Positions 1 through 64,000 of a stretch of DNA of 64,000 nucleotides are shown here, one piece after another. Where the stretch lies: the NCBI RefSeq assembly GCF_015751785.1, contig NZ_JADOTY010000001.1, positions 7,254,001-7,318,000 of the forward strand, given 5' to 3'. The notes under the pieces were generated by a model that ran no database searches, was not told the origin of the DNA, and was given only the letters and a program-made list of their open reading frames with translations. Positions within the stretch are counted from its first letter, which is position 1. Each line of letters opens with the position of its first letter. This DNA comes from Micromonospora vinacea. GTDB lineage: Bacteria; Actinomycetota; Actinomycetes; Mycobacteriales; Micromonosporaceae. The translations under genes and the position numbers were made by a program.

Positions 1-539
1 GTGATGATGTCGAAGATCTGCCGGATCACCAGCGGGGCCAGGCCCATCGACGGCTCGTCGAGCAGCAGCAGCTTCGGTCGGCTCATCAGCGCCCGACCGA
101 CCGCGAGCATCTGCTGCTCGCCGCCGGAGAGGGTGCCACCGGCCTGCTTGCGCCGCTCGGCCAGCCGCGGGAAGAGGGTCAGCACCCGCTCCAGGTCGGA
201 GGCGATGCCGGCGGAATCCCGCCGGGTGTACGCCCCCATGTCCAGGTTCTCCATGACCGTCATACCCGGGAAGATCTGCCGTCCCTCGGGCGACTGACAC
301 AGCCCCCGGACCACCCGCAGGTCGGCCCGGAGCTTGCTGATGTCCTCGCCGTTGAACGTGATCTTGCCTTCGGCCAGTGACCGGGTCCCGGAGATGGCCC
401 GCATGGTGGTGGTCTTACCGGCGCCGTTCGCGCCGATCAGGGCCACCACCTCACCCTCGTTGACGGTGAGGCTGATCCCGTGCAGCGCCTCGATCCGGCC
501 GTACGCGACGGCGACGTTCTCCAGCTCAAGCAGCGTCAT
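1..539 (-). CDS. livF: Branched-chain amino acid ABC transporter ATP-binding protein LivF (3' end missing)
   Basis: This is the second ATPase of a branched-chain amino acid importer; it hydrolyses ATP on the cytoplasmic face to drive uptake through LivHM. The reading frame starts at ATG 539 (MTLLELENVAVAYGRIEAL) and is open to the left edge, so about the last quarter is absent. Visible motifs are Walker A GANGAGKTT, a Q-loop in the stretch RGLCQSPEGRQIFPGMTV, the signature LSGGEQQMLAVGRAL and Walker B LLLLDEPSMGL. The start overlaps the end of livG by 14 bases, as is usual for translationally coupled liv genes. Function of the family is established; the exact amino acid preference cannot be read from the sequence. 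Confidence 0.95.
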   Translation of the reverse strand, partial: MTLLELENVAVAYGRIEALHGISLTVNEGEVVALIGANGAGKTTTMRAISGTRSLAEGKITFNGEDISKLRADLRVVRGLCQSPEGRQIFPGMTVMENLDMGAYTRRDSAGIASDLERVLTLFPRLAERRKQAGGTLSGGEQQMLAVGRALMSRPKLLLLDEPSMGLAPLVIRQIFDII

Positions 540-1467
540 CGGCGGGCTCCCCCAGGTACGCGGCGATCACCTTCGGATCGCGGCTGACCTCCGCGGGCGC
601 ACCCTCGGCGATCTTGCGGCCGAACTCCAGCACCACGATCCGGTCGGTGACTCCCATGACCAGGCGCATGTCGTGCTCGATGAGCAGGACGGTCAGGCCC
701 ATGTCACGGATCTTGCGGATCAGGGTGAGGAGCTCCTCCTTCTCCGCCGGGTTGAAGCCGGCGGCCGGCTCGTCCAGGCAGATCAGCTTCGGCTCGGTGG
801 CCAACGCGCGGGCGATCTCCAACCGACGCTGGTAGCCGTACGGCAGGTTGCGCGCCTCGTCGTTGGCCCGGTCGGCGATCCCGACGAAGCGGAGCAGCTC
901 GAGCGCCTTGCTCTCGGCCGCCCGCTCCTCCAGGATGTGCCGGGACAGGCCGAAGATCTTGGCGGCCGACAGGCGCACCTGCTGCCAGGTCCGGACGATC
1001 CCGGACGCGGCGGTGACCTGCGGCAGCTCCTCCGGCTTGGGCCGCACCCGGTAGAGCCGGAACAGCGCACCGGGCACGCTCGTCTTGTGCCGGGAGTCCG
1101 TCCCGACCATGACGTTCTCGAGCGCCGTCATCTCCGGGAAGAGCCGGATGTTCTGGAACGTCCGGGAGATGCCCAGCTGGCTGATCTGGTGCGGCTTGCG
1201 ACCGGTCACCTTCTGGCCGCGGAACCGGACCGCGCCGGAGGTCGGCTTGTAGACCCCGGTCATCACGTTGAAGCTGGTGGTCTTGCCGGCACCGTTCGGC
1301 CCGATGAGGCCGAGGATCTCGCCCTCGTAGATCTGGAAATTGATCTTGTCGAGGGCGACCACACCGCCGAAGCGGAGCGTGACGTCGTCGACTTCGAGCA
1401 GTACCGTCCGGGGACCCGCCTGCGTCGGGATCTTCGGCGTGGTGGTGCTGGTGGACTGGTCAGACAT
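526..1467 (-). CDS. livG: Branched-chain amino acid ABC transporter ATP-binding protein LivG
   Basis: First ATPase subunit of the liv importer, 313 residues, which is slightly long for the family because of an N-terminal extension of about 20 polar residues. Walker A is GPNGAGKTTSFN, the signature region is LPYGYQRRLEIARAL (a degenerate LSGGQ typical of LivG), and Walker B is LICLDEPAAGFNP followed by an H-loop in LLIEHDM. The stretch between Walker A and signature contains the inserted helical segment usual in LivG. The GTG/ATG start at 1467 overlaps the livM stop by 8 bases, placing it in the livHMGF operon. It forms a heterodimer with LivF by family analogy. Confidence 0.96.
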   Translation of the reverse strand: MSDQSTSTTTPKIPTQAGPRTVLLEVDDVTLRFGGVVALDKINFQIYEGEILGLIGPNGAGKTTSFNVMTGVYKPTSGAVRFRGQKVTGRKPHQISQLGISRTFQNIRLFPEMTALENVMVGTDSRHKTSVPGALFRLYRVRPKPEELPQVTAASGIVRTWQQVRLSAAKIFGLSRHILEERAAESKALELLRFVGIADRANDEARNLPYGYQRRLEIARALATEPKLICLDEPAAGFNPAEKEELLTLIRKIRDMGLTVLLIEHDMRLVMGVTDRIVVLEFGRKIAEGAPAEVSRDPKVIAAYLGEPADDAA

Positions 1468-2617
1468 GAGCGGGCGCCTCCTCTGCCTCTGCCGCGCGGT
1501 CCTTCAACTCGCGGGCACGCCGCCGGCTCGGGACCAGGCCCTGCGGACGCAGGATCATCACCAGCACCATGGCCAGACCGAAGACCAACCACCGGTAGTC
1601 GGCGAAGTCGCGGAACCGCTCCGGCAGGTACGCCAGCAGCACCGCGCCGAGCGAGACTCCGATCATGTTGCCGGAGCCACCGACCACCACCATGGCCACG
1701 AACAGGATGGACAGGTTCGCGTTGAACTGGGTCGGGTCGATGAACGCGTTCCGGCTGCCGAAGAGGAAGCCCGACAGGCCACCGAGCGCCGCACCGATGG
1801 CGAACGCCCAGAGCTTGAACTTGAACGGGTACACGCCCATCACCGCTGCGGCGTCCTCGTCCTCCCGCACTGCCAACCACGCCCGGCCGACCCGGCTGTG
1901 CTCCAGCCGACGGACCAGGAACACCATGATCAGTACGAACGTGATCGCCAGCCAGTACCAGGGCTTCGCGTCGATCAGACCGAAGACCTTGTTGTCCGGC
2001 GACGGCGCACCCTCGGGACCGGGGATGGCCGAGATGCCGACCGGGCCGTTGGTCAGGCCGGTGGCGTTACGGGCCACGATGCGGATGATCTCGCCGAAGC
2101 CCAGTGTCACGATGGCCAGGTAGTCACCGCGCAGCCGCAGCGTCGGCCAGCCCAGCAGCACCCCGGAGATCATCGTCAGCACGATCGCGATGAACAGGCA
2201 GATCGCCCAGGTCACCGCCCAGGTCGGCGGCAGGTTGAACTCCTGCTGGATCCACTTCACCACCGGCGAGTTCACCGAGCCGAACAGCGCCACGCTGTAC
2301 GCCCCGATGGCGAAGAAGCCGATGTAGCCCAGGTCGAGCAGGCCGGCGAGACCCACCACCACGTTCAGGCCGATGGCGACCAGCACGTAGATGGCACAGA
2401 CGAAGAGCACACCCGCCCAGTTGTTACCGCCCTCGATCGAGTCGGTACGCAACCAGGTCAGGCCCGGAACGCCAAGCAGTGGAAGGTAGTAGAGGATCGC
2501 CACGAAGGCGGCGAGCCCGAGGGCCTGCTGCCACTTCGTCAGCGCCCGCCAGCGGTCGCCGATGGAGGTCAGCATGCCGACCCGACGGCGGTCTGCGGAG
2601 CGAATCTTGTCGATCAT
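1460..2617 (-). CDS. livM: Branched-chain amino acid ABC transporter permease LivM
   Basis: Inner-membrane permease of 385 residues. It carries about eight to ten hydrophobic segments and the family motif around GLAGLLDLGYIGFFAIGAY, followed by the cytoplasmic coupling-helix region GFGEIIRIVARNATGLTNG. The C-terminus is charged (RRRARELKDRAAEAEEAP). Start ATG 2617 overlaps the livH stop in an ATGA arrangement, so translation is coupled to livH, and its own stop overlaps livG by 8 bases. It pairs with LivH to form the translocation path for leucine, isoleucine, valine or related substrates; substrate range is inferred from the family only. Confidence 0.95.
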   Translation of the reverse strand: MIDKIRSADRRRVGMLTSIGDRWRALTKWQQALGLAAFVAILYYLPLLGVPGLTWLRTDSIEGGNNWAGVLFVCAIYVLVAIGLNVVVGLAGLLDLGYIGFFAIGAYSVALFGSVNSPVVKWIQQEFNLPPTWAVTWAICLFIAIVLTMISGVLLGWPTLRLRGDYLAIVTLGFGEIIRIVARNATGLTNGPVGISAIPGPEGAPSPDNKVFGLIDAKPWYWLAITFVLIMVFLVRRLEHSRVGRAWLAVREDEDAAAVMGVYPFKFKLWAFAIGAALGGLSGFLFGSRNAFIDPTQFNANLSILFVAMVVVGGSGNMIGVSLGAVLLAYLPERFRDFADYRWLVFGLAMVLVMILRPQGLVPSRRRARELKDRAAEAEEAPAHV

Positions 2618-3597
2618 GCGCGGGCCCTCCCGAGCGACTCACCCAACAGGCCGGTGGGCCGGAACATCAGCACCACGATCAGCACCACGAAGGCGATGAC
2701 GTCCTCCCAGTTGGAGGCGAAAAGCGTGGCGCCGTAGACCTCGACGATGCCGAGGAAGAGACCACCCAGCAGCGCACCGCGCAGGTTGCCGATGCCACCG
2801 AGCACGGCGGCGGTGAACGCCTTCAGGCCGAGCACGAAGCCGATGCTGTTCTGGGTGAAGCCGAACCGCATGCTCCACAACAGCGCGGCGGCGCCGGCCA
2901 TGATGCCACCGAGCACGAAGATCAGCATGATCACGCGCTCCTGGTTGACACCCATCAGCGCAGCGGTCTCCGGGTTCTGGGCCACCGCCCGCACACCCCG
3001 GCCGTACCGGGTGCGGTTGATGAACCAGTCCAGCAGCGCCATCATCACCACGGCCGCGACGAAGACGATCACTTGAATGTTCGTGATCGCGGTGTTGCCG
3101 ATGGTGAACAGGGTCTCCTGCTGGATGATCGTCGGCATGCCGACGATCTGCCGGGGCCGGCCGAACACATCCGGCAGCGCGCCACCGAGCAGCTTGGGCA
3201 GCACCTGCCCGAAGAGCTCCACGAAGACCAGCGACAGACCGATCGCGGTGATCAGGAAGATCAGCGGCGGAGCGTTCTTGCGCCGCAGCGGCCGGTACGC
3301 GACCCGCTCGAGCGCCAGCGCCGTACCGCCCGAGGCGACCGCCGCGACGATGAGGCCGAGCACCAGGAACAGGATCGCCTGGCCGATGGGGGGGTTATTT
3401 TTCACACCGAGCTGGTTCCACAGGATCAGCACCGAGAAGGTGCCGACCATGAAGACCTCGGAGTGTGCGAAGTTGATCAGACGAAGGACGCCATAGACGA
3501 GTGTGTAGCCAAGGGCGATCAGGGCGTAGATGGCGCCCTTGGAAAGGCCATCGACCGTGTGCTGGCCGAGATGACCGATCAGTTCATCGAAATGCAC
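2614..3597 (-). CDS. livH: Branched-chain amino acid ABC transporter permease LivH
   Basis: Second membrane permease, 327 residues from GTG 3597. This start was chosen because AAGGAG lies 7 bases upstream, while a longer in-frame extension to 3648 would run back through the perfect hairpin at 3616-3650. The N-terminus LSKGAIYALIALGYTLVYG and the following RLINFAHSEVFMVG are characteristic of LivH; later GIGNLRGALLGGLFLGIVE marks the cytoplasmic loop that contacts the ATPases. It follows livK after 66 bases that hold the hairpin, and overlaps livM by 4 bases. Confidence 0.95.
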   Translation of the reverse strand: MHFDELIGHLGQHTVDGLSKGAIYALIALGYTLVYGVLRLINFAHSEVFMVGTFSVLILWNQLGVKNNPPIGQAILFLVLGLIVAAVASGGTALALERVAYRPLRRKNAPPLIFLITAIGLSLVFVELFGQVLPKLLGGALPDVFGRPRQIVGMPTIIQQETLFTIGNTAITNIQVIVFVAAVVMMALLDWFINRTRYGRGVRAVAQNPETAALMGVNQERVIMLIFVLGGIMAGAAALLWSMRFGFTQNSIGFVLGLKAFTAAVLGGIGNLRGALLGGLFLGIVEVYGATLFASNWEDVIAFVVLIVVLMFRPTGLLGESLGRARA

Positions 3598-3615
3598 CGG
3601 GGGTCTCCTTGAATC

Positions 3616-3650
3616 GAGTGCGGCCGGGGTGAAACACCCCGGCCGCACTC
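3616..3650 (-). terminator. Perfect 16-bp hairpin between livK and livH (attenuator-like)
   Basis: Arms GAGTGCGGCCGGGGTG and its exact complement are separated by three bases. There is no T-run after it in the direction of livH. Its place directly after the binding-protein gene and before the permease fits partial termination or 3' end protection, giving more LivK than permease. This role is inference from position. Confidence 0.75.
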
Positions 3651-3663
3651 CATTTCGTGGGCG

Positions 3664-4815
3664 TCAGCTGAGCTTGAGCTCCTGCAGCGCCTCGATAGCC
3701 TCGCCCTTGATCTGGTACGCCCAGATGACGACCTTCGACGGGTCGACGTCGCCCTTGGAGTCGAACTTGATGTACTTCGACACACCCTGCTTGTCGTACG
3801 ACTTCACGAACGCCAGGATGTCCGCGCGGCTCTTCTTGCCAGCCTTGAAGGCGTCCAGGTAGATCGTCGCGCCGTCGAAGCCCTCAGCGCCGTAGGAGCC
3901 CGGCGGGATGCCGTACTCCTTCTGGAAGTCGGCGGAGAAGGTGCCGCCGGCCTTGTCGGCCGGGAGGCACGGGCAGGTGATGATGGCACCCTCGGCGCCG
4001 CCGGAGGCACCCTTCGGGAACGCGGTGTCGTAGAGACCGTCCGGGCCGACGAACTTGGCCTGGACACCAGCGGCACGCATCTGCTTCACCAGCGGAGCGG
4101 CCTCACGGGTGTAACCGCCGTAGAAGACGAAGTCGGCCTGCGCGGACTTGATCTTGGAGATGGTGGCGTCGAACTGCGCCTGCCGCTCCTGGATCTTGTC
4201 CTTGTTCACGACCAGCGGGCCGAGCTGCTTGCCCAGCTCCTCGGTGATGCCCGCGCCGTACGCGCTGGCGTCATCGATCATGAAGACCTTCTTCGCGTTC
4301 TGGGTCTTCATGTAGCTGGCCACGGCACCGGCCTGCGTGCCGTCGTGACCGACGACCCGGTAGAAGGACGTGTTGCCCTTCTGGGTCAGGTCCGTGCGGG
4401 TCGCCGACGGGCTGACCATCGCCAGGCCGGCAGCCTGGTAGATCGGCATCGTCGCGTCCGACTCACCGGAGAAGTGACCACCGATGACACCGAGGAACGA
4501 ATTGTCCCCCGCGATCTGGTTCGCGAACGGGGTCGCCACCGCAGGGTCACCCTGGGTGTCGAACTCCTGCATGGTGACCTTGCAGTTCGGGTTCGCCGCG
4601 TTGAACTGCTTCACGGCCAGCTTCGCGCCGTTCAGCGACGGGATCACCAGACCCGCGTTGTCACCCGTGAACGCGCCGAAGATCGCAATCTTGCCACCGC
4701 AGTCACCCGACGCGGTCCCACCGTCGCCGCCACCGGAATCCTGGCAACCAGCCGCAACCACCAGGGTCGCGGCGAGCGCCACGGTGCCCAGCGCCCGTAC
4801 ATAGCTTCGCCTCAC
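3664..4815 (-). CDS. livK: Branched-chain amino acid ABC transporter substrate-binding lipoprotein LivK
   Basis: Extracytoplasmic binding lipoprotein of 383 residues that captures substrate for LivHM. GTG 4815 is preferred because GAGGAGGT sits just upstream; the frame is open further but without protein-like sequence. The signal peptide ends in the lipobox VAAGC, with lipidated Cys24, followed by a Gly/Ser-rich linker. The mature part shows the periplasmic binding type 1 fold of the Leu/Ile/Val family (IAIFGAFTGDNAG, then VIGGHFSGESDATMPIYQ and FYRVVGHDGTQ). It is the first gene of the liv operon, so the promoter should lie upstream of 4815. Confidence 0.94.
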   Translation of the reverse strand: MRRSYVRALGTVALAATLVVAAGCQDSGGGDGGTASGDCGGKIAIFGAFTGDNAGLVIPSLNGAKLAVKQFNAANPNCKVTMQEFDTQGDPAVATPFANQIAGDNSFLGVIGGHFSGESDATMPIYQAAGLAMVSPSATRTDLTQKGNTSFYRVVGHDGTQAGAVASYMKTQNAKKVFMIDDASAYGAGITEELGKQLGPLVVNKDKIQERQAQFDATISKIKSAQADFVFYGGYTREAAPLVKQMRAAGVQAKFVGPDGLYDTAFPKGASGGAEGAIITCPCLPADKAGGTFSADFQKEYGIPPGSYGAEGFDGATIYLDAFKAGKKSRADILAFVKSYDKQGVSKYIKFDSKGDVDPSKVVIWAYQIKGEAIEALQELKLS

Positions 4816-5183
4816 GGCTTCCTGACCTCCTCGAGATGCGGACGCGACTGACCCGAAGAGACGGCGACAGCAGCAAACCCGCAATTCCACCCACCCCGCA
4901 GGGACTCCCCCTGCGTTACGGCTCGTGATGGCGGAGCGTACCGACACGACATACCGTCCCGGAAGGCCTGAAGGCTGGGTCTGCGAAACCGTTACGAAGA
5001 CGTGGGCAATCATGTCGATGTCCGTAACAGGTGAATCCGCCAGACGGTCCTTAAATCCACGCCCGGTCGAAGTCCGCCCGCACCAACCCGGACCGCCTGC
5101 ACCCTGACAAAATGCCGACTGACCTGCGGAAACGCCCGCGCGGGTCACACACCGGGGGTGCAGCGCCACAGCACCGTCGACGT
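4816..5183. other. Intergenic region upstream of the liv operon, no gene seen
   Basis: About 370 bases separate livK from the end of the next leftward gene. No credible coding frame is visible. On the minus strand it contains three related GTAACG/GTTACGG motifs (around 4914, 4990 and 5025) that could be regulatory. The liv promoter should be here, but no unambiguous -10/-35 pair was identified. Confidence 0.5.
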
Positions 5184-6371
5184 TCAGGCGCCCGGGCCGG
5201 CCGCCCACCACAACCCGGCGCGCGTGCCGTCGTCCGCCGCCAACCACCACCGGTCACCCACCGCCACCAGCGTCACATCCCGATCAACACCCGCCGGCAC
5301 ATCGAGTGGCATCGTCGCCTCCCGCCACGACCCACCCCGATCGGTCGACACCCACACCGAATGCCGCGCCCCATCCATCACCGCGGCGAACAGACTGCCC
5401 CCGGACGACACCAGCGACCCCACCCCCGGCACCCCGGCCCCAGCCCGCCGCCCGAACGCCCCGACAGCCAGCCAACCCGACGTCTCCTGCCGCCACGCGC
5501 CGAACGTCCCCCCACGCAGCCCGACCGCCACCGGCACGCCGTCGGCCAGCACCACCCGCTGCATCTCCTCGTACTCCGACCCGCCCGGCAACACCGTGCG
5601 CCGCCACGACCGCCCGTCCGGCGACGACCACGCTGCCGGGTCCCGGTCGATCCGGCCAGCCGGCAACAGACCACCCACCGTCAGCCACCCCGACGACGTC
5701 GCCACCGCGTCGAACGCCCAGGTCACCCCCACCGCGTCACTGGCAAGCTCCGGCGCCCCCTCGACCAGCGCGAACTCCGCCGCGTCCGGCGAACCCACCC
5801 AGGACGCGGCACCCGCCGACCGGTTACCGACTATCAACCAACCCTGTGGACCGGCCGCCAGCCGGGACACGTTCACCGCCGTCGGCCCGCCATACGTCTC
5901 GAACGACGCCTGCACCTCGACAAGCGCGCCATCGGCCACCTGCCGCCACGTGCTCACCCGCGGATAACCGTGCGCACCACCGACCTTCGCGCCGATCAAC
6001 GCCACCCGACCATCGCGGCAGGCCGCCGACAGGAACACGTTCTGCCGTCCGTAGAAGGAATCCGGACGCACCGGCAACACCGTCCACGTCGTACCGTCCA
6101 CGCTGGTCCAGGCCGCCGGACGGGTGCCGCCCTCGGCGTCCAGGACGCCACCGACCACGAACCACCGACCCGCGCACGACGCCGCGTCCCGCACCAGCGG
6201 ACGGCCCGGGCCACCCGGCGGCGCCGGCAACGTCAGCGGCTGCCAACCCGGCCGCAGCGGTGGCGCGGCGGCGGTCGTCGACCCCGCGTCGCTCGGCGCG
6301 GCCGGCCCGTCGCACCCGGCAAGCAGCAGCACGAAGAGGCCGAACACCGCGATCACCCGTCGGACGGACAC
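5184..6371 (-). CDS. Secreted lipoprotein with BNR/sialidase-like beta-propeller repeats
   Basis: Protein of 395 residues, start GTG 6371. The N-terminus MSVRRVIAVFGLFVLLLAGC is a lipoprotein signal with Cys20 as acylation site, followed by a low-complexity Ala/Pro/Ser linker. The rest shows repeated W-T/S-S-x-D-G-x-x-W blades (WTSVDGTTWT, WSSPDGRSWRR, WVSTDRGGSWREA), typical of BNR/Asp-box beta-propellers. No catalytic residues of a sialidase can be recognised, so it is better seen as an extracellular binding or scaffold protein. It stands alone, 66 bases after the ANTAR regulator gene in the same direction. Enzymatic function is unknown. Confidence 0.8.
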   Translation of the reverse strand: MSVRRVIAVFGLFVLLLAGCDGPAAPSDAGSTTAAAPPLRPGWQPLTLPAPPGGPGRPLVRDAASCAGRWFVVGGVLDAEGGTRPAAWTSVDGTTWTVLPVRPDSFYGRQNVFLSAACRDGRVALIGAKVGGAHGYPRVSTWRQVADGALVEVQASFETYGGPTAVNVSRLAAGPQGWLIVGNRSAGAASWVGSPDAAEFALVEGAPELASDAVGVTWAFDAVATSSGWLTVGGLLPAGRIDRDPAAWSSPDGRSWRRTVLPGGSEYEEMQRVVLADGVPVAVGLRGGTFGAWRQETSGWLAVGAFGRRAGAGVPGVGSLVSSGGSLFAAVMDGARHSVWVSTDRGGSWREATMPLDVPAGVDRDVTLVAVGDRWWLAADDGTRAGLWWAAGPGA

Positions 6372-6437
6372 CCGTCGATGCTAACCACCACACCCCGCGC
6401 ACGGTGGCCCCGCGCAGCCCGTTGTCACCAGGAGCGC

Positions 6438-7061
6438 TCAGACCGTCGGCTGCTGCGACACCTCGCCGCCGGCGGTCTCCGCGAGGATCCGCTCGGCGAC
6501 CTCTTTCATGGTCATCCGGTGATCCATCGCCGTGCGCTGGATCCACTTGAACGCCTGCGGCTCGGTCATCCCGTACGTGGTCATCAGCGCGCCCTTGGCG
6601 CGCTCCACCGACTTACGGATCTCCAGGCGGTCGGTCAGGCTCGCGACCTCCGCCTCCAGCGCCGCGACCTCCGAGTAGCGCGACAACGCGATCTCCACCG
6701 CCGGGACCAGGTCGCTCTTCTGGAAAGGCTTCACCAGGTACGCCATCGCGCCCGCCGCCCGCGCCCGCTCCACAAGGTCACGCTGGCTGAACGCGGTCAG
6801 AATGATCACCGGGGCGATCCGGGCACCGGCGATGCGCTCGGCGGCGGCCAGCCCGTCCATGATCGGCATCTTGATGTCGAGGATGACGAGATCGGGCTTC
6901 AACTCCTCGGCGAGGCGCACGGCTGTCTCGCCGTCACCGGCCTCCCCCACCACCTCGTAACCCTCTTCGACAAGCATCTCGGCGAGGTCCAGCCGGATCA
7001 GCGCCTCGTCCTCGGCGATCAGTACGCGCCTGCGCTCGGCATCCGTCGGCATCTCAGCCAC
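6438..7061 (-). CDS. pdtaR: ANTAR-domain response regulator (PdtaR-like)
   Basis: Response regulator of 207 residues. The receiver domain (about 12-125) has the acidic pair in LIAEDEALIRLD, the phosphoacceptor Asp in LVILDIKMPIMDG, the conserved Thr in ILTAFS and Lys in LVKPFQ. A short coiled segment (EVAALEAEVASLTDRLE) leads into a C-terminal ANTAR domain (RKSVERAKGALMTTYGMTEPQAFKWIQRTAMDHRMTMKEVAE), which binds RNA hairpins and causes antitermination. GTG 7061 is chosen because it gives the short N-terminus usual for PdtaR and has GGGGGTAGGG upstream; ATG 7052 is an alternative. Its sensor kinase PdtaS is not in this window. RNA targets are not predictable here. Confidence 0.9.
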   Translation of the reverse strand: MAEMPTDAERRRVLIAEDEALIRLDLAEMLVEEGYEVVGEAGDGETAVRLAEELKPDLVILDIKMPIMDGLAAAERIAGARIAPVIILTAFSQRDLVERARAAGAMAYLVKPFQKSDLVPAVEIALSRYSEVAALEAEVASLTDRLEIRKSVERAKGALMTTYGMTEPQAFKWIQRTAMDHRMTMKEVAERILAETAGGEVSQQPTV

Positions 7062-7166
7062 CAGCCCTACCCCCACCAGTCGGAACCCAACACCCGCCCA
7101 GCCGGGTGTCACCGCCCTCAGCGTAGTAGGTAACCTATGGGAGGCCACCAGAGCATTCGGCCAAGC

Positions 7167-7243
7167 GTCCCCGTATTCCAACCGGCAGAGAAGCGGAGCT
7201 CAAACCTCCGACAGTGTGGGTTCGAATCCCACCGGGGGCACCA
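7167..7243 (+). tRNA. tRNA-like gene with anticodon CAA (Leu) but a short variable loop
   Basis: A full cloverleaf can be drawn: acceptor 7167-7173 with 7233-7239 (one G-U), weak D-arm 7176-7192 with GG in the loop, anticodon stem CGGAG/CTCCG (7194-7198, 7206-7210) around loop CTCAAAC (anticodon CAA at 7201-7203, T33 and A37 present), a five-base variable loop ACAGT, and T-arm GTGGG-TTCGAAT-CCCAC. Discriminator A7240 is followed by encoded CCA. Anticodon CAA reads the Leu codon UUG, yet bacterial tRNA-Leu normally has a long variable arm. This one is class I shaped and its D stem has only three good pairs, so it may be a non-standard or degenerate tRNA. A reading-frame-like extension of the downstream gene runs back into it. 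Confidence 0.75.
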
Positions 7244-7275
7244 AACTTGTCGTACGGCTGTTCCAAAATCGTGCT

Positions 7276-8025
7276 GTGCACCCACCTGAACTGCGCCTAC
7301 GAGCACGGCAGCAGCACCTCGCCGGCAGCACGGTCGCTGAGGTCGCCCGACGACTGAGACTTCCCTATCCGACCGTCCGCGGCTGGTGCAGGGGGCAGGC
7401 TGAGCCACAACAGCAGGGCACCGAGTCCCGTTGCTTCCGCTGCCGGCCCAACGTCAACATTCAGACAGATCCGTCTTCATACCTATACCTGCTCGGCCTC
7501 TACCTGGGCGACGGTCATCTCGTCACGTCCGCCCGGGTCCCGGTGCTTCGCATCGCCTGCAGCGACAGCTGGCCAGGCCTGATCGACGCCTGTGACGCCG
7601 CTATGCGAGCGGTGCTAGCCGCGAGGGTGCAGCGCGTCCGGCAGGTCGGCTGCGTCAGCGTGCAAAGTTCCGGCAAGCACTGGCCGTGTCTGCTCCCCCA
7701 GCACGGCCCTGGCAAGAAACACGAACGCCCAATCATCTTGGCCGACTGGCAGCGCGATCTCGTGACGGCACACCCGGGCGACTTCCTGCGCGGGCTGTTC
7801 CACTCCGACGGCTGCCGGTTCGCCAACCGGGTGACCGTGCGCGGCAGGGCGTACGTCTACCCGCGCTACATGTTCGTCAACGAGTCGGCCGACATCATGG
7901 GGCTCTGCCAGTGGAGCCTCGATCTGCTCGGCGTCGACTGGCGGATGAGCCGACGCAACGCGCTGTCGGTGGCGCGACGCGACGCGGTCGCCACGGTGGA
8001 CCGGCACGTCGGCCCCAAGTCCTGA
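7276..8025 (+). CDS. HTH protein with two LAGLIDADG-like motifs, next to the tRNA
   Basis: Protein of 249 residues from GTG 7276, only 32 bases after the tRNA. Residues 1-40 form a helix-turn-helix resembling resolvase/Sigma-70 region 4 type HTH (AEVARRLRLPYPTVRGWCR). A CxxC pair (Cys53, Cys56) follows. Residues 72-80 (LLGLYLGDG) and 170-179 (FLRGLFHSDG) match the two LAGLIDADG motifs, each ending in the acidic Asp that binds metal in homing endonucleases. No splicing blocks of an intein are present, so it is a free-standing protein. Family members are often annotated as transcriptional regulators; whether this one cuts DNA or only binds it is not known. The start is uncertain because the frame is open back into the tRNA. 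Confidence 0.8.
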   Translation: MHPPELRLRARQQHLAGSTVAEVARRLRLPYPTVRGWCRGQAEPQQQGTESRCFRCRPNVNIQTDPSSYLYLLGLYLGDGHLVTSARVPVLRIACSDSWPGLIDACDAAMRAVLAARVQRVRQVGCVSVQSSGKHWPCLLPQHGPGKKHERPIILADWQRDLVTAHPGDFLRGLFHSDGCRFANRVTVRGRAYVYPRYMFVNESADIMGLCQWSLDLLGVDWRMSRRNALSVARRDAVATVDRHVGPKS

Positions 8026-8033
8026 CCTGACGC

Positions 8034-8885
8034 TCAGGCGCGGGCCATGGCTGGCGCGCCGATGAAGTCCATGATCGCCTTGTTGACCTCGTCGGCGTGC
8101 GTCCACGGGATGCCGTGCGGGGCGCCCTTGAGGGTGACGAGCTTGCCGTTGGGCAGCATCGGGGCGAGCCGCTGGCCGGTGACCGGGTAGGGCAGTACCG
8201 CGTCCTGGTCACCTTGGACGATGAGGATCGGCACGTCGATACGGGGCACGTCGGGGCGAAAGTCGGTGGAGATGGCGTCGATGCACTGGTACGTGGCGCT
8301 CGCGGAGGCGAGCCGGCCGATGGCCCAGTGCGCCCGGAACGCTTCCTCGCTGACCTGCTTGCCCTTGGTCTTGTCGTAGTTGAAGAAGCTGGTGCAGAAG
8401 GCGGTGAGGTAGGCGAACCGGTCCGCGAGGACGGCCTGCTTGAAGCCGTCGAAGACGCTTCCGTCGACCCCTTCGGGGTTGTCCGAGGTCTTGCGCAGGA
8501 ACGGGGCCAGGGGGCTGAGCAGCACTCCACGACTGACCCGGTCCGAGCCGTACCTGCTGAGGTAGCGGGTCACCTCACCGGTGCCCATCGAGTGACCGAC
8601 GAGGATGGTGTCGCGCAGGTCCAGCTCGGTCATCAGGGTGTCGAGGTCGGCGGTGAAGGTGTCGTAGTCGTACCCGGTGTCCGGTTGGCTGGAGGCGCCG
8701 AATCCTCGGCGATCGTAGGTGATCACGCGGTAGCCGGCGTTGAGCAGCGGGTTGGCCAGCTTCTCCATCGTGGCGCCGTTGAACGGGAAGCCGTGGATGA
8801 GCACGACCGGCTGACCGGAGCCGTGGTCCTCGTAGTAGATGTCGATGGCGGTGTTGTTCTCGGTGCCCACGGTGATGAACGGCAC
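8034..8885 (-). CDS. Alpha/beta hydrolase of the non-haem chloroperoxidase type
   Basis: Cytoplasmic alpha/beta-hydrolase of 283 residues starting at GTG 8885, which has GGGAGAG at the right distance upstream. The nucleophile elbow GHSMG (Ser99), the acid in GDQDAVLP (Asp228) and His257 (APHG) form a complete triad. The oxyanion region HGFPFNG and the NPEGVDGSVFDGF segment resemble bacterial cofactor-free haloperoxidases/esterases. Physiological substrate is unknown; the peroxidase name in this family usually reflects a side activity with acetate. It is transcribed alone and convergently with the HTH/LAGLIDADG gene (8 bases between stops). Confidence 0.88.
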   Translation of the reverse strand: MPFITVGTENNTAIDIYYEDHGSGQPVVLIHGFPFNGATMEKLANPLLNAGYRVITYDRRGFGASSQPDTGYDYDTFTADLDTLMTELDLRDTILVGHSMGTGEVTRYLSRYGSDRVSRGVLLSPLAPFLRKTSDNPEGVDGSVFDGFKQAVLADRFAYLTAFCTSFFNYDKTKGKQVSEEAFRAHWAIGRLASASATYQCIDAISTDFRPDVPRIDVPILIVQGDQDAVLPYPVTGQRLAPMLPNGKLVTLKGAPHGIPWTHADEVNKAIMDFIGAPAMARA

Positions 8886-9011
8886 GTTCGTCTCTCCCTG
8901 CCGGTTTGGTGGTGTCGGTCGGCGGGGCTTTCCCCAGCCGTCGGCGGTCATGCCGATCGTGGGAGCCTGCGAGGACGCGAGTGGCGAGGGTGACGACAGG
9001 GGTGGAATCTG

Positions 9012-9662
9012 ATGAGGGTGGTTGTCTTCGGTGCGACAGGGATGGTCGGTCAGGGCGTGTTGCGCGAGTGCCTGCTCGCCGATGACGTGCGGGAGGTGCT
9101 GACTGTCGGTCGGCGGCCGACCGGCCGGCAGGATCCGAAGCTGCGGGAGTTGACGGTCGCGGACGTCGGCGAGTTGGACGCGGTGCGCGCCGAGTTGACC
9201 GGGGTCGATGCGTGTTTCTACTGCCTGGGGGTGTCCTCGTTGGGTCTGGACGAGGCGGCGTACACGCGGGTCAGCTACGACTACCCGATGGCGGCGGCGC
9301 GGTTGTTCGCGGAGGTGAGCCCGCAGGTCACGTTCGTCTACGTCTCGGGTCAGGGGACCGATTCGTCGGGTCAGGGTCGGGTGATGTGGGCGCGGGTCAA
9401 GGGGCGTGCCGAGAACGCGGTCATGGATCTACTGCCCAACGGTTACGCGGCGCGGCCGGGGTTCATCCAGCCGACATACGGGGCGGTGTCGAAGACGGGG
9501 TGGTACCGGTTCGGGTACGCGGTCACCCGTCCGCTGTTTCCGGTGCTGCGTCGGTTGCTGCCGAACCAGGTCACCACCACCGATGGGATCGGTAGGGCGA
9601 TGTTGCGGGTGGCCCGGGAGGGTTCGCCCGTGCGGGTGTTGGGCAATCGCGAGCTGCGCTGA
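9012..9662 (+). CDS. NAD(P)-binding Rossmann-fold protein (epimerase/NmrA-like)
   Basis: Short atypical SDR of 216 residues. The N-terminus VVVFGATGMVGQGV contains the glycine-rich GxxGxxG dinucleotide site. FYCLGVSS and FVYVSGQGTDSSGQG correspond to strands 4 and 5; a Lys in WARVKGRAEN takes the place of the usual YxxxK. The C-terminal substrate domain is short, as in epimerase-like proteins of unknown reaction. The upstream region is shared with the divergent hydrolase gene. Its stop lies 3 bases from that of the PLP enzyme on the other strand. Reaction unknown. Confidence 0.85.
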   Translation: MRVVVFGATGMVGQGVLRECLLADDVREVLTVGRRPTGRQDPKLRELTVADVGELDAVRAELTGVDACFYCLGVSSLGLDEAAYTRVSYDYPMAAARLFAEVSPQVTFVYVSGQGTDSSGQGRVMWARVKGRAENAVMDLLPNGYAARPGFIQPTYGAVSKTGWYRFGYAVTRPLFPVLRRLLPNQVTTTDGIGRAMLRVAREGSPVRVLGNRELR

Positions 9663-9665
9663 GGG

Positions 9666-10826
9666 TCAGGCGATCGTGTCGAGGGCGTGGGCGAGGTCGG
9701 CGCGCAGGTCCTCGGGGTCTTCGAGGCCGACGGCGAGGCGCAGCAGGGCGGCGGCGGGTTTGGCGTCGCCTTCGACCGGCCGGTGGGTGAGTGAGGCGGG
9801 GTGCTGGATGAGGGTGTCGACGCCGCCGAGGGAGACCGCGTGGGTGATGAGGCGGCAGGCGCCGGCGACGGCGGCCGCAGCGGGCGCGCCGCCGTGTACC
9901 TCGAAGGCGAGCAGGCTGCCGGGTCCGGACATCTGCCGCCCGACCAGCGCCGCCGGGTCGTGCACCGAGGGGTGGTGCACCCGGTGTACGGCGGGGTGGT
10001 CGGCGAGCCAGCCGGCGAGTTTCTCGGCGGTGGCCTGTTGGGCGCGGACTCGCAGCGGCAGGGTTTGCAGGCCGCGGTGCAGCAGGTAGCCGCCGAGGGG
10101 GTGCAGGATCGCGCCGGTGACGGCGCGGACCTGGCGTAGTCGTACGGCCCAGGTGTCGTCGCAGGCGACGACACCGGCGAGGACGTCGCCGTGCCCGCCG
10201 ATGCTCTTGGTGGCGCTGTGCAGGACGAGGGTGGCGCCGTGCCGGGCGGGTTGTTGCAGTACGGGGGTGGCGACGGTGTTGTCGACGAGCAGTGGGATGT
10301 CGCCGGCCGCGGCGGCGAGGGCGGCGATGTCGACCAGGTCGACTGTGGGGTTGGCGGGTGTCTCGACGATGACCAGTGCGGTGTCGGGGCGGATGGCGGT
10401 GGCGACCTCGTCGGGGCGCGTCCAGGTGACTGTGGTGCCGAGCAGGCCGGTGGCGAGGATGTGGTCGGTGCCGCCGTAGAGGGGGCGGACGGCGACGACG
10501 TGTCGGCGGTCGTCGCGGGCGGCGGCGAGCAGTGTGGCGGTGAGGGCGGCCATTCCGCTGGCGAAGGCGACGGCCTGGGTGGTGCCTTCCAGTTCGGCGA
10601 GGGCGGTTTCGAAGCGGGCGACGGTGGGGTTCCAGAGCCGTTGGTAGACGGCGCCGCCGTCGGTGGGGAGGGTGCCGCCGGTGGCGAGTTGCTCGTACGC
10701 GGCGCCGCCGTCGTCGACGGAGGGCAGTGGGTTGGTGGTCGACAGGTCGATGGGTGGTACGTGCACGCCGAGGGTGCGGAGGTCGTCGCGGCCGGCGTGT
10801 ACGGCCCGGGTGTCCATCGTTGTCAT
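9666..10826 (-). CDS. PLP-dependent Cys/Met metabolism enzyme (cystathionine gamma-lyase / methionine gamma-lyase family)
   Basis: Fold-type I PLP enzyme of 386 residues that acts on sulfur amino acids by gamma- or beta-elimination/replacement. The Schiff-base lysine is in HSATKSIGGHGDV (about Lys207), the cofactor-binding YxR is at YQRLWNPTV, and the phosphate cradle is FASGMAAL. PANP and DNTVATPVLQQP are typical of the family. Start ATG 10826 is a choice among several Met codons (10862, 10844, 10817), none with a strong Shine-Dalgarno. It is divergent from an Lrp/AsnC gene about 100 bases away, which suggests amino-acid-responsive control. Lyase or synthase cannot be decided here. Confidence 0.86.
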   Translation of the reverse strand: MTTMDTRAVHAGRDDLRTLGVHVPPIDLSTTNPLPSVDDGGAAYEQLATGGTLPTDGGAVYQRLWNPTVARFETALAELEGTTQAVAFASGMAALTATLLAAARDDRRHVVAVRPLYGGTDHILATGLLGTTVTWTRPDEVATAIRPDTALVIVETPANPTVDLVDIAALAAAAGDIPLLVDNTVATPVLQQPARHGATLVLHSATKSIGGHGDVLAGVVACDDTWAVRLRQVRAVTGAILHPLGGYLLHRGLQTLPLRVRAQQATAEKLAGWLADHPAVHRVHHPSVHDPAALVGRQMSGPGSLLAFEVHGGAPAAAAVAGACRLITHAVSLGGVDTLIQHPASLTHRPVEGDAKPAAALLRLAVGLEDPEDLRADLAHALDTIA

Positions 10827-10927
10827 GGCGGTAGCGTCGAACATCCGGCCGCCGGTGGGCAATGGTTCGGCAGATCATTCTGTGAGTCGGGTTGGTTTCC
10901 GTGTTCGGTTCGGGTGAGGATGGCGCA

Positions 10928-11407
10928 ATGCCCCCTGAGTCGAATGATGTGCGGCCGTATCCGGCCCTGGACGAGGTGGACCGCGCGATCCTGACCGAGC
11001 TGGCGGCGGACGGCCGGCTGCCGAACAACGCCCTCGCCGAGCGGGTGGGCGTGGCGCCGTCGACGTGCCTGACGCGCACCCGGGCGCTGCGCGAGCGTGG
11101 TGCGATCCGTGGTTTCCACGCCGAGGTGGATCCGGCGGCGCTCGGCCTGCCGTTGCAGGCGTTGGTGTCGGTGCGGTTGACAGCGCACGAGCGGGCGGCG
11201 GTGGACGCGTTCCGGGCCCGGTCGGTGCGGCTGCCGGGGGTGGTGTCGGTGTTCCACGTGGCCGGCGCGGAGGACTACGTGCTGCATGTGCGGGCGGCGT
11301 CCGGTGACGCGTTGCGGGACTTCGTGCTGGACCACCTGGCGGTGGACCCGGTGGTGCAGCACACGCAGACCAGTCTGATCTTCGAGCAGGCGCGCGGGAT
11401 GGGTTGA
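10928..11407 (+). CDS. Lrp/AsnC family transcriptional regulator
   Basis: Regulator of 159 residues. Residues about 12-70 form the AsnC-type winged HTH (LDEVDRAILTELAADGRLPNNALAERVGVAPSTCLTRTRAL), and the C-terminus is the RAM/Lrp effector-binding domain with the glycine turn in HVAGAEDYVLHV. ATG 10928 gives the usual short N-terminus; the upstream GAGGATGG is only a fair ribosome site. Divergent placement from the PLP sulfur-amino-acid enzyme strongly suggests that this gene controls it, as is common for Lrp regulators of methionine or cysteine catabolism. Effector not known. Confidence 0.92.
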   Translation: MPPESNDVRPYPALDEVDRAILTELAADGRLPNNALAERVGVAPSTCLTRTRALRERGAIRGFHAEVDPAALGLPLQALVSVRLTAHERAAVDAFRARSVRLPGVVSVFHVAGAEDYVLHVRAASGDALRDFVLDHLAVDPVVQHTQTSLIFEQARGMG

Positions 11408-11419
11408 GCGGCGGGTGAG

Positions 11420-12490
11420 GTGGCAGACGAAAACCCGTATGCCGGAACAAAACCGGCCGGCGACGGGTTGGCTGACCGTGTGATCACCGTACCGTTGTCT
11501 GTTCTTGATCTTGCTCCGGTCGCCAAGGGCACCACCGCTGGCGCGGCGTTGCAGGCCACCACCGAGCTGGCCCGCCGCACCGAGGAGTTCGGCTACCACC
11601 GGTTCTGGGTGGCCGAGCACCACAACATGCCGGCGATCGCCAGCTCCGCCCCCGCGGTGCTGCTGGCGCACCTTGCGGCGAACACCTCGACGATCCGGTT
11701 GGGGTCGGGAGGGGTGATGTTGCCCAACCACGCGCCGCTGGTGGTGGCCGAGCAGTTCGGCACCCTGGAGGCGCTGCACCCCGGTCGGATCGACCTGGGC
11801 ATCGGGCGGGCGCCGGGCACCGACCAGGTGACCGCGCTGGCGTTGCGGCGCACCATGGAGGGCCTGTCGGCGGAGGGTTTCCCGCGCGAGCTGACGGACC
11901 TGATGAACTACTTCAGCGGGGAGAAGCCGGGGCAGATCATCGCCACGCCGGGTCGCGGTGAGCAGCCGGCCGTGTGGCTGTTGGGCTCCAGCGGTTTCAG
12001 CGCCCAGCTCGCCGGCCTGCTCGGTCTGCCGTTCTCCTTCGCGCACCACTTCAGCTCGCAGAACACCCTGCCGGCGCTGGCCCTGTACCGGCAGAACTTC
12101 CGGCCGTCGCAGTGGCTGGACAAGCCGTACGCGATGGTGGCGGTCAACGCGGTGTGCGCGGAGACCGACGAGCGGGCCGAATGGTTGGCCGGGCCGAGCG
12201 CCCTGTCGTTCCTGAAGTTGCGCTCCGGGCGGCCGGAGCCGCTGTCGACGCCGGACGAGGCGGCGGCGTACCCGTACTCGGAGGTCGAGCGGGAGTTCGT
12301 CGTGGCGCGCCGTGACGGTCAGGCGATGGGCTCGCCGGAGACGGTGCGTCGACAGCTGACCGAGTTGGTGGAGCGCACCGGTGCGGACGAGCTGATGCTG
12401 ACCACGCTGGTGTACGACGTGAAGGACCGGGTGCGGTCGTACGAATTGATCGCCGAGCAGGTGGCGGGCGGTCTACGCCGGACGGCGTGA
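11420..12490 (+). CDS. LLM-class flavin-dependent oxidoreductase (luciferase-like)
   Basis: Bacterial-luciferase-like monooxygenase of 356 residues with a TIM-barrel fold. It matches the group 1 alkanal-monooxygenase-like pattern: [10 protein letters not shown] at strand 1, [18 protein letters not shown], then [43 protein letters not shown]. It uses reduced FMN or F420 by family; which one cannot be told. GTG 11420 lies 12 bases after the Lrp stop, but GTG 11480 ([10 protein letters not shown]) would also give a normal N-terminus and cannot be excluded. Same-strand spacing suggests co-transcription with the regulator. Confidence 0.9.
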
Positions 12491-12559
12491 AACACGATCT
12501 TCACGTCAGCGTCACCCCGCCGACCCGGACGGTGCCTAATGTTGGTTCCGGTGGTGGTA

Positions 12560-12593
12560 CGGCATTCCCGGTCGGGACGGGTTGGGAATGCCG
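12560..12593. terminator. Hairpin between convergent genes
   Basis: Arms CGGCATTCCC and GGGAATGCCG are perfectly complementary around a 14-base loop. The hairpin lies between the luciferase-like gene and the oppositely oriented pectin lyase, so it can act for both. No T-run. Confidence 0.55.
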
Positions 12594-12690
12594 CGGTGTG
12601 GCGCACCGGGCCGGAGCTGAGCGGATTCCGCGGCTGCGGCCCGGTGCCTGCCACCCTAGGCGACCCCGCTCGGGACCGCCAGGGGTTTCA

Positions 12691-14937
12691 TCAACGTAGG
12701 TGGATATCCGGCGTGGGCGGAGCGCCCATTCCGTTGCCGATGAAGAACCCCGGGTGCGGCGGTTGGTTGTAGGCCGTGTTCTGCCACGCGATAGCCACCC
12801 GATACTGCGGGTCGTGCATCAGTGTGTAGATCCGGGTGCTGGTCGGCGTGGGTGTGCTGTAGATGCGCAACGCCCGGCTGTCGGTGGTCCGCCAGATCAC
12901 CTCCTCGCGCCAGTCGCCCAGGATGTCGCCGGAGAGCGCCGGCGTGGACTTGGTGCCGTTGTTGGACGCCACCCCGCTGCCGTCGAGCAGCCGGGTCTCG
13001 CCGCCGGTGCCGTACTTGTCGATCTTCGTGCCGTCGAGCAGTTCCCGCACCGGGTCGCCGTCCCACCAGGCCAGGAAGTTGGCCGAGGACGGCTTGCGGC
13101 CCACGTTCTGCCCCCGGGTGTTGGCCAGTCCGGAGACCGCTGACGACCACGACTCCGCGCCGGGGCTGCCCGCCCAGATGTCAGCGGAGACACCCCGGCC
13201 GTTGTCCCCGGACGCCGGCGTGGACCAGAGGACCTGACCGGTACGGGCGTCGGCGAAGTAGGAGCTGGGCTTACTGGCGTCCTCGTCGACCTTGAACACC
13301 TCCAGGCCGGCGCGGCCCGGGTCCAGGTCACCGACGTGCAGGGCGTCGCCGTGACCGTTGCCCGTCGAGTGCAGCAGCCGGCCGTTGTCGTCGATGGTGG
13401 CGGCCCCGTACACGATCTCCTGGCGGCCGTCGGCGTCGACGTCGGCCACCGAGAGCTGGTGGTTGCCCTGACCGGCGGCGGCGCCGTTGCCGGAGGAGTT
13501 CGAGTCGAACGTCCAGCGCTTCGTCAGCGTGCCGTTGCGGAAGTCCCAGGCCGCGATCACCGCGCGGGTGTAGTAACCCCGCGCCATGATCAGCGAGGGG
13601 CGCTGCCCGTCCAGGTACGCGGTGCCGGCGAGGAACCGGTCCACCCGGTTGCCGTACGAGTCGCCCCAGGACGACACGGTGCCGCGCGGTGGGTCGTAGC
13701 TGACGGTGGAGGCGATCGCACCGGTCTGACCGTTGAACATGGTCAGGTACTCCGGGCCGGCGAGCACGTAGCCGCTGGAGTTGCGGTGGTCGGCCGACGA
13801 CGAGCCGATGAGCTGACCGGTGCCGGAGCGGGTGCCGTCGGCGGTCTTCATGGCCACCTCGGCGCGGCCGTCGCCGTCGTAGTCGTACACCTGGAACTGG
13901 GTGTAGTGGGCGCCGGCCCGGATGTTGCGGCCCAGGTCGATCCGCCACAACCGGGTGCCGGTGAGTGTGTACGCGTCGACGTAGACGTTGCCGGTGTAGC
14001 CGGACTGGGAGTTGTCCTTGGCGTTCGACGGTTCCCACTTGAGCACGATCTCGTAGCTGTCGTCGCCGTTGAGGTCACCGACGGAGGCGTCGCTGGCGCT
14101 GTAGCTGTAGCTCTCGCCGCTCGGGGTGCTGCCCCCGGCCGGGACCTGCAACGGCACGTCCAGGTAGCCCGCGCCGAACTGCAACGCCGGCGCCGACGCC
14201 GCCTGCTCGGCGCCGCCCACCACGGCCCGCACGGTGTACGCCGAGCCGGCCGCCGCGCCGCTGTCGAGGTAGTTGGTGGCGCCGGTGATCGGGCTGGCGT
14301 TGACCCTGGTGGATCCCCGGTAGAGGTTGAACGCCACCCCGGAGGTCTCGGTGCCGAGCAGCCGCCAGGAGACCAGGTTGCCGCTGCCGGAGCGGACGCT
14401 GACCAACCCTCGGTCCAGGTTCTCCATCTGCACCACCCCGGCCGACGGTGGCGGCGTGGTCGGGGGTGGCGTGGTGGGCGGCGGGGTGGTGGGTGGCGGG
14501 GTGGTCGGCTCGTCGGTGGGTGGGGCGCCCGTGCAGGTGGTGCCGTTGAGCGCGAAGCTGCTCGGCACCGGGTTGCTGCCGGTCCACGAACCGTTGAAGC
14601 CGAACGAGGCGTTGCCGTTCGTCGCGATGGCGACGTTGTGATCGACGTTACGCGCGGTCACCTGGGCGCCGGACTGGGTGACGGCGGTGTTCCACGCCTG
14701 GGTGACCTGCTGGCCCGCGGCGTACGACCAGGTGAGGGCCCACCCGTTGACTGGGTCGCCGAGGTTGGTGACGGTGACGTTGGCGCCGAAGCCGCCCTGC
14801 CACTGGTTGGTGATCTGATAGTCGACCCGGCAGCCGACGGCGGCGGCCGAGGCGGCGACCGTGCCGAGGGTGCCGGCCACGACGGTGGCCGCCGTCGTGA
14901 CGGCGAGCAGGATCAGCCGAGGTCTGGACGGGTGCAT
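12691..14937 (-). CDS. Secreted rhamnogalacturonan lyase (PL11-like) with N-terminal CBM2
   Basis: Extracellular enzyme of 748 residues that should cleave the rhamnogalacturonan I backbone of pectin by beta-elimination. ATG 14937 has GGAGGCAG upstream. A Sec signal covers about 1-32. Residues 35-135 form a cellulose-binding CBM2 with the terminal disulfide Cys36-Cys135 and exposed Trp (NQWQGGF, NGWALTW). A PTTPPP linker (about 143-164) joins the catalytic domain, which begins with the fibronectin-like VQMENLDRGLVSV and continues as a propeller with calcium-binding loops DLNGDDSYEIV, DYDGDGRAEVAMK and DVDADGRQEIV. Family PL11 is recognised from overall sequence; exo or endo action is not decidable. 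A LacI-type operator-like palindrome lies upstream. Confidence 0.92.
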   Translation of the reverse strand: MHPSRPRLILLAVTTAATVVAGTLGTVAASAAAVGCRVDYQITNQWQGGFGANVTVTNLGDPVNGWALTWSYAAGQQVTQAWNTAVTQSGAQVTARNVDHNVAIATNGNASFGFNGSWTGSNPVPSSFALNGTTCTGAPPTDEPTTPPPTTPPPTTPPPTTPPPSAGVVQMENLDRGLVSVRSGSGNLVSWRLLGTETSGVAFNLYRGSTRVNASPITGATNYLDSGAAAGSAYTVRAVVGGAEQAASAPALQFGAGYLDVPLQVPAGGSTPSGESYSYSASDASVGDLNGDDSYEIVLKWEPSNAKDNSQSGYTGNVYVDAYTLTGTRLWRIDLGRNIRAGAHYTQFQVYDYDGDGRAEVAMKTADGTRSGTGQLIGSSSADHRNSSGYVLAGPEYLTMFNGQTGAIASTVSYDPPRGTVSSWGDSYGNRVDRFLAGTAYLDGQRPSLIMARGYYTRAVIAAWDFRNGTLTKRWTFDSNSSGNGAAAGQGNHQLSVADVDADGRQEIVYGAATIDDNGRLLHSTGNGHGDALHVGDLDPGRAGLEVFKVDEDASKPSSYFADARTGQVLWSTPASGDNGRGVSADIWAGSPGAESWSSAVSGLANTRGQNVGRKPSSANFLAWWDGDPVRELLDGTKIDKYGTGGETRLLDGSGVASNNGTKSTPALSGDILGDWREEVIWRTTDSRALRIYSTPTPTSTRIYTLMHDPQYRVAIAWQNTAYNQPPHPGFFIGNGMGAPPTPDIHLR

Positions 14938-15092
14938 GCACTGCCTCCGGGGATCCGGTGGTGATCGCCATGACCCACCGGCCCTGCCCGGGAAGCACAG
15001 TGGACCGACCCCACCGCGACGGCGGTGGACGGCGTTCTGATCGGGGGTGAAACGCCCTGGAACTCACGGATCCGACTCACCGCGCATCGTAA

Positions 15093-15106
15093 GGCAAGCG
15101 CTTTCC
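15093..15106. promoter_or_regulatory. LacI-family operator-like palindrome upstream of the pectin lyase
   Basis: GGCAAGCGCTTTCC is a near-perfect palindrome with core AAGCGCTT, the type bound by LacI/GalR-family sugar repressors. It is about 155 bases upstream of the rhamnogalacturonan lyase start. No LacI gene is in the window, so the repressor would act in trans. Confidence 0.5.
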
Positions 15107-15178
15107 GACACGCAACATCGATGATTGTCGCTTGCCGTGGGTCTTGCCTCCGCGATCCCTGCCTGATCAACTCGTCCG

Positions 15179-15192
15179 GGTGAGCGCTCACC
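15179..15192. promoter_or_regulatory. Perfect 14-bp palindrome over the decarboxylase ribosome site
   Basis: GGTGAGCGCTCACC is perfectly palindromic, with the GAGCGCTC core seen in many actinobacterial sugar-repressor operators. It lies immediately before ATG 15195 and includes the likely GGTGAG ribosome site, so a bound repressor or an RNA hairpin would block expression of the decarboxylase. Confidence 0.45.
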
Positions 15193-15194
15193 AC

Positions 15195-16619
15195 ATGGAC
15201 CCCGCCGAATTCCGTCGCGCCGGTCACGCCGTCGTCGACTGGATCGCCGACTACTGGGCGACAGTGGAGCAACGACCTGTCGCCCCGGCCGACCCCCCGG
15301 GCACGGTGGCCGCCGCACTGCCCAGTGAGCCGCCCACCACCGGCGGCGAACCGGTCGAGGCGATCCTCGCCGACCTGGACTCGATCGTCGTGCCGGGGCT
15401 GACCCACTGGCAGCACCCGGGCTTCTACGGCTACTTCCCCGGCAACACCTCCGGCCCGAGCGTGCTCGGCGACCTGGTCAGCTCCGGGCTCGGAGTCCAG
15501 GGGATGCTCTGGGCCTCCAGCCCGGCCTGCACCGAGGTGGAGACGGTGATGATGGACTGGCTGGCCCACCTGCTGGACCTGCCACAGCGGTTCCGCTCCA
15601 CAGGCACCGGTGGTGGAGTCATCCAGGACTCGGCCTCCTCGGCGACGCTGGTGGCCACCCTGGCCGCGCTGCACCGGGCCAGCGGCGGCCGCTGGCGGCA
15701 CACCGGCATCGACCGGCGCTACCGCGCCTACACCTCCCTCCACGGGCACTCGTCCATCGAAAAGGCGGTACGGATCGCCGGGCTGGGCAGCGACGGAATC
15801 CGGTCGATCGCTGTGGACCCGGACACCCAGGCGATGCTGCCAGGCGCGCTGCGGGCCGCCATCGAGGCCGACCTGGCCACCGGTGACGTGCCGGCCGTCG
15901 TGGTGGCGACCATCGGCACCACCTCCACCACCGCAGTCGACCCGCTGCCCGAGATCGGGGCCATCTGCGCCGAACACGGGATCTGGCTGCACGTGGACGC
16001 CGCGTACGCGGGCGCCGCCGCCGTCTGCCCCGAACTGCGGTGGACGCACGCCGGCCTGGAGTACGCCGACTCCTACTGCTTCGACCCGCACAAGTGGTTG
16101 CTCACCGGCTTCGACTGCGACGCGTTCTGGGTGGCCGACCGCGCCGAACTGATCGAGGCGCTGACCGTACTGCCGGAGTTCCTGCGCAACGCGGCCTCCG
16201 AATCCGGTGCGGTGATCGACTACCGGGACTGGCAGGTGCCGCTGGGCCGGCGGTTCCGGTCCCTCAAACTGTGGTTCGTGCTGCGCTGGTACGGCGCCGA
16301 AGGGCTGCGGGCGCACATCCGCTCCGGGGTGGCACTGGCCGAACGCTTCGCCGAGCGGGTCCGCGCCGACGACCGGTTCGAGTTGGCCGCGGCGCACCCG
16401 TTCTCACTGGTCTGCTTCCGACTACGCGCCGACGACGACACCAACGCGGCATTGCTGGCCTCGGCGAACGCCACCGGGCGGGTACACCTGACGCACACCC
16501 GCGTCGCCGGCCGCTACACGCTGCGGCTGGCGGTCGGCTCACCCCGGACCGCCGAAGCGCACATCGACGAAGCCTGGACCCTGCTCTCCGAAGCGGCCAA
16601 CACCCTGCTCACTCCCTAA
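15195..16619 (+). CDS. PLP-dependent decarboxylase (aromatic-L-amino-acid / tyrosine decarboxylase family)
   Basis: Group II amino acid decarboxylase of 474 residues from ATG 15195; GTG 15180 is an alternative upstream start. The PLP lysine is Lys300 in FDPHKWLLT, the ring-stacking and phosphate residues lie in the usual HVDAAYAG (Asp268 binds the pyridine nitrogen) and SLHGHSSIEKA. The N-terminus FRRAGHAVVDWIADY and the substrate segment HPGFYGYFPGNTSGPSVLGD match aromatic amino acid decarboxylases of plants, animals and actinomycetes. It would convert Tyr, Trp, Phe or Dopa to amines; the exact substrate cannot be fixed. No partner transporter lies next to it. Confidence 0.92.
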   Translation: MDPAEFRRAGHAVVDWIADYWATVEQRPVAPADPPGTVAAALPSEPPTTGGEPVEAILADLDSIVVPGLTHWQHPGFYGYFPGNTSGPSVLGDLVSSGLGVQGMLWASSPACTEVETVMMDWLAHLLDLPQRFRSTGTGGGVIQDSASSATLVATLAALHRASGGRWRHTGIDRRYRAYTSLHGHSSIEKAVRIAGLGSDGIRSIAVDPDTQAMLPGALRAAIEADLATGDVPAVVVATIGTTSTTAVDPLPEIGAICAEHGIWLHVDAAYAGAAAVCPELRWTHAGLEYADSYCFDPHKWLLTGFDCDAFWVADRAELIEALTVLPEFLRNAASESGAVIDYRDWQVPLGRRFRSLKLWFVLRWYGAEGLRAHIRSGVALAERFAERVRADDRFELAAAHPFSLVCFRLRADDDTNAALLASANATGRVHLTHTRVAGRYTLRLAVGSPRTAEAHIDEAWTLLSEAANTLLTP

Positions 16620-16639
16620 CCCCCCCCGTTCGCCCCGCA

Positions 16640-16723
16640 CGCGCCACGCGCCACGCGCCACGCGCCCCGCGCCCCGCGCCCCGCGCCCCGCGCCCCGCGC
16701 CCCGCGCCCCGCGCCCCGCGCCA
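16640..16723. repeat. Twelve-copy 7-bp tandem repeat (CGCGCC plus A or C)
   Basis: CGCGCC occurs twelve times with strict 7-base spacing; the seventh base is A after the first three copies, then C, and A again at the end. It sits in the gap between convergent genes, is not coding, and is the sort of array expected to vary in copy number. Confidence 0.9.
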
Positions 16724-16800
16724 AGATCTCCGCAACTTCCCGGATGTTGCCGCCTCCGACGCGCGGGAGACACCAACATCCCTGATATTGCGCGGATCTT
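16723..16800. repeat. Long imperfect inverted repeat between convergent genes
   Basis: Two 27-base arms (16723-16749 and 16774-16800) pair at their outer AAGATC, middle CGCAA and inner GGATGTTG blocks, with mismatches between them, around a 24-base loop. It abuts the 7-bp tandem array. The block pattern suggests a REP-like mobile palindrome or a bidirectional terminator. Confidence 0.7.
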
Positions 16801-16830
16801 GACGACGAACGCGGGCGGGCGGAACGGGAT

Positions 16831-17814
16831 TCAGCGGGGGGCGGACGTACCCATTGCGGCGAGATCGGCCGGGACCTCTTCTTCGGCGGACGGGCCGGCA
16901 GCGGCGGCGGAGGCGGCGGCGGCGGAGGCGGAAGCGTTCGCGGCTTCGGCGCGGGCGCGGCGGGTACGGCGTAGAGCGCGCACGGCGAACACCAGGGCGG
17001 CCAGCCAGCCGGCGGCGAGGAGGACGTACAGGGCGGGGCGGACCGGACCGTCCAGTTCGGCCGAACGGATCAGGGTGCGGGCGTTGGTCAGCACGATCAC
17101 GCCGCCGATTGCCGCGCCGAGCAGTTGGGCGGGCACGATTCGCACCAGCCAGGCGGCCAGCGGGGCGGCGATGAGCCCGCCGATGAGCAGCGCGGCGACA
17201 GTGGGGAGCAGGAACCCCTCCGTGCCCAGCCCGATCAGGAAGCCGACGCTGGCCGCGCCGGCCACGACGAACTCGGCGGTGTCCACCGAGCCGATCACCT
17301 TACGGGGTTCCATGCGGCCGGACACCAGCAACGCCGGGGTGGCCACCGGGCCCCACCCGCCGCCGCCGGTCGCGTCGACGAAGCCGGCGACCAGGCCCAG
17401 AGGGCTGAGGAAACGACCGCGTAGCCGCCCGCCGGCCCGGTCGGTGCGCAGTGGTCGGGCGAAGCGGACCAGGAGGTACGCGCCGAGCGTGAAGAGAATG
17501 CCGGCCATCCACGGTGCGGCGGCCTCGGTGGAGATGGAGCTGAGCACTGTCGCGCCGGCGAAGGCGCCGATCGCGCCGGGCAGGGCGATGCGGGTGACCA
17601 CCCGCCAGTCGACGTTGCCGAACCGCCAGTGCGCGAACCCGGCGGCGAGCGTGGTGCCGATCTCGGCCAGGTGCACCGAGGCCGAGGCGGCGGCCGGGGC
17701 GACCCCGGCGACCAGCAGCAGGGTGGAGGAGGTCAAGCCGTACGCCATGCCGAGCGAACCATCGATCAGTTGCGCGACGAGCCCGACCAGAGCGAGGACC
17801 AACAGCTTGCGCAC
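16831..17814 (-). CDS. TauE/SafE family sulfite or sulfur-anion exporter
   Basis: Membrane protein of about 327 residues with eight or so hydrophobic segments and the duplicated TauE/SafE pattern: GLVAQLIDGSLGMAYGLTSSTLLL near the N-terminus and GLVAGFVDATGGGGWGPVATPALLVSG in the second half. The cytoplasmic C-tail is Ala/Glu-rich. GTG 17814 is preferred because AGGGGG precedes it at normal distance; ATG 17838 lies directly against AGGAG and would be poorly spaced. An Rrf2 regulator gene lies upstream in the same direction, and an inverted repeat at 17845-17857 sits in between, so control by that regulator is likely. Substrate (sulfite, sulfoacetate, taurine) is not decidable. Confidence 0.88.
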   Translation of the reverse strand: MRKLLVLALVGLVAQLIDGSLGMAYGLTSSTLLLVAGVAPAAASASVHLAEIGTTLAAGFAHWRFGNVDWRVVTRIALPGAIGAFAGATVLSSISTEAAAPWMAGILFTLGAYLLVRFARPLRTDRAGGRLRGRFLSPLGLVAGFVDATGGGGWGPVATPALLVSGRMEPRKVIGSVDTAEFVVAGAASVGFLIGLGTEGFLLPTVAALLIGGLIAAPLAAWLVRIVPAQLLGAAIGGVIVLTNARTLIRSAELDGPVRPALYVLLAAGWLAALVFAVRALRRTRRARAEAANASASAAAASAAAAGPSAEEEVPADLAAMGTSAPR

Positions 17815-17844
17815 GAGCGCCCCCTGACTTTTCGGCATCTCCTA

Positions 17845-17857
17845 TCGACTTGGTCGA
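17845..17857. promoter_or_regulatory. Candidate Rrf2 operator before the TauE gene
   Basis: TCGAC-TTG-GTCGA is a perfect 5+3+5 inverted repeat about 30 bases upstream of the TauE start, and the neighbouring gene encodes an Rrf2-type regulator. The link is inference from position. Confidence 0.45.
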
Positions 17858-17969
17858 CAATGCGGGATGGGGCAGTCAGGGTCAAGCCCCCGATCGGTGG
17901 ATGGGACGCGGCGGGGCGGTGCGCGAGGTCAGCGACCAGGTGCCGTGGGGCCAGCGAGCGAGCCGGCGA

Positions 17970-18434
17970 TCAGATCCAGGCGCGTGGGTCGGCGGCCAGC
18001 TCGGTGACACGCGCGGGCAGGGTGCCGGCGGCCACGTCGGCGACGCTGACCAGTTCCAGGATCTCCCGCTCGCTTGCTCGCAGCGCGATCCAGACCTCCT
18101 GGAGGGCGTGCGCCGGGCCGTGGTATCCGAGCTGCTCGGGGCGCTGCCCGCGTACGTGGGCGAGAGGCCCGTCGATCACCCGGATGACCTCGGCGAGGGA
18201 GATCTCCTCGGCCGGGCGGGCCAGCCAGTAGCCGCCCTCCGGGCCGCGCTGGGCGTGCACGATGCCGCCCCGGCGCAGCTGGAGAAGGATGCTCTCCAGG
18301 AACTTCGGCGGGATCTCCTGGGCGCGGGCGATCTGATCGGCCGTGACCGGCCGGCCGCGCCCGGGGCCGCTGGCCGTCGCGGCAAGCTCGGCGGCCGCGC
18401 GGAGGGCATAGTCGACCCGGGCGGAGAGGCGCAT
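17970..18434 (-). CDS. Rrf2 family transcriptional regulator without iron-sulfur cysteines
   Basis: Regulator of 154 residues. The winged HTH with Rrf2 signature is clear: MRLSARVDYALRAAAELA, then IPPKFLESILLQLRRGGIVHAQRGPEGGYWLARP. The C-terminal region holds the ISLAEVIRVIDGPLAHV helix. It has no cysteine at all, so unlike IscR or NsrR it cannot hold an iron-sulfur cluster; it resembles CymR-type members that sense a metabolite or partner protein. It is upstream of the TauE exporter on the same strand (about 155 bases between), which fits a role in sulfur balance. Confidence 0.9.
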   Translation of the reverse strand: MRLSARVDYALRAAAELAATASGPGRGRPVTADQIARAQEIPPKFLESILLQLRRGGIVHAQRGPEGGYWLARPAEEISLAEVIRVIDGPLAHVRGQRPEQLGYHGPAHALQEVWIALRASEREILELVSVADVAAGTLPARVTELAADPRAWI

Positions 18435-18509
18435 GTCGGCAAGGTTAGTCCCTGGTCAACCGGGCGGGCGGCCGACCCTCGGCCGATCGGCCACGCATCG
18501 ATGGAAAGT

Positions 18510-18575
18510 GGCCCTGCCGGCGCCCGTCCGGGCCGCCGGCAGGGCCGGTGAACGGCCGCCGGCAGGGCCGGTGAA
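18510..18575. repeat. GC hairpin plus 22-bp direct repeat upstream of YceI
   Basis: GGCCCTGCCGGCG (18510-18522) pairs exactly with 18534-18546. The right arm is part of a 22-base unit at 18531-18552 that recurs unchanged at 18554-18575, so the hairpin could form with either copy. It lies between the Rrf2 start and the YceI promoter. Function unknown. Confidence 0.7.
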
Positions 18576-18661
18576 GTAGCTCATGATCCACGGCACGGTG
18601 GCGGCCGAAATGCCGGTCCGGAGCGTCCCTATGCTGGGCGTGAGAACGAATGTCTGGCCAT

Positions 18662-18690
18662 TTGCCCGGCCGCCAGCAACATATTGATAA
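18662..18690 (+). promoter_or_regulatory. Candidate promoter of the YceI gene
   Basis: TTGCCC, a 17-base spacer and TGATAA fit a housekeeping-type promoter about 35 bases before the coding start. The AT-rich block ACATATTGATAAACA stands out in this GC-rich DNA. Confidence 0.4.
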
Positions 18691-18724
18691 ACACCCGGGT
18701 TGTGCTCGGGGGGAAGGCAACACG

Positions 18725-19393
18725 ATGACCGATATCGCCACCCGCACCTGGGACGGCATGACCATCCCGGTGGCCGGCACCTATCTTCTCGATCAGGCGC
18801 ACAAGCGGATCGGTTTCCTGTCCCGGCACATGATGGTGAGCCCGGTACGCGGCGAGTTCGCCGAGGCCACCGCCCAGATCTACGTGGCGGAGGACCCGCT
18901 GCTCTCCTCGGTGACGGCCACCATCATGTCGGCGAGCATCACCACCGGAAGCGTCGACCGGGACACGCATCTGAAGAGTGCCGACTTCCTCGACGTGGAG
19001 CGTTTTCCCACCCTTGAATATCGAAGCACCGGCATCAAATGGCAGGGCAACGAGGACCCCATATTCCAGTGGGCGCGTCTGCGCAACCATCGGCTGGGCG
19101 GACGAGGCCGGAGTCACATTGTTCCGCCGCAGTCCGACGGTATTCCCGGACGATTCGTCCTCACCGGTGAGCTGACGGTGAAGGGAATCACCCGGGCCGT
19201 CGACCTGGCGGTGAATTTCGGTGGTGCCCGTCAGGATCCGTACGGGCAGAACATCTTCGGTTTCAGCGCGACGGCCGAGATGAACCGTGAGGACTACGGC
19301 CTGCTCTGGAATGTCGTCCTGGAGAGCGGCGGGGTGCTGGTCGGCAAGACGGTGCAGATCGAGATCGCCGGGGAGGCCATCCACCAGGCCTGA
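18725..19393 (+). CDS. YceI-like lipocalin-fold polyisoprenoid-binding protein
   Basis: Protein of 222 residues, start ATG 18725 with GGAAGG upstream. The YceI pattern is clear: W-x-IPVAGTYLLDQAHKRIGF at the start, GEFAEATAQIYV, SADFLDVERFPTLEYRST, GELTVKGITRAVDL and a final GKTVQIEIAGEA. YceI proteins bind isoprenoid-type lipids in a beta-barrel. There is no signal peptide, so it is cytoplasmic. Residues about 107-141 form an extra loop with many Arg/His/Gly between two conserved strands, which is not part of the usual compact barrel. Single-gene unit ending in a strong hairpin. Confidence 0.92.
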   Translation: MTDIATRTWDGMTIPVAGTYLLDQAHKRIGFLSRHMMVSPVRGEFAEATAQIYVAEDPLLSSVTATIMSASITTGSVDRDTHLKSADFLDVERFPTLEYRSTGIKWQGNEDPIFQWARLRNHRLGGRGRSHIVPPQSDGIPGRFVLTGELTVKGITRAVDLAVNFGGARQDPYGQNIFGFSATAEMNREDYGLLWNVVLESGGVLVGKTVQIEIAGEAIHQA

Positions 19394-19399
19394 CGCGCC

Positions 19400-19429
19400 T
19401 CATCCCCGCCAGAGGCCTGGCGGGGATGA
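19400..19429. terminator. Bidirectional hairpin after YceI and thioesterase genes
   Basis: TCATCCCCGCCAG and CTGGCGGGGATGA are perfect complements around a four-base loop, placed between two convergent genes. Confidence 0.8.
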
Positions 19430-19461
19430 GTGACAGCTGACTGGCGGGATGGACGAGAGCG

Positions 19462-20346
19462 TCAGGCGCCGACGCGGCGCAGCAGACCCTCCTGGACGGC
19501 GCTGGCGATCTGCCGGCCGTCGGTGGTGAACATCCGGCCGGTGGCCAGCCCACGCGCGCCGGACGCCGACGGGCTCAGGCAGTCGTAGAGGAACCACTCG
19601 TCGGCCCGGAACGGCCTGTGGAACCAGAGCGCGTGGTCCAGGCTCGCGCCGACCAACCCGCCCGGCCCCCACACCTCGCCGTGTGCGGAGAGCACCGAGT
19701 CCAGCAGGGTGAGGTCCGAGGCGTAGGTGAGCGCACAGGCGTGCAGCAGGGGGTCGTCGGGCAGTTTGCCGTCGATGCGCATCCAGACGCGCTGGTGCGG
19801 GTCGGCGGGCCGGTCGCCGGGGCGGACCCAGCCGGGCTCACCCACGTAGCGCACGTCGATCGGTCGCGGGATCTGACCCCAGATGCCCAGCCGCTCCGGG
19901 TAGCGGGAGAGCCTGTCGGTCATCGTCGGCACGTCCTGCGGCGGGGGTACGTCCAGCGGGGCCGGAGCCTGGTGGTCCAGGCCCTCCTCGGCCCGCTGGA
20001 ACGACGCCGACATGAAGAAGATCGGCTTCCCGTGCTGGAGGGCGACGGCGCGGCGGACCGAGAAGGACCGGCCGTCGCGGATGTTCTCCACCTCGTACGC
20101 GATCGGTTCGACCGGGTCGCCGGGGCGGACGAAGTAGCCGTGCAGGGAGTGCACGAACCGCTCCGGGTCGACGGTGCGGCCGGCGGCGACCAGGGCCTGA
20201 CCGGCGACCTGGCCGCCGTACACCCGTTGTGGGCCGACCGGGGGGCTCATCCCCCGGAAGGTCATCTCGCCGGTCGGGTCGAGGTCCAGGACTTCCAGCA
20301 GCTGGTCCACCGCCGCCTGGCCGACCGCGACCCGACCGTCGCTCAC
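19462..20346 (-). CDS. tesB: Acyl-CoA thioesterase II
   Basis: Double-hotdog thioesterase of 294 residues that hydrolyses acyl-CoA to free acid and CoA in the cytoplasm. Typical segments are RVYGGQVAGQALVAAGRTV, VHSLHGYFVRPGDPVEPIAYEVE, RDGRSFSVRRAVALQHGKPIFFMSASF, and in the second half SDLTLLDSVL (with the catalytic Asp/Ser region) and LDHALWFHRPFRADEW followed by Q-rich QIASAVQEGLLR. Start GTG 20346 overlaps the pyruvate kinase stop by 4 bases (GTGA), so it is translationally coupled to pyk. This pyk-tesB linkage is frequent in actinomycetes. Confidence 0.94.
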   Translation of the reverse strand: MSDGRVAVGQAAVDQLLEVLDLDPTGEMTFRGMSPPVGPQRVYGGQVAGQALVAAGRTVDPERFVHSLHGYFVRPGDPVEPIAYEVENIRDGRSFSVRRAVALQHGKPIFFMSASFQRAEEGLDHQAPAPLDVPPPQDVPTMTDRLSRYPERLGIWGQIPRPIDVRYVGEPGWVRPGDRPADPHQRVWMRIDGKLPDDPLLHACALTYASDLTLLDSVLSAHGEVWGPGGLVGASLDHALWFHRPFRADEWFLYDCLSPSASGARGLATGRMFTTDGRQIASAVQEGLLRRVGA

Positions 20347-21791
20347 TGCAGCGCCCGCGCCGACGCGGCGTCGACCAGCGAGCCGAGCTGGTGTACGCGC
20401 AGCGTGTTGGTCGAGCCGGGGGTGCCGGGCGGGCTACCCGCCACGATCACCACGTAGTCACCGGGGTTGGCCCGGTCGAGGCCGAGCAGCGCCTGGTCGA
20501 CCTGGCGGAACATGTCGTCGGTGTGCTGCACGAACGGCATCAGGAAGGTCTCCACGCCCCAGGTGAGGGCGAGCTGGTCGCGCACCTCGGGGACCGGCGT
20601 GAAGGCCAGCAGCGGCAGGTCGCAGTGCAGGCGGGACAGCCGTCGCACGGTGTCGCCGGTCTGCGAGAAGGCGACGAGTGCCTTGGCGTTGATGGCCCGG
20701 GCGATCGACGAGGCGGCGACGGTGAGGGCGCCACCGTGGGTACGCGGGTCGTGCTGCAACCGCGGCACCCCGATCGAACCGGCCTCGGTGGTCGTCACGA
20801 TCTTGGCCATGGTGCTGACGGTGAGCACCGGGTACTTGCCGACGCTGGTCTCGCCGGAGAGCATCACCGCGTCGGCGCCGTCGAGCACCGCGTTGGCGAC
20901 GTCGGAGGCCTCCGCCCGGGTGGGGCGGGAGTTCTCGATCATGGAGTCGAGCATCTGGGTGGCCACGATGACGGGCTTGGCGTTCTCCCGGCACAGCTGC
21001 ACGGCGCGCTTCTGCACCAGCGGGACCTCGTCCAGCGGCATCTCGACGCCGAGGTCACCACGGGCGACCATGACACCGTCGAAGGCCAGCACGATGGCCT
21101 CCAGGTGCTCCACCGCCTCCGGCTTCTCGACCTTGGCGAGCACCGGGCGGAACACGCCCTCCTCGGCCATGATGTTGTGGACGAGCTTGATGTCCTCGGC
21201 GGAGCGGACGAAGGACAGCGCCACCAGGTCGACGCCGAGCCCCAGGGAGAAGCGCAGGTCCTCGGCGTCCTTGTCCGACATGGCGGGCACGCTGACCGCC
21301 ACGTTGGGCAGCGACACGCCCTTGTTGTTGGAGACCGGGCCGCCCTCGGTGACGAGGCAGCGGATGTCGTTGCCGGTGACGTCGGTGACCTCGACGGCGA
21401 CCCGACCGTCGTCGATCAGCAGCCGGTCGCCGGGCTTCACCTCGTGGGGCAGCTTCGTGTAGGTGCAGGAGACCCGATCCTTGGTGCCGATGACGTCGTC
21501 GCCAGTGATGACGACCGAGTCACCGGTGCGCCACTCGTGGGGGCCGTCGGCGAACCGACCGAGCCGGATCTTGGGACCTTGCAGGTCGGCGAGGACGGCG
21601 ACCGGCTTACCCGCCGCCTCCGATGCCTCCCGGACCAGTCGATAGACCGCCTCGTGGTCGGCGTGGCTGCCGTGGCTGAAGTTGAGCCTCGCCACGTTCA
21701 TGCCGGCCTCGACAAGACCCCGGATGCGCTCCGGGGACGAGGTGGCGGGTCCAAGAGTGCAGACGATCTTCGCGCGGCGTGTCACGCCCAT
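20343..21791 (-). CDS. pyk: Pyruvate kinase
   Basis: Glycolytic enzyme of 482 residues converting phosphoenolpyruvate and ADP to pyruvate and ATP. N-terminal RRAKIVCTLGPATSSPERI, NVARLNFSHGSHADH (substrate Arg and potassium site), LADLQGPKIRLGRF, the flexible B-domain (about 70-170), KVEKPEAVEHLEAIV with the catalytic Lys, MVARGDLGVEMPLDEVPLVQK (metal Glu/Asp), MLDSMIENSRPTRAEASDVANAVLDGADAVMLSGE, and a C-terminal regulatory domain. Length is normal. Translation is coupled to the thioesterase gene by a 4-base overlap. Confidence 0.98.
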   Translation of the reverse strand: MGVTRRAKIVCTLGPATSSPERIRGLVEAGMNVARLNFSHGSHADHEAVYRLVREASEAAGKPVAVLADLQGPKIRLGRFADGPHEWRTGDSVVITGDDVIGTKDRVSCTYTKLPHEVKPGDRLLIDDGRVAVEVTDVTGNDIRCLVTEGGPVSNNKGVSLPNVAVSVPAMSDKDAEDLRFSLGLGVDLVALSFVRSAEDIKLVHNIMAEEGVFRPVLAKVEKPEAVEHLEAIVLAFDGVMVARGDLGVEMPLDEVPLVQKRAVQLCRENAKPVIVATQMLDSMIENSRPTRAEASDVANAVLDGADAVMLSGETSVGKYPVLTVSTMAKIVTTTEAGSIGVPRLQHDPRTHGGALTVAASSIARAINAKALVAFSQTGDTVRRLSRLHCDLPLLAFTPVPEVRDQLALTWGVETFLMPFVQHTDDMFRQVDQALLGLDRANPGDYVVIVAGSPPGTPGSTNTLRVHQLGSLVDAASARALQ

Positions 21792-22025
21792 CAGGCTAGT
21801 CTCTCCTTCAGGTCGGACTCGGGGCCGACCCCTTGCAGGCAGTGGAACAGTTGTCCAACGACGCGCGGTGCGCGTCGGGCCGGCGGGCGGAACCGCACCG
21901 GGAACGTTGTGGCGACGGGCATCAGCGACCGCGCGCCGGGAATCGTACGCCTCCGGTGGCGTGCGCTGTCGGGGTGCTCCCGGCGGCGGCCCACTCCGAG
22001 TGGCCCGACGGCGGTCGGTGGCGGC

Positions 22026-23408
22026 TCATTCCGGGGGTACCGAGGGCGGCAGGGTGGGCACCGCGTGGAGCAGGTCGCGGGGGTCGTAGCGGCGCTTGGC
22101 GTGGCGCAGCCGCGCCCAGTTCGCGCCGTAGGCGAGCCGGACCCGGTCGGTCTCCTCCGGGGCGAGCAGGTTGGGGTAACCACCGGGCAGGGCGTGCGGG
22201 GCGAGTGCCGCGGAGGTCCGCTCGGCCCACTCGCGGTGCGGGCCGACCTCGTCGCCGGGCGCCCACACCGCGATGACCTCGGTCATCAGGTGGTCGGTGC
22301 GCAGGCCGAACGCCGTGTCGGCGGGTCGGACCCGGCTGGCCGCGCCGTGGAAGTGGTGCACTGCCAGCGCGGAGAACGGCGAGGTGACCTGCCGGGCCGC
22401 GTTGACGAGCGTGTCAACGGTGCCGTCGGTGAGCGCGGGCAACCACCGGGTCCGCAGCAGGTAGTGGTTGCCGTCGACCATTCCGCCGTCGAACATCCGC
22501 AGCGCGTCCGCGTAGGGCATCGGGCCGATCTGGTCGACCAGTGGGGTGCCCAGCGCCCGCAGCCGGTCCATCCACGGCGCCCCGGCGGCCAGGTCCGGGC
22601 CGCTGTAGAACGGACACACGAAGATCACCGGCTCGCCGGCCGGGCCGGGCAGGAAGCCGGCCATCACTGTCAGCTCGTCCGGGGCCTCGGCGACCAGCGC
22701 GCCGTAGCCGCGCAGCACGGACGGCGCCTCGGAGAGCGCGAACATGATCATGCCAGCCAGGACGCCGGGCAGCCGGTGCGCGCGGAAGCGCAGCTCGGTG
22801 ACGATGCCGAGGTTCCCACCGCCGCCGCGCAGCGCCCAGTACAGCTCGGCGTCGTGGCGGGGGTCGGCGGTGACCCGACGGCCGTCGGCGAGAACCACCT
22901 CCGCGCCGAGCAGACTGTCCAGGGCCAGACCGAACCGACCGCAGAGCGGGCCGTACCCGCCGGCGAGGGTGAGCCCGGCCATCCCCACGGCGCCGACCAC
23001 GCCGGTGGGGACCACCAGGTCGTACGGGCGGGCGGCGGCGAGCAACTCGGCCGCCGTGGTGCCACCGCCGATGGTCACCGTGGCGTTGTCCGGGTCGACC
23101 TCGACGGCGTGCAGCCCGGTCAGGTCGAGCACCAGAGCGCCGTCGCGCAGCGCCCGGCCGGCCCAGTCGTGCCCTCCGGAGCGGACCGAGACGGGCAGGT
23201 GACACCGGGCGGCGATTCGGACCGACCCGGCCACCTCGTCGGCGTCCCGGCACCGGGCGACCAGCGCGGGCGTGCGCGCCACGGCGCCGTTCCAGAGCCG
23301 GGTGGTGGTGGCGTAACCGGGGTCGCCCGGCTCGTGCAGCCGGTCGCCGAGCAGGGCACGCAGTCGGGCGGCGGCGGACGCGACATCGGGGGTGGCGGCG
23401 GAGAGCAT
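22026..23408 (-). CDS. FAD-linked oxidase of the berberine-bridge-enzyme-like family
   Basis: Oxidoreductase of 460 residues. ATG 23408 has GAGGAG upstream; an open frame extends to 23525 without support. The FAD-binding PCMH/VAO fold is clear: SVRSGGHDWAGRAL contains the His that usually carries FAD covalently, then VTIGGGTTAAELL, GVVGAVGMAGLTLAGGYGPLCGRFGLALD and LRGGGGNLGIVTELRFRAH. The C-terminal berberine-bridge segment is YGANWARLRHAKRRYDPRDLLH. Only the His attachment is visible, so mono-covalent FAD is likely. No signal peptide. Substrate unknown; neighbours give no pathway. Confidence 0.9.
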   Translation of the reverse strand: MLSAATPDVASAAARLRALLGDRLHEPGDPGYATTTRLWNGAVARTPALVARCRDADEVAGSVRIAARCHLPVSVRSGGHDWAGRALRDGALVLDLTGLHAVEVDPDNATVTIGGGTTAAELLAAARPYDLVVPTGVVGAVGMAGLTLAGGYGPLCGRFGLALDSLLGAEVVLADGRRVTADPRHDAELYWALRGGGGNLGIVTELRFRAHRLPGVLAGMIMFALSEAPSVLRGYGALVAEAPDELTVMAGFLPGPAGEPVIFVCPFYSGPDLAAGAPWMDRLRALGTPLVDQIGPMPYADALRMFDGGMVDGNHYLLRTRWLPALTDGTVDTLVNAARQVTSPFSALAVHHFHGAASRVRPADTAFGLRTDHLMTEVIAVWAPGDEVGPHREWAERTSAALAPHALPGGYPNLLAPEETDRVRLAYGANWARLRHAKRRYDPRDLLHAVPTLPPSVPPE

Positions 23409-23540
23409 GGCGACTCCTCGACCGGGGCCGACCCACGACACCGGGTACGCCCCGGCGGCGGCCCGCGCTGGGCGCGACCGTAGCACCGGCAGGCGGGCGA
23501 GCGCCGTCACCATCACGACAGCCACCGATGGGCCGGCGGC

Positions 23541-23903
23541 TCAGCTGCCCGCCTTGACCAGCGGGAACTCCAGGGAACCGGCCGGGCAGAGGAAGGTGAG
23601 CACCTCCACCCGGTAGAGCCCGGCCTGCACCGCCGGGTCGGCCTCCAGCACGCTGCGCACATCGTCGACGCTGCCGGTGCGGGCCAGCCCGAAGCCGATC
23701 GGCGGATCGGGCTCGCGCGCCGGCCCGTCCACTGAGCCGGCGACCAGGACGATGCCGCGTCGCTGCAGCGCCTGCATGTGTTCGGCGTGCTCGGCCTGCA
23801 ACCGCTGCACGGTCTCCGCGGGCAGGGCCCGCCCGGCCGCGCCGGGGTAGATCACGATGCACTCGTACGTGTCGAGCGCGAAGTTGACCTGCGGCACTCC
23901 CAT
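23541..23903 (-). CDS. YciI-like protein
   Basis: Small cytoplasmic protein of 120 residues starting at ATG 23903 with GGAGGG 8 bases upstream. The pattern YECIVIYPGAAGRALPAETVQRLQAEHAEHMQAL, with an acidic/His pocket (EHAEHMQ), and the later GSVDDVRSVLEADPAVQAGLYRVEVLTFLCP matches the ferredoxin-like YciI/YCII family, whose biochemical role is mostly unknown. It lies between the FAD oxidase gene (same strand, about 130 bases) and a divergent aldo-keto reductase. Confidence 0.82.
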   Translation of the reverse strand: MGVPQVNFALDTYECIVIYPGAAGRALPAETVQRLQAEHAEHMQALQRRGIVLVAGSVDGPAREPDPPIGFGLARTGSVDDVRSVLEADPAVQAGLYRVEVLTFLCPAGSLEFPLVKAGS

Positions 23904-24145
23904 GGGTGCTCCCTCCGCCGTCGCGCCGGAACGCACCGGCTCCGGCCAGCGTCGCACGGACACCCCTGTCGTACCGGGCGCTTCCCGGCAACTCGGCTCG
24001 ACGCGCCGACGGGGTGTCCGCGCCCACAGTCGGCCGACCAGCGGCATGAGGGCGGGGTTCCGGGGGATGATCCATCAGTGGCGGGTGGGCTCTTCACGCC
24101 CGCGCTGTCCACGCCCGCCACGACGAGACGATTGGGGATCGGGCA

Positions 24146-25018
24146 ATGGCGACAAATATCAGTGAGCAGCCCGCGAAGGCGTCCGGCACGTACCGGATCG
24201 GTGGCGACGTCACCGTCAACCGGCTCGGCTACGGGGCCATGCAGATCACCGGCCCGGGTGTCTGGGGTGACCCGAAGGACCCGGCCGAGGCGGTTCGCGT
24301 GCTGCGCCGCGCGGTCGAGCTGGGCGTGACGTTCATCGACACGGCCGACTCGTACGGGCCGTTCGTGTCGGAGTTGCTGATCCGGGAGGCTCTGCACCCG
24401 TACGCCGACGACCTGGTGATCGCGACCAAGGCCGGGCTGAGCCGCTCCGGCCCCGGCGACTGGCGGGCGCTGGGCCGCCCGGAGTACCTGCGCCAGCAGT
24501 GCGAGCTGAGCCTGCGTCACCTCGGCCTGGACAGCATCCCGCTGTACCAGTTGCACCGGATCGACCCGAAGGTGCCGCTCGCCGACCAGCTGGGTGAGCT
24601 GGCCCTGCTGCGCGAGGAAGGCAAGATCCAGCACATCGGGCTGTCCGAGGTGAGCGTCGCGCAGATCGAGGAGTCCCGGGCGATCACCACGATCGCGTCG
24701 GTGCAGAACCTGTACAACCTCGCCAACCGCAGCGCCGAGGACGTGCTGGAGTTCTGCGAGCGCAACGACCTCGCGTTCATCCCGTGGTTCCCGATCGCGA
24801 CCGGTGAGCTGGCCCGCCCGGGCGGCCCGCTGGACGCCATCTCCAACGCGCACGGCGCGTCGCCCGCGCAGCTCGCGCTGGCCTGGCTGCTGCGCCGCTC
24901 GCCGGTGATGCTGCCGATTCCCGGTACGTCCTCGGTAGCGCACCTGGAGGAGAACGTGGGCGCCGCCGACGTGCGGCTCACCGACGACGAGTTCGAGGCG
25001 CTCGCCAAGGCGAGCTGA
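24146..25018 (+). CDS. Aldo/keto reductase
   Basis: NADPH-dependent oxidoreductase of 290 residues with a TIM-barrel fold. The catalytic tetrad is visible: Asp65 in TFIDTADSYG, Tyr70, Lys95 in VIATKAGL and His137 in YQLHRID. The cofactor-binding end is LPIPGTSSVAHLEENVGAAD. The N-terminus has a short polar extension (MATNISEQPAKASGTY). Start ATG 24146 follows a GGGG-rich ribosome site of moderate strength. Substrate unknown. The upstream 240 bases are shared with the divergent YciI-like gene. Confidence 0.93.
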   Translation: MATNISEQPAKASGTYRIGGDVTVNRLGYGAMQITGPGVWGDPKDPAEAVRVLRRAVELGVTFIDTADSYGPFVSELLIREALHPYADDLVIATKAGLSRSGPGDWRALGRPEYLRQQCELSLRHLGLDSIPLYQLHRIDPKVPLADQLGELALLREEGKIQHIGLSEVSVAQIEESRAITTIASVQNLYNLANRSAEDVLEFCERNDLAFIPWFPIATGELARPGGPLDAISNAHGASPAQLALAWLLRRSPVMLPIPGTSSVAHLEENVGAADVRLTDDEFEALAKAS

Positions 25019-25071
25019 CCCGCCGCTCCGGACGCCGTCGGGTCACCCGGCGGTGCCTGAACCCGGAGATC

Positions 25072-25104
25072 CCGGACGCCGTCGGTTCAGCCGGCGGCGT
25101 CCGG
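25072..25104. terminator. Hairpin overlapping the end of the EACC1-like gene
   Basis: CCGGACGCCGTCGG and CCGGCGGCGTCCGG pair with one mismatch around TTCAG. The same GGACGCCGTCGG word also occurs at about 25030, giving a direct repeat. It serves the convergent aldo-keto reductase and EACC1-like genes. Confidence 0.65.
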
Positions 25105-25503
25105 ACCGGGCGCGGAACCAGGCTCCGGACCGGGCTCCCGGGCGGCGCGCAGCGCCTCCGTCGCCTGGGCCAGCAGGCGAGCGGAGTCGGTCCGCCCGCT
25201 CACCTGCAACTCCACCTCGGCATCCCCGGTCTGGATCCGGATGCTGGCCTCGGTGCGCTGCTGGTCGACCCAGGACTGCAACAGGTTGAACAGTCCCGGA
25301 AGCAGTCCCTGGGCCAGCACCGCGATGATCACCGCGTCGCTGAACCCCGGCCGGCCCCCGCCGCCACCGGACGCCCGGACCACCGGCCGGTACTCGGGGT
25401 GGCGGTGGATCCAGGTCAGCAGGTCGACCGACGACGGCTGACGCTGCCGGGGGTTGATGGTCAGCCGGACGGGCAGCCGGGCTGCGGTATCGCTGTCGGT
25501 CAC
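25087..25503 (-). CDS. EACC1-like (effector-associated constant component) protein
   Basis: Protein of 138 residues from GTG 25503. It begins with a beta-strand pattern (ARLPVRLTINPRQRQPSSVDLLTWIHRHPEYR), has a glycine stretch, then a hydrophobic helix (GFSDAVIIAVLAQGLLPGLFNLLQSWVDQQ) and a final beta hairpin (EASIRIQTGDAEVELQVSGR). This order matches the EACC1 family described with effector modules in actinobacterial conflict systems. It starts 2 bases after the M48 peptidase stop, so the two are almost certainly made together. Family assignment is by pattern, not by search; function is unknown. Confidence 0.65.
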   Translation of the reverse strand: MTDSDTAARLPVRLTINPRQRQPSSVDLLTWIHRHPEYRPVVRASGGGGGRPGFSDAVIIAVLAQGLLPGLFNLLQSWVDQQRTEASIRIQTGDAEVELQVSGRTDSARLLAQATEALRAAREPGPEPGSAPGPDAAG

Positions 25504-25505
25504 TG

Positions 25506-27722
25506 TCAGTCTCCCGATGAGTCGGCGGCAGGTCGGAAGGTCACGGTGTCCCCGTCGGCGGTGGCGACGCCGGTCACTCTCAACCCGTCCTCGTCCTTGA
25601 ACGGTGAGCTGCCGCCGAAGTAGGTGGTGGTGCCGCTGACCTGCACCTTGCCCTGGGTCTCGTACGGGGTGGAGACCTGCGCACTGTTCGGGCCGGTGAG
25701 TTCGACGGCGAGCTTCGGGTACTCCAGGATCTTCCAGGTGACCTTCTGCGTGGAGCCGCCGTAGTAGCGGAACGGGCAGCCCGGCGGGGCGGCGACCGTC
25801 TGCTTGGCGCACTCGTCCAACCAGACGCGTACGCGGGCCTCGACGGCCTCGATCGCCGCCGGCTTGAGCACCGGGGCCAGTTGCAGGACGGCGGCGGTCT
25901 CCCCCGGGCCGACCAGCACTGTCGCGCTCGGCGTCTCGCTGAGCGCACTGGACGGGCCGGTCGCGGTGTAGCCGCCGGGCAGCAGCACCAGTCGCGGACC
26001 CTCGGTGGCGACCGGCAACTCCACACCGTTGAGCCGTACCCCGGGGTCGGCGATCACGGTGTTGAGCGGGATCGGCCCACCCCTCACCCGCCAGCCGTGG
26101 AACAACCCGGCAGTGGTCTCGCCAGTGCGGAACAGGGTGAGGGTGGTGGTCTCCCGCACGTCACCCAGCCGGTACGCCACAGTGGCGGTGGCGCTGTCGC
26201 CGTCGCGCTCCAACGAGCTGATCTCGACGTCGGTCGGCGGTTGGTAGCCCTTGCCGCGCAACAGTTGAGCGAGCAGCTTGGTGTCGGTGTCGCTGCCCTG
26301 GCCGGTCAGGTAGCCGAGTGCGGCCTCGCTGTCCCGGTCGGCGAGCGCGGAGAAGTAGCCGTCGATCGCCGCCTGGGGCCGGAAGAACGCCCACTGCACC
26401 ACGCCGAGCCCGCTGGTGCCGAGGCAGGCGACCACTGTGAGGGCGCCGACCAGCAGCCAGGTGCGGCGGGTGCCGACCGGGCCGGCGGAGTTGAACAGCC
26501 CATCGACGGTGACGGGCTGGGCCGCCCCGTCGGGCGCGCCGGCCAGCGACGCCCGCTCCAGAGCGTCGAGCCGCAGCTCGTGCGGCGGGTGTGTGGCGCA
26601 GACCGCCTCGTCCCAGCCGCTGCGCCCGGTTTCGAAGGACAGCCGCCGTTCCAGGATGCGTCGCAGCCCGTCGACGTGCCCGGTGAGCACCGCGCCGAGG
26701 TCGGCCCGGTACTCGGCCGCCCGCACGTCGCGGGCGTGCAGTGGCAGCACCACGTACCGCATGGTGAGCAGGATCGGCCAGAAGAACACGAAGACCACGA
26801 AGTTGGTGCCCGGGTGCGGGAACGTCCGCATCAGCCAGGTCGGCAGGGCGTGCGCGAGGGTCAGCGGCAGGCCGACGCCGCGGACGAAGGCGCTGGTGAT
26901 CTCGTCCCCGGTGCGCCAGTGCACCAGTTCGTGGCTGAGCAGCGCGGCCACCTCGTCGTCCGGTTCGGTCAGCACGGCGGTGGTGACCACCACGTGCCGG
27001 GCGTACGTCCGGGCGTTGCTCACTACCGGGTCGTCCTCCATGAGCAGTCGGGGCACGCTGGGCAGGCCGAGCCGTCGGGCGCAGTCGTCGAGCATGGGGC
27101 GCAGGCGCGCGTACTCGCGGCGGCTGGGCTGGCGCGCACCCGAGACGACCAGCAGGCGTGGTTCGAGCAGCACCCGGTAGAGCGTGTAGAGGACCCCGAT
27201 CAGCGCCGCCGCGATGACAGTGCCGATCAGGCCGGTGAGCAGCGCGAAGGGTTCGTCGGCGACGCCCATCCAGGGCAGGGCCAGCACGGCGAGGAAGCCG
27301 ACCAGGAAGCCGATGGCGAAGCCGGCCACGCCGCCGAGCAGCCCGCCGGAGCGGGTCAGGAACGCCTCGACCAGGGAGCCGATCAGCGGGGCGTCGCGCA
27401 GCACCTGGGGCACCTGGTCGTCGGCGCCGGTCCCGACGGCGAAGAGCCCGACGATGCCGAACAGGAGACCGCCCCAGAACGCCAGGAGCAGCGCGACCGG
27501 CAGGTAGAACCAGGTGGCGACGAACGCGCCGAGCACGCCGCGCCAGTCCCGCAGGATTCCGGCGCGCAGCCAGACCAGCGCGCTGGGGTAGCCCGGTGGG
27601 CGGTCGGCGAACCCGCCGGTGGGCGGCGGGGTGTCGGCCGACGGCGGTTGGGCGGCCCGGACGTCGAGCTGCGGCACGGTCGGCGGGGTGTTCTCCGGCG
27701 GCACTGTGGGCGGCTCGGTCAT
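25506..27722 (-). CDS. Membrane M48-family zinc metallopeptidase with C-terminal outer domain
   Basis: Large membrane peptidase of 738 residues, start ATG 27722 with AAGGAG at 8 bases. A proline-rich cytoplasmic N-terminus (1-45) is followed by about four membrane segments (66-185). The zinc site is HELVH at 264-268 (LLSHELVHWRTGDE) with third ligand Glu337 in AAEYRAD; THPPHELRLDAL at 377-388 is typical of M48 (HtpX/Ste24-like) enzymes. Another membrane segment near 420-440 leads to a long Ser/Thr/Gly-rich C-terminal domain that includes an NTF2-like stretch (AIDGYFSALADRDSEAALGYL). Such tails are unusual for HtpX. Coupled to the EACC1-like gene. Likely membrane-protein proteolysis; targets unknown. 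Confidence 0.88.
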   Translation of the reverse strand: MTEPPTVPPENTPPTVPQLDVRAAQPPSADTPPPTGGFADRPPGYPSALVWLRAGILRDWRGVLGAFVATWFYLPVALLLAFWGGLLFGIVGLFAVGTGADDQVPQVLRDAPLIGSLVEAFLTRSGGLLGGVAGFAIGFLVGFLAVLALPWMGVADEPFALLTGLIGTVIAAALIGVLYTLYRVLLEPRLLVVSGARQPSRREYARLRPMLDDCARRLGLPSVPRLLMEDDPVVSNARTYARHVVVTTAVLTEPDDEVAALLSHELVHWRTGDEITSAFVRGVGLPLTLAHALPTWLMRTFPHPGTNFVVFVFFWPILLTMRYVVLPLHARDVRAAEYRADLGAVLTGHVDGLRRILERRLSFETGRSGWDEAVCATHPPHELRLDALERASLAGAPDGAAQPVTVDGLFNSAGPVGTRRTWLLVGALTVVACLGTSGLGVVQWAFFRPQAAIDGYFSALADRDSEAALGYLTGQGSDTDTKLLAQLLRGKGYQPPTDVEISSLERDGDSATATVAYRLGDVRETTTLTLFRTGETTAGLFHGWRVRGGPIPLNTVIADPGVRLNGVELPVATEGPRLVLLPGGYTATGPSSALSETPSATVLVGPGETAAVLQLAPVLKPAAIEAVEARVRVWLDECAKQTVAAPPGCPFRYYGGSTQKVTWKILEYPKLAVELTGPNSAQVSTPYETQGKVQVSGTTTYFGGSSPFKDEDGLRVTGVATADGDTVTFRPAADSSGD

Positions 27723-27853
27723 GAGCGCTGCTCCTTCTCGGAGGATGGCGTCCACTGTCGGGAATGGACAGCCGGAGCAGGCTATCGAGGACATCTGATG
27801 TCTGCCACACCGTTCGGGAGGATCGTCGCGCACCCGACACTCAGCGTCGCGGG

Positions 27854-27891
27854 TCCGGTGCGGCGGTCCCCTCCGGGACCGCCGCACCGGA
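27854..27891 (-). terminator. Strong hairpin after the lipase gene
   Basis: A perfect 17-bp stem (TCCGGTGCGGCGGTCCC and complement) with loop CTCC lies just past the lipase stop. It also overlaps the upstream side of the M48 gene. Confidence 0.8.
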
Positions 27892-27896
27892 GCTGG

Positions 27897-28691
27897 TCAG
27901 AGCGCTAGGCAGTTGGGTCGCACCGGGCCGTCGACCAGGGCGCCCCGCACGATGGTGTACGCCGTGCCGTCGAGCACCAGACCGAGGTGCCCCACCACCC
28001 GAAGCGGGCAGTACGCCTGGATCAGCACGTTCGTCGCACCGTCGTTGACGGCGGCGTTTCCGGTCGGCCGGACCAGCTCGTCCTGCAAGGTGCGGATGGT
28101 GGTGTAGCGCACGGCGCCCGGGGTGTCGTCGCCGGCGTTGAGGTCGGCGAGGAACGCCGAGCCGATGGTCATCTGCTGGCAGGCCACGACGCCGGCGCAG
28201 CTGCCCAGGCCCAGGAACGCCACAATGTTGGCGACGTACGTGCCGTACTGCGGTGTGCCCAGGCTGACGTACCGGCCGACGGTGGCGGTGCCGCCGAGCC
28301 GCTTGAGGTAGTACCGGCTGACCAGGCCCCCTTCGGAGTGGGCGACGACGTCCACTGTCGCCGCGCCGGTGCTGGCGCGTACCTGGTTGACGTAGCCGGC
28401 GAACGCGCGGGCCGAGGTGGGGATGTCGCCGAGGCCCAGCCCGGGCAGTTGGTAGATGAAGGTGCGGTAGCCGTCGGCGCGTAGGCGGGCGGCGATCGGC
28501 TCGTACGCGACGGCGATGCCGCTGAGCCCGCCGACCACGATGACGGGGTTGGCCGCCGCGGCGGCCAAGGGTGCCGTGGGGGCGGCGGTGGCCGGGACGG
28601 GAGAGGCGGGGGCGGCGGTCGCCGTGGCGGCGGACGCGAGCAGCGCGGCGGTGGCGAGGGCCAGGACGAGGGCGGTCTTTCGGAGCAGCAT
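27897..28691 (-). CDS. Secreted triacylglycerol lipase/esterase
   Basis: Secreted alpha/beta hydrolase of 264 residues. ATG 28691 has GGAGGTG upstream. A Sec signal peptide (MLLRKTALVLALATAALLAS, cleavage in the following Ala/Thr-rich stretch) is followed by NPVIVVGGLSGIAVAYEPIAARL. The nucleophile elbow is VVAHSEGGL, a variant of GxSxG with Ala at the first position as in class 2 bacterial lipases. The pairs SCAGVVAC and the later CPLRV and PNC suggest disulfides. The catalytic His is likely HLGL near the C-terminus. Related to small Streptomyces-type extracellular lipases. Confidence 0.87.
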   Translation of the reverse strand: MLLRKTALVLALATAALLASAATATAAPASPVPATAAPTAPLAAAAANPVIVVGGLSGIAVAYEPIAARLRADGYRTFIYQLPGLGLGDIPTSARAFAGYVNQVRASTGAATVDVVAHSEGGLVSRYYLKRLGGTATVGRYVSLGTPQYGTYVANIVAFLGLGSCAGVVACQQMTIGSAFLADLNAGDDTPGAVRYTTIRTLQDELVRPTGNAAVNDGATNVLIQAYCPLRVVGHLGLVLDGTAYTIVRGALVDGPVRPNCLAL

Positions 28692-28762
28692 GGCTGCACC
28701 TCCGGGGGGAGGCACCCGGCGAACCGGGCAGGTGGGTGGGGGTTCCGGTCGACCGTGCGACG

Positions 28763-28792
28763 ATCATCCCCGCAACAATTTAGAAACGTCAA
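28763..28792 (-). promoter_or_regulatory. Candidate promoter of the lipase gene
   Basis: On the minus strand TTGACG (28792-28787) and GATGAT (28768-28763) are 18 bases apart, about 70 bases before the coding start, in the only AT-rich stretch nearby. A GTTAC-6-GTAAC inverted repeat (28799-28814) sits just upstream and may bind a regulator. Confidence 0.35.
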
Positions 28793-28888
28793 TGACTTGT
28801 TACGCGCCGGTAACCCGTTGTTCCGGCGGGGGCGTAAACGGTCATACCGCCACGCTCCATATCGGACACCGACGGTGGCTGGCATGCT

Positions 28889-30253
28889 GTGGCCGTGGCT
28901 GTCGACGAACCCACCGAGCGCGAGCTGCGGGTGATGCCGTGGTGGCTGGTCCTGGTCGGCCTGCTGGTCGCCGTCGCCCTGGGCTGGCTGGTGCTGGATC
29001 TGCTGCTCACCGAGGCCGACCGGGCGAGCCAACCGGACACCCGCGCCACTTTGCGCATCGACGCGATCCGCACCGGACTGACCGTCGTCGCCGGCACCGG
29101 CGGAGGGCTCGCGCTGCTGCTCGCCGCCCGCCGCCAGTGGATCGCCGAACGCGCGCAGCGGCACCAGGAGAGCGTCGCCGCCCGGGACCAGGTACACCGC
29201 GACCGGGTGCAGGCGCACGCCGAGACGGTGGCCGAGGCCGCGCAGCGCCACCAGGACCGGCAGTCCGGGGCCGCCGAACACGACGCGGCGGAGCGTCGGC
29301 TGACCGAGCTCTACACCCGGGCGGTCGAGCTGCTCGGCAACGACAGCGCGGCGGTACGCCTCGGCGGCCTGCACGCGTTGGAGCGCCTCGGCCAGGACAA
29401 TCCGGGGCAGCGCCCGACGATTGCGGCGGTGCTCTGCGCGTACCTCCGAATGCCGGCGCCCGACGGCGATCCGCGCGAGACGGAGGTCCGGCGCAGCGCG
29501 CAGCGCGTGCTCACCCGGCACCTGCGCGCGGACGACGCGGCCCACTGGCCGGAGGTAGTGCTGGACCTGACCGGTGCCGCGCTCGTCGACTTCGACGCCA
29601 CGGGCTGCACGCTGGTCGACGCGAACTTCACCGAGACGGCGTTCACCGGTACGACCACCTTCGCGGGCGCGACGGCGCGCGGGCGTCTGCTGCTCGGGGC
29701 GGCGACCTTCGGCGACGTGGTCTTCGAGGGGCTCGCGGCCGACGGCGAGGTCATTCTCGACGGCGTTCGCGTCGGCGGTACGGCCAGCTTCGACGACGCC
29801 GCGTTCTCCGACGGCCTGTCCTGTCGGCGTGCCAGCTTCGCCGGCCCGACCTCATTCCGCCGGGTGACCTTCGGTCAGCCGACCAGCTTCGACGCGACCC
29901 GCTTCGAGGACACCACCACGTTCCGGGAGGCCGTCTTCGACGGCGCCCTGTCGATGGAGCACACCGAGTTCGGCCGGTCGGCCGGCTTCCACTCCGTCCG
30001 TTTCACGAACATGGCACTGTTCCGCTGGACGGTGTTCGGCGCGGAGGCGCTATTCGACAGGGCCCGCTTCGTCGACGCCGCGAACTTCGGCCGGGCCCGG
30101 TTCCACGGCATGGCCAGCTTCCGCGACACACAGTTCAGCCGGCCACCCCAGGTCGAGCAGGCCCGGGCGGTGACCGATCCCGGTCACCGTTGGCCGGCGG
30201 GCACGACGGCAGAACCCCTCGACGACGAGTGGCTGCTGCTGGTCGACTGCTGA
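28889..30253 (+). CDS. Membrane-anchored pentapeptide-repeat protein with coiled coil
   Basis: Protein of 454 residues. Two membrane helices (about 17-42 and 63-82) are followed by a charged coiled coil (RQWIAERAQRHQESVAARDQ and onwards, about 83-140) and a helical domain (LTELYTRAVELLGNDSAAVRLGGLHALERL) common in actinobacterial pentapeptide proteins. Residues about 225-430 carry pentapeptide repeats in which Phe marks the centre of each turn (ATFGDVVFEGL, ASFDDAAFSDG, TSFRRVTFGQP), forming a quadrilateral beta-helix. Start GTG 28889 is uncertain; GTG 28895 is also possible. Known members act in signalling or DNA mimicry, but no role can be assigned here. Confidence 0.88.
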   Translation: MAVAVDEPTERELRVMPWWLVLVGLLVAVALGWLVLDLLLTEADRASQPDTRATLRIDAIRTGLTVVAGTGGGLALLLAARRQWIAERAQRHQESVAARDQVHRDRVQAHAETVAEAAQRHQDRQSGAAEHDAAERRLTELYTRAVELLGNDSAAVRLGGLHALERLGQDNPGQRPTIAAVLCAYLRMPAPDGDPRETEVRRSAQRVLTRHLRADDAAHWPEVVLDLTGAALVDFDATGCTLVDANFTETAFTGTTTFAGATARGRLLLGAATFGDVVFEGLAADGEVILDGVRVGGTASFDDAAFSDGLSCRRASFAGPTSFRRVTFGQPTSFDATRFEDTTTFREAVFDGALSMEHTEFGRSAGFHSVRFTNMALFRWTVFGAEALFDRARFVDAANFGRARFHGMASFRDTQFSRPPQVEQARAVTDPGHRWPAGTTAEPLDDEWLLLVDC

Positions 30254-30294
30254 CCGGCCGAACAGGCGTCAGCGCGACGCGGCAGGTTGGGGCG

Positions 30295-30888
30295 TCAGCG
30301 CGACGCGGCTGGCGGGCGCAGGCCGTCCAGGGCCACGCCGAGCACCCGGTCACGCTGCTCGGGTGATGGGAACTGGGCCATGGTGAGGCCACTGATCAGC
30401 CGCACCACGTCGTCGAAGCCGATGTCGTCACGGACCACACCGGCGGACTGCGCGCGACGCATCAGCGGCTCACCGGCCGAGAAGATCTCCGTGCGGCAGC
30501 TGGTGAAGATCTCGGAGTCTCGCAGCAACTGCTCGGCGAGCGCCCGCTTGGTGGCGACGTACGCGACGAAGCGGTGCAGCCAGGCGACGAGCGCGTCCCA
30601 CGGTGGCAGCTCGGCCAGACCTTCGGCGGAGTGGCACAGCTCCCGGACCTCCTCGACGTAGACGGCCTCGAACAGGTGCCGCCGGGTCGGGAAGTTGCGG
30701 TAGAGCGTGCCGATGCCCACGCCGGCCCGACGGGCCACGTCCTCCAGGGAGGCGGCAGCCCCGTTCTCGGCGAACGCCTCGCGCGCCGCCGTGATCAGGG
30801 CGTCGTAGTTACGCCGCGCGTCGGCCCGCTTGGGCCGCTGGGCGAAGACCTCGGGCGCCTGCCCCGCGCTGGTCATGACGTGCGTCAC
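30295..30888 (-). CDS. TetR/AcrR family transcriptional regulator
   Basis: Repressor of 197 residues. The N-terminal HTH (about 25-72) reads RRNYDALITAAREAFAENGAAASLEDVARRAGVGIGTLYRNFPTRRHLFEAVY, with the GVGIGTLYRNF recognition helix. The C-terminal ligand domain is the TetR_C type seen in regulators of MFS pumps (LISGLTMAQFPSPEQRDRVL). It is divergent from an MFS exporter, and three palindromes lie between the two genes, so it probably represses both. The last codons and stop lie within a 19-base word (GGCGTCAGCGCGACGCGGC) that occurs again 26 bases away, outside the gene. Confidence 0.94.
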   Translation of the reverse strand: MTHVMTSAGQAPEVFAQRPKRADARRNYDALITAAREAFAENGAAASLEDVARRAGVGIGTLYRNFPTRRHLFEAVYVEEVRELCHSAEGLAELPPWDALVAWLHRFVAYVATKRALAEQLLRDSEIFTSCRTEIFSAGEPLMRRAQSAGVVRDDIGFDDVVRLISGLTMAQFPSPEQRDRVLGVALDGLRPPAASR

Positions 30889-30904
30889 CTCACCCTGGTT
30901 GCAT

Positions 30905-30969
30905 CCGGAGGCACCCCTCCGCTAGCTTAGTGGAGGCACCCCTCCGGAATCCCGGAGGCCTGCCTCCGG
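30905..30969. promoter_or_regulatory. Three operator-like palindromes between TetR and MFS genes
   Basis: CCGGAGGCACCCCTCCG at 30905-30921, GGAGGCACCCCTCCGG at 30932-30947 and CCGGAGGCCTGCCTCCGG at 30952-30969 share GGAGG(C)-spacer-CCTCC arms. TAGCTTA-like words separate them (30923 and 30971) and could be -10 elements. Repeated half-sites spaced about 26 and 20 bases apart fit cooperative TetR binding. Confidence 0.65.
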
Positions 30970-31097
30970 TTAGCTTACCTCGGGACCCCGCCCGATCGCC
31001 GCCTGGCCACCCCGATCGCCCGGGCCCGACAAACCACCCGTCGCAGACGACGGGCGACAAGCCTTCATTCCCGTACGTAATCAGGGAGTTTTCTCTC

Positions 31098-32564
31098 GTG
31101 GCAGTGACCTCCCGACGCGGCTCGCGTCGGCTCACCTTCACCGTGCTCGCGGCCGGCGCCGGGTTCTTCGCGATGCTCCAGTCGCTGATCACCCCAGTGC
31201 TGCCGACCATCCAGCAGGACCTGCACACCTCCCAGAACACAGTGACCTGGGTCCTGACCGCCTACCTGCTCAGCGCGTCGATCTTCACCCCGATCCTCGG
31301 ACGCGTCGGCGACATGGTCGGCAAGGAGCGGATGCTCGTCGTCTCGCTCGCCGCCCTCGCCCTCGGCTGCCTGCTGGCCGCCATCGCGCCGAACATCGGC
31401 GTCCTCATCCTCGCCCGGGTCGTCCAGGGCATCGGCGGAGCGGTCTTCCCGCTGTCGTTCGGCATCATCCGCGACGAGTTCCCGGCCGCACGGGTCTCCA
31501 CCGCGGTGGCCGCCATCTCGGCCATCGTCGCCGTCGGCGGTGGCCTGGGCATCGTGCTGGCCGGCCCGATCGTCAGCACGCTGGACTACCGCTGGCTGTT
31601 CTGGATCCCGATGGTCGTGGTCGGGCTGACCGCCGTGGCCGCGCACCTGTTCGTGCCCGAGTCGCCGGTCCGTACCCCCGGTCGGATCGACTGGCGCGCC
31701 ACACTGCTGCTCTCCGGTTGGCTGGTCGCGCTGCTGCTGCCGATCAGCCAGGGCGCCACCTGGGGCTGGACCTCCACCCGGGTGCTCGGTCTGCTAGCGC
31801 TGGCCGTGGTGCTGCTGGCCGGTTGGCTGGTCGCCGAGGTGCGCTCGGCCAACCCGCTGATCGACATGCGGATGATGCGCCTGCCCGGCGTCTGGACCAC
31901 CAACCTGGTCGCCCTGCTCTACGGCGCGTCGATGTTCTCCGTGTACGCGTTCCTTCCCCAGTTCCTGCAGACCCCGACCATCGCCGGCTACGGCTTCGGC
32001 GCCAGCATCAGCCAGGCCGGTCTGCTCATGCTGCCGATGCTCGTCGCGATGTTCGTCGCCGGCCTCGTCGCCGGGCGGCTCCAGGCGGTCTTCAGCGCCA
32101 AGGCGCAGCTCGCCACCGGCGCCACGTTCAACGTGGCCGCCTCCGCGATGCTCGCCACCGCGCACGACACCCGTTGGGAGGTCGCCATCGCCGGTGGCCT
32201 GGTCGGCCTCGGCATCGGCCTGGCCTTCGCGTCGATGGCCAACCTGATCGTCGCCAGCGTGCCCGCCAGCCAGACCGGCGTGGCGACCGGCATGAACGCC
32301 AACATCCGCACCATCGGCGGCGCGATCGGCGCCGCCGTGGTCAGCGGCGTGATCACCGCGCACCCGCAGGCCAACGGCCTGCCCCGGGAGGCCGGCTTCA
32401 CCATGGGGTTTCTCGTCCTCACGGCGATCGCCCTGGCCGCCGCGCTCGCGGCCCTCGCCGTCCCGTCCACCCGGCGGGCGTCGGCCGGTCGCCGGCCGTC
32501 CGCCACGACGATCGTCGAGTCGGAGCTAGCCGGCGAGTTCGCCACCATGCCAGCGACCCGCTGA
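31098..32564 (+). CDS. MFS drug-type exporter, 14-TM DHA2 family
   Basis: Proton-driven efflux protein of 488 residues starting at GTG 31098. About 14 hydrophobic segments are visible. Motif A-like GRVGDMVGKERML follows TM2, motif C (GGGLGIVLAGPIVSTLDYRWLFWI) is in TM5, and QSLITPVLPTIQQDLHTSQNTVTWVLTAYLLSASIFTPI at the N-terminus is typical of the DHA2 drug:H+ antiporters (EmrB/QacA group). The C-tail is cytoplasmic and charged. The TetR gene and operators upstream suggest substrate-induced expression. A perfect hairpin follows the stop. Substrate unknown. Confidence 0.92.
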   Translation: MAVTSRRGSRRLTFTVLAAGAGFFAMLQSLITPVLPTIQQDLHTSQNTVTWVLTAYLLSASIFTPILGRVGDMVGKERMLVVSLAALALGCLLAAIAPNIGVLILARVVQGIGGAVFPLSFGIIRDEFPAARVSTAVAAISAIVAVGGGLGIVLAGPIVSTLDYRWLFWIPMVVVGLTAVAAHLFVPESPVRTPGRIDWRATLLLSGWLVALLLPISQGATWGWTSTRVLGLLALAVVLLAGWLVAEVRSANPLIDMRMMRLPGVWTTNLVALLYGASMFSVYAFLPQFLQTPTIAGYGFGASISQAGLLMLPMLVAMFVAGLVAGRLQAVFSAKAQLATGATFNVAASAMLATAHDTRWEVAIAGGLVGLGIGLAFASMANLIVASVPASQTGVATGMNANIRTIGGAIGAAVVSGVITAHPQANGLPREAGFTMGFLVLTAIALAAALAALAVPSTRRASAGRRPSATTIVESELAGEFATMPATR

Positions 32565-32575
32565 GGGAACGTGTC

Positions 32576-32605
32576 GCAGCCCGGGCGGTTCACCGCCCGG
32601 GCTGC
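32576..32605 (+). terminator. Hairpin after the MFS gene
   Basis: GCAGCCCGGGCGG and its exact complement with loop TTCA begin 11 bases after the stop codon. Confidence 0.8.
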
Positions 32606-32669
32606 GGCATGTCCAGGAGTACGCTGGCCGCTCCCCCACCCACCGTCCGTCGTCTTTCAGGATGCGCCC

Positions 32670-33656
32670 ATGTCCGAGTTGCTGACCGCCGACCGCATCG
32701 AAGAGATCGGCTCCCTGGGCCTCAAGAGCCCCGACCCGGCCGCGCTCGTCGCCGAACTGGTGGGCGCCGTCGACGAGGGGCGGGTCGCGGACCCCGACGA
32801 CACCGGGTACGCCCTGCTGGTCGCCGTGGACATCCTGGAGCAGGCCGGCGACCTGGCCGACGCGCTCGCCCTGGCCACCCGCGCCATCGCCGAGCAGCCG
32901 GACGACAACGCGTACGCCCGCGCGGTGCGCGGCGGTCTGCTGCTGCGCCTCGGCCGCTCCGACGAGGGCATGGCCGAGCTGACCGCACTGCGTCCGCTGC
33001 TGGAGACCGACCCAGCGGCCACGTACGTGATCGACGAGCTGGCCGAGTCCGGCCGCACCGACACGGCGCTGGAGTGGCTCACCGGGGCACTGGACGCCAT
33101 CCTGGAACGGACCCGGACCCAGCAGCACGCGTCCGAGGACGCCCAGGACGAGGCCGCCGCCATGATCTACGGCCTGGCCCAGCAGCGGCACGACCTGCGC
33201 GAAGAGCAGGGCCTCCCCCACGACGAATACGACAACCTCGCCGACCGGCTGCGCGCCGCGAGCACCCACGCGCTCGACGCCCTCGACGACGGCCCGGCGA
33301 CGCTGCTGTTCTGGCCGCAGGCGGAGTTCACCGCCCTGCTGCTGCGCTGGCCCGCTCTCGTCGACAGCTACCCCGCCACCTGGGACGAGCACCGCACCCA
33401 GCTCGAACGCGCCCTCGTCGAGGCTTCCGGGATCGGCGGCGCCGACCTGGGGGTGGTCGTCGGCACGGTCGCCGACCTGGCGGCCTTCGCCGAACGCACC
33501 GGAGGTGACCCCACCAGCGAGGAAACCCTCGACGAGTACGCCGACAGCCTCGACGAGGCCGGCGTGACCGCCTGGCCGCCCGGCCGCAACGACACCTGCT
33601 GGTGCGGATCCGGCGCCAAGTACAAGAAGTGCTGCCTACCCCGCTCGCGCGGCTGA
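32670..33656 (+). CDS. SEC-C motif zinc-binding protein with helical repeats
   Basis: Protein of 328 residues from ATG 32670 (a weak CAGGATG ribosome site). Most of it is helical and TPR-like (ALLVAVDILEQAGDLADALALATRAIAEQPDDNAYARAVRGGLLLRLGRSDEGMAEL). The C-terminus is a SEC-C motif, RNDTCWCGSGAKYKKCC, with the CxC...CC ligands that bind zinc, as at the end of SecA. Proteins of this build are often adaptors, but the target is unknown. It sits between the MFS terminator and the 38-bp palindrome as a single gene. Confidence 0.85.
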   Translation: MSELLTADRIEEIGSLGLKSPDPAALVAELVGAVDEGRVADPDDTGYALLVAVDILEQAGDLADALALATRAIAEQPDDNAYARAVRGGLLLRLGRSDEGMAELTALRPLLETDPAATYVIDELAESGRTDTALEWLTGALDAILERTRTQQHASEDAQDEAAAMIYGLAQQRHDLREEQGLPHDEYDNLADRLRAASTHALDALDDGPATLLFWPQAEFTALLLRWPALVDSYPATWDEHRTQLERALVEASGIGGADLGVVVGTVADLAAFAERTGGDPTSEETLDEYADSLDEAGVTAWPPGRNDTCWCGSGAKYKKCCLPRSRG

Positions 33657-33712
33657 CCCTCCCCCGCCGGCTCGGTCCCTGCGGCCCCGGGAGGCCATGT
33701 CCCTGGAGAGCC

Positions 33713-33750
33713 TGATGCCTGTGAGTCATCAAGATGACTCACAGGCATCA
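33713..33750. repeat. 38-bp palindrome, copy 1
   Basis: TGATGCCTGTGAGTCATC is followed by AA and its exact complement, giving 18-bp perfect arms. A copy differing at one base lies at 60263-60300. It lies 57 bases after the SEC-C gene stop and before the DDN-like gene. Confidence 0.95.
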
Positions 33751-33858
33751 CGTTCGACCACAACCGCCAGCACCCTCTTGAGCGCCGGCCGGCGCATAAG
33801 GCCCGCGTATGATCGACACCCCGTTCGACCGTCCGGGCTCGACGATGGAGGCGATGGC

Positions 33859-34302
33859 GTGACCACACACGAGCAGCACGAGACGGTCGAGGACAGCCCG
33901 GTCGGCTGGGTCGCCAGCCACATCCGGCGCTACGTGCGGACCGACGGCGCCGACGGGGGCACCTTCCACGGCGTACCCTCGCTGCTGCTCACCACCCGCG
34001 GACGCCGATCGGGCACGCTGCGCCGCACGGCCCTGATGTACGGGCGCGACGGCGACAACTACCTGCTGGTGGCATCCAACGGCGGCGCGGCCAAACACCC
34101 CGCCTGGTACCTGAACCTGAACGCCGACCCGACGGTGGAGATCCAGGTCGGCGCGGAGCGGATCACGGGTCAGGCCCGGACCGCGACCGGCGAGGAGCGC
34201 GCCCGGCTGTGGCCGGTGATGACGAAGGTCTTCCCAACGTACGCCCGTTACGCGAAGGAGACCGACCGCGAGATCCCGGTCGTCGTCATCGAAGGCGATT
34301 GA
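33859..34302 (+). CDS. Nitroreductase/deazaflavin-dependent oxidoreductase (DDN-like)
   Basis: Split-barrel protein of 147 residues from GTG 33859 with GGAGG upstream. The pattern FHGVPSLLLTTRGRRSGTLRRTALMYGRDGDNYLLVASNGGAAKHPAWYLNLNADPTVEIQVG is characteristic of the F420H2-dependent DDN family of actinobacteria, including the Arg/Ser region for the deazaflavin phosphate and the KHPAWYLNL motif. The C-terminus MTKVFPTYARYAKETDREIPVV is also typical. It probably reduces quinones or nitro compounds with F420H2. Stands alone. Confidence 0.92.
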   Translation: MTTHEQHETVEDSPVGWVASHIRRYVRTDGADGGTFHGVPSLLLTTRGRRSGTLRRTALMYGRDGDNYLLVASNGGAAKHPAWYLNLNADPTVEIQVGAERITGQARTATGEERARLWPVMTKVFPTYARYAKETDREIPVVVIEGD

Positions 34303-34371
34303 TGTCCCTCATGGCTGCTGAGGGCTAGGGTGACGGCAGGTAAGCACCCCACTCCGGCAAGGAGGACCGTC

Positions 34372-34782
34372 GTGCGCCGCATCATCACCACCATCGCACT
34401 GCTCGGGCTGTCACTCTCCGTCGTACTGGCACCGACGCCGGCCAGCGCGGCTAGCAGCGTAGAAGTCACCTCAGCGACCCTTGTCGCGCGCGGCGTCGCC
34501 GTGGACATCACCCTCACCGTGACCTGCCCAGCCGGCCTGTCCGGCGCGACGGAGCTGATCGTCCGGCAGCGGTCGGGCGACAGGGTCGCCTACGCGGGCG
34601 GTTGGGCGCCCCTCAACAGCTGCACCGGCGAGCCGCAGGCCGTGACCGGGCGAGCATGGGTGGAGGGCGGCGGGCTGGTCCTGCACAAGGGTGTCGCACT
34701 GATCAGCGGCGGATTCGAACTGTGCAACCAGGACGTCTGCGACTACCCGACCTTCGAGCAGACGTTCCGCATCACCCGCTGA
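34372..34782 (+). CDS. Secreted protein of unknown function
   Basis: Protein of 136 residues from GTG 34372, which has AAGGAGG at ideal distance. A Sec signal peptide (RRIITTIALLGLSLSVVLAPTPASA) is cleaved after ASA. The mature part of about 105 residues looks like a single beta-sandwich (SSVEVTSATLVARGVAVDITLTVTC) with four cysteines in TCPAG, NSCTG, LCNQDVCDY, which may pair. No known family was recognised. It follows the DDN-like gene by 69 bases and may be its own unit. Confidence 0.78.
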   Translation: MRRIITTIALLGLSLSVVLAPTPASAASSVEVTSATLVARGVAVDITLTVTCPAGLSGATELIVRQRSGDRVAYAGGWAPLNSCTGEPQAVTGRAWVEGGGLVLHKGVALISGGFELCNQDVCDYPTFEQTFRITR

Positions 34783-34826
34783 GAGCGGCCGACCCATTGC
34801 CGCTGACCGCCGACGGGGGAATCCGA

Positions 34827-34888
34827 TGATCAAGTGATGAGAAGTAGGTCAGACCCACTTCCGAAACCTACTTTTCATCACCTGATCA
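34827..34888. terminator. Long hairpin between convergent genes
   Basis: Two 23-base arms (34827-34849 and 34866-34888; outer TGATCA, inner AAGTAGGT) pair with one mismatch and one G-T around a 16-base loop. It is AT-richer than its surroundings. It can end transcripts from both sides, or may be a REP-like element. Confidence 0.7.
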
Positions 34889-34944
34889 CTGCCTCCGGAG
34901 CGAACAGCCGAACCTGGCCGCGGTGATCGGATCAGGCACGCCTG

Positions 34945-35394
34945 TCAGCCGGCCGCCTCAATCGCGGCCTCCACCTTGTCCAGGTAGTTGAACCACCACT
35001 CCCCCTCATCGGGCTGAGAGGCTGTGGCGAGGAGATTGGCTGCGACAACGAATACGACACTCACGCCGCTCGCAGTGTTCGCAAGTCGTGGCAGCTTGCC
35101 CGTCGTCACCGCGGACAGGACGGCATGTACGTCCTGTGCGGAGACCTCGGCCCATCGTTCCTGCTGACCGATGTTGCGAGAGATCTCGTTGATCTCGTGG
35201 GTTGAAGGCAGGCCATCGTGGACCTCGAACAGAACAGCGGCGTTCACGGCCAGCGTCAGCTCGACCGCCTTGGTCAACGTCTCCTGACTGACACTCAAGG
35301 CGTCCAAGGCGCTGTCGAATCTGTCGGAGTCACGGTGAACAGCAGCATCCAGGACAGCTCTGACCTGAGCCTCTACCTGCTCATTGATCTTCAC
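34945..35394 (-). CDS. Unknown protein, small-gene island
   Basis: Protein of 149 residues from GTG 35394, with GGAGGGCCGGGCC upstream. The N-terminal half is helical and acidic (VEAQVRAVLDAAVHRDSDRFDSALDALSVSQETLTKAVEL), the middle has EINEISRNIGQQERWAEVSAQDVHAVLSAV and the end VVFVVAANLLATASQPDEGEWWFNYLDKVEAAIEAA. No signal peptide or clear membrane helix. It resembles small actinobacterial proteins of unknown role found near GntR/phage-type regulators. Its start overlaps the upstream small frame (35381-35659) by 14 bases, suggesting coupling. No function assigned. Confidence 0.7.
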   Translation of the reverse strand: MKINEQVEAQVRAVLDAAVHRDSDRFDSALDALSVSQETLTKAVELTLAVNAAVLFEVHDGLPSTHEINEISRNIGQQERWAEVSAQDVHAVLSAVTTGKLPRLANTASGVSVVFVVAANLLATASQPDEGEWWFNYLDKVEAAIEAAG

Positions 35395-35659
35395 GGCCCG
35401 GCCCTCCGTCTCGGTGCTTCGCTCTCCACGCCTTAAAAGATCCGGCTGCGGCAGCAGCAGCCAGCAGAGTACCCGCAACCGCCTTGACGGTCGTTGGCAA
35501 GAATTCCTGGAAACTCGCGTACGCCGCAGCCGTGGCCGAGGTCCACCACCCGATCGACTCGCTGCTGAGGTGCTGGCGGCGCGGTGCCGGCGGCGCTGCC
35601 TGGTTTCGGTTCGTTCTATGGAGCCGTCGAGGGACCGCAGACCTGATGACTGGTTTCAC
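35381..35659 (-). CDS. Possible small membrane protein
   Basis: A frame of about 92 residues ends within the start of the next gene. The credible part is its C-terminal half, which holds a hydrophobic helix (TVKAVAGTLLAAAAAAGSF) followed by a basic tail (KAWRAKHRDGG). GTG 35659 is the start used, but it lacks a clear ribosome site and the first 35 residues look unstructured. The tight overlap with the downstream gene favours a real gene. Function unknown. Confidence 0.4.
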   Translation of the reverse strand: MKPVIRSAVPRRLHRTNRNQAAPPAPRRQHLSSESIGWWTSATAAAYASFQEFLPTTVKAVAGTLLAAAAAAGSFKAWRAKHRDGGPGREDQ

Positions 35660-35700
35660 CGTCAAGGGTGGTTGGTGGATTGCGCTGCCACCACCCGTGG

Positions 35701-35964
35701 TCAGTTTCCCAGCGCTCGGACCTTGGCGATCGTCTCCTGCACATGCTGCTTGGCCGGGTCGCCACCCTGGGACGCCTGCGCGAGCGCCTGACGGTAAGAG
35801 TCGATCATGCCGACCAGCGGACCAGCGGCTACGCCTTCCAGCGCGCCCGCAACGAGTGCCCGCGCCTCGGCCGCGTCCTGTGCTGCCGCTGCGGTCTTGG
35901 CCTTCGCCTCGTCCAGCTTCTGCGACGCCGCCGCCAACCTCGCGATGATCTGTGCTGCGCTCAC
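35701..35964 (-). CDS. DUF6244-like small helical protein
   Basis: Protein of 87 residues from GTG 35964, with GGGGAGG six bases before. It is nearly all helical and Ala-rich: VSAAQIIARLAAASQKLDEA, AKTAAAAQDAAEARALVAGALEG, then MIDSYRQALAQASQGGDPAKQHVQETIAKVRAL. I recognise it as close to a widespread small protein family of Micromonosporaceae (DUF6244-type) whose function is unknown; the overall shape recalls ESX/WXG-like helical hairpins but it lacks WXG. Same strand as the GntR gene, 157 bases downstream. Confidence 0.75.
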   Translation of the reverse strand: MSAAQIIARLAAASQKLDEAKAKTAAAAQDAAEARALVAGALEGVAAGPLVGMIDSYRQALAQASQGGDPAKQHVQETIAKVRALGN

Positions 35965-36121
35965 GCGCACCTCCCCGTGATCGACCATCGCCTCCACCAC
36001 AGCGGAGACCACATGGGAGCGTACGAGATTCGCGCACCCAGCGCGACCGCGTGATCGCTCTCTCGTCACGACGAGAGCAGCAGATCCCTCAAACTCAAGC
36101 CACTTAGGGGACCGCAACTGC

Positions 36122-36340
36122 TCAATGCTCAGCGACAAAGACACCCAGCCCGTGAACGCCTTCGACAAGGCCTTGGGTCTGTAGGACGAGAATCGCCTGC
36201 CGCACCACGCCAGCCGAGACGTTGTGCTCAACACGAAGCTGGGAGGTGGATGGCAGCTTGTCACCTGGGGCGAGTTCACCGGACGCGATCTGCTCTCGGA
36301 TATGGTCCGCGAGCTGCGCCCATTTGGGCTTGGCGGGCAT
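36122..36340 (-). CDS. Minimal GntR-type regulator (DNA-binding domain only)
   Basis: Protein of 72 residues from ATG 36340 with AGGGAG upstream. It consists only of the winged HTH of the GntR family (WAQLADHIREQIASGELAPGDKLPSTSQLRVEHNVSAGVVRQAILVLQTQGLVEGVHGLGVFV) with no effector domain. Such short GntR proteins are common in actinomycete integrative elements and near small-gene clusters. An inverted repeat with TGTAC/ACTAGT half-sites lies 60 bases upstream (36388-36430), a likely autoregulatory site. Confidence 0.9.
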   Translation of the reverse strand: MPAKPKWAQLADHIREQIASGELAPGDKLPSTSQLRVEHNVSAGVVRQAILVLQTQGLVEGVHGLGVFVAEH

Positions 36341-36387
36341 GTCGTCTCCCTGGTCTGCACCGCCATTTGATCACACCCAACTACTCA

Positions 36388-36430
36388 GTACAAGAACGGA
36401 CTAGTCTGTCGTTGACTTGTACAGACTAGT
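36388..36430. promoter_or_regulatory. Nested inverted repeats, likely GntR operator
   Basis: ACTAGTCTGT (36400-36409) pairs with ACAGACTAGT (36421-36430), and GTACAAG (36388-36394) pairs with CTTGTAC (36416-36422). TTGACT at 36412 resembles a -35 box inside the array. It is placed upstream of GntR and of the rightward small-gene operon, so it could control both. Confidence 0.6.
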
Positions 36431-36611
36431 GTGACAAAGTTCGAATCGACCGGCTCCCTGGTCTGCAAACCCGGAGCTGGTTCGTTCCCACCGCGCAGGA
36501 AGCGCCCGGTCGTCGGTCCCCCCGTTCGGCCGGGCGTGCCGGGGCGTGCCCGCACGCCGCCCCGACGCAAGAGCCGTGAGCAGCTAGGAGACGACCAGAC
36601 GGGAGCCCCCG

Positions 36612-36839
36612 ATGCCCGATCGACCCGACGAATGCCCCGCCGACCCACCAGCCCAAGCTTTACCCGAGCAACGCCATCGCCTCGTGTCCGATCAGGACGT
36701 CGAGGACGCCGACGACGTCCTCTTTGCCCATCCGCCCCGCGTGGTCCGTCGCTGGTTGTGCGAGTGCGGCGTCGACTACCCCTGTGCCGATGTGCGCTTC
36801 GCCCTGCTGGTCAAGTCCAGTGCCGAGGCGGGCGAATGA
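36612..36839 (+). CDS. Small protein with CxCG...C motif
   Basis: Protein of 75 residues from ATG 36612 with GGGAG six bases before. The first half is polar; the second contains RRWLCECGVDYPCADVRFALL, in which three cysteines spaced CxC-x6-C could bind zinc, as seen in small proteins of actinomycete mobile regions. Its stop overlaps the next start (ATGA), so it is first of a three-gene operon. Function unknown. Confidence 0.65.
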   Translation: MPDRPDECPADPPAQALPEQRHRLVSDQDVEDADDVLFAHPPRVVRRWLCECGVDYPCADVRFALLVKSSAEAGE

Positions 36840-37516
36840 GCACCGATGCCGTGGACGACCTGCGGACCGCCTGGCTGGCGACCATCTCCGCTGCCGATCG
36901 GGCGGGCGCGCAGTTGCACGGGGCGGGGCCGCCCGGTCGGCCGTTGCCCTGGCAGGACGCGGTCACGGAGTGCTGGCGGGCGTTGAGTCTGGTCTACGCC
37001 GGCTTGGCCGCCGATCGGCAGTCACCGGGAGGCTCGGTCGGGGACCTGCTCGCCGGTTTGCACGCCGCTCGGTTCGACGCGGACCGGGCCGCCACTCTGG
37101 CCGCTCGGGTCCGCTGGCGGCTAGGCGCGACCGAGGACCGGCTGCGGCGTACCCGGGAAGTGGCGGACGTGGTCGCGGCCCGGCACCTCGCGGCGGCGAT
37201 CACCCGGTTGGACCTGGTCGTTGCCCGGCTCGCGGTCGGCGGTCGCCGGATCGAGCGTTCGGTGGCGGCACTGACCGGCCATTCGGTGGCGGCACCGCCC
37301 GCGCTGCCCCAGCCCACCAGCCGCGACAACGCCGCCGACCAAGACAGCGACGCCGATCACGACAGCGACAACGGCAGGGCCAGCGACGCCGGCAGCGCCG
37401 AAGTGATCGCTCGCGGCTGCCGGGCGGCGAGCGCGCTGGTGACCCGGCGGCATCGTCTGACCAGGTCACGCGCACACCGGAGAGCACTCACGATGATCAG
37501 GAGGCGACGATGGTGA
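36836..37516 (+). CDS. Unknown helical protein
   Basis: Protein of 226 residues, start ATG 36836 inside the previous stop (ATGA). Residues 1-165 are predicted helical and Ala/Arg-rich (AWLATISAADRAGAQLHGAG, ATLAARVRWRLGATEDRLRRTREVADVVAARHLAAAITRLDLVVARL). A highly acidic Asp-rich linker (DNAADQDSDADHDSDNG) is followed by a very basic C-terminus (RRHRLTRSRAHRRALTMIRRRRW). Such opposite charge tracts suggest nucleic acid or partner binding. No family was recognised. Confidence 0.65.
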   Translation: MSTDAVDDLRTAWLATISAADRAGAQLHGAGPPGRPLPWQDAVTECWRALSLVYAGLAADRQSPGGSVGDLLAGLHAARFDADRAATLAARVRWRLGATEDRLRRTREVADVVAARHLAAAITRLDLVVARLAVGGRRIERSVAALTGHSVAAPPALPQPTSRDNAADQDSDADHDSDNGRASDAGSAEVIARGCRAASALVTRRHRLTRSRAHRRALTMIRRRRW

Positions 37517-37974
37517 CCGACCCGCACGCGGCGTTACGCGGCCTGCTGACCGGGCGGCTGCGCGGCCACGAACGCCGGCTGGGTCGGTTTGCCGAGTCGG
37601 ACTGGCGGCGGTACGCGGACCTGCTCGCCGGTGCGTTGTTGGTGGCGGTACGGCGGCGGTTCGTCGCGGGGCAGGATCGCGCGCCGGTGATCCGCTTCGT
37701 GGCGTCCGCTCGGGAACGCTACGACGCGACCGGGCGCGACGTCGACCCGGTGCTCGCCGAGGCGCTGGTGTGGGCGGCGCTCGGCGAGCGTCCGCCGGTG
37801 CCCCACGACGTGGCGGCGATCGTCGCGCGGACGGTGCTGCTGCTCGGCCTGCTCGAAGACGAAGGTCTCACCGACCGCGAACTCGACGACGTTCTCGTGG
37901 CCGCCGCACTCGCTGCCGATGACACGGCGCACGATGCGGATCCCCAGCAGGTAGGCGAACCGGCGCGGCAGTGA
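37510..37974 (+). CDS. Unknown helical protein, last gene of small operon
   Basis: Protein of 154 residues from ATG 37510, with GGAGG upstream and a 7-base overlap with the previous gene. It is helical throughout (LLTGRLRGHERRLGRFAESDWRRYADLLAGALLVAVRRRF, AALGERPPVPHDVAAIVARTVLLLGLLEDEGLTDRELDDVLVAAALA), with an acidic end. No signal peptide; hydrophobic stretches are amphipathic rather than membrane-spanning. No function recognised. A strong hairpin (38008-38048) ends the operon. Confidence 0.65.
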   Translation: MVTDPHAALRGLLTGRLRGHERRLGRFAESDWRRYADLLAGALLVAVRRRFVAGQDRAPVIRFVASARERYDATGRDVDPVLAEALVWAALGERPPVPHDVAAIVARTVLLLGLLEDEGLTDRELDDVLVAAALAADDTAHDADPQQVGEPARQ

Positions 37975-38007
37975 GCGCAACCGGGTCGAAGATCGACACG
38001 GGATAGC

Positions 38008-38048
38008 TGAAGTCGGGGTATCCCACTGGCGCGGATACCCCGACTTCA
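38008..38048. terminator. Bidirectional hairpin
   Basis: TGAAGTCGGGGTATCC and its exact complement are separated by nine bases, between two convergent genes. Perfect 16-bp stem. Confidence 0.85.
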
Positions 38049-38103
38049 ATGAAACCGAGTGGATCACGCCCGGCGGCGGCCGGGACAGGCCACAACAGCC
38101 CAA

Positions 38104-38790
38104 CTACGCCGACGGCGGGCCGTTCTGTGCCCGGGTGATCAGATCGTGCAACGGCTTGGTGCCGCTGCCGACCATCACGCCGGTCACGACGGCGTCGACC
38201 CAGACCGCCACCCCGTTCCAGTCGCCGCCGGCGACCGCGTGCAGAACGTAGAACCCGCCGGCGCTGGACGCCACGGTCGCCAACCCGCTGGCGAGACCCC
38301 ACGCGACGATGGTGCGGTTGGCCTTTGCCCGCGCGACCTTGGCGGTGGCCACGGCGACCGCCTCGCGGTCGGCCTCGGTGAGGCCGTCGACCCGACCGGT
38401 CACGTCGGCCACCGTCCGGGACAGCGCAGCCTCGGCGGCGCGCCCCGGCAGCCACCGCGAGAACGGTTCGAGGATCCGCTCGACAGCTGCGGCGAAGACC
38501 AACAGGGTGAGGAAGACGCCAGTGGTGTCCTCGGGCTGGATCTTCGCCGCGGAGGCGCCGCTGCGCCAGATCATCCAGCCGCCGACGGCGCCGACGGCGA
38601 TCAGCCCGAAGCCCGCGACCACAGCGCCCGGGCCGGCCTGCTGCGATGCGGCGACGACCGACAGCCCTGGCTCGGAGCGAGGCGTCGTGCCTGCGGCAGC
38701 ATCGGCGTTGACCGGCGAAACGGCAATCCCGCCGCCTGCCGGCATCGGCTCAACCTGGGTGGACGTCTGTCCCTGCAATTCCCTGACCAA
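38104..38790 (-). CDS. Unknown membrane protein
   Basis: Frame of 228 residues; the start used is TTG 38790, and ATG 38745 is an alternative because neither has a strong ribosome site. About four hydrophobic segments are visible (GAVVAGFGLIAVGAVGGWMIW, TTGVFLTLLVFAAAVERIL, TIVAWGLASGLATVASSAGGFYVL, VWVDAVVTGVMVGSG). A charged cytoplasmic loop with KVARAKANR lies between the second and third. The end reads SGTKPLHDLITRAQNGPP, resembling small phage-holin-like or Micromonospora accessory membrane proteins. Function not assigned. Confidence 0.7.
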   Translation of the reverse strand: MVRELQGQTSTQVEPMPAGGGIAVSPVNADAAAGTTPRSEPGLSVVAASQQAGPGAVVAGFGLIAVGAVGGWMIWRSGASAAKIQPEDTTGVFLTLLVFAAAVERILEPFSRWLPGRAAEAALSRTVADVTGRVDGLTEADREAVAVATAKVARAKANRTIVAWGLASGLATVASSAGGFYVLHAVAGGDWNGVAVWVDAVVTGVMVGSGTKPLHDLITRAQNGPPSA

Positions 38791-39060
38791 CCTTTCGACC
38801 TACCGCTCGCGAGACGTCGAGGCGTGATGATCCAGACCTCGGCAGGCGGACTGCGCACCGACTGCGCTCGGGGCGCGAGACTACGGCACGGGACCGAACA
38901 CGGTGGACGGCCGGGAGGTGTGGTGCCCAGCGCCGCAGACTGCGAGGCAAGCGAACACAGTGGAGCAACGGACGACAGACCGTGTTGCCGAGGCTCGGGA
39001 CCATGCCGGAGCGCGAAGCCTCATAGACTCGGTGGCCGCTGGCAACGGGGGTGACGTGGC

Positions 39061-39618
39061 GTGACGGCTCAGAGGACAGACACGACATCGGCTGGCAGTG
39101 GTCGCCGGGCTCCCGCCATTGGCCTGTCCGGCGGTCTCATCGGGCTGCTCGCCCTCCTGCTCGTCGTCTCCGTCGCGACCGGTGACGGGCAGAGCATCCT
39201 CAGCAGCCTCCAGTCATCGTCATCGGCGCCGGGCGCGCCCAACCCGACCCTGGAATCTCGGGCACCTCTCGACCGGGCGTGCATCGCCAGGACCAAGGGC
39301 CAGGAAGCGGTGGCGTACTTCCAACGGGACATCCCCGAGGGCCGGTGGGGTGAACCGGTGCGCGGCACCGCCTCGGCGGCCAGTGAGCCGTACGTGCTGT
39401 GGCTCTTCGACGCTCAGTGCGAACCGCACCGGGCGGTCGAGGTGCCAGCACGGACCAGTCGGACGTTCAAGGCCCAGCTGGGTCAGGTCTGGTACTACGC
39501 CGAAGCGTCGGCGGGGCGGCCCGTCGACGGCTGCGCCTGCCGCGTCTTCAGCCCTTCGAACAGCGGCGCCGAGCAGAGGTTCAGCGACGCCGGCAGCATC
39601 ACCTACCACCTGGACTAG
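39061..39618 (+). CDS. Unknown membrane-anchored extracellular protein
   Basis: Protein of 185 residues from GTG 39061. One membrane helix (about 20-41, IGLSGGLIGLLALLLVVSVA) follows a short basic N-terminus, so most of the protein should be outside. The outer part has a Ser/Pro linker and then a small domain with four to five cysteines (DRACIARTKG, DAQCEPH, GCACRV) and beta-like stretches (SEPYVLWLFDA, LGQVWYYAEAS). No known family. It lies upstream of the FtsK-type cluster but on the other strand. Confidence 0.65.
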   Translation: MTAQRTDTTSAGSGRRAPAIGLSGGLIGLLALLLVVSVATGDGQSILSSLQSSSSAPGAPNPTLESRAPLDRACIARTKGQEAVAYFQRDIPEGRWGEPVRGTASAASEPYVLWLFDAQCEPHRAVEVPARTSRTFKAQLGQVWYYAEASAGRPVDGCACRVFSPSNSGAEQRFSDAGSITYHLD

Positions 39619-39648
39619 CCGGTCGGCCCGAGCCGGCCAGCCGCACCG

Positions 39649-40452
39649 TCAGCGCAGGCCGCGCACCATCAGCAGGTACGCGCAGTAGGCCATCGGCACC
39701 AGCAGGAAGCAGATCAGGAACCCGAGCGGCAGGTATCGCGGCGGGGTGCCGGCGACCATCGCGGGCCGCCCCCACCGGCCCAGCACCAGGTACCCACCGA
39801 AGAACGCCACGGCCGGCAACCCCGCGCAGATCCACGCGCCGAGGGTGAACCCGTCCACCAGGCCGACCCCGGAAGCGAGCACCAGGATCAGCACGAGCAC
39901 CCCGGCGGCGGCCCCGCACCCGGCGTAGACGGCTACCGCGCGGGCCAGCGGCGACCACGTCGGGAGCAGCGCGGGCCGCTGGGCCAGCAACTCCGCCTGC
40001 TGGCCGTGCCGGTCGGCCTCGTCGGCCATCCGCCGGGCCAGCTCCAACTCCACCGCCGGGTCGGCCGCCGCCGAGCGCTGCGCGGGCACCCCGCCGCCCG
40101 CCGGGCTCACCGCCGTCGGCAGCGCCAGCCGCGCCTCCCCCGCCGGCAGCTGGGGGTACGCCCCGACGTCCGCCCGCCCCGGCGCGCCGGCTGCGCCGGC
40201 GGGTCCGCCGTCCCCGGATCCGGGTGGGGTGGGAGGAGGGGCCGGGGCAGGAGGTGGTTGGTCGATGCCGATGGCTCGGCCGAGCTGGTCGAGGCGCTGC
40301 CCCTGGGCGCTCAGCCGCTGCTGGAGGTAGTCGACGGCGGCGTGCAGGTCGCGGCGGCGCGCGGACTCGGCGGCGGCGTGCTGTTCCCCGGCGCGGTGCT
40401 GCGCGGAGAGTTGTCGGGCCAGCGCCGCGTACTCCTCGAAGGACACCGTCAC
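39649..40452 (-). CDS. Coiled-coil membrane protein of the FtsK/PBP operon
   Basis: Protein of 267 residues from GTG 40452, overlapping the FtsK-type stop by 4 bases (GTGA). Residues 1-60 form a charged coiled coil (EEYAALARQLSAQHRAGEQHAAAESARRRDLHAAVDYLQQRL). A long Pro/Gly/Ala linker, then a second helical stretch (ELELARRMADEADRHGQQAEL) and three or four membrane helices (YAGCGAAAGVLVLILVLASG, TLGAWICAGLPAVAFFGGYLVL, YLPLGFLICFLLVPMAYCAYLLMV) follow. It could anchor the ATPase to the membrane. The family was not recognised; the role is inference from operon position. Confidence 0.75.
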   Translation of the reverse strand: MTVSFEEYAALARQLSAQHRAGEQHAAAESARRRDLHAAVDYLQQRLSAQGQRLDQLGRAIGIDQPPPAPAPPPTPPGSGDGGPAGAAGAPGRADVGAYPQLPAGEARLALPTAVSPAGGGVPAQRSAAADPAVELELARRMADEADRHGQQAELLAQRPALLPTWSPLARAVAVYAGCGAAAGVLVLILVLASGVGLVDGFTLGAWICAGLPAVAFFGGYLVLGRWGRPAMVAGTPPRYLPLGFLICFLLVPMAYCAYLLMVRGLR

Positions 40453-43064
40453 CGCTCCCCGTCCGGCTCGGGCCCGTCGCCGACGAACGGGACGATCAGC
40501 CGGGTGCGCTGGTCGTGCCGGTCGATCAGCAGCGCCCGGTCGGGGCGGGGCGTGTAGGTCAGGTCGTGCGCTCCGAGGTGCAGGGCCAGCTCGGCGCCGG
40601 GCACGTTGAGCGCGACCAGGCAGGCGACGTCGTCGCGGTTCTGCGTGCCGCCGAGGTCGTCGGCGAGCCGGCGCAGCCCCCGCCACCAGCCGAGTAGGTG
40701 CACCCCGTGCCCGGGGCCCTGGCGCAGGACGGTCCGTAGGTCGTCCAGGCCGGAGCGGAAGGTGCCGGGGTCGGTGGCCCCGAGAACGGGCGCGGCGGCG
40801 TCCATGCCGAACACCACCAGGTATTCGCGGCCGGCGGGCTCGGCGGCCAGCGCGGTGATCCGGTCGCGCAGCCCGGCCGCGTCGAGGCGCTGCACCGGGT
40901 GCCCGGCGGCCCGCAGCAGCGTCTCGGTGTCGTCGGCGACCGGGTCGGCGACGGTGACCAGGCAGGCAATGTGGAACCGGGCGTCGCCGGGGGTGTGCTG
41001 TCGGGCCAGGCTGATCGTCGCGGCGCGCAGCACGTCCGCGCCGGTCGGTGCGGTGCCCACCACGGCGAGGTGCCGGCCGGGCGTGGTGTCCATCAGGAAC
41101 AGAGCGGTGGTGCCGTGCACGTCGACGGTTCGGCCGACCAGGGCCATCGGCCGTCGGCCACCGGGGCGCAACCCGGCGAAGGTCGGGTCGTCCTCGATCC
41201 GTGCGGCCTCGTACCCCTTGAAGACCGCCGGTGCTTGCGAGCCCGGCGGGCGGGCCTGCCACAGCTCGTGGCGTAAGGCGGCGAGGTCCGCCGCGGCGGC
41301 GTGCGCGTCGGGGAAGCGCAGCACGGTGTCGGCGCCGACCGCGCCGGCGGCGGTGTTGACCACGGCCGAGCCGACCGGCAGGGCCGCGGCGGCGGCGTTG
41401 AGCTGGTCGAGCACTCCGCCACCGCCGGGCAGCGCCACCCGCAACGCGAACTGCCCGAAGATCGCCTCGGCCCGCCCGTAGAGGGCTTCGATGCCGGTCA
41501 TGCTCTGGCTGGCGAGCACCAGGTGGATGCCGTACGAGCGGCCCTTGCGGGCCAACTCCTCCAGCAGGTCGACGGACTCGCGGGCCAGCGTGTCGTTGCC
41601 GGCGAGCAGCACGTGGAACTCGTCGATGACTGTCACGATGCGCGGCAGCGGATTGTCAGGGGGCAGGTCGGCGAGCTTGGTGACGCCGTGCCGTTTGAGT
41701 GCGGTGGCCCGGCGTTGCGCCTCCCGACGCAGCTCGCGCAGCACGGCGAGACCGTACTCGCGGTCGGACTCGATGCCGACGGCACGGGCGTGCGGCAGCC
41801 AGGACGGGTCCCGGCCGGTGGGCACGAACTCGGTGAAGCTCACGCCCTCCTTGAAGTCGAGCAGGTAGAGCTGCAACTCGGCCGGCGAGTAGCGGGCGGC
41901 CAGCCCGTAGAGGACGTCGAGCAGGAAGACGGTCTTGCCGGCGCCGGTGCGCCCGCCGACCAGCCAGTGCGGGGTGGCGTCGTCGAAGGCGAGCGTCAGC
42001 GCGGCGCCGTCGGCCCGGCCGATCACCGTCCGCAGGCCGTTGCCGGCGGACTCGGCCCAGCGCCGTTCGGGCAGCAGGTCGGTGAAGGGCAACGCGTCGG
42101 CGCGACGGGTGGCGGTGCCGAGGTGCTCGGCGAGCGCGCGTACCGAGGCGGGCGGCGGGTCGCCGTCGAGCAGGACGGGCGCGGCGAGCCCGCTGCCGTC
42201 GGCGCTGAACGGGGTGCCGGGCGGGTCGCCGACGTGCGCGTACCCCTGGTTGAGCCGCACCGCTGTGGTGCCGCCCAGCGGCGGCGCGGTCTCGCCGGGC
42301 AGCCGGGACGGGTGGCCGGCGAGCAGCACGCACACGGCGGCGGCCGGGCCGGCGTGGGTGAGCGCGGCGAGCCGGGCCAGCTCGCGCGGCGGCGGCGCGG
42401 CGGTGGCGACCACCACCAACAGGCGACGGGCGGCGGGCTGACCGTGTTGCGCGGCGCGGGCGTGCTGCTCGGCGGCGTCCAGCAGCGCGGCCACCTCGGC
42501 GTCGCTGGTGGCCGGCGGGTCGAGCACCCCGGCGTCGAGCAGTGGGCGCAGCGGGCCGAAGGTGGCGCCGAGCGCGGCGGTGTCGATGCCGGCGACGCGG
42601 ACCTGACCGGGCGGCGCGGTGGCGACCAGCCGCAGCACCAGCGCCCGCAGCAGCCCGGCGACCTGCGGGTCGCGGGCGTCGGTGTCCACTGCCAGGTGGT
42701 GGCCGCCGCCGAGCGGGACCAGCACCGGAAAGGCGCCGTCCGCTGTGGACGCCTCGCCGATCCGCACCGCTGTCGGCTCGTCGGTCAGCGGTGTGACGCC
42801 CGGGGCGGGGGTGGCCAGGGCAGCGCCGAGGCGGGCGAGGCCGGTCACCAGGTCGTCGCCGACCGGCGCGGCGGCGGTCGGTGCCGCCCCCAGTGCGTTG
42901 CGGGCAGTGTCCAGATGCGCCCGAGCCGCCCGGTGGGAGCTGACCGCCTGCCCGTACGCCGACGCGAGCCTGCCCACCCTCTGCCCCCAACGCCACGGCC
43001 GCCTGGTCCCAGGAACCCTAACGGACACCGGCGGCACCCGGACAGTCCTGCGAGGACGTGTCAC
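40449..43064 (-). CDS. FtsK/HerA-type ATPase with a non-standard N-terminal half
   Basis: P-loop ATPase of 871 residues. Residues about 345-640 are the FtsK/SpoIIIE domain: Walker A VGGRTGAGKT (Lys377), Walker B IVTVIDEFH (Asp481, Glu482), then LARKGRSYGIHLVLASQSMTGIE, the typical sensor stretch. The first 330 residues hold a second alpha/beta domain without a P-loop (VLVPLGGGHHLAVDTDAR, RLLVVVATAAPPPREL), and the C-terminal 230 a third P-loop-like domain without GK. There is no gamma DNA-translocation domain and no membrane helix, so it is not the cell-division FtsK. It resembles the EccC-like, multi-ATPase-domain builds used in secretion or in actinobacterial conflict systems. It follows the PBP fusion gene by 10 bases. 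Confidence 0.85.
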   Translation of the reverse strand: MTRPRRTVRVPPVSVRVPGTRRPWRWGQRVGRLASAYGQAVSSHRAARAHLDTARNALGAAPTAAAPVGDDLVTGLARLGAALATPAPGVTPLTDEPTAVRIGEASTADGAFPVLVPLGGGHHLAVDTDARDPQVAGLLRALVLRLVATAPPGQVRVAGIDTAALGATFGPLRPLLDAGVLDPPATSDAEVAALLDAAEQHARAAQHGQPAARRLLVVVATAAPPPRELARLAALTHAGPAAAVCVLLAGHPSRLPGETAPPLGGTTAVRLNQGYAHVGDPPGTPFSADGSGLAAPVLLDGDPPPASVRALAEHLGTATRRADALPFTDLLPERRWAESAGNGLRTVIGRADGAALTLAFDDATPHWLVGGRTGAGKTVFLLDVLYGLAARYSPAELQLYLLDFKEGVSFTEFVPTGRDPSWLPHARAVGIESDREYGLAVLRELRREAQRRATALKRHGVTKLADLPPDNPLPRIVTVIDEFHVLLAGNDTLARESVDLLEELARKGRSYGIHLVLASQSMTGIEALYGRAEAIFGQFALRVALPGGGGVLDQLNAAAAALPVGSAVVNTAAGAVGADTVLRFPDAHAAAADLAALRHELWQARPPGSQAPAVFKGYEAARIEDDPTFAGLRPGGRRPMALVGRTVDVHGTTALFLMDTTPGRHLAVVGTAPTGADVLRAATISLARQHTPGDARFHIACLVTVADPVADDTETLLRAAGHPVQRLDAAGLRDRITALAAEPAGREYLVVFGMDAAAPVLGATDPGTFRSGLDDLRTVLRQGPGHGVHLLGWWRGLRRLADDLGGTQNRDDVACLVALNVPGAELALHLGAHDLTYTPRPDRALLIDRHDQRTRLIVPFVGDGPEPDGER

Positions 43065-43074
43065 GCCGGACGGG

Positions 43075-45771
43075 TCAGGCGGGGCCGCACGCCGCCGGAC
43101 CGGACGCGTCGGCCGCCCCGCAGCGGAACACCTCCACCGGCGCCCTCGCCACGTCGGGCACCTGCTCCACCCGCATCAGGGCCAGCCGCTTGTCGACCGG
43201 CTCCCCCGAGTCGGGCGTGAACCGGATCAGCCCGGCCACCCCCGGGTAGCCCTGCCCGGCGTTCTGCCGGAGCACCTCGGCGTGCACGCCCACCGGGTTG
43301 ACCGAATCCGGCTCCCATCGTTGCCGGGGGTTGGCGTGGTGCAGCCGGGCGGCGAGGCTCTCCACAGCCCGGACCAGCATCATCGACGCGTCGTAGGAGA
43401 GACTGACCCGCTCGCCGACCTGCTCCTCCGAGCCCGGCCGGCAGCGCGGCGGGTCGAGCAGGTCGTCGGCCTGGATCCAGGACAGGAAGCTGGCCCGGGC
43501 GTCGTCGTCGCGCCGGTCCTGGGCGGCCCGCAGCACCGCGCAGGTGGCCAGGGACGCCTTGGAGACGTACGTGACAGGCAGGTTGCCGGGCGCGGCGGCG
43601 CGCAGCCCCGGGTTGGCCATGTACCGGTTGGCCGAGTCATCGGCGACGAGATGTCGGGGCGGGTTGCCGCCGCACTCGCGCAGCGCCCGCAGGAAACCGT
43701 CGAACTCGGACCATCGACCCGCGTAGAAGAGCAGCCCCGGGTAGCCGCACTCGTCGGTCAGCCGCTGCCCGGTGCGCCACTCGTCGAGGCGGGTGATCCG
43801 GGGGCCGAACTGTTGTCGGAGCCCGTCGACGAGGGTGCCCACGTAGAGATCTTCGGTGAGGGAGCTGCCCTCCAGTGTGGTGTAGAAAACGTGCGCCTCG
43901 TTGACCTTCAGCACCTGCTTGGCGTACGCGTCGACAAGCTTCACCTGGTCCTTGTTCGGCGCGGAGATCTGCAGGTAGAGGCGGGAGTTGGCGTCCATCT
44001 TGTCCGCGGAGAGGGTGGGCGCCAGCACCGGCAGCCCGACCTGGTTCAGCTCGCGCAGCGCGCGGGCGGTGCTGCTGCGGCTCTCCACCAGCCCGACCAC
44101 CCCGAGCACAGTGGGGTCGTCCCGGGCCAGTTCGGCGAGCATCGCCACGGCCCGGTCGGCGTAGATCATCTGCCGGCCACCGTTGGCAACCACGATGCGC
44201 AACAGCGCCGCGCCGTCCGCGCCGGCCGACTCCTTCAGCAACGCGTACTGGGCGGTGGCCATCCCCTCGAGCTCCTCGCGCTCGGAGACGTACGACTCCT
44301 CGTCCGCGCGGGTCCGGTTGCCGGTGAGGGTGCCGAGGTAGACCAGGGTGAGGAAGGGCCGTCGTCGGTCGCTGCGCTGCCAGACCTCCTCGGCGGCGCG
44401 GTTCTGCGCGAAGATGCGCTCCTGGACGGTGCGCAGCCGATCCTGGCCGGGGTCGTTGTTGAACACCTGCGCGGCGCTGTCGCTGTAGCCGACACACTCA
44501 CCGCTGCCGACCACCTCGACCGACACCTGGCCGGTGAGGGTGGGGTGACACCCCGGCCCCCACCGGCTGGCCACCCACAGACCGAGCGCCGCCACCAGCA
44601 CCAGGCACAGCGCCGCCGGCAGGAAACGCCGCGACCACCACGGCGGATCCGGCGCGGAGAAGGGCCGCAGCCCGCCACGGGACGGTGGGCCGGCGTCGGT
44701 CTCGTCCGGACGCAACGCCACCAGCCAGGTGGCCGGGCGGCGCAGCCGCCGCATCTCCGGCAGCGCACCGGCCCACTCGTCGTACGCCTCGTCGGCCTCC
44801 GTCAACGGGTGCGGCTCGGGCAGGTCCGGAGGGGGTTGCCCACCGGACGCGACGATCAGCAGCGGGTCGTTGCGGCCGGTCTCGGTGCGGACGTCGCCGA
44901 TCAGGCGGACCAGTTCCCCACCGACGTTGCCGGGGGCGACGTTGTCGATCAGCAGCGCCGGGTACGCGGTGCGCCGCCAGTCCGACGGACGCCACGGCCG
45001 ACGCCGGTACGCCTGCCGCAGGTCCTCCAGGAACGCGTGCAGCAGCAGCTTGTTGACCTGGTCGGGTTGTTCCCCGTCGCGCCAGCCCGCGGTGAGGCGC
45101 TCGGCGAAGCCGAGGAAGGTGACCGACTGCCGGTGCGCCAGGTACTGCTGGCGCATGAACCAGTTGTAGTGCCGCCCGAGCACCGGCACCCGCCCGGAGA
45201 CGGCAGCCCGGAAGACCACCCCCGGCACGGCCCGTCGGACCAGCCAGAGCAGCACCTGCGAGACGATGCTGACGGCGTCGCCGCCGGAGGGCAACGCCTC
45301 CGGCGTACGCGGGCCCCTGCGGTCGCGCAGCCGGCGGACCAGCGCGGCGCGGCTGTCGTCGGCGTCGATGCTCAGGCTGAGGCTCTGCTGCATCAGCCAG
45401 TCGGCGAGCGGGTAGTGCCGGAAGCGCAGTCGGGCCGCGCCGAAGGCCTCCAGGGAGAGTTGCCGGTGCAGTTCGCGCAGCAGCGCCGGCACGTCCCCGG
45501 CGCCGGGCGGCACGTCGGCGTCCAGCACGGCGTGCGGGACCCGCCGCCGGGGGCCCTGGCCGAGGAACCGGCGCAGCGGCACCATCAGATCCGCGGTGTC
45601 GGAGCGGACCAGCCACAGCAGTGGCAGCCGGCGGTCACCGCGATGGGGTCGCCGCAGCAGCCGGGCGAGCAGCGCGAACAACTCCAAACCGCCGGCTGGC
45701 AGCCGCTCCCGGCCCGCTGTCGACTGCCGTTGGCCGATCAACTCCCGCTTGGGTAACTCCGAGCGCCGCAC
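43075..45771 (-). CDS. Fusion of a degenerate NTPase-like domain, one membrane helix and a periplasmic-binding domain
   Basis: Protein of 898 residues from GTG 45771 with an excellent GGAGGTGA ribosome site. Residues 30-315 look like an AAA/STAND-type fold that has lost its P-loop: LPLLWLVRSDTADLMVPL stands where Walker A should be, while TAYPALLIDNV and NDPLLIVASGG sit where Walker B and sensor 1 would be. A single membrane helix (about 383-402, FLPAALCLVLVAALGLWVA) is followed by an outer type 1 periplasmic-binding domain (about 430-890, with VGLVESRSSTARALRELNQVGLPVLAPTLS and AHVFYTTLEGSSLTEDLYVGTLVDGL). It would sense an outside ligand and signal inward. First gene of the operon. Confidence 0.8.
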   Translation of the reverse strand: MRRSELPKRELIGQRQSTAGRERLPAGGLELFALLARLLRRPHRGDRRLPLLWLVRSDTADLMVPLRRFLGQGPRRRVPHAVLDADVPPGAGDVPALLRELHRQLSLEAFGAARLRFRHYPLADWLMQQSLSLSIDADDSRAALVRRLRDRRGPRTPEALPSGGDAVSIVSQVLLWLVRRAVPGVVFRAAVSGRVPVLGRHYNWFMRQQYLAHRQSVTFLGFAERLTAGWRDGEQPDQVNKLLLHAFLEDLRQAYRRRPWRPSDWRRTAYPALLIDNVAPGNVGGELVRLIGDVRTETGRNDPLLIVASGGQPPPDLPEPHPLTEADEAYDEWAGALPEMRRLRRPATWLVALRPDETDAGPPSRGGLRPFSAPDPPWWSRRFLPAALCLVLVAALGLWVASRWGPGCHPTLTGQVSVEVVGSGECVGYSDSAAQVFNNDPGQDRLRTVQERIFAQNRAAEEVWQRSDRRRPFLTLVYLGTLTGNRTRADEESYVSEREELEGMATAQYALLKESAGADGAALLRIVVANGGRQMIYADRAVAMLAELARDDPTVLGVVGLVESRSSTARALRELNQVGLPVLAPTLSADKMDANSRLYLQISAPNKDQVKLVDAYAKQVLKVNEAHVFYTTLEGSSLTEDLYVGTLVDGLRQQFGPRITRLDEWRTGQRLTDECGYPGLLFYAGRWSEFDGFLRALRECGGNPPRHLVADDSANRYMANPGLRAAAPGNLPVTYVSKASLATCAVLRAAQDRRDDDARASFLSWIQADDLLDPPRCRPGSEEQVGERVSLSYDASMMLVRAVESLAARLHHANPRQRWEPDSVNPVGVHAEVLRQNAGQGYPGVAGLIRFTPDSGEPVDKRLALMRVEQVPDVARAPVEVFRCGAADASGPAACGPA

Positions 45772-45916
45772 GTGTCACCTCCGATCAACACAGTGTGACC
45801 TTGCGGTGCAAGGCACGCCAGAGGCTGACGATCGGCGATGGGTGTGGCGGGCCGGCGACGTTCACAGTTGTCGATTAGGTTGGCGTGGCGAACACCCGAT
45901 GGAGGGAGTCCACCCC

Positions 45917-47449
45917 GTGCGACGAGTCCTCACGGCGGCCACCACCGCCCTGACCCTCACCACCGCCGGCACCATGCTCGCCGGCACCCCCGGCCAGGCC
46001 GCCCCGACGGCCTGGGGCCGTCCGGTCGTCTCCGCCGCGCCGCAACCCGGCGCGCCCGGACTGGGCGACAGCTACTTCCCCGACTACGGCAACGGCGGGT
46101 ACGACGTCGAGCACTACGACGTCCGGCTGCGCTACGAGCCGGCCACCGATCTGCTCACCGGCACCACCACCATCCTCGCCACCGCCACCCAGGACCTCTC
46201 GACGTTCAATCTGGACTTCCTGCTCGACGTGGAGTCGGTGCGGGTCAACGGCTGGGCGGCGAGCACCAGCACCGCCGGGGCGCACGAGCTGGTGGTCACT
46301 CCGGCCCGCACGGTGACCCGTGGTCAACAGCTCACCATCGTCGTGCGCTACTCCGGTGTCCCGTCGGAAGCCCTGGTCAACGGTTACACCGGCTGGACGC
46401 GTACCGACGACGGCGCCCTCGCCGTCAACGAGCCCGAGTCGGCGTGGTGGTGGTTCCCGAGCAACGACCACCCGCTGGACAAGGCCACCTACGACATCTC
46501 GGTGTCGGTGCCCACCGGCGTCGAGGTGATCAGCAACGGCGTGCAGCCGAGACCGCCGCTGGCCGAGGCCGGCAACCGCACCCGGTGGATCTGGCGGACC
46601 ACCTCCCCCACCGCCACCTACCTGGCCTTCATGGCCATCGGCCAGTACGACATCGTCACCGACACCAGCCCGAGCGGCCAGCCGGTGATCAACGCGTACA
46701 GCACCTCGCTGGGCGCCCTCGGGCCGGCCGCGCGGGCCAGCATCGAACGGACCGCCGAGATCGTCGACTGGGAGAGCGGGATCTTCGGCCCGTACCCGTT
46801 CGAGGCGCAGGGCGGCGTGGCCGGGCCGGTCGACGGCATCAGCTTCGCCCTGGAGACGCAGACCCGACCGGTGTACGGGCCGGGCTTCTGGCGACGCGGC
46901 GCCAACACCTACGTGGTGACGCACGAGCTGGCCCACCAGTGGTTCGGCGACTCGGTCTCGGTGGCCGACTGGCGCAACATCTGGCTCAACGAGGGCTTCG
47001 CCTCGTACGCCGAGTGGCTCTGGTCGGAGGAGCAGGGCGAGGGCACCGCCCAGGAGGTCTTCGACTTCACCTACGCCAGCTACCCGGCCGACGACGAGTT
47101 CTGGCAGGTGCTGCCCGGTGACCCGGGCGCCGCTCGGGTCTTCGACAACGCCGTCTACGACCGGGGCGCGATGACCCTGCACCAGCTGCGGCTGGCCGTC
47201 GGCGACGACGCGTTCTTCGAGATCCTGCCGACCTGGACCGCCGAGCGCCGGTACGGCAACGGCACCATCGAGCAGTTCCAGGCCCTGGCCGAGCGGATCT
47301 CCGGACTGGACCTGGACGAGCTCTTCACCACCTGGCTGTTCACCGCCGGTCGGCCCGACGTGGCCACCACCGCCCGCAAGGCCGCCCCGCCGACCGAGCC
47401 CAAGTCCTGGGCGAAGATCCGCGAGGCCCACCACCTGATGTCGCACTAG
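45917..47449 (+). CDS. Secreted M1-family metallopeptidase
   Basis: Extracellular aminopeptidase-like enzyme of 510 residues. GTG 45917 is preferred over the in-frame ATG 45899 because GGAGGGAG lies between them. A Sec signal (RRVLTAATTALTLTTAGTMLAGTPGQAAP) is present. The N-terminal M1 beta domain has VEHYDVRLRYEPATDLLTGTTTI. Zinc ligands are HELAH (336-340) and Glu359 in NIWLNEGFASY. The GAMEN exopeptidase loop is replaced by a GPVDGISFALETQT variant, as in many actinobacterial secreted M1 enzymes, so aminopeptidase activity is likely but not certain. The C-terminal ERAP-like domain is missing, leaving a short helical end. Divergent from the PBP fusion gene. Confidence 0.93.
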   Translation: MRRVLTAATTALTLTTAGTMLAGTPGQAAPTAWGRPVVSAAPQPGAPGLGDSYFPDYGNGGYDVEHYDVRLRYEPATDLLTGTTTILATATQDLSTFNLDFLLDVESVRVNGWAASTSTAGAHELVVTPARTVTRGQQLTIVVRYSGVPSEALVNGYTGWTRTDDGALAVNEPESAWWWFPSNDHPLDKATYDISVSVPTGVEVISNGVQPRPPLAEAGNRTRWIWRTTSPTATYLAFMAIGQYDIVTDTSPSGQPVINAYSTSLGALGPAARASIERTAEIVDWESGIFGPYPFEAQGGVAGPVDGISFALETQTRPVYGPGFWRRGANTYVVTHELAHQWFGDSVSVADWRNIWLNEGFASYAEWLWSEEQGEGTAQEVFDFTYASYPADDEFWQVLPGDPGAARVFDNAVYDRGAMTLHQLRLAVGDDAFFEILPTWTAERRYGNGTIEQFQALAERISGLDLDELFTTWLFTAGRPDVATTARKAAPPTEPKSWAKIREAHHLMSH

Positions 47450-47458
47450 AGGCAGGCC

Positions 47459-47508
47459 AGCACCGACGAGGGGCCGTCGCTGACGCGGCGGCCCCTTCCG
47501 TCGGTGCT
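47459..47508 (+). terminator. Strong hairpin after the M1 peptidase
   Basis: AGCACCGACG and CGTCGGTGCT form the outer stem; GGGGCCG and CGGCCCC the inner one, separated by small bulges and a nine-base loop. It starts 10 bases after the stop. Confidence 0.8.
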
Positions 47509-47573
47509 CGCTGGTCTTGCCGGAGCAAACTCAGCCGCCATCATCACTGCGACCCGGGGGGGTCCCGCCCTTG

Positions 47574-47666
47574 CACGTCCTTTGCTCTGCTTCAACGGAC
47601 GCAACATCGGTTGTCCGAATATCGGACGTGCGGCGTTGCCTGGGTTGAAGCAGAGCAAAGGACGTG
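47574..47666. repeat. 93-bp nested inverted repeat (MITE- or REP-like)
   Basis: Perfect 22-base arms (47574-47595 and 47645-47666, CACGTCCTTTGCTCTGC followed by TTCAA) enclose a 49-base core that holds GCAAC/GTTGC and GTCCGA-ATA-TCGGAC inverted repeats. It lies between convergent genes and beyond the M1 terminator. No transposase is present. Confidence 0.8.
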
Positions 47667-47768
47667 AGGACGTACAGCGGTCGCTGGCCTACCGACGGGG
47701 CCGTCGCCAGCAGCGGGGGCGGTGCCAGCGCGGAACAGCGTGCGCAGATCGGGCAGAGGTCGGATGGC

Positions 47769-48278
47769 TCAGGACGTCGGCGTCGCCGCATCGGCCGTGC
47801 TCGCCTCGATGGCGCGGATGTGCCGGTACGCGAACCAGAGCGGCGGGAACGCCCCGACCGCGAAGGACAGGTCGACGAGCGTCCAGAACCAGGGGATGTC
47901 CCGGATCGGGCCGCAGATCAGCGCCAGCGGGACGATGCCCGCGCAGGCGATCATGCCGACCTGCACCACCCAGACGTTGCGTACCGGGTCACGCAGCGGC
48001 CCCCAGAACGCCACCGCCAGCACCAGGTGGGCGAAGGCCAGCCAGTCGGTGCCGTAGAGCAGGAACGGGTAGTCCTCGCCGGCCGTCACGAGCCCGGTGT
48101 GCACCCGCTCGATCCAGGCGACCAGCGCGGGCAGCTGGCCGGCGAGCGGGTCCAGTGCGCGCAGCAGCCAGCGCACCTCGATCTCCAGCGGAAACGCTGT
48201 GACACCGCTCAGGAAGAGCCCGATCAGCACGATCCACAGCCATCGGCGGGTTCGCCGTAGGCGTTCCTCGATCTCCAT
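47769..48278 (-). CDS. Small integral membrane protein of unknown function
   Basis: Protein of 169 residues from ATG 48278 (no clear ribosome site). Four membrane helices are visible (RWLWIVLIGLFLSGVTAFPL, WLAFAHLVLAVAFWGPL, VWVVQVGMIACAGIVPLALI, WFWTLVDLSFAVGAFPPLWF). A cytoplasmic N-terminus MEIEERLRRTRR and end YRHIRAIEASTADAATPTS frame it. The family occurs in Micromonospora and Bacteroidetes-like genomes without known role. Same direction as the MFS gene upstream, 70 bases apart. Confidence 0.8.
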   Translation of the reverse strand: MEIEERLRRTRRWLWIVLIGLFLSGVTAFPLEIEVRWLLRALDPLAGQLPALVAWIERVHTGLVTAGEDYPFLLYGTDWLAFAHLVLAVAFWGPLRDPVRNVWVVQVGMIACAGIVPLALICGPIRDIPWFWTLVDLSFAVGAFPPLWFAYRHIRAIEASTADAATPTS

Positions 48279-48348
48279 GATCGCAGCGTAACGATGATCT
48301 TCGTGTCGCCCTGTCCCGCAAGCGGGCCGCCGAGGGGTGACAGCTGTC

Positions 48349-49746
48349 TCAGCGGTTCGCCGTCGGCCCGGCGGTGGCCAACTCCCTGAGCCGGACCGGT
48401 CCCGGGCGAGCCGCACCGGCGTGGGCGGGCGCGATGACACAGACCGCGCCGGTGGGCCGGACGATGCGGGCGGCCCGGAACGCCGCCCGTCGTACCGGAT
48501 GACGGGGTCGCGGCACGACCAGCGCGAGGGTCGCCACGCGGTCACGCTGCCGGTCCAGGGCGACGCCGGCCGCCGTCGTGGCGATCGCCGCGGCGGCTCC
48601 GGCGAGGACGAGCGTCTGCCGGGGGCCGGCGTGTTCGGCGAGCCAGCCGAGCAGCGGGGCGCCGACCGCGGCGGAGACCGAGCCGGTGACCGCCAGGGCG
48701 GCGAGCACCCGGCCTCGCATCGCGCCGTCGGTGTCGAGCTGGGCGCGGGTGCCGACCGTGGTGTCGATCACCACTGCGGCGGCGGCGATCGGCAGGATCA
48801 CCGCGGCGAAGCTCCAGGTGCCCGGTGCGAGGCCGGCGACGATCTGCAACCCGCTGGCGAGCAGGCCCGCGACGACAAGCGTCCGGTAGCCCAGGGATCG
48901 CCGCCGGGCTGCGACGAGCGCACCCACCACCGTTCCGACAGCGAACACTGTCGAGAGCAAGCCGTACCCGGAGGCGCCGCCGTGCAGTGGACCGTCGCTC
49001 ATCGCGGCCATGGTCACCTGGTAGTTGCGGCCCAGGCTGCCGAGCACGAACGACAGGGCGAGCGCGAGGAGCAGCACCGGCTGCCCGCGCAGGTAGGCGA
49101 ACCCGGCCCGGACACCGCCCCGGTTCGGTCCGCCGTCCGGGACCGGAAGACCGGGCACGACTCCCGGGCGTACGGCGAACAGCGCCACCACCACGGCGGC
49201 GAAGCTGGCCGCGTTGATGCCGAAGAGCAGGGCGGGGCCGACGGCGGCCACCACCACGGCACCGAGGCTCATGCCGAGGATGCGGCCGGCGGAGTTGGTG
49301 AGCGAGCCGAGCGCCAGGGCGTTGCCCAGCGTCTCCCGGTCGACGAGGCTGGCGGCCCAGCGGCCCATCACCGGGCCTTCGATCGCCGAGACGGCACCGG
49401 TGGCCAGGGAGATCGCGAAGATCAGCGGCAGGCCGCCGACCCCGGTCAGGGCGACCGCCGCCAGTCCGGCGGCGAGCGCCGCGTGGGCGACCTGGGCGGC
49501 GATCAGCAGCGGGCGGGCCGGCAGTCGGTCGGCCAGCACACCGCCCCAGACGCTGAGCAGCAACGTGGGCGCCGCCTGGAGCAGCACGGCGAAGCCCATG
49601 GAGGTCGCCGAGCCGGTCTCCTTCAGGACGTACCAGTTGACCCCGAGGACCTGCATCCAGGTGCCGATGACGGAGACGAAGCCGGCGAGCGCCCAGATCC
49701 GGTAGTTGCGGTGGCGCAACGCGGCGAAGGTGGCACCTCTGGCCAC
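48349..49746 (-). CDS. MFS transporter, 12-TM (enterobactin-exporter-like)
   Basis: Transporter of 465 residues. GTG 49746 has GGAGGG six bases upstream and gives the usual N-terminus ARGATFAALRHRNYRIWALAGFVSVIGTWMQVLGVNWYV. About 12 hydrophobic segments are visible, with GGVLADRLPARPLLIAAQ as motif A after TM2, and a long cytoplasmic loop between TM6 and TM7 (PGVVPGLPVPDGGPNRGGVRAGFAYLRGQP). This is the TMEM/EntS-type MFS_3 family of exporters. The C-terminal 60 residues are Arg/Ala-rich and cytoplasmic. Substrate unknown. Confidence 0.88.
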   Translation of the reverse strand: MARGATFAALRHRNYRIWALAGFVSVIGTWMQVLGVNWYVLKETGSATSMGFAVLLQAAPTLLLSVWGGVLADRLPARPLLIAAQVAHAALAAGLAAVALTGVGGLPLIFAISLATGAVSAIEGPVMGRWAASLVDRETLGNALALGSLTNSAGRILGMSLGAVVVAAVGPALLFGINAASFAAVVVALFAVRPGVVPGLPVPDGGPNRGGVRAGFAYLRGQPVLLLALALSFVLGSLGRNYQVTMAAMSDGPLHGGASGYGLLSTVFAVGTVVGALVAARRRSLGYRTLVVAGLLASGLQIVAGLAPGTWSFAAVILPIAAAAVVIDTTVGTRAQLDTDGAMRGRVLAALAVTGSVSAAVGAPLLGWLAEHAGPRQTLVLAGAAAAIATTAAGVALDRQRDRVATLALVVPRPRHPVRRAAFRAARIVRPTGAVCVIAPAHAGAARPGPVRLRELATAGPTANR

Positions 49747-49872
49747 GACGACCCTCCAACGATCGGCAGCATGATCATTCACACCGATCGCGGCGCGGTT
49801 CGGCAGTCAGCCAGTCTTGCCGACTTAAACCTCTTTGCCCACTTTTGTGAGCGGCTTCACCAGCGGGAATGC

Positions 49873-49910
49873 CCGGTCGGCGCGGCAGCGGTAGCTGCCG
49901 CACCGACCGG
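49873..49910 (-). terminator. Hairpin after gltD
   Basis: CCGGTCGGCGCGGCAGC and GCTGCCGCACCGACCGG pair with one mismatch around a four-base loop, 12 bases past the gltD stop. Confidence 0.8.
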
Positions 49911-49921
49911 ACGCCCGCGAC

Positions 49922-51449
49922 TCAGCGAGCGGCGAGGGCCTGCGCGGTCGGGCCGACCGGGGCCGGCAACGCGCCAACACCGCCCAGATAGCCGTGGATG
50001 GCGGCGGCGGCGGCCCGCCCCTCGGCGATGGCCCAGACGATCAGCGAGGCTCCCCGGTGCATGTCACCGGCCACGAACACCCCGTCGGCCTCGGTCTGCC
50101 AGCCCTCGTTGGCGTCGATGGCGCCCCGAGGGTTGCGGGCCACGCCGAACTGGGCCAGCAGCGGCTGCTGCTCGGTGCCCTCGAAGCCGATCGCCAGCAG
50201 CACCAGATCGGCCGGCAGCTCCCGCTCGGAACCCGGCACCACTGTGACGACCCGGCGGCCGTCGCGCTTCTCCACTGTCACCTCGGCGATCCGCACCGCC
50301 CGCACCTGACCGGTGCCGTCGTCCACGAACTCCTGCACCGCCACTGCGAAGACCCGCTCGCCACCCTCCTCGTGCGCCGGGTAGCTGCGCAACACCCACG
50401 GCCAGGTCGGCCAGGGGTCGCGTGCCTCGTCGCGTTCCTGCGGCGGCTGCGGGTACAGGTCGAGCTGGTGCACGCCTGCGGCGCCCTGGCGGTGCGCGAC
50501 ACCGAGACAGTCGGCCGCCGTGTCACCGCCGCCGATGATCACCACGTGCTTGCCGGCCGCGTCGATCGGGGTGCCGTCCGGCAACACCGCCGGCGCCAGC
50601 CGACGCTCACCGGTGGCCACCACGCCGGCCTGGTCGGTGGCCGCGGTGGCGACCGCGCGATTCGCCGCGACCAGGTGCGCCATCGCCTGGTGTACGCCCC
50701 GAAGCGCCCGCCCCGGGGTCTCCGGGGTGTCCCGGCCCTGCAACGCCCCAGCCGCCAGCAACACCGCGTCGTGCTCGGCGCGCAACTGCTCGGCGGTGAC
50801 GTCCACCCCGACGTTCACGCCGGTGCGGAAGCGCACCCCCTCGGCGGTGAGCTGGGCCAACCGGGCATCGATGTGCCGCTTCTCCAACTTGAAGTCGGGG
50901 ATGCCGTACCGGAGCAGGCCACCGATCGCGTCGTCGCGTTCGTACACAGTCACCGCGTGACCGGCGCGGGCCAGCTGCTGGGCGGCGGCGAGGCCGGCGG
51001 GCCCGGAACCGACGACGGCGACCGACCGGCCCGACGGCGCCGGCACCGGGCGGGGGGTGAACCCCCGCGCCGCGGCGGCGTCGGCGATCTCCACCTCGAC
51101 CTGCTTGATGGTCACCGGTTGACCACCGGAGATGCCGAGCACGCACGCCGCCTCGCAGGGCGCCGGGCAGAGCCGGCCGGTGAACTCCGGGAAGTTGTTG
51201 GTGGCGTGCAGCGACTCCACCGCGGCGTCCCAGTTGCCGGTACGCACGAGGTCGTTCCAGTCCGGGATGCGGTTGCCCAGCGGGCAGCCGTCGTGGCAGA
51301 ACGGGATGCCGCAGTCCATGCATCGGGTGGCCTGCTCACGGACCAGTTCCTCACCGGCCGGCGGGTACACCTCCCGCCAGTCGCTGATCCGCACCGGCAC
51401 CGGGCGGCGGGCCGGCAGCCGCCGGTCGTAGCGCAGGAAACCGTTCGGG

Positions 51450-51457
<8 letters not shown>
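49922..51457 (-). CDS. gltD: Glutamate synthase, small (NADPH-dependent) subunit
   Basis: Small subunit of 511 residues that passes electrons from NADPH through FAD and two iron-sulfur clusters to GltB. The N-terminal cluster cysteines are visible in [22 protein letters not shown] and [17 protein letters not shown] binding is at [21 protein letters not shown] and NADPH binding at [19 protein letters not shown]. The closing [26 protein letters not shown] completes the FAD site. GTG 51457 overlaps gltB by 8 bases, so the two are translationally coupled. Confidence 0.97.
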
Positions 51458-56162
<4,705 letters not shown>

Positions 56163-56306
56163 CGGGCCTCCTGTCGTCACTCAGGTTGGATCATGGTGGG
56201 GACGACGTCGGCCCGTGGGTCTATTGAGTCTACGTTAGGGCCGGGGTCGCACGGCCACCCGAGATTGATCACACCGTCCACTGGCTGGGACGTGTAGTCT
56301 CGCGCG

Positions 56307-57152
56307 GTGGATCCGCGACACAAGCACGTCTTCGACCGGTTGGAACAGTTCTACGACGCGGTGCCCCGCGACGTCGCCGGTGCGGAGGATCATGGCGGGC
56401 TGGTGCTGTTCGTCCGCGAAGGCACCGGGTGGCCGTTCTACGCCCGCCCCCGGATCGACGCCACCGAGCCGCCGTCGCTGGCCGACGTGACAGCGGTCCG
56501 CGAGCGCCAGCGGAAGCTTGGCCTGCCGGAAGCCTTCGAGTGGGTGCACGAGACGACCCCCGAACTGCTGGCGGTGGCCCGCTCGGCGGGGCTCAGCGTG
56601 CTGGAGGCGCCGCTGATGGTGCTCGACCCGAGCGCGCTGCCCGACCCGGCGACGCTGTCCGACGCGGCGGTGCGGGTGCTGGCAGCGGACTCCCCCGGCT
56701 TCGCCGCCGACGTCGCCGCCCGGCGTGCGGTGGCAGCGGTGTCGTTCGCCGCCGCCGGCACCGCCCCCGGTGAGGCCGGCCCGGCCGAACGCGACGCCGC
56801 CGTCACCGAACTCGAACTGGCCGCGCTCGACGAGGAACGCGCCCGGATCGCCGACGGCCGACGGATCTCCGCGCTGGCCGTCACGCCGACCGAGGGGGCG
56901 CTGGCCAGCGGCATGGCGATGCGGGTGGACGACGTCGCGGAGATCGCCGGCGTGGCCACCCTGCCGTCCGCCCGGCGACGCGGGCTGGGCGCGGCGCTCA
57001 CTGCCACCCTGGCCCGGGAACTGCTGGCGGCCGGCGCCGAGCTGGTCTTTCTCTCCGCGGGCAGCGAGGAGATCGCGCGGGTCTACCTGCGGGTCGGCTT
57101 CCGCCGGATCGGCACCGCCTGCATCGCCGAACCCGCCGCCCTCATCCCCTGA
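56307..57152 (+). CDS. GNAT-family N-acetyltransferase
   Basis: Protein of 281 residues from GTG 56307. The C-terminal half is the GNAT fold: AEIAGVATLPSARRRGLGAALTATLARELLAAGAELVFLSAGSEEIARVYLRVGFRRIGTACI, with the acetyl-CoA phosphate loop RRRGLGAAL and the closing YLRVGFRRIG. The N-terminal half (1-130) is an extra domain common in actinobacterial GNATs (YDAVPRDVAGAEDHGGLVLFVREGTGWPFYARP). Substrate unknown. Shares its 5' region with gltB. Confidence 0.9.
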   Translation: MDPRHKHVFDRLEQFYDAVPRDVAGAEDHGGLVLFVREGTGWPFYARPRIDATEPPSLADVTAVRERQRKLGLPEAFEWVHETTPELLAVARSAGLSVLEAPLMVLDPSALPDPATLSDAAVRVLAADSPGFAADVAARRAVAAVSFAAAGTAPGEAGPAERDAAVTELELAALDEERARIADGRRISALAVTPTEGALASGMAMRVDDVAEIAGVATLPSARRRGLGAALTATLARELLAAGAELVFLSAGSEEIARVYLRVGFRRIGTACIAEPAALIP

Positions 57153-57170
57153 CCTGCCCGGCGACCCGGC

Positions 57171-58358
57171 TCAGGTCGGGGGGCGCCACTGGGCGGCGGT
57201 GGCGACGGCGCTGGAGAGCAGCCGTGAGTTGATCGTGCCCAGCGCGGCGTCCCGGGCGCGCAGCGCCAACCGGCCCCGGGTCTGGAGCACCGCCGACATC
57301 CGCCGGGTCTGCCGGACCACCGTCGCGGCCCGGGGGCGACGCACCCGGTCGTACGCCTGGACGGCGTCGGGCAGTCGAGCCTCCCGCAGCAGCGACGCGA
57401 GCGTGGCGGCGTCCTCGAACGCGAGGCAGGCGCCCTGCCCGAGGTGCGGCGGCATGGCGTGCGCCGCGTCGCCGAGCAGCACCACCCCACCGGGCCCGAC
57501 CGGAAAGCCGTACGCCCGGGGCAGCGGACGCAGCTCGCGAACCTCCTGTTGGACCAGGTCTGCCGGGTCGGTGGCGTCGAGCAGCGCGCCGACCGGCGCG
57601 GGCCAGCCCGCGTACCAGCGGCGCAGGAGGGCGAGTTGGGTCTCCGGCGGCTCCGGGCGGGGCGCGCCGGCGGCGGTGGCCACCCAGTAGATGCCGCCCC
57701 GGGTGGACCCGCCCGAGGAGCCGCGCTCGCCCAGCGACGCGGCCACGAACCGGTAACCCGCGCCGAGAATCTCGCCGGCCAGTGGCTGATCGTCGGGGAG
57801 TCGAGGTGCCTGGTACCAGGGGATGACGGCCCGCCAGGCGGCGCACCCGGAGCTGACCACCCGGGACTCGGGCGCGAGTTGGCGGCGGATGCCGCTGTCC
57901 GTGCCGTCGGCGGCAACCACCAGATCGGCTTCGATGGTGTGCCGACCGTCGTTGACTCCCGGTCGCTCGCCCGGCTCGACGCGGACGTGGCGCACTGTCA
58001 CCCCGGTCCGCAGTTCGACCCGCTCGCCGAGGCCGGCGATCAGCGCGTCGTGCAGATCCTCCCGGTGCACCACCACCGGCATCCGGTCGGCCGGGATGGG
58101 CCGGGGCTGCACGAGCCAGTGCCCGTCCGGGCGACGAACCCCGCCGTCGGGCAACGGGGTGGCGATGGCGGCCAGGCCGGCGCCGAGGCCGAGGGCCTGG
58201 AGCGCGCGGACGCCGTTGGGCCAGAGCACGACGGCGGTCGGCTCGGGTCGGACCCGTTCGGCGCGTTCCAGCACTGTGACCTGCCAGCCGGAACGGGCCA
58301 GCGCGCCGGCCACCGCGAGGCCACCGACCCCCGCGCCGACCACCACCGCGCTTCGCAT
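57171..58358 (-). CDS. FAD-dependent aromatic monooxygenase
   Basis: Group A flavoprotein hydroxylase of 395 residues. The dinucleotide site is VVVGAGVGGLAVAGALARSG, followed by the Glu in LERAE. The DG motif is VVAADGTDSGIRRQL and the second FAD motif GD is VVLLGDAAHAMPPHLGQGACLAFEDA. All three key patterns are intact. There is no signal peptide. The 16-base gap from the lgt stop upstream suggests co-transcription with lgt. Substrate unknown; related enzymes hydroxylate salicylate, zeaxanthin or secondary metabolites. Confidence 0.93.
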   Translation of the reverse strand: MRSAVVVGAGVGGLAVAGALARSGWQVTVLERAERVRPEPTAVVLWPNGVRALQALGLGAGLAAIATPLPDGGVRRPDGHWLVQPRPIPADRMPVVVHREDLHDALIAGLGERVELRTGVTVRHVRVEPGERPGVNDGRHTIEADLVVAADGTDSGIRRQLAPESRVVSSGCAAWRAVIPWYQAPRLPDDQPLAGEILGAGYRFVAASLGERGSSGGSTRGGIYWVATAAGAPRPEPPETQLALLRRWYAGWPAPVGALLDATDPADLVQQEVRELRPLPRAYGFPVGPGGVVLLGDAAHAMPPHLGQGACLAFEDAATLASLLREARLPDAVQAYDRVRRPRAATVVRQTRRMSAVLQTRGRLALRARDAALGTINSRLLSSAVATAAQWRPPT

Positions 58359-58373
58359 CGGTGCCGCCCCCGC

Positions 58374-59555
58374 TCAGCTGTCCCGGTCGGCGGGACGCGC
58401 GCCAGTGGCGTCGGCCCGGTCGGTGCGAGCGGCGGACGGATCGTCCGCCGGCTCGTCGTCGCTCGACGCGAGGTCAGTCGCGGCGGCGTCGTCGGACGGC
58501 TCGCCGTCGTCCGGCCGGGAGTCGTCGTCGGTCGTCGGCGGTACGACGCCGGTGTCCTGCCAGGTGGCGTACTGCTCCTCGCTCACCACCCGGTAGCCCT
58601 CCGGCGCGGCGGCCCGCGACGGGGTCTCCCGCTCGGAGAGGTCGACCTGGGACAGGTCGGACGCGGGGGGCGGGGTCGTCGTCGCCGCCGGACCGAGCGG
58701 GATCAGGTAGTCCCGGGGGCCGCGCACCCGGACGAAGTAGATCAGGGCGCCGAGGAAGACCAGGGCGGCGGTCCAGACGTTGAGCCGGACGCCGAGGATC
58801 TGGTTGGCCTCGTCGGTGCGCATCAGCTCGATCCAGAACCGGCCGGCGGTGTAACCCATCACGTAGAGCGCGAACGCCCGGCCCCGGCCCAGCTTGAGCC
58901 GGCGGTCGAGGATGAGGACCAGGGCCACGACGCCGAGGTTCCACAGCGCCTCGTAGAGGAAGGTGGGCTGGTAGAGGCCCGGTTCGAGGATCGGCTGCCC
59001 GGCGTCGTCCCGGAGCGCGTGCCCGGGGTTGTCCGGGTCCATCCGATGGATCTCCAGGCCCCACGGCAGCGTCGTCCGGCCACCGAAGAGTTCGTTGTTG
59101 AACCAGTTGCCGATCCGGCCGACCGCCTGGGCCAGCGGCAGCCCGGGGGCCAGCGCGTCGGCCACCACGCCGAACGGAATGCCGAGCTGTCGGGCCGCGA
59201 TCCAGGCACCGAGCGCGCCACCGGCGACCGCGCCCCAGATGCCGAGACCGCCCTCCCAGATGGCGAACGCCTTCATCGGGTCCCCACCGGCGCCGAAGTA
59301 CTTCTCCGGTGAGGTGACCACGTGGTAGATCCGGGCGCCGATGATGCCCGCGGGCACCGCCCAGACGGCGATGTCGAGCACCGCGCCGGGCGCGACACCG
59401 CGCTGCCGCAGCCGGCGCTCCGTCACCCAGCAGGCCAGCACGATGCCGGCGATGATGCAGAGCGCGTAGGCCCGGATCGGCACCGGCCCGAGCTGCCAGA
59501 CCGCGGTGCTGGGGCTGGGCAGGGCCGCCTGGGGGGAGAGCGAGGCGAGGGTCAC
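58374..59555 (-). CDS. lgt: Prolipoprotein diacylglyceryl transferase with long acidic tail
   Basis: Integral membrane enzyme that attaches diacylglycerol to the lipobox cysteine of prolipoproteins. GTG 59555 gives a protein of 393 residues; the usual N-terminus (STAVWQLGPVPIRAYALCIIAGI) fits it. Conserved are GARIYHVVTS with His78 and the signature GRIGNWFNNELFG (Arg147, Asn150), plus WGLEIH and YTAGRFWIELMRTDEA. Residues about 285-393 form an extra cytoplasmic tail rich in Asp, Ser and Pro (TTDDDSRPDDGEPSDDAAA), longer than the core enzyme needs and typical of some actinobacteria. It serves lipoproteins such as LivK and the beta-propeller protein here. Confidence 0.96.
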   Translation of the reverse strand: MTLASLSPQAALPSPSTAVWQLGPVPIRAYALCIIAGIVLACWVTERRLRQRGVAPGAVLDIAVWAVPAGIIGARIYHVVTSPEKYFGAGGDPMKAFAIWEGGLGIWGAVAGGALGAWIAARQLGIPFGVVADALAPGLPLAQAVGRIGNWFNNELFGGRTTLPWGLEIHRMDPDNPGHALRDDAGQPILEPGLYQPTFLYEALWNLGVVALVLILDRRLKLGRGRAFALYVMGYTAGRFWIELMRTDEANQILGVRLNVWTAALVFLGALIYFVRVRGPRDYLIPLGPAATTTPPPASDLSQVDLSERETPSRAAAPEGYRVVSEEQYATWQDTGVVPPTTDDDSRPDDGEPSDDAAATDLASSDDEPADDPSAARTDRADATGARPADRDS

Positions 59556-59657
59556 GGGTGCACACGCTACCGCTGCACACCCCCGCAGCGGCACCCCGGG
59601 CCGCTGGAGCGCGCATCCCGGTGACTTCTGGTTTGCACCGCCGTAGGCTCTTTGTCC

Positions 59658-60188
59658 ATGAGCGCGCTCACCTGGGCGGTCGCCGCGGTCGTCACCGACG
59701 ACACCGGGCGGGTGCTGCTCTGCCAGCAGGGCCGGGGTGCGCGCCGCTACGCGTTGCCCGGCGGACGGCTGCGCCCGGCCGAGGGCCCGGTGCGGGCTGC
59801 CCTACGGGACATCCGGGCGGAGACCGGCTGGGACATCGAGCTGATCGACCTGGTCGGCGTCTACCAGCTGACCGGCCCTCCCAGGGAGGCCGCGGCCGGA
59901 CGCGCCGGGCCACTGCCCGACGTCCTCGTGCACGTGTTCCGGGCCCGCGCGGCGGGGATCCGACCCGCCACGGACCCACCGCCGGGTTGCCGGTTGTCCT
60001 GGCACTTCCCCGAGGCGCTGCCCGAGGTGGTCACCCCACTCACCCGGGCCGCCGTCACCGACGCGACCGCCGGCCGCTCCGGCGTGCTCCGCGACGTCGG
60101 CTGCGCGCCAGGAACCGTCGCCTCCGCGCCGCTGCCGGCGGCCCGCCCAGCCGAGGACGGCCGTCCGGCACGGTCCCTGCACCCCTGA
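59658..60188 (+). CDS. Nudix-like hydrolase with an imperfect Nudix box
   Basis: Protein of 176 residues from ATG 59658. The N-terminus LTWAVAAVVTDDTGRVLLCQQGRGARRYALPGG is typical. The Nudix box reads GRLRPAE-GPVRAAL-RDIRAETGW: the leading Gly and Glu and the final Glu-x-Gly are kept, but the RE pair is RD and the first Glu of the EE pair is Ala. Metal binding may therefore be weak. The C-terminal 40 residues are Ala/Pro/Arg-rich without clear fold. Divergent from lgt. Substrate unknown. Confidence 0.85.
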   Translation: MSALTWAVAAVVTDDTGRVLLCQQGRGARRYALPGGRLRPAEGPVRAALRDIRAETGWDIELIDLVGVYQLTGPPREAAAGRAGPLPDVLVHVFRARAAGIRPATDPPPGCRLSWHFPEALPEVVTPLTRAAVTDATAGRSGVLRDVGCAPGTVASAPLPAARPAEDGRPARSLHP

Positions 60189-60262
60189 CAAGCCGCAACC
60201 GTTCCGAGGTTCGCCGCGTGGTCGCGGACAGCCTCGCCTGCCAGGCCACATTCGATTGAGCG

Positions 60263-60300
60263 TGATGCCTGTGAGTCATCAATATGACTCACAGGCATCA
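60263..60300. repeat. 38-bp palindrome, copy 2
   Basis: TGATGCCTGTGAGTCAT, CAAT and the exact complement. It differs from copy 1 (33713-33750) only in the centre. It lies 74 bases after the Nudix gene and before the 15-bp tandem array at the end of trpA. Confidence 0.95.
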
Positions 60301-60355
60301 GGCTCAACAGACAAGACATGCCCCCGCGCTGCGCGGTCCGGCCGGACTCAGCTAG

Positions 60356-60455
60356 GGCCGGCTCAGTGAGGGCCGGCTCAGTGAGGGCCGGCTCAGTGAG
60401 GGCCGGCTCAGTGAGGGCCGGCTCAGTGAGGGCCGGCTCAGTGAGGGCCGGCTCA
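60356..60455. repeat. Seven-copy 15-bp tandem repeat carrying the trpA stop codon
   Basis: GGCCGGCTCA recurs seven times at exact 15-base intervals with GTGAG between (the last is followed by GCGGG). On the minus strand each unit reads TGAGCCGGCCCTCAC. The trpA stop is the TGA of the first unit met, and because 15 is divisible by three, the following units give further in-frame TGA codons. Each unit also contains the palindrome GCCGGC. Confidence 0.95.
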
Positions 60456-61256
60456 GCGGGTGGGGTTGCGGACGCCCTCGGCGAGTTCGGCGCTGAGGGT
60501 GCGCAGTGCGGCCAGCCCGTCGGCCTCGGTGGGCGCGTCCAGCACACACCGGACCAGCGCGCTACCCACGATCACACCGTCGGCGTAACCGGCGACGGTG
60601 CCGGCCTGCGCGCCGGTGCCCACCCCCAGGCCGACACCGATCGGCAGGTCGGTGACCGCGCGGGCCCGGGAGACCAGCGTCGGGGCGGCGTCGGAGGTAC
60701 GCGCCCGGGCGCCGGTCACCCCCATCACGGCGGTCGCGTAGACGAAGCCACGGCAGTGCCGCACCGTCATCGCCAGCCGGGCGTCGGTGGACGACGGCGA
60801 GACCAGGAACGTGCGGTCCAGCCCGTGCGCGTCCGAGGCGGCCAGCCACTCGTCGGCCTCGTCCGGGATGAGGTCCGGAGTGATCAGGCCGGTGCCGCCG
60901 GCGGAGGCGAGGTCACGGGCGAAGACGTCCACGCCGTAGCGCTCGACCGGGTTCCAGTAGGTCATGGTGACCACCGGAGCGCCCGTCGCCGCCACCGCCT
61001 CGATGATGCGCATCGTGTCCGCGGTGCGTACGCCCCCGGCCAGCGCGATGTCACTGGCCCGCTGGATCACCGGCCCGTCCATCACCGGGTCGGAGTAGGG
61101 GATCTCCACCTCGATGACGTCGACGCCGGCCTCGACCATGGCGGTCATCGCGGCGATGCTGCCCTCGACGGTGGGGAAACCAGCCGGCATGCAGCCGACC
61201 AGCAGTGCCCGTCCGTCGGCGCGGGCCTTGTCGAAGGCCACCCCGATCCGGCTCAT
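60453..61256 (-). CDS. trpA: Tryptophan synthase alpha subunit
   Basis: Subunit of 267 residues that cleaves indole-3-glycerol phosphate to indole and glyceraldehyde 3-phosphate. The catalytic acids are in VIEVEIPYSDPVMDGPVIQ (Glu, then Asp before GP). GCMPAGFPT, MTYWNPVERYG, GLITPDLIPDEA, FLVSPSSTDARL and IGVGLGVGTGAQAGTVAGYADGVIVGSALV complete the barrel. ATG 61256 is one base after the trpB stop (TGAGATG), so translation is coupled. The stop codon lies in the 15-bp tandem array described separately. Confidence 0.97.
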   Translation of the reverse strand: MSRIGVAFDKARADGRALLVGCMPAGFPTVEGSIAAMTAMVEAGVDVIEVEIPYSDPVMDGPVIQRASDIALAGGVRTADTMRIIEAVAATGAPVVTMTYWNPVERYGVDVFARDLASAGGTGLITPDLIPDEADEWLAASDAHGLDRTFLVSPSSTDARLAMTVRHCRGFVYATAVMGVTGARARTSDAAPTLVSRARAVTDLPIGVGLGVGTGAQAGTVAGYADGVIVGSALVRCVLDAPTEADGLAALRTLSAELAEGVRNPTR

Positions 61257-61257
61257 C

Positions 61258-62496
61258 TCACCGCTCCTTGTCGAGGATGCCGAAGTAGTCACCGGCGGTG
61301 TGCACGTCCTTGTCGCCCCGCCCGGAGAGGTTGACCACGATGGTGGGCTCCCGGCCCAGCTCCGCGGCGAGCTTCGGGGCCAGCGCGACGGTGCCGGCGA
61401 GCGCGTGCGCGCTCTCGATCGCCGGGATGATCCCCTCGGTGCGGCAGAGCAGCTCGAAGGCGGCCATCGCCTCGTCGTCGGTGACCGGCAGGTAGTTCGC
61501 CCGGCCGGTGTCGTGCAGCCACGCGTGCTCGGGGCCGACGCCGGGGTAGTCCAGGCCGGCGGAGATCGAGTGCGACTCCAGGGTCTGCCCGTCAGCGTCC
61601 TGGAGCACGAACGTGCGGGTGCCGTGCAGCACCCCGGCGGACCCGCCGGTGATGCTCGCCGCGTGCCGGCCGGTGGCCACCCCGTCGCCACCGGCTTCGA
61701 AGCCGTACAGCCGCACGGCCTCGTCGCCCACGAACGCGTGGAAGATGCCGAGCGCGTTGGAACCGCCGCCGACGCAGGCGGTGACGGCGTCCGGCAGCGC
61801 GCCGGTGAGGTCCAGGCACTGCTGGCGGGCCTCGTCACCGATGCCCCGGACGAAGTCGCGCACCATCGCCGGGAACGGGTGCGGGCCCGCGGCGGTGCCG
61901 ATCAGGTAGTGCGTCTCGTCGACGTTGGCCACCCAGTCGCGCATCGCCTCGTTCATCGCGTCCTTGAGGGTGCGCGAGCCGTTGGTGACCGGGACGACCG
62001 TCGCGCCGAGCATCCGCATCCGGGCCACGTTGAGCGCCTGCCGCTCGGTGTCGACCTGGCCCATGTAGACCACGCACTCCAGGTCGAACAGGGCGGCGGC
62101 GGTCGCGGTGGCGACACCGTGCTGGCCGGCACCGGTCTCCGCGATCACCCGGGTCTTGCCCATCCGCTTGGTGAGCAGCGCCTGGCCGAGCACGTTGCGC
62201 ACCTTGTGCGCACCGGTGTGGTTGAGGTCCTCCCGCTTGAGCAGCACCCGCGCGCCGACCTTCGCGGAGAACCGCCGGGCCTCGTAGAGCAGCGACGGCG
62301 TGCCGGCGTAGTCGCGCAGCAGCGCGCCGAACTCCGCCCGGAAGGACTCGTCCGCCATCGCCGTACGCCACGCCCCGTCGAGCTCGTCCAGCGCGGCCAC
62401 CAGGGCCTCGGGAACGAACCGACCGCCGAAGCGGCCGAAGTGGCCGGCGGAGTCGGGCTGCGGGCCGGCCACCGGGGCCAGCGCGTCGGCGCTCAT
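61258..62496 (-). CDS. trpB: Tryptophan synthase beta subunit
   Basis: PLP enzyme of 412 residues that joins indole and serine to give tryptophan. The N-terminus [19 protein letters not shown] is standard. The PLP lysine is Lys98 in [25 protein letters not shown], the cofactor phosphate loop [15 protein letters not shown] and Ser in LSGRGDKD near the end are intact. It follows trpC by 41 bases and precedes trpA by one base, as in the usual trpCBA order. Confidence 0.98.
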
Positions 62497-62537
62497 CGGG
62501 AATCCTCTCGCTGCTGGGACGTCAGACCGGCGCGGGG

Positions 62538-63401
62538 TCAGCGCACCGGCCGGGGCGTTGCCGGGTGGTTGCCGGCGTTGACCAACTCGGCGACCGCCTC
62601 GCGGGGGCTCTTCTGGGTGACCAGGCCCTCGCCCACGAGGACCGCGTCGGCGCCCGCGGAGGCGTATCGGATCAGGTCGTGCGGGCCACGAACGCCGGAC
62701 TCGGCGATCTTGACGACGCTGCTGGGCAGGCCGGGCGCGATCCGCTCGAACACCGACCGGTCGACCTCAAGGGTACGCAGGTCACGGGCGTTGACCCCGA
62801 TCACCTGCGCGCCGGCCTCCAGCGCGCGGTCGGCCTCTTCCTCGTCGTGCACCTCGACCAGGGCGGTCATGCCCAACGACTCGATTCGCTCCAGCAGACC
62901 CATCAGGACGTTCTGCTCGAGGGCGGCGACGATCAGCAGGACCAGGTCGGCGCCGTGTGCGCGCGCCTCGTGGATCTGGTAGCTGGAGACCACGAAGTCC
63001 TTGCGCAGCACCGGCACGGTGACCGCGGCACGGACGGCCGCCAGGTCGTCCAGCGACCCGCCGAACCAGCGCCCCTCGGTCAGCACGCTGATCGCCCGCG
63101 CCCCACCGGCCGCGTAGTCGACCGCGAGGTCGGCCGGATCGGCGATCTCGGCCAGCCGGCCCTTGGACGGCGACGAGCGCTTCACCTCGGCGATCACGGC
63201 CACGCCGGGCTTGCGCAGCGCCGCGTACGCGTCCATGGGCGGCGGCGCAGCCGCTGCCAGTTCACGGATCCGCTCCAGCGGAACCTGCTCCTGACGGCGG
63301 GCGACGTCTTCACGTACGCCAGCCAGGATCTCGTCGAGCACGCTTACGGACGCTGCCTGGCCGGCCTCGTCCCCCTCCGCGTGCGCATGCTCAGCAGTCA
63401 C
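62538..63401 (-). CDS. trpC: Indole-3-glycerol phosphate synthase
   Basis: TIM-barrel enzyme that closes the indole ring. GTG 63401 has AGGGGAG upstream and gives 287 residues with a short polar extension before [19 protein letters not shown]; a shorter start at the GTG within VSVLDE is possible. Catalytic segments are [16 protein letters not shown] (Glu and Lys), [15 protein letters not shown] (Lys), [30 protein letters not shown] and [10 protein letters not shown]. First gene of trpCBA; trpE, trpD and trpF are not in the window. Confidence 0.96.
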
Positions 63402-63428
63402 GAATGGACTCCCCTCTCCGGGCGTCAT

Positions 63429-63828
63429 GGGCCGATGCTAGGGGCAGCCGACCGACGCCGGACGCCGGGGGTATGGCGCTGCTCACGAAAAGGGCTGCGG
63501 CATAATGGCCGACTTGCCGTGAACGGGTTGTCACGCAGCGCCACCTCCGGTATCGACCACCGTCACGCGGTAGGGAGCCTGGCGGCCGCAGTCAGACCGG
63601 GCCGATCCATCGATCATGCCACCAGTTTCTGTTCCGCGCCCCACGACAACGACGCCGATCGATGCTGTGAGCAAGCTCAAGGCCGAACGGACGGTCCCTG
63701 GTCACGGCCGAGGCGGGACAGTTGACCGGGCGGTCACCGCGGCGAAACGTCGACGGGCCAGCATCGTCCTCGGGCAGACTCGATGGCGCGCCTGCCCCGA
63801 CCGCAGCAACTCCTCGTGCGAGGTGACC
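63429..63828. other. Intergenic region between trpC and the right-edge gene
   Basis: Four hundred bases without a credible gene. On the minus strand TAGCAT (about 63436-63441) could be the -10 of the trp operon, close to the start. On the plus strand CATAAT (about 63501) and TTGACC (63721) are weak promoter-like words. No leader peptide with Trp codons or T-box structure was recognised. Confidence 0.45.
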
Positions 63829-64000
63829 ATGAGCATTTCCGAGCCGCACCCGACCATCGGACTGACCACCATCTCGCGGACGGTGGCGTCGCTCGCCGTC
63901 GGAGTGGTGCACACCGTGGAGCGGGCCGTGGTGGGCGAAGGACGGATGCGGACGGCACGGGGCAACGCCTGGGAGGCGGTCTGCGCCGACCGGGCCCGCG
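63829..64000 (+). CDS. Unknown protein, 3' end beyond the window
   Basis: Frame open to the right edge from ATG 63829, with GAGGTG five bases upstream. The 57 visible residues begin MSISEPHPTIGLTTISRTVA and continue with a helical SLAVGVVHTVERAVVGEGRM and ARGNAWEAVCADRAR. The ribosome site and amphipathic pattern support a real gene. It resembles small Micromonosporaceae proteins of unknown function, but too little is visible for any assignment. Confidence 0.6.
   Translation, partial: MSISEPHPTIGLTTISRTVASLAVGVVHTVERAVVGEGRMRTARGNAWEAVCADRAR

Follow-up and report, generated by a model that had tools for sequence, protein, structure and literature searches.

The window, which is the whole 64-kb stretch of DNA analyzed here, contains exactly one tRNA gene, identified by ARAGORN as a 77-nt tRNA-Leu with a CAA anticodon on the forward strand. 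The CCA end of this tRNA is followed 32 nt later by a gene for a 249-aa protein that combines a helix-turn-helix (HTH) domain with two LAGLIDADG motifs, and a LexA-type operator occupies the spacer between them. Upstream of the tRNA and divergent from it is a pdtaR-like gene, which served as a marker for the same locus in other genomes. The coordinates of these features are collected in Table 1.

Table 1. Features of the tRNA-Leu(CAA) locus, in window coordinates
Feature	Position	Strand	Basis
pdtaR-like ANTAR response regulator, divergent neighbor; marks the orthologous tRNA-Leu(CAA) locus	6438..7052	-	ORF, conservation
Approximate exchange tract (starting near -95 of the tRNA and reaching the 3′ third of the gene), swapped as a unit in sister species	7072..7850	+	Sliding identity; coordinates transferred by inference
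Class-I-shaped tRNA-Leu(CAA), CCA encoded	7167..7243	+	ARAGORN, Rfam, stem covariation across relatives
Anticodon CAA	7201..7203	+	ARAGORN (anticodon position 35)
5-nt variable loop ACAGT; final base U48, pairs with A15	7211..7215	+	Sequence, alignment of relatives
LexA-type (SOS) operator TCGTACGGCTGTTCCA between tRNA and gene	7250..7265	+	Pattern match, conservation in relatives
HTH-LAGLIDADG protein, 249 aa, putative free-standing homing endonuclease	7276..8025	+	ORF, alignments, AlphaFold2, Pfam, Foldseek
N-terminal HTH, three helices, residues 4-38	7285..7389	+	AlphaFold2 model; Pfam HTH_28/HTH_23 below cut-off
LAGLIDADG motif 1, LLGLYLGDG, acidic D79	7489..7515	+	Invariant; D79 at end of helix 66-79
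LAGLIDADG motif 2, FLRGLFHSDG, acidic D178	7783..7812	+	Invariant; D178 at end of helix 167-178

A leucine tRNA with a five-base variable loop

The initial annotation had read a CAA anticodon, a five-base variable loop, a D-stem mismatch and an encoded CCA at this locus, and all four were confirmed by ARAGORN, the sequence itself and the alignment of relatives, with the CCA at 7241-7243. ARAGORN assigned the locus to Leu(CAA) and to no other isotype, and the gene matched Rfam family RF00005 with 48.1 bits (E 3.3e-7). The long variable arm that defines class II tRNAs is absent and is replaced by the 5-nt loop. A minimum-energy fold of the RNA alone did not return the cloverleaf, and the secondary structure was instead judged by covariation among relatives. 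Across 53 class-I-shaped relatives compensatory changes keep all four stems paired, with one anticodon-stem pair being weaker (40/53). The D stem consists of three base pairs (10-12:23-25) and a C13 x A22 mismatch, constant in 53/53 of these relatives; A73 is likewise found in 53/53, and the 15:48 pair is A:U in 51 and G:C in 2.

The key elements of E. coli tRNA-Leu are A73, A15-U48, G18G19 and A20a, while the long arm is dispensable (PMC9976931). Human mitochondrial tRNA-Leu(UUR) likewise accepts leucine with no such arm. The tRNA at 7167-7243 carries A73, A15-U48, G18G19 and a leucine-type D arm. Its body is therefore of the leucine type, as judged by the covarying stems, the C13 x A22 mismatch, A73 and the 15:48 pair, and we infer that it serves UUG codons as an ordinary leucine tRNA and would work without a long arm. 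The initial annotation took the long arm to be required for recognition by LeuRS, a premise that was too strong: E. coli tRNA-Leu variants without it stay active (PMC9976931). The mitochondrial tRNA and the armless E. coli variants resemble the tRNA described here in being leucine tRNAs without a long variable arm, and theirs are charged (PMC9976931); in contrast to both, the present case is a natural bacterial chromosomal tRNA-Leu subtype that is sometimes the sole CAA gene. We also considered whether an anticodon change in tRNA-Gly, tRNA-Arg or another class I tRNA had given rise to it, and rejected this on the strength of the leucine-type D arm and A15-U48.

A tRNA search of the genome gave 49 matches, in which the other leucine tRNAs (CAG, UAA, UAG and GAG) are all long-armed. 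No second CAA gene was found by this search or by separate searches for a long-armed Leu(CAA), making the tRNA at 7167-7243 the sole CAA tRNA found in the genome. On this basis an accessory or duplicate tRNA was rejected.

A pattern search that tolerated at most one mismatch picked up candidate genes for a short-armed Leu(CAA) or Leu(UAA) in 76/396 sampled Actinomycetota genomes, and ARAGORN called a short tRNA-Leu in 19/20 of the candidate loci that were fetched. Most genomes with such candidates lack the HTH-LAGLIDADG protein, indicating that the short-armed subtype is independent of it. On these sequence comparisons the tRNA belongs to a short-armed tRNA-Leu(UUR) subtype that is spread across Actinomycetota and keeps the known bacterial leucine identity elements, the long arm excepted. 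The idea that the putative homing endonuclease gene made the class I tRNA can be discarded, as the subtype is common without that gene. The initial annotation had proposed an accessory tRNA, which does not agree with a sole CAA gene or with a short-armed Leu(CAA)/Leu(UAA) type found in many Actinomycetota and mostly without the protein, and we found no evidence for the decoy role that it had also suggested. In several actinobacterial families a tRNA-Leu(UAA) with a short variable loop occurs besides the CAA type.

An HTH-LAGLIDADG family beside tRNA-Leu genes

The ORF and the alignments confirmed the protein with LLGLYLGDG and FLRGLFHSDG that had been described 32 bases past the tRNA. Although the frame has no stop from 7216 onward, a position within the tRNA, several Streptomyces relatives have an open frame only past the tRNA. 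The likely initiation codon is therefore the GTG at 7276, which alignment places at a conserved V/M-HPPE... start. In an AlphaFold2 model of the protein (pLDDT 86) the HTH has three helices and precedes two LAGLIDADG repeats. An alignment of 35 actinobacterial and 3 phage sequences shows no variation at the acidic residues D79 and D178. The best Foldseek match of the model in the PDB was I-Tsp061I (E 2.8e-7), followed by a maturase, I-AniI and I-DmoI; WhiA was also among the fold matches. The Pfam LAGLIDADG_3 score of 19.7 bits lies under the curated cut-off of 22.5, which is a detection threshold and not a biochemical criterion, and 18/22 aligned family members match LAGLIDADG_3 at E up to 0.01. 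Pfam gave no match to a GIY-YIG domain in the protein, and the fold of the model is LAGLIDADG.

The family was found in 56/101 genomes searched, as a single copy in each, and 55 of these are Micromonospora, the window's genome included. Prevalence within the genus is thus 55/61 genomes, with the gene missing in 6/60 other Micromonospora, and a large genome collection holds at least 499 relatives of the protein. A tRNA-Leu(CAA) gene lies just upstream in 109/110 fetched loci, which bears out conservation of the tRNA-protein pair in relatives, and the single exception had no more than 100 nt of flanking sequence. Chance would not produce pairing at anything like this rate. A phylum-wide profile search returned about 30 clear matches, nearly all adjoining a tRNA-Leu gene. 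At CAA genes both the 3′ and the 5′ side and both orientations occur, and UAG, CAG and UAA isoacceptors are involved as well. The varied sides, orientations and isoacceptors imply that the family has been placed beside tRNA-Leu genes repeatedly and independently. Streptomyces copies sit about 110 nt behind the tRNA. Two family members adjoin tRNA-Trp(CCA) and not tRNA-Leu, which hints at a shift of target.

No known phage or plasmid carrying the gene was matched in INPHARED or PLSDB, and mobile copies came only from IMG/VR contigs. Three AT-rich, phage-like contigs from this source have the family gene 4-16 nt after a tRNA-Leu(UAA). A fourth phage-like contig has four tRNA-Leu genes, with UAA, UAA, UAG and short-armed CAA anticodons, and a distant relative at 27-29% identity lies among them.

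Allele replacement, decay and a LexA-type operator

The locus can be followed between species by its neighbors. pdtaR was upstream of the tRNA in 65/65 Micromonospora loci tested and is found there in Streptomyces too, making the pdtaR - tRNA-Leu(CAA) locus orthologous between the two genera; the next gene there is pyruvate kinase. At this same locus the tRNA is of class I in some species and class II in others, and the gene is present or absent. Between M. arida and M. saelicesensis, which have a class II and a class I tRNA, respectively, the synonymous difference is 0.7% in pdtaR and 44% in the gene. Synonymous difference is higher in the gene than in pdtaR in 99.9% of pairs, and amino-acid change in the gene remains lower. 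Sliding identity between close pairs falls off some 95 nt ahead of the tRNA and rises again within the 3′ third of the gene. Over 65 loci, tRNA class was linked to the first 30 codons of the gene (z 19), the association had faded by codon 150, and for pdtaR it was absent (z 0.0). These patterns indicate that in sister Micromonospora with near-identical flanks the tRNA class and the 5′ half of the gene have been replaced together.

The gene also decays. About nine Micromonospora copies are broken by a frameshift or stop, one copy has an internal deletion, and all that a Streptomyces allele retains is a short C-terminal remnant beyond the tRNA terminator. Strains without the gene exist with either tRNA class. 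The empty sites in Micromonospora differ by larger rearrangements that blur the exact insertion point. Loss, decay and co-replacement form the pattern that would be expected from homing with co-conversion, which we take as their probable cause, and it is possible that the class flips arose by ordinary recombination rather than by cleavage.

The operator TCGTACGGCTGTTCCA is the only match in 64 kb within one mismatch of TCGTACN4GTTCGA, where 0.11 were expected, and it agrees at 11/12 positions with the form that precedes lexA and recA. The similar sites in the genome are TCGTACAGATGTTTGA before lexA and TCGTACACCTGTTCGG before recA. Exact TCGTACN4GTTCGA sites number six in the genome, most of them not before recognized SOS genes, and a reversed control pattern gave none. 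The operator scores at least 11/12 in 68/76 related Micromonosporaceae loci, while five gene-less alleles reach only 6-8. In Micromonosporaceae, LexA probably represses the gene until DNA damage. No terminator was predicted between the tRNA and the gene in this genome, which makes it plausible that transcription would run on from the tRNA into the gene, with LexA as the gate. The Streptomyces copies had no LexA box at a convincing level, and one gene-less Streptomyces allele has a terminator-like hairpin within the spacer behind the tRNA. The LexA-type operator of this genome is asymmetric, TCGTAC-N4-GTTCGA, and not the palindromic TCGAAC-N4-GTTCGA. A radical-SAM-like protein with an intein-like insertion begins near one exact TCGTACN4GTTCGA site.

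A putative tRNA-Leu homing endonuclease and its alternatives

The fold, the motifs and the dynamics of the locus place the protein among the LAGLIDADG endonucleases, and we consider it likely that it is a free-standing homing endonuclease specialized for tRNA-Leu genes, controlled by the SOS response in Micromonosporaceae and carrying a tRNA allele along with it. Under this model, DNA damage would lift LexA repression of the gene at a time when RecA-dependent repair is active, and the endonuclease would cut tRNA-Leu alleles that lack its gene or whose tRNA body differs. Repair templated by the donor would then copy in the gene together with the adjacent tRNA, overwriting the recipient tRNA-Leu(CAA) and at times flipping it between the class I and class II shapes. 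The comparisons support the suggestion in the initial annotation that the tRNA is tied to a selfish LAGLIDADG element whose likely target is the tRNA gene.

Two other readings of the protein were weighed against a homing endonuclease. WhiA is a degenerate homing endonuclease turned transcription factor. A domesticated LAGLIDADG protein could similarly regulate transcription or processing of the neighboring tRNA-Leu, and the N-terminal HTH, the high prevalence in Micromonospora, the mostly purifying change and the association of HTH type with tRNA class are all compatible with such a role. However, both LAGLIDADG acidic residues are invariant, whereas WhiA has lost its catalytic residues and has an N-terminal LAGLIDADG part followed by a C-terminal HTH (PMC3781837). 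WhiA (DUF199) and the present protein share the combination of LAGLIDADG and HTH in Actinomycetota, as well as a fold match, but here the HTH comes first and the features that define WhiA/DUF199 were not found. Several genomes, with one tRNA class or the other, have lost the gene or have a broken copy, and the side and direction in which it lies with respect to the tRNA differ, with several isoacceptors involved. The retained acidic residues, the order of the domains and the fact that the gene can be dispensed with thus count against a domesticated regulator, which we regard as unlikely. Considerably less probable still is a nuclease or toxin acting on tRNA, for which the linked, structurally different tRNA-Leu would be the resistant, immune version. 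The tRNA body does change along with the N-terminal half of the gene, phage copies do lie within tRNA arrays and the control is of the SOS type, but LAGLIDADG endonucleases act on DNA, closely related proteins occur with both tRNA classes, either class is retained in gene-less strains, and PADLOC gave no match to the 249-aa protein.

The pairing of a leucine anticodon with a class I shape could also mean that the tRNA is charged with something other than leucine and reassigns UUG codons. The tRNA retains the determinants known for leucine tRNAs of bacteria (A73, A15-U48 and the leucine-type D arm) and no other CAA tRNA was found in the genome, and we give this reading hardly any credence. Returning to the homing endonuclease, a more far-reaching version is that SOS-induced homing drives replacement of the host's only tRNA-Leu(CAA), with class I and class II tRNAs acting as cleavage-resistant functional substitutes and a core tRNA being repeatedly reshaped. 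We put this forward tentatively, as somewhat doubtful; if true, a selfish element repeatedly remodels a core tRNA.

Several known systems offer partial parallels. SegB of phage T4 is a free-standing endonuclease that targets a tRNA intergenic region and is needed for preferred inheritance of the tRNA region (PMC2988022). It resembles the present gene in being lodged among tRNA genes and tied to a tRNA region, but it is a GIY-YIG phage gene, whereas here a LAGLIDADG gene resides mainly on bacterial chromosomes, with a preference for tRNA-Leu and a LexA-type operator. I-Tsp061I and I-DmoI share the two-motif LAGLIDADG fold and are among the nearest PDB folds, but they are intron-encoded, while the present protein has an additional N-terminal HTH and its gene lies beside a tRNA with no intron. 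Mycobacterial tRNA clusters contain HNH endonuclease genes and a short-loop tRNA-Leu(UAG) (PMC6582537), likewise placing homing-type nucleases near unusual tRNA genes; those clusters are large, probably phage-derived and of the HNH type, in contrast to the single conserved tRNA-Leu locus described here.

No report of the protein family or of a short-armed actinobacterial tRNA-Leu was found in the open-access text that was searched, and at that scope the lack of a report is weak evidence. Nor did we find, in combination, a chromosomal LAGLIDADG family specialized for tRNA-Leu, natural bacterial leucine tRNAs lacking the long arm, and sister species in which the allele of a single-copy tRNA has been replaced. 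The locus opens three questions to experiment: whether selfish endonucleases are a driving force in how core tRNA genes evolve, whether LeuRS of actinobacteria can do without the long arm, and whether homing and the SOS response can be coupled.

The locus has another variable spot right after the gene, at 8034-9662, where genes for an alpha/beta hydrolase and an NAD-binding protein are absent from close relatives that share about 94% identity in the flanks.

Follow-up and report, generated by a model that had tools for sequence, protein, structure and literature searches.

A tandem 15-bp array at the trpA stop codon of Micromonospora vinacea, probably a young, species-private minisatellite

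The tandem array of 15-bp units that begins at the stop codon of trpA in Micromonospora vinacea is a true, ordinary minisatellite. It is best read, with a probability of roughly 87%, as a young and species-private one, the product of recent and near-neutral slippage or recombination; slippage as the mutational step, the recent date, and the near-neutrality of the expansion are what we infer. The array lies in a stretch of 64,000 nucleotides (contig NZ_JADOTY010000001.1, positions 7,254,001 to 7,318,000), which is referred to here as the window and to which the coordinates below refer unless stated otherwise.

The trpA gene, encoding the tryptophan synthase alpha chain (positions 60453 to 61256; TIGR00262, E = 2.9e-59), is located on the minus strand, as is trpB (TIGR00263), and faces a convergent gene on the plus strand (59658 to 60188). 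The latter is designated Nudix-like, as its Nudix matches are weak (best E = 2.4e-4) and far below the curated cut-offs. Read on the minus strand, the array consists of six perfect tandem copies of TGAGCCGGCCCTCAC (60366 to 60455), a seventh unit, TGAGCCGGCCCTAGC, with two mismatches (60351 to 60365), and a degenerate eighth unit, TGAGTCCGGCCGGAC (60336 to 60350), into which TRF carries the array as far as 60340. The tandem array described in the first-pass annotation therefore stands; its seven units are six perfect ones plus an imperfect one, with the degenerate eighth in addition, and its borders are slightly shifted. The TRF call (60340 to 60456, period 15, 7.7 copies, 97% matches) has a score of 211, the highest of all 31 TRF rows of the window, and as the maximum score across 100 windows simulated with a second-order Markov model was 92 (median of maxima, 56), the array is beyond chance. 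The first unit opens with the trpA stop codon (60453 to 60455). Since the unit begins at the stop and its period is divisible by three, the later TGAs are in the trpA frame, with seven following the true stop within 105 nt when the two imperfect units are included. The earlier observation that every copy offers a further in-frame TGA was thus confirmed. It had also been suggested that a unit length that is a multiple of three shields the protein from changes in copy number; this was not upheld, as translation already terminates at the array's opening TGA, making unit length irrelevant to TrpA. A 228-amino-acid open reading frame (59861 to 60547) overlaps both the trpA end and the convergent gene, and in it the array is read as TEPAL repeats.

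The comparison set comprised one genome per species, 160 for the genus, and every one of them gave a TrpA match. The doubled unit (up to three mismatches over 30 nt) was found in only one of the 160, that of M. vinacea itself, where all six positions are at the trpA locus and nowhere else. With a single locus in its own genome, the array was ruled out as a dispersed genomic element. No exact 28-nt match to the array was present in a collection of genome contigs, which may omit the M. vinacea genome, and the available extracts of the literature on intergenic tandem repeats in Micromonospora yielded nothing on this array. Three close species (G007, G090, and G066) have, among the matches listed, a TrpA that is 100% identical (rounded), and at the DNA level they share 97% identity across the 2,973 bp upstream of the array; the unit pair, again with up to three mismatches allowed, is absent from all three. 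In G007, trpA is followed by TGAGCCCGGCCCGCGCTGAGC, in which the direct repeat TGAGC occurs twice, 16 nt apart, and the unit is unexpanded; this genome holds another array instead, with a 17-bp unit, between 19 and 76 nt past the stop. The first-pass annotation had proposed that absence of the array from closely related strains with normal trpA ends would point to chance slippage, and at the species level this is what was found.

For wider comparison, trpA tails were fetched from 140 of the 159 congeners, giving 141 with that of M. vinacea; the tails at L072 and L132 are short, and that at L022 contains N. Of the 19 congeners left out, 10 were not among the TrpA matches listed and nine were listed (in three of these, trpA is near a contig end). 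A TGA-type direct repeat at the stop, loosely similar to that of G007, was present in 7 of the 141 tails, including that of M. vinacea, indicating that the seed is neither unique to the expanded lineage nor general.

The interval 3' of trpA is hypervariable and repeat-prone in general. Arrays with a TRF score of at least 50 within 200 nt of the trpA stop were identified in 40 of the 141 tails, with units ranging from 5 to 45 bp, although some of these may lie in the next gene, as arrays up to 200 nt past the stop were allowed. The M. vinacea array ranks second by score among the tails (211, versus 276 at L131). A period divisible by three is expected for about one period in three, and this is the rate that was observed, both across the tail arrays (12 of 40) and across those starting no more than 35 nt ahead of the stop or 20 nt past it (6 of 17, counted by us from the array listing); a frame-preserving period was accordingly rejected. 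Strong arrays are also fairly common in M. vinacea itself. A 464-kb sample of its genome (the window and 20 further 20-kb stretches, equal to 6.3% of the genome, with genes delimited crudely by ORF and GC3) contained 20 arrays scoring at least 80 and five scoring at least 200, the trpA array being counted in both. The sample includes two arrays with 7-bp units, a length that bears no frame relation: 11.9 copies of CGCGCCC at 16640 to 16722, located 21 nt past the stop of an ORF at 15132 to 16619, and 11.3 copies of CCCCGCA at positions 10870 to 10948 of L165, 13 nt past a stop codon. In one congener (G123, locus L041), the trpA stop opens an array of roughly four 15-bp units (TGAACCGCCGGGTCC); this array arose independently of that in M. 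vinacea, and because of one inserted base, its later TGAs do not lie in the trpA frame. In another (G065, locus L117), an almost exact duplication of 45 bp (2.1 copies, 97% matches) spans the last codons and the stop of trpA.

As to how the array arose, a short direct repeat (TGAGC...TGAGC, 15 to 16 nt apart) would have begun at the trpA stop by happenstance, and replication slippage or unequal recombination may then have multiplied the 15-bp unit to about eight copies. Six identical proximal copies followed by degenerate distal ones fit a recent expansion. Of the origins named in the first-pass annotation, replication slippage is therefore the one favored here, on the grounds of an array private to a single genome, identical gene-proximal copies, and a proto-repeat in a relative. 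Against a neutral reading, the unit edge falls within one base of the stop codon, and the second stop-anchored 15-bp array, in G123, gives a mild hint that something favors this register. Bacterial minisatellites, or VNTR loci, are of the kind used in MLVA typing. The trpA array resembles them in its head-to-tail, identical or near-identical units within the range of about 10 to 60 bp, in its intergenic position, in being perfect at one end and degenerate at the other, and in its presence in one lineage and absence from near relatives. As the comparison covered one genome per species, it is a candidate for a locus that varies in copy number between strains. The array is a possible marker for strain typing.

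Other explanations were weighed against this minisatellite reading. According to one, raised in the first-pass annotation, the extra in-frame TGAs catch ribosomes reading through the trpA stop, and the array is kept by selection as a fail-safe. The seven in-frame TGAs within 105 nt compare with none to three in the other 140 tails, and TGA is named as the leakiest primary stop in passages of PMC6764699, but the trpA tails of relatives make selection of this kind highly improbable. A further in-frame stop within 105 nt was missing from 101 of the 141 tails, two of which are short. The counts of stops in frames 0, 1, and 2 were 2, 7, and 3 within 18 nt and 10, 11, and 10 within 30 nt across 139 congener tails; across 138, they were 27, 28, and 43 within 60 nt and 60, 66, and 69 within 105 nt. 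No enrichment of in-frame stops over the other frames was found at any of these four lengths, and the smallest chi-square P value, 0.086, belonged to an excess out of frame. The chance rate of periods divisible by three and the out-of-frame TGAs of the other stop-anchored array, in G123, likewise speak against a fail-safe, and one extra stop would presumably do, with seven adding little. This lack of an in-frame excess agrees with Ho and Hurst (2019; PMC6764699), in passages of which selection for additional stop codons in eubacteria is described as being without compelling evidence. Additional or tandem stop codons are also treated, for yeasts, in passages of PMC1088959. The array shares with the systems of both papers, as excerpted, the presence of in-frame stop triplets past the true stop; it differs in that its TGAs were made by repeat expansion and in that relatives show no in-frame enrichment. 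The case invites caution, as even a striking array of in-frame stops proved to be weak evidence of selection after relatives were compared.

The array might instead act as a terminator or as a stabilizer of the mRNA 3' end, its self-complementary unit (UGAG...CUCA, GCCGGC) forming a long rod that copy number could tune. The array RNA has a minimum free energy of -63.4 kcal/mol (z = -3.8), with none of 200 dinucleotide shuffles as stable, and hairpin clusters that follow stop codons are proposed as intrinsic terminators in passages of PMC8355165. However, among 400 seven-unit arrays in which the unit was shuffled without a change in composition, 17% were at least as stable as the real one, suggesting that repetition of such a GC-rich unit may largely account for the stability; the real unit is on the stable side (-50.8 kcal/mol for seven units, versus a mean of -39.1 for shuffled units). 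In addition, the array is confined to a single genome of the genus, neither a hairpin with a U-tract in the array nor a U-tract terminator elsewhere was found between 59600 and 61300, and a covarying hairpin suited to such a function starts 28 nt past the array and occurs behind trpA in other species. The variable terminator proposed in the first-pass annotation was therefore unsupported, and a structural role of the array is considered unlikely. Another conceivable reading, and a very unlikely one, is that a repeat nursery behind trpA, with stop-anchored arrays of at least two origins (M. vinacea and G123), constitutes a slippage-driven contingency locus in the 3' untranslated region, in which copy number tunes the 3' structure of trpA mRNA or read-through between trpA and the convergent gene. 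Lastly, tandem repeats are a general source of assembly errors, and the copy number could be such an artefact. This is scarcely credible here, as the array, at about 120 bp, should be spannable by ordinary reads, the genome is a single 7.34-Mb contig, and the degenerate distal units anchor one side of the array.

Beyond the array lies a near-perfect palindrome (60256 to 60307; type GAGCGTGATGCCTGTGAGTCAT / ATGACTCACAGGCATCACGCTC), with 24-nt arms that are 96% complementary and a 4-nt loop, which is more likely than the array to be functional at the end of this trpA gene. It is situated between the convergent ends of trpA and the Nudix-like gene and likely serves both as a two-way terminator. 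The whole 251-nt 3' region of trpA, including the palindrome, folds at -134.3 kcal/mol (z = -5.2). Palindromic 3' hairpins lacking a U-tract have been proposed as terminators in actinobacteria. The palindrome resembles these in its position between convergent ends, its lack of a U-tract, and its both-sided stem changes, and the likeness holds for the palindrome, as a putative terminator, and not for the 15-bp array. A search of the available literature for palindromic transcription terminators in Micromonospora found no paper. The array was also rejected as a known RNA family: the region gave six matches below gathering scores, all to miRNA families (best E = 0.02). Five of these cover the palindrome and one falls within trpA, and all were taken as chance.

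Using a loose motif, the palindrome was identified behind trpA in 25 of the 141 tails, and 24 of the 25 form at least 16 of the 24 pairs. Its distance from the trpA stop ranges from tens to hundreds of bases with the stem kept, and several positions have changed on both sides, e.g., T-A and G-C at pairs 10 and 16. The motif was missing within 450 nt in 114 of the 139 tails of at least 300 nt (one of which, L022, contains N). The palindrome is thus by no means universal, and even close relatives such as G007 can lack it. The core occurs well beyond trpA. With up to two mismatches allowed, it was found in 62 of the 160 genomes of the genus, at 1 to 17 sites each; single sites may be due to chance, as the reversed core gave one site each in three genomes (G002, G090, and G149). 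In M. vinacea, the core (up to three mismatches) has 17 sites and the reversed control pattern has none. A gene 3' end lies within 170 nt at 13 of the 15 loci that were fetched of these 17, as judged by us from crude gene calls, with L156 and L160 being the exceptions and the gene end at L150 being that of the Nudix-like gene. The dispersed palindromes are probably a terminator family, and the array has led to this covarying family, which is more likely than the array itself to supply the genuine 3' signal of trpA. The long exact palindrome was found solely in contigs named Micromonospora (16 of 16 stretches), and a second copy is present within the window, with its core at 33718 to 33745.
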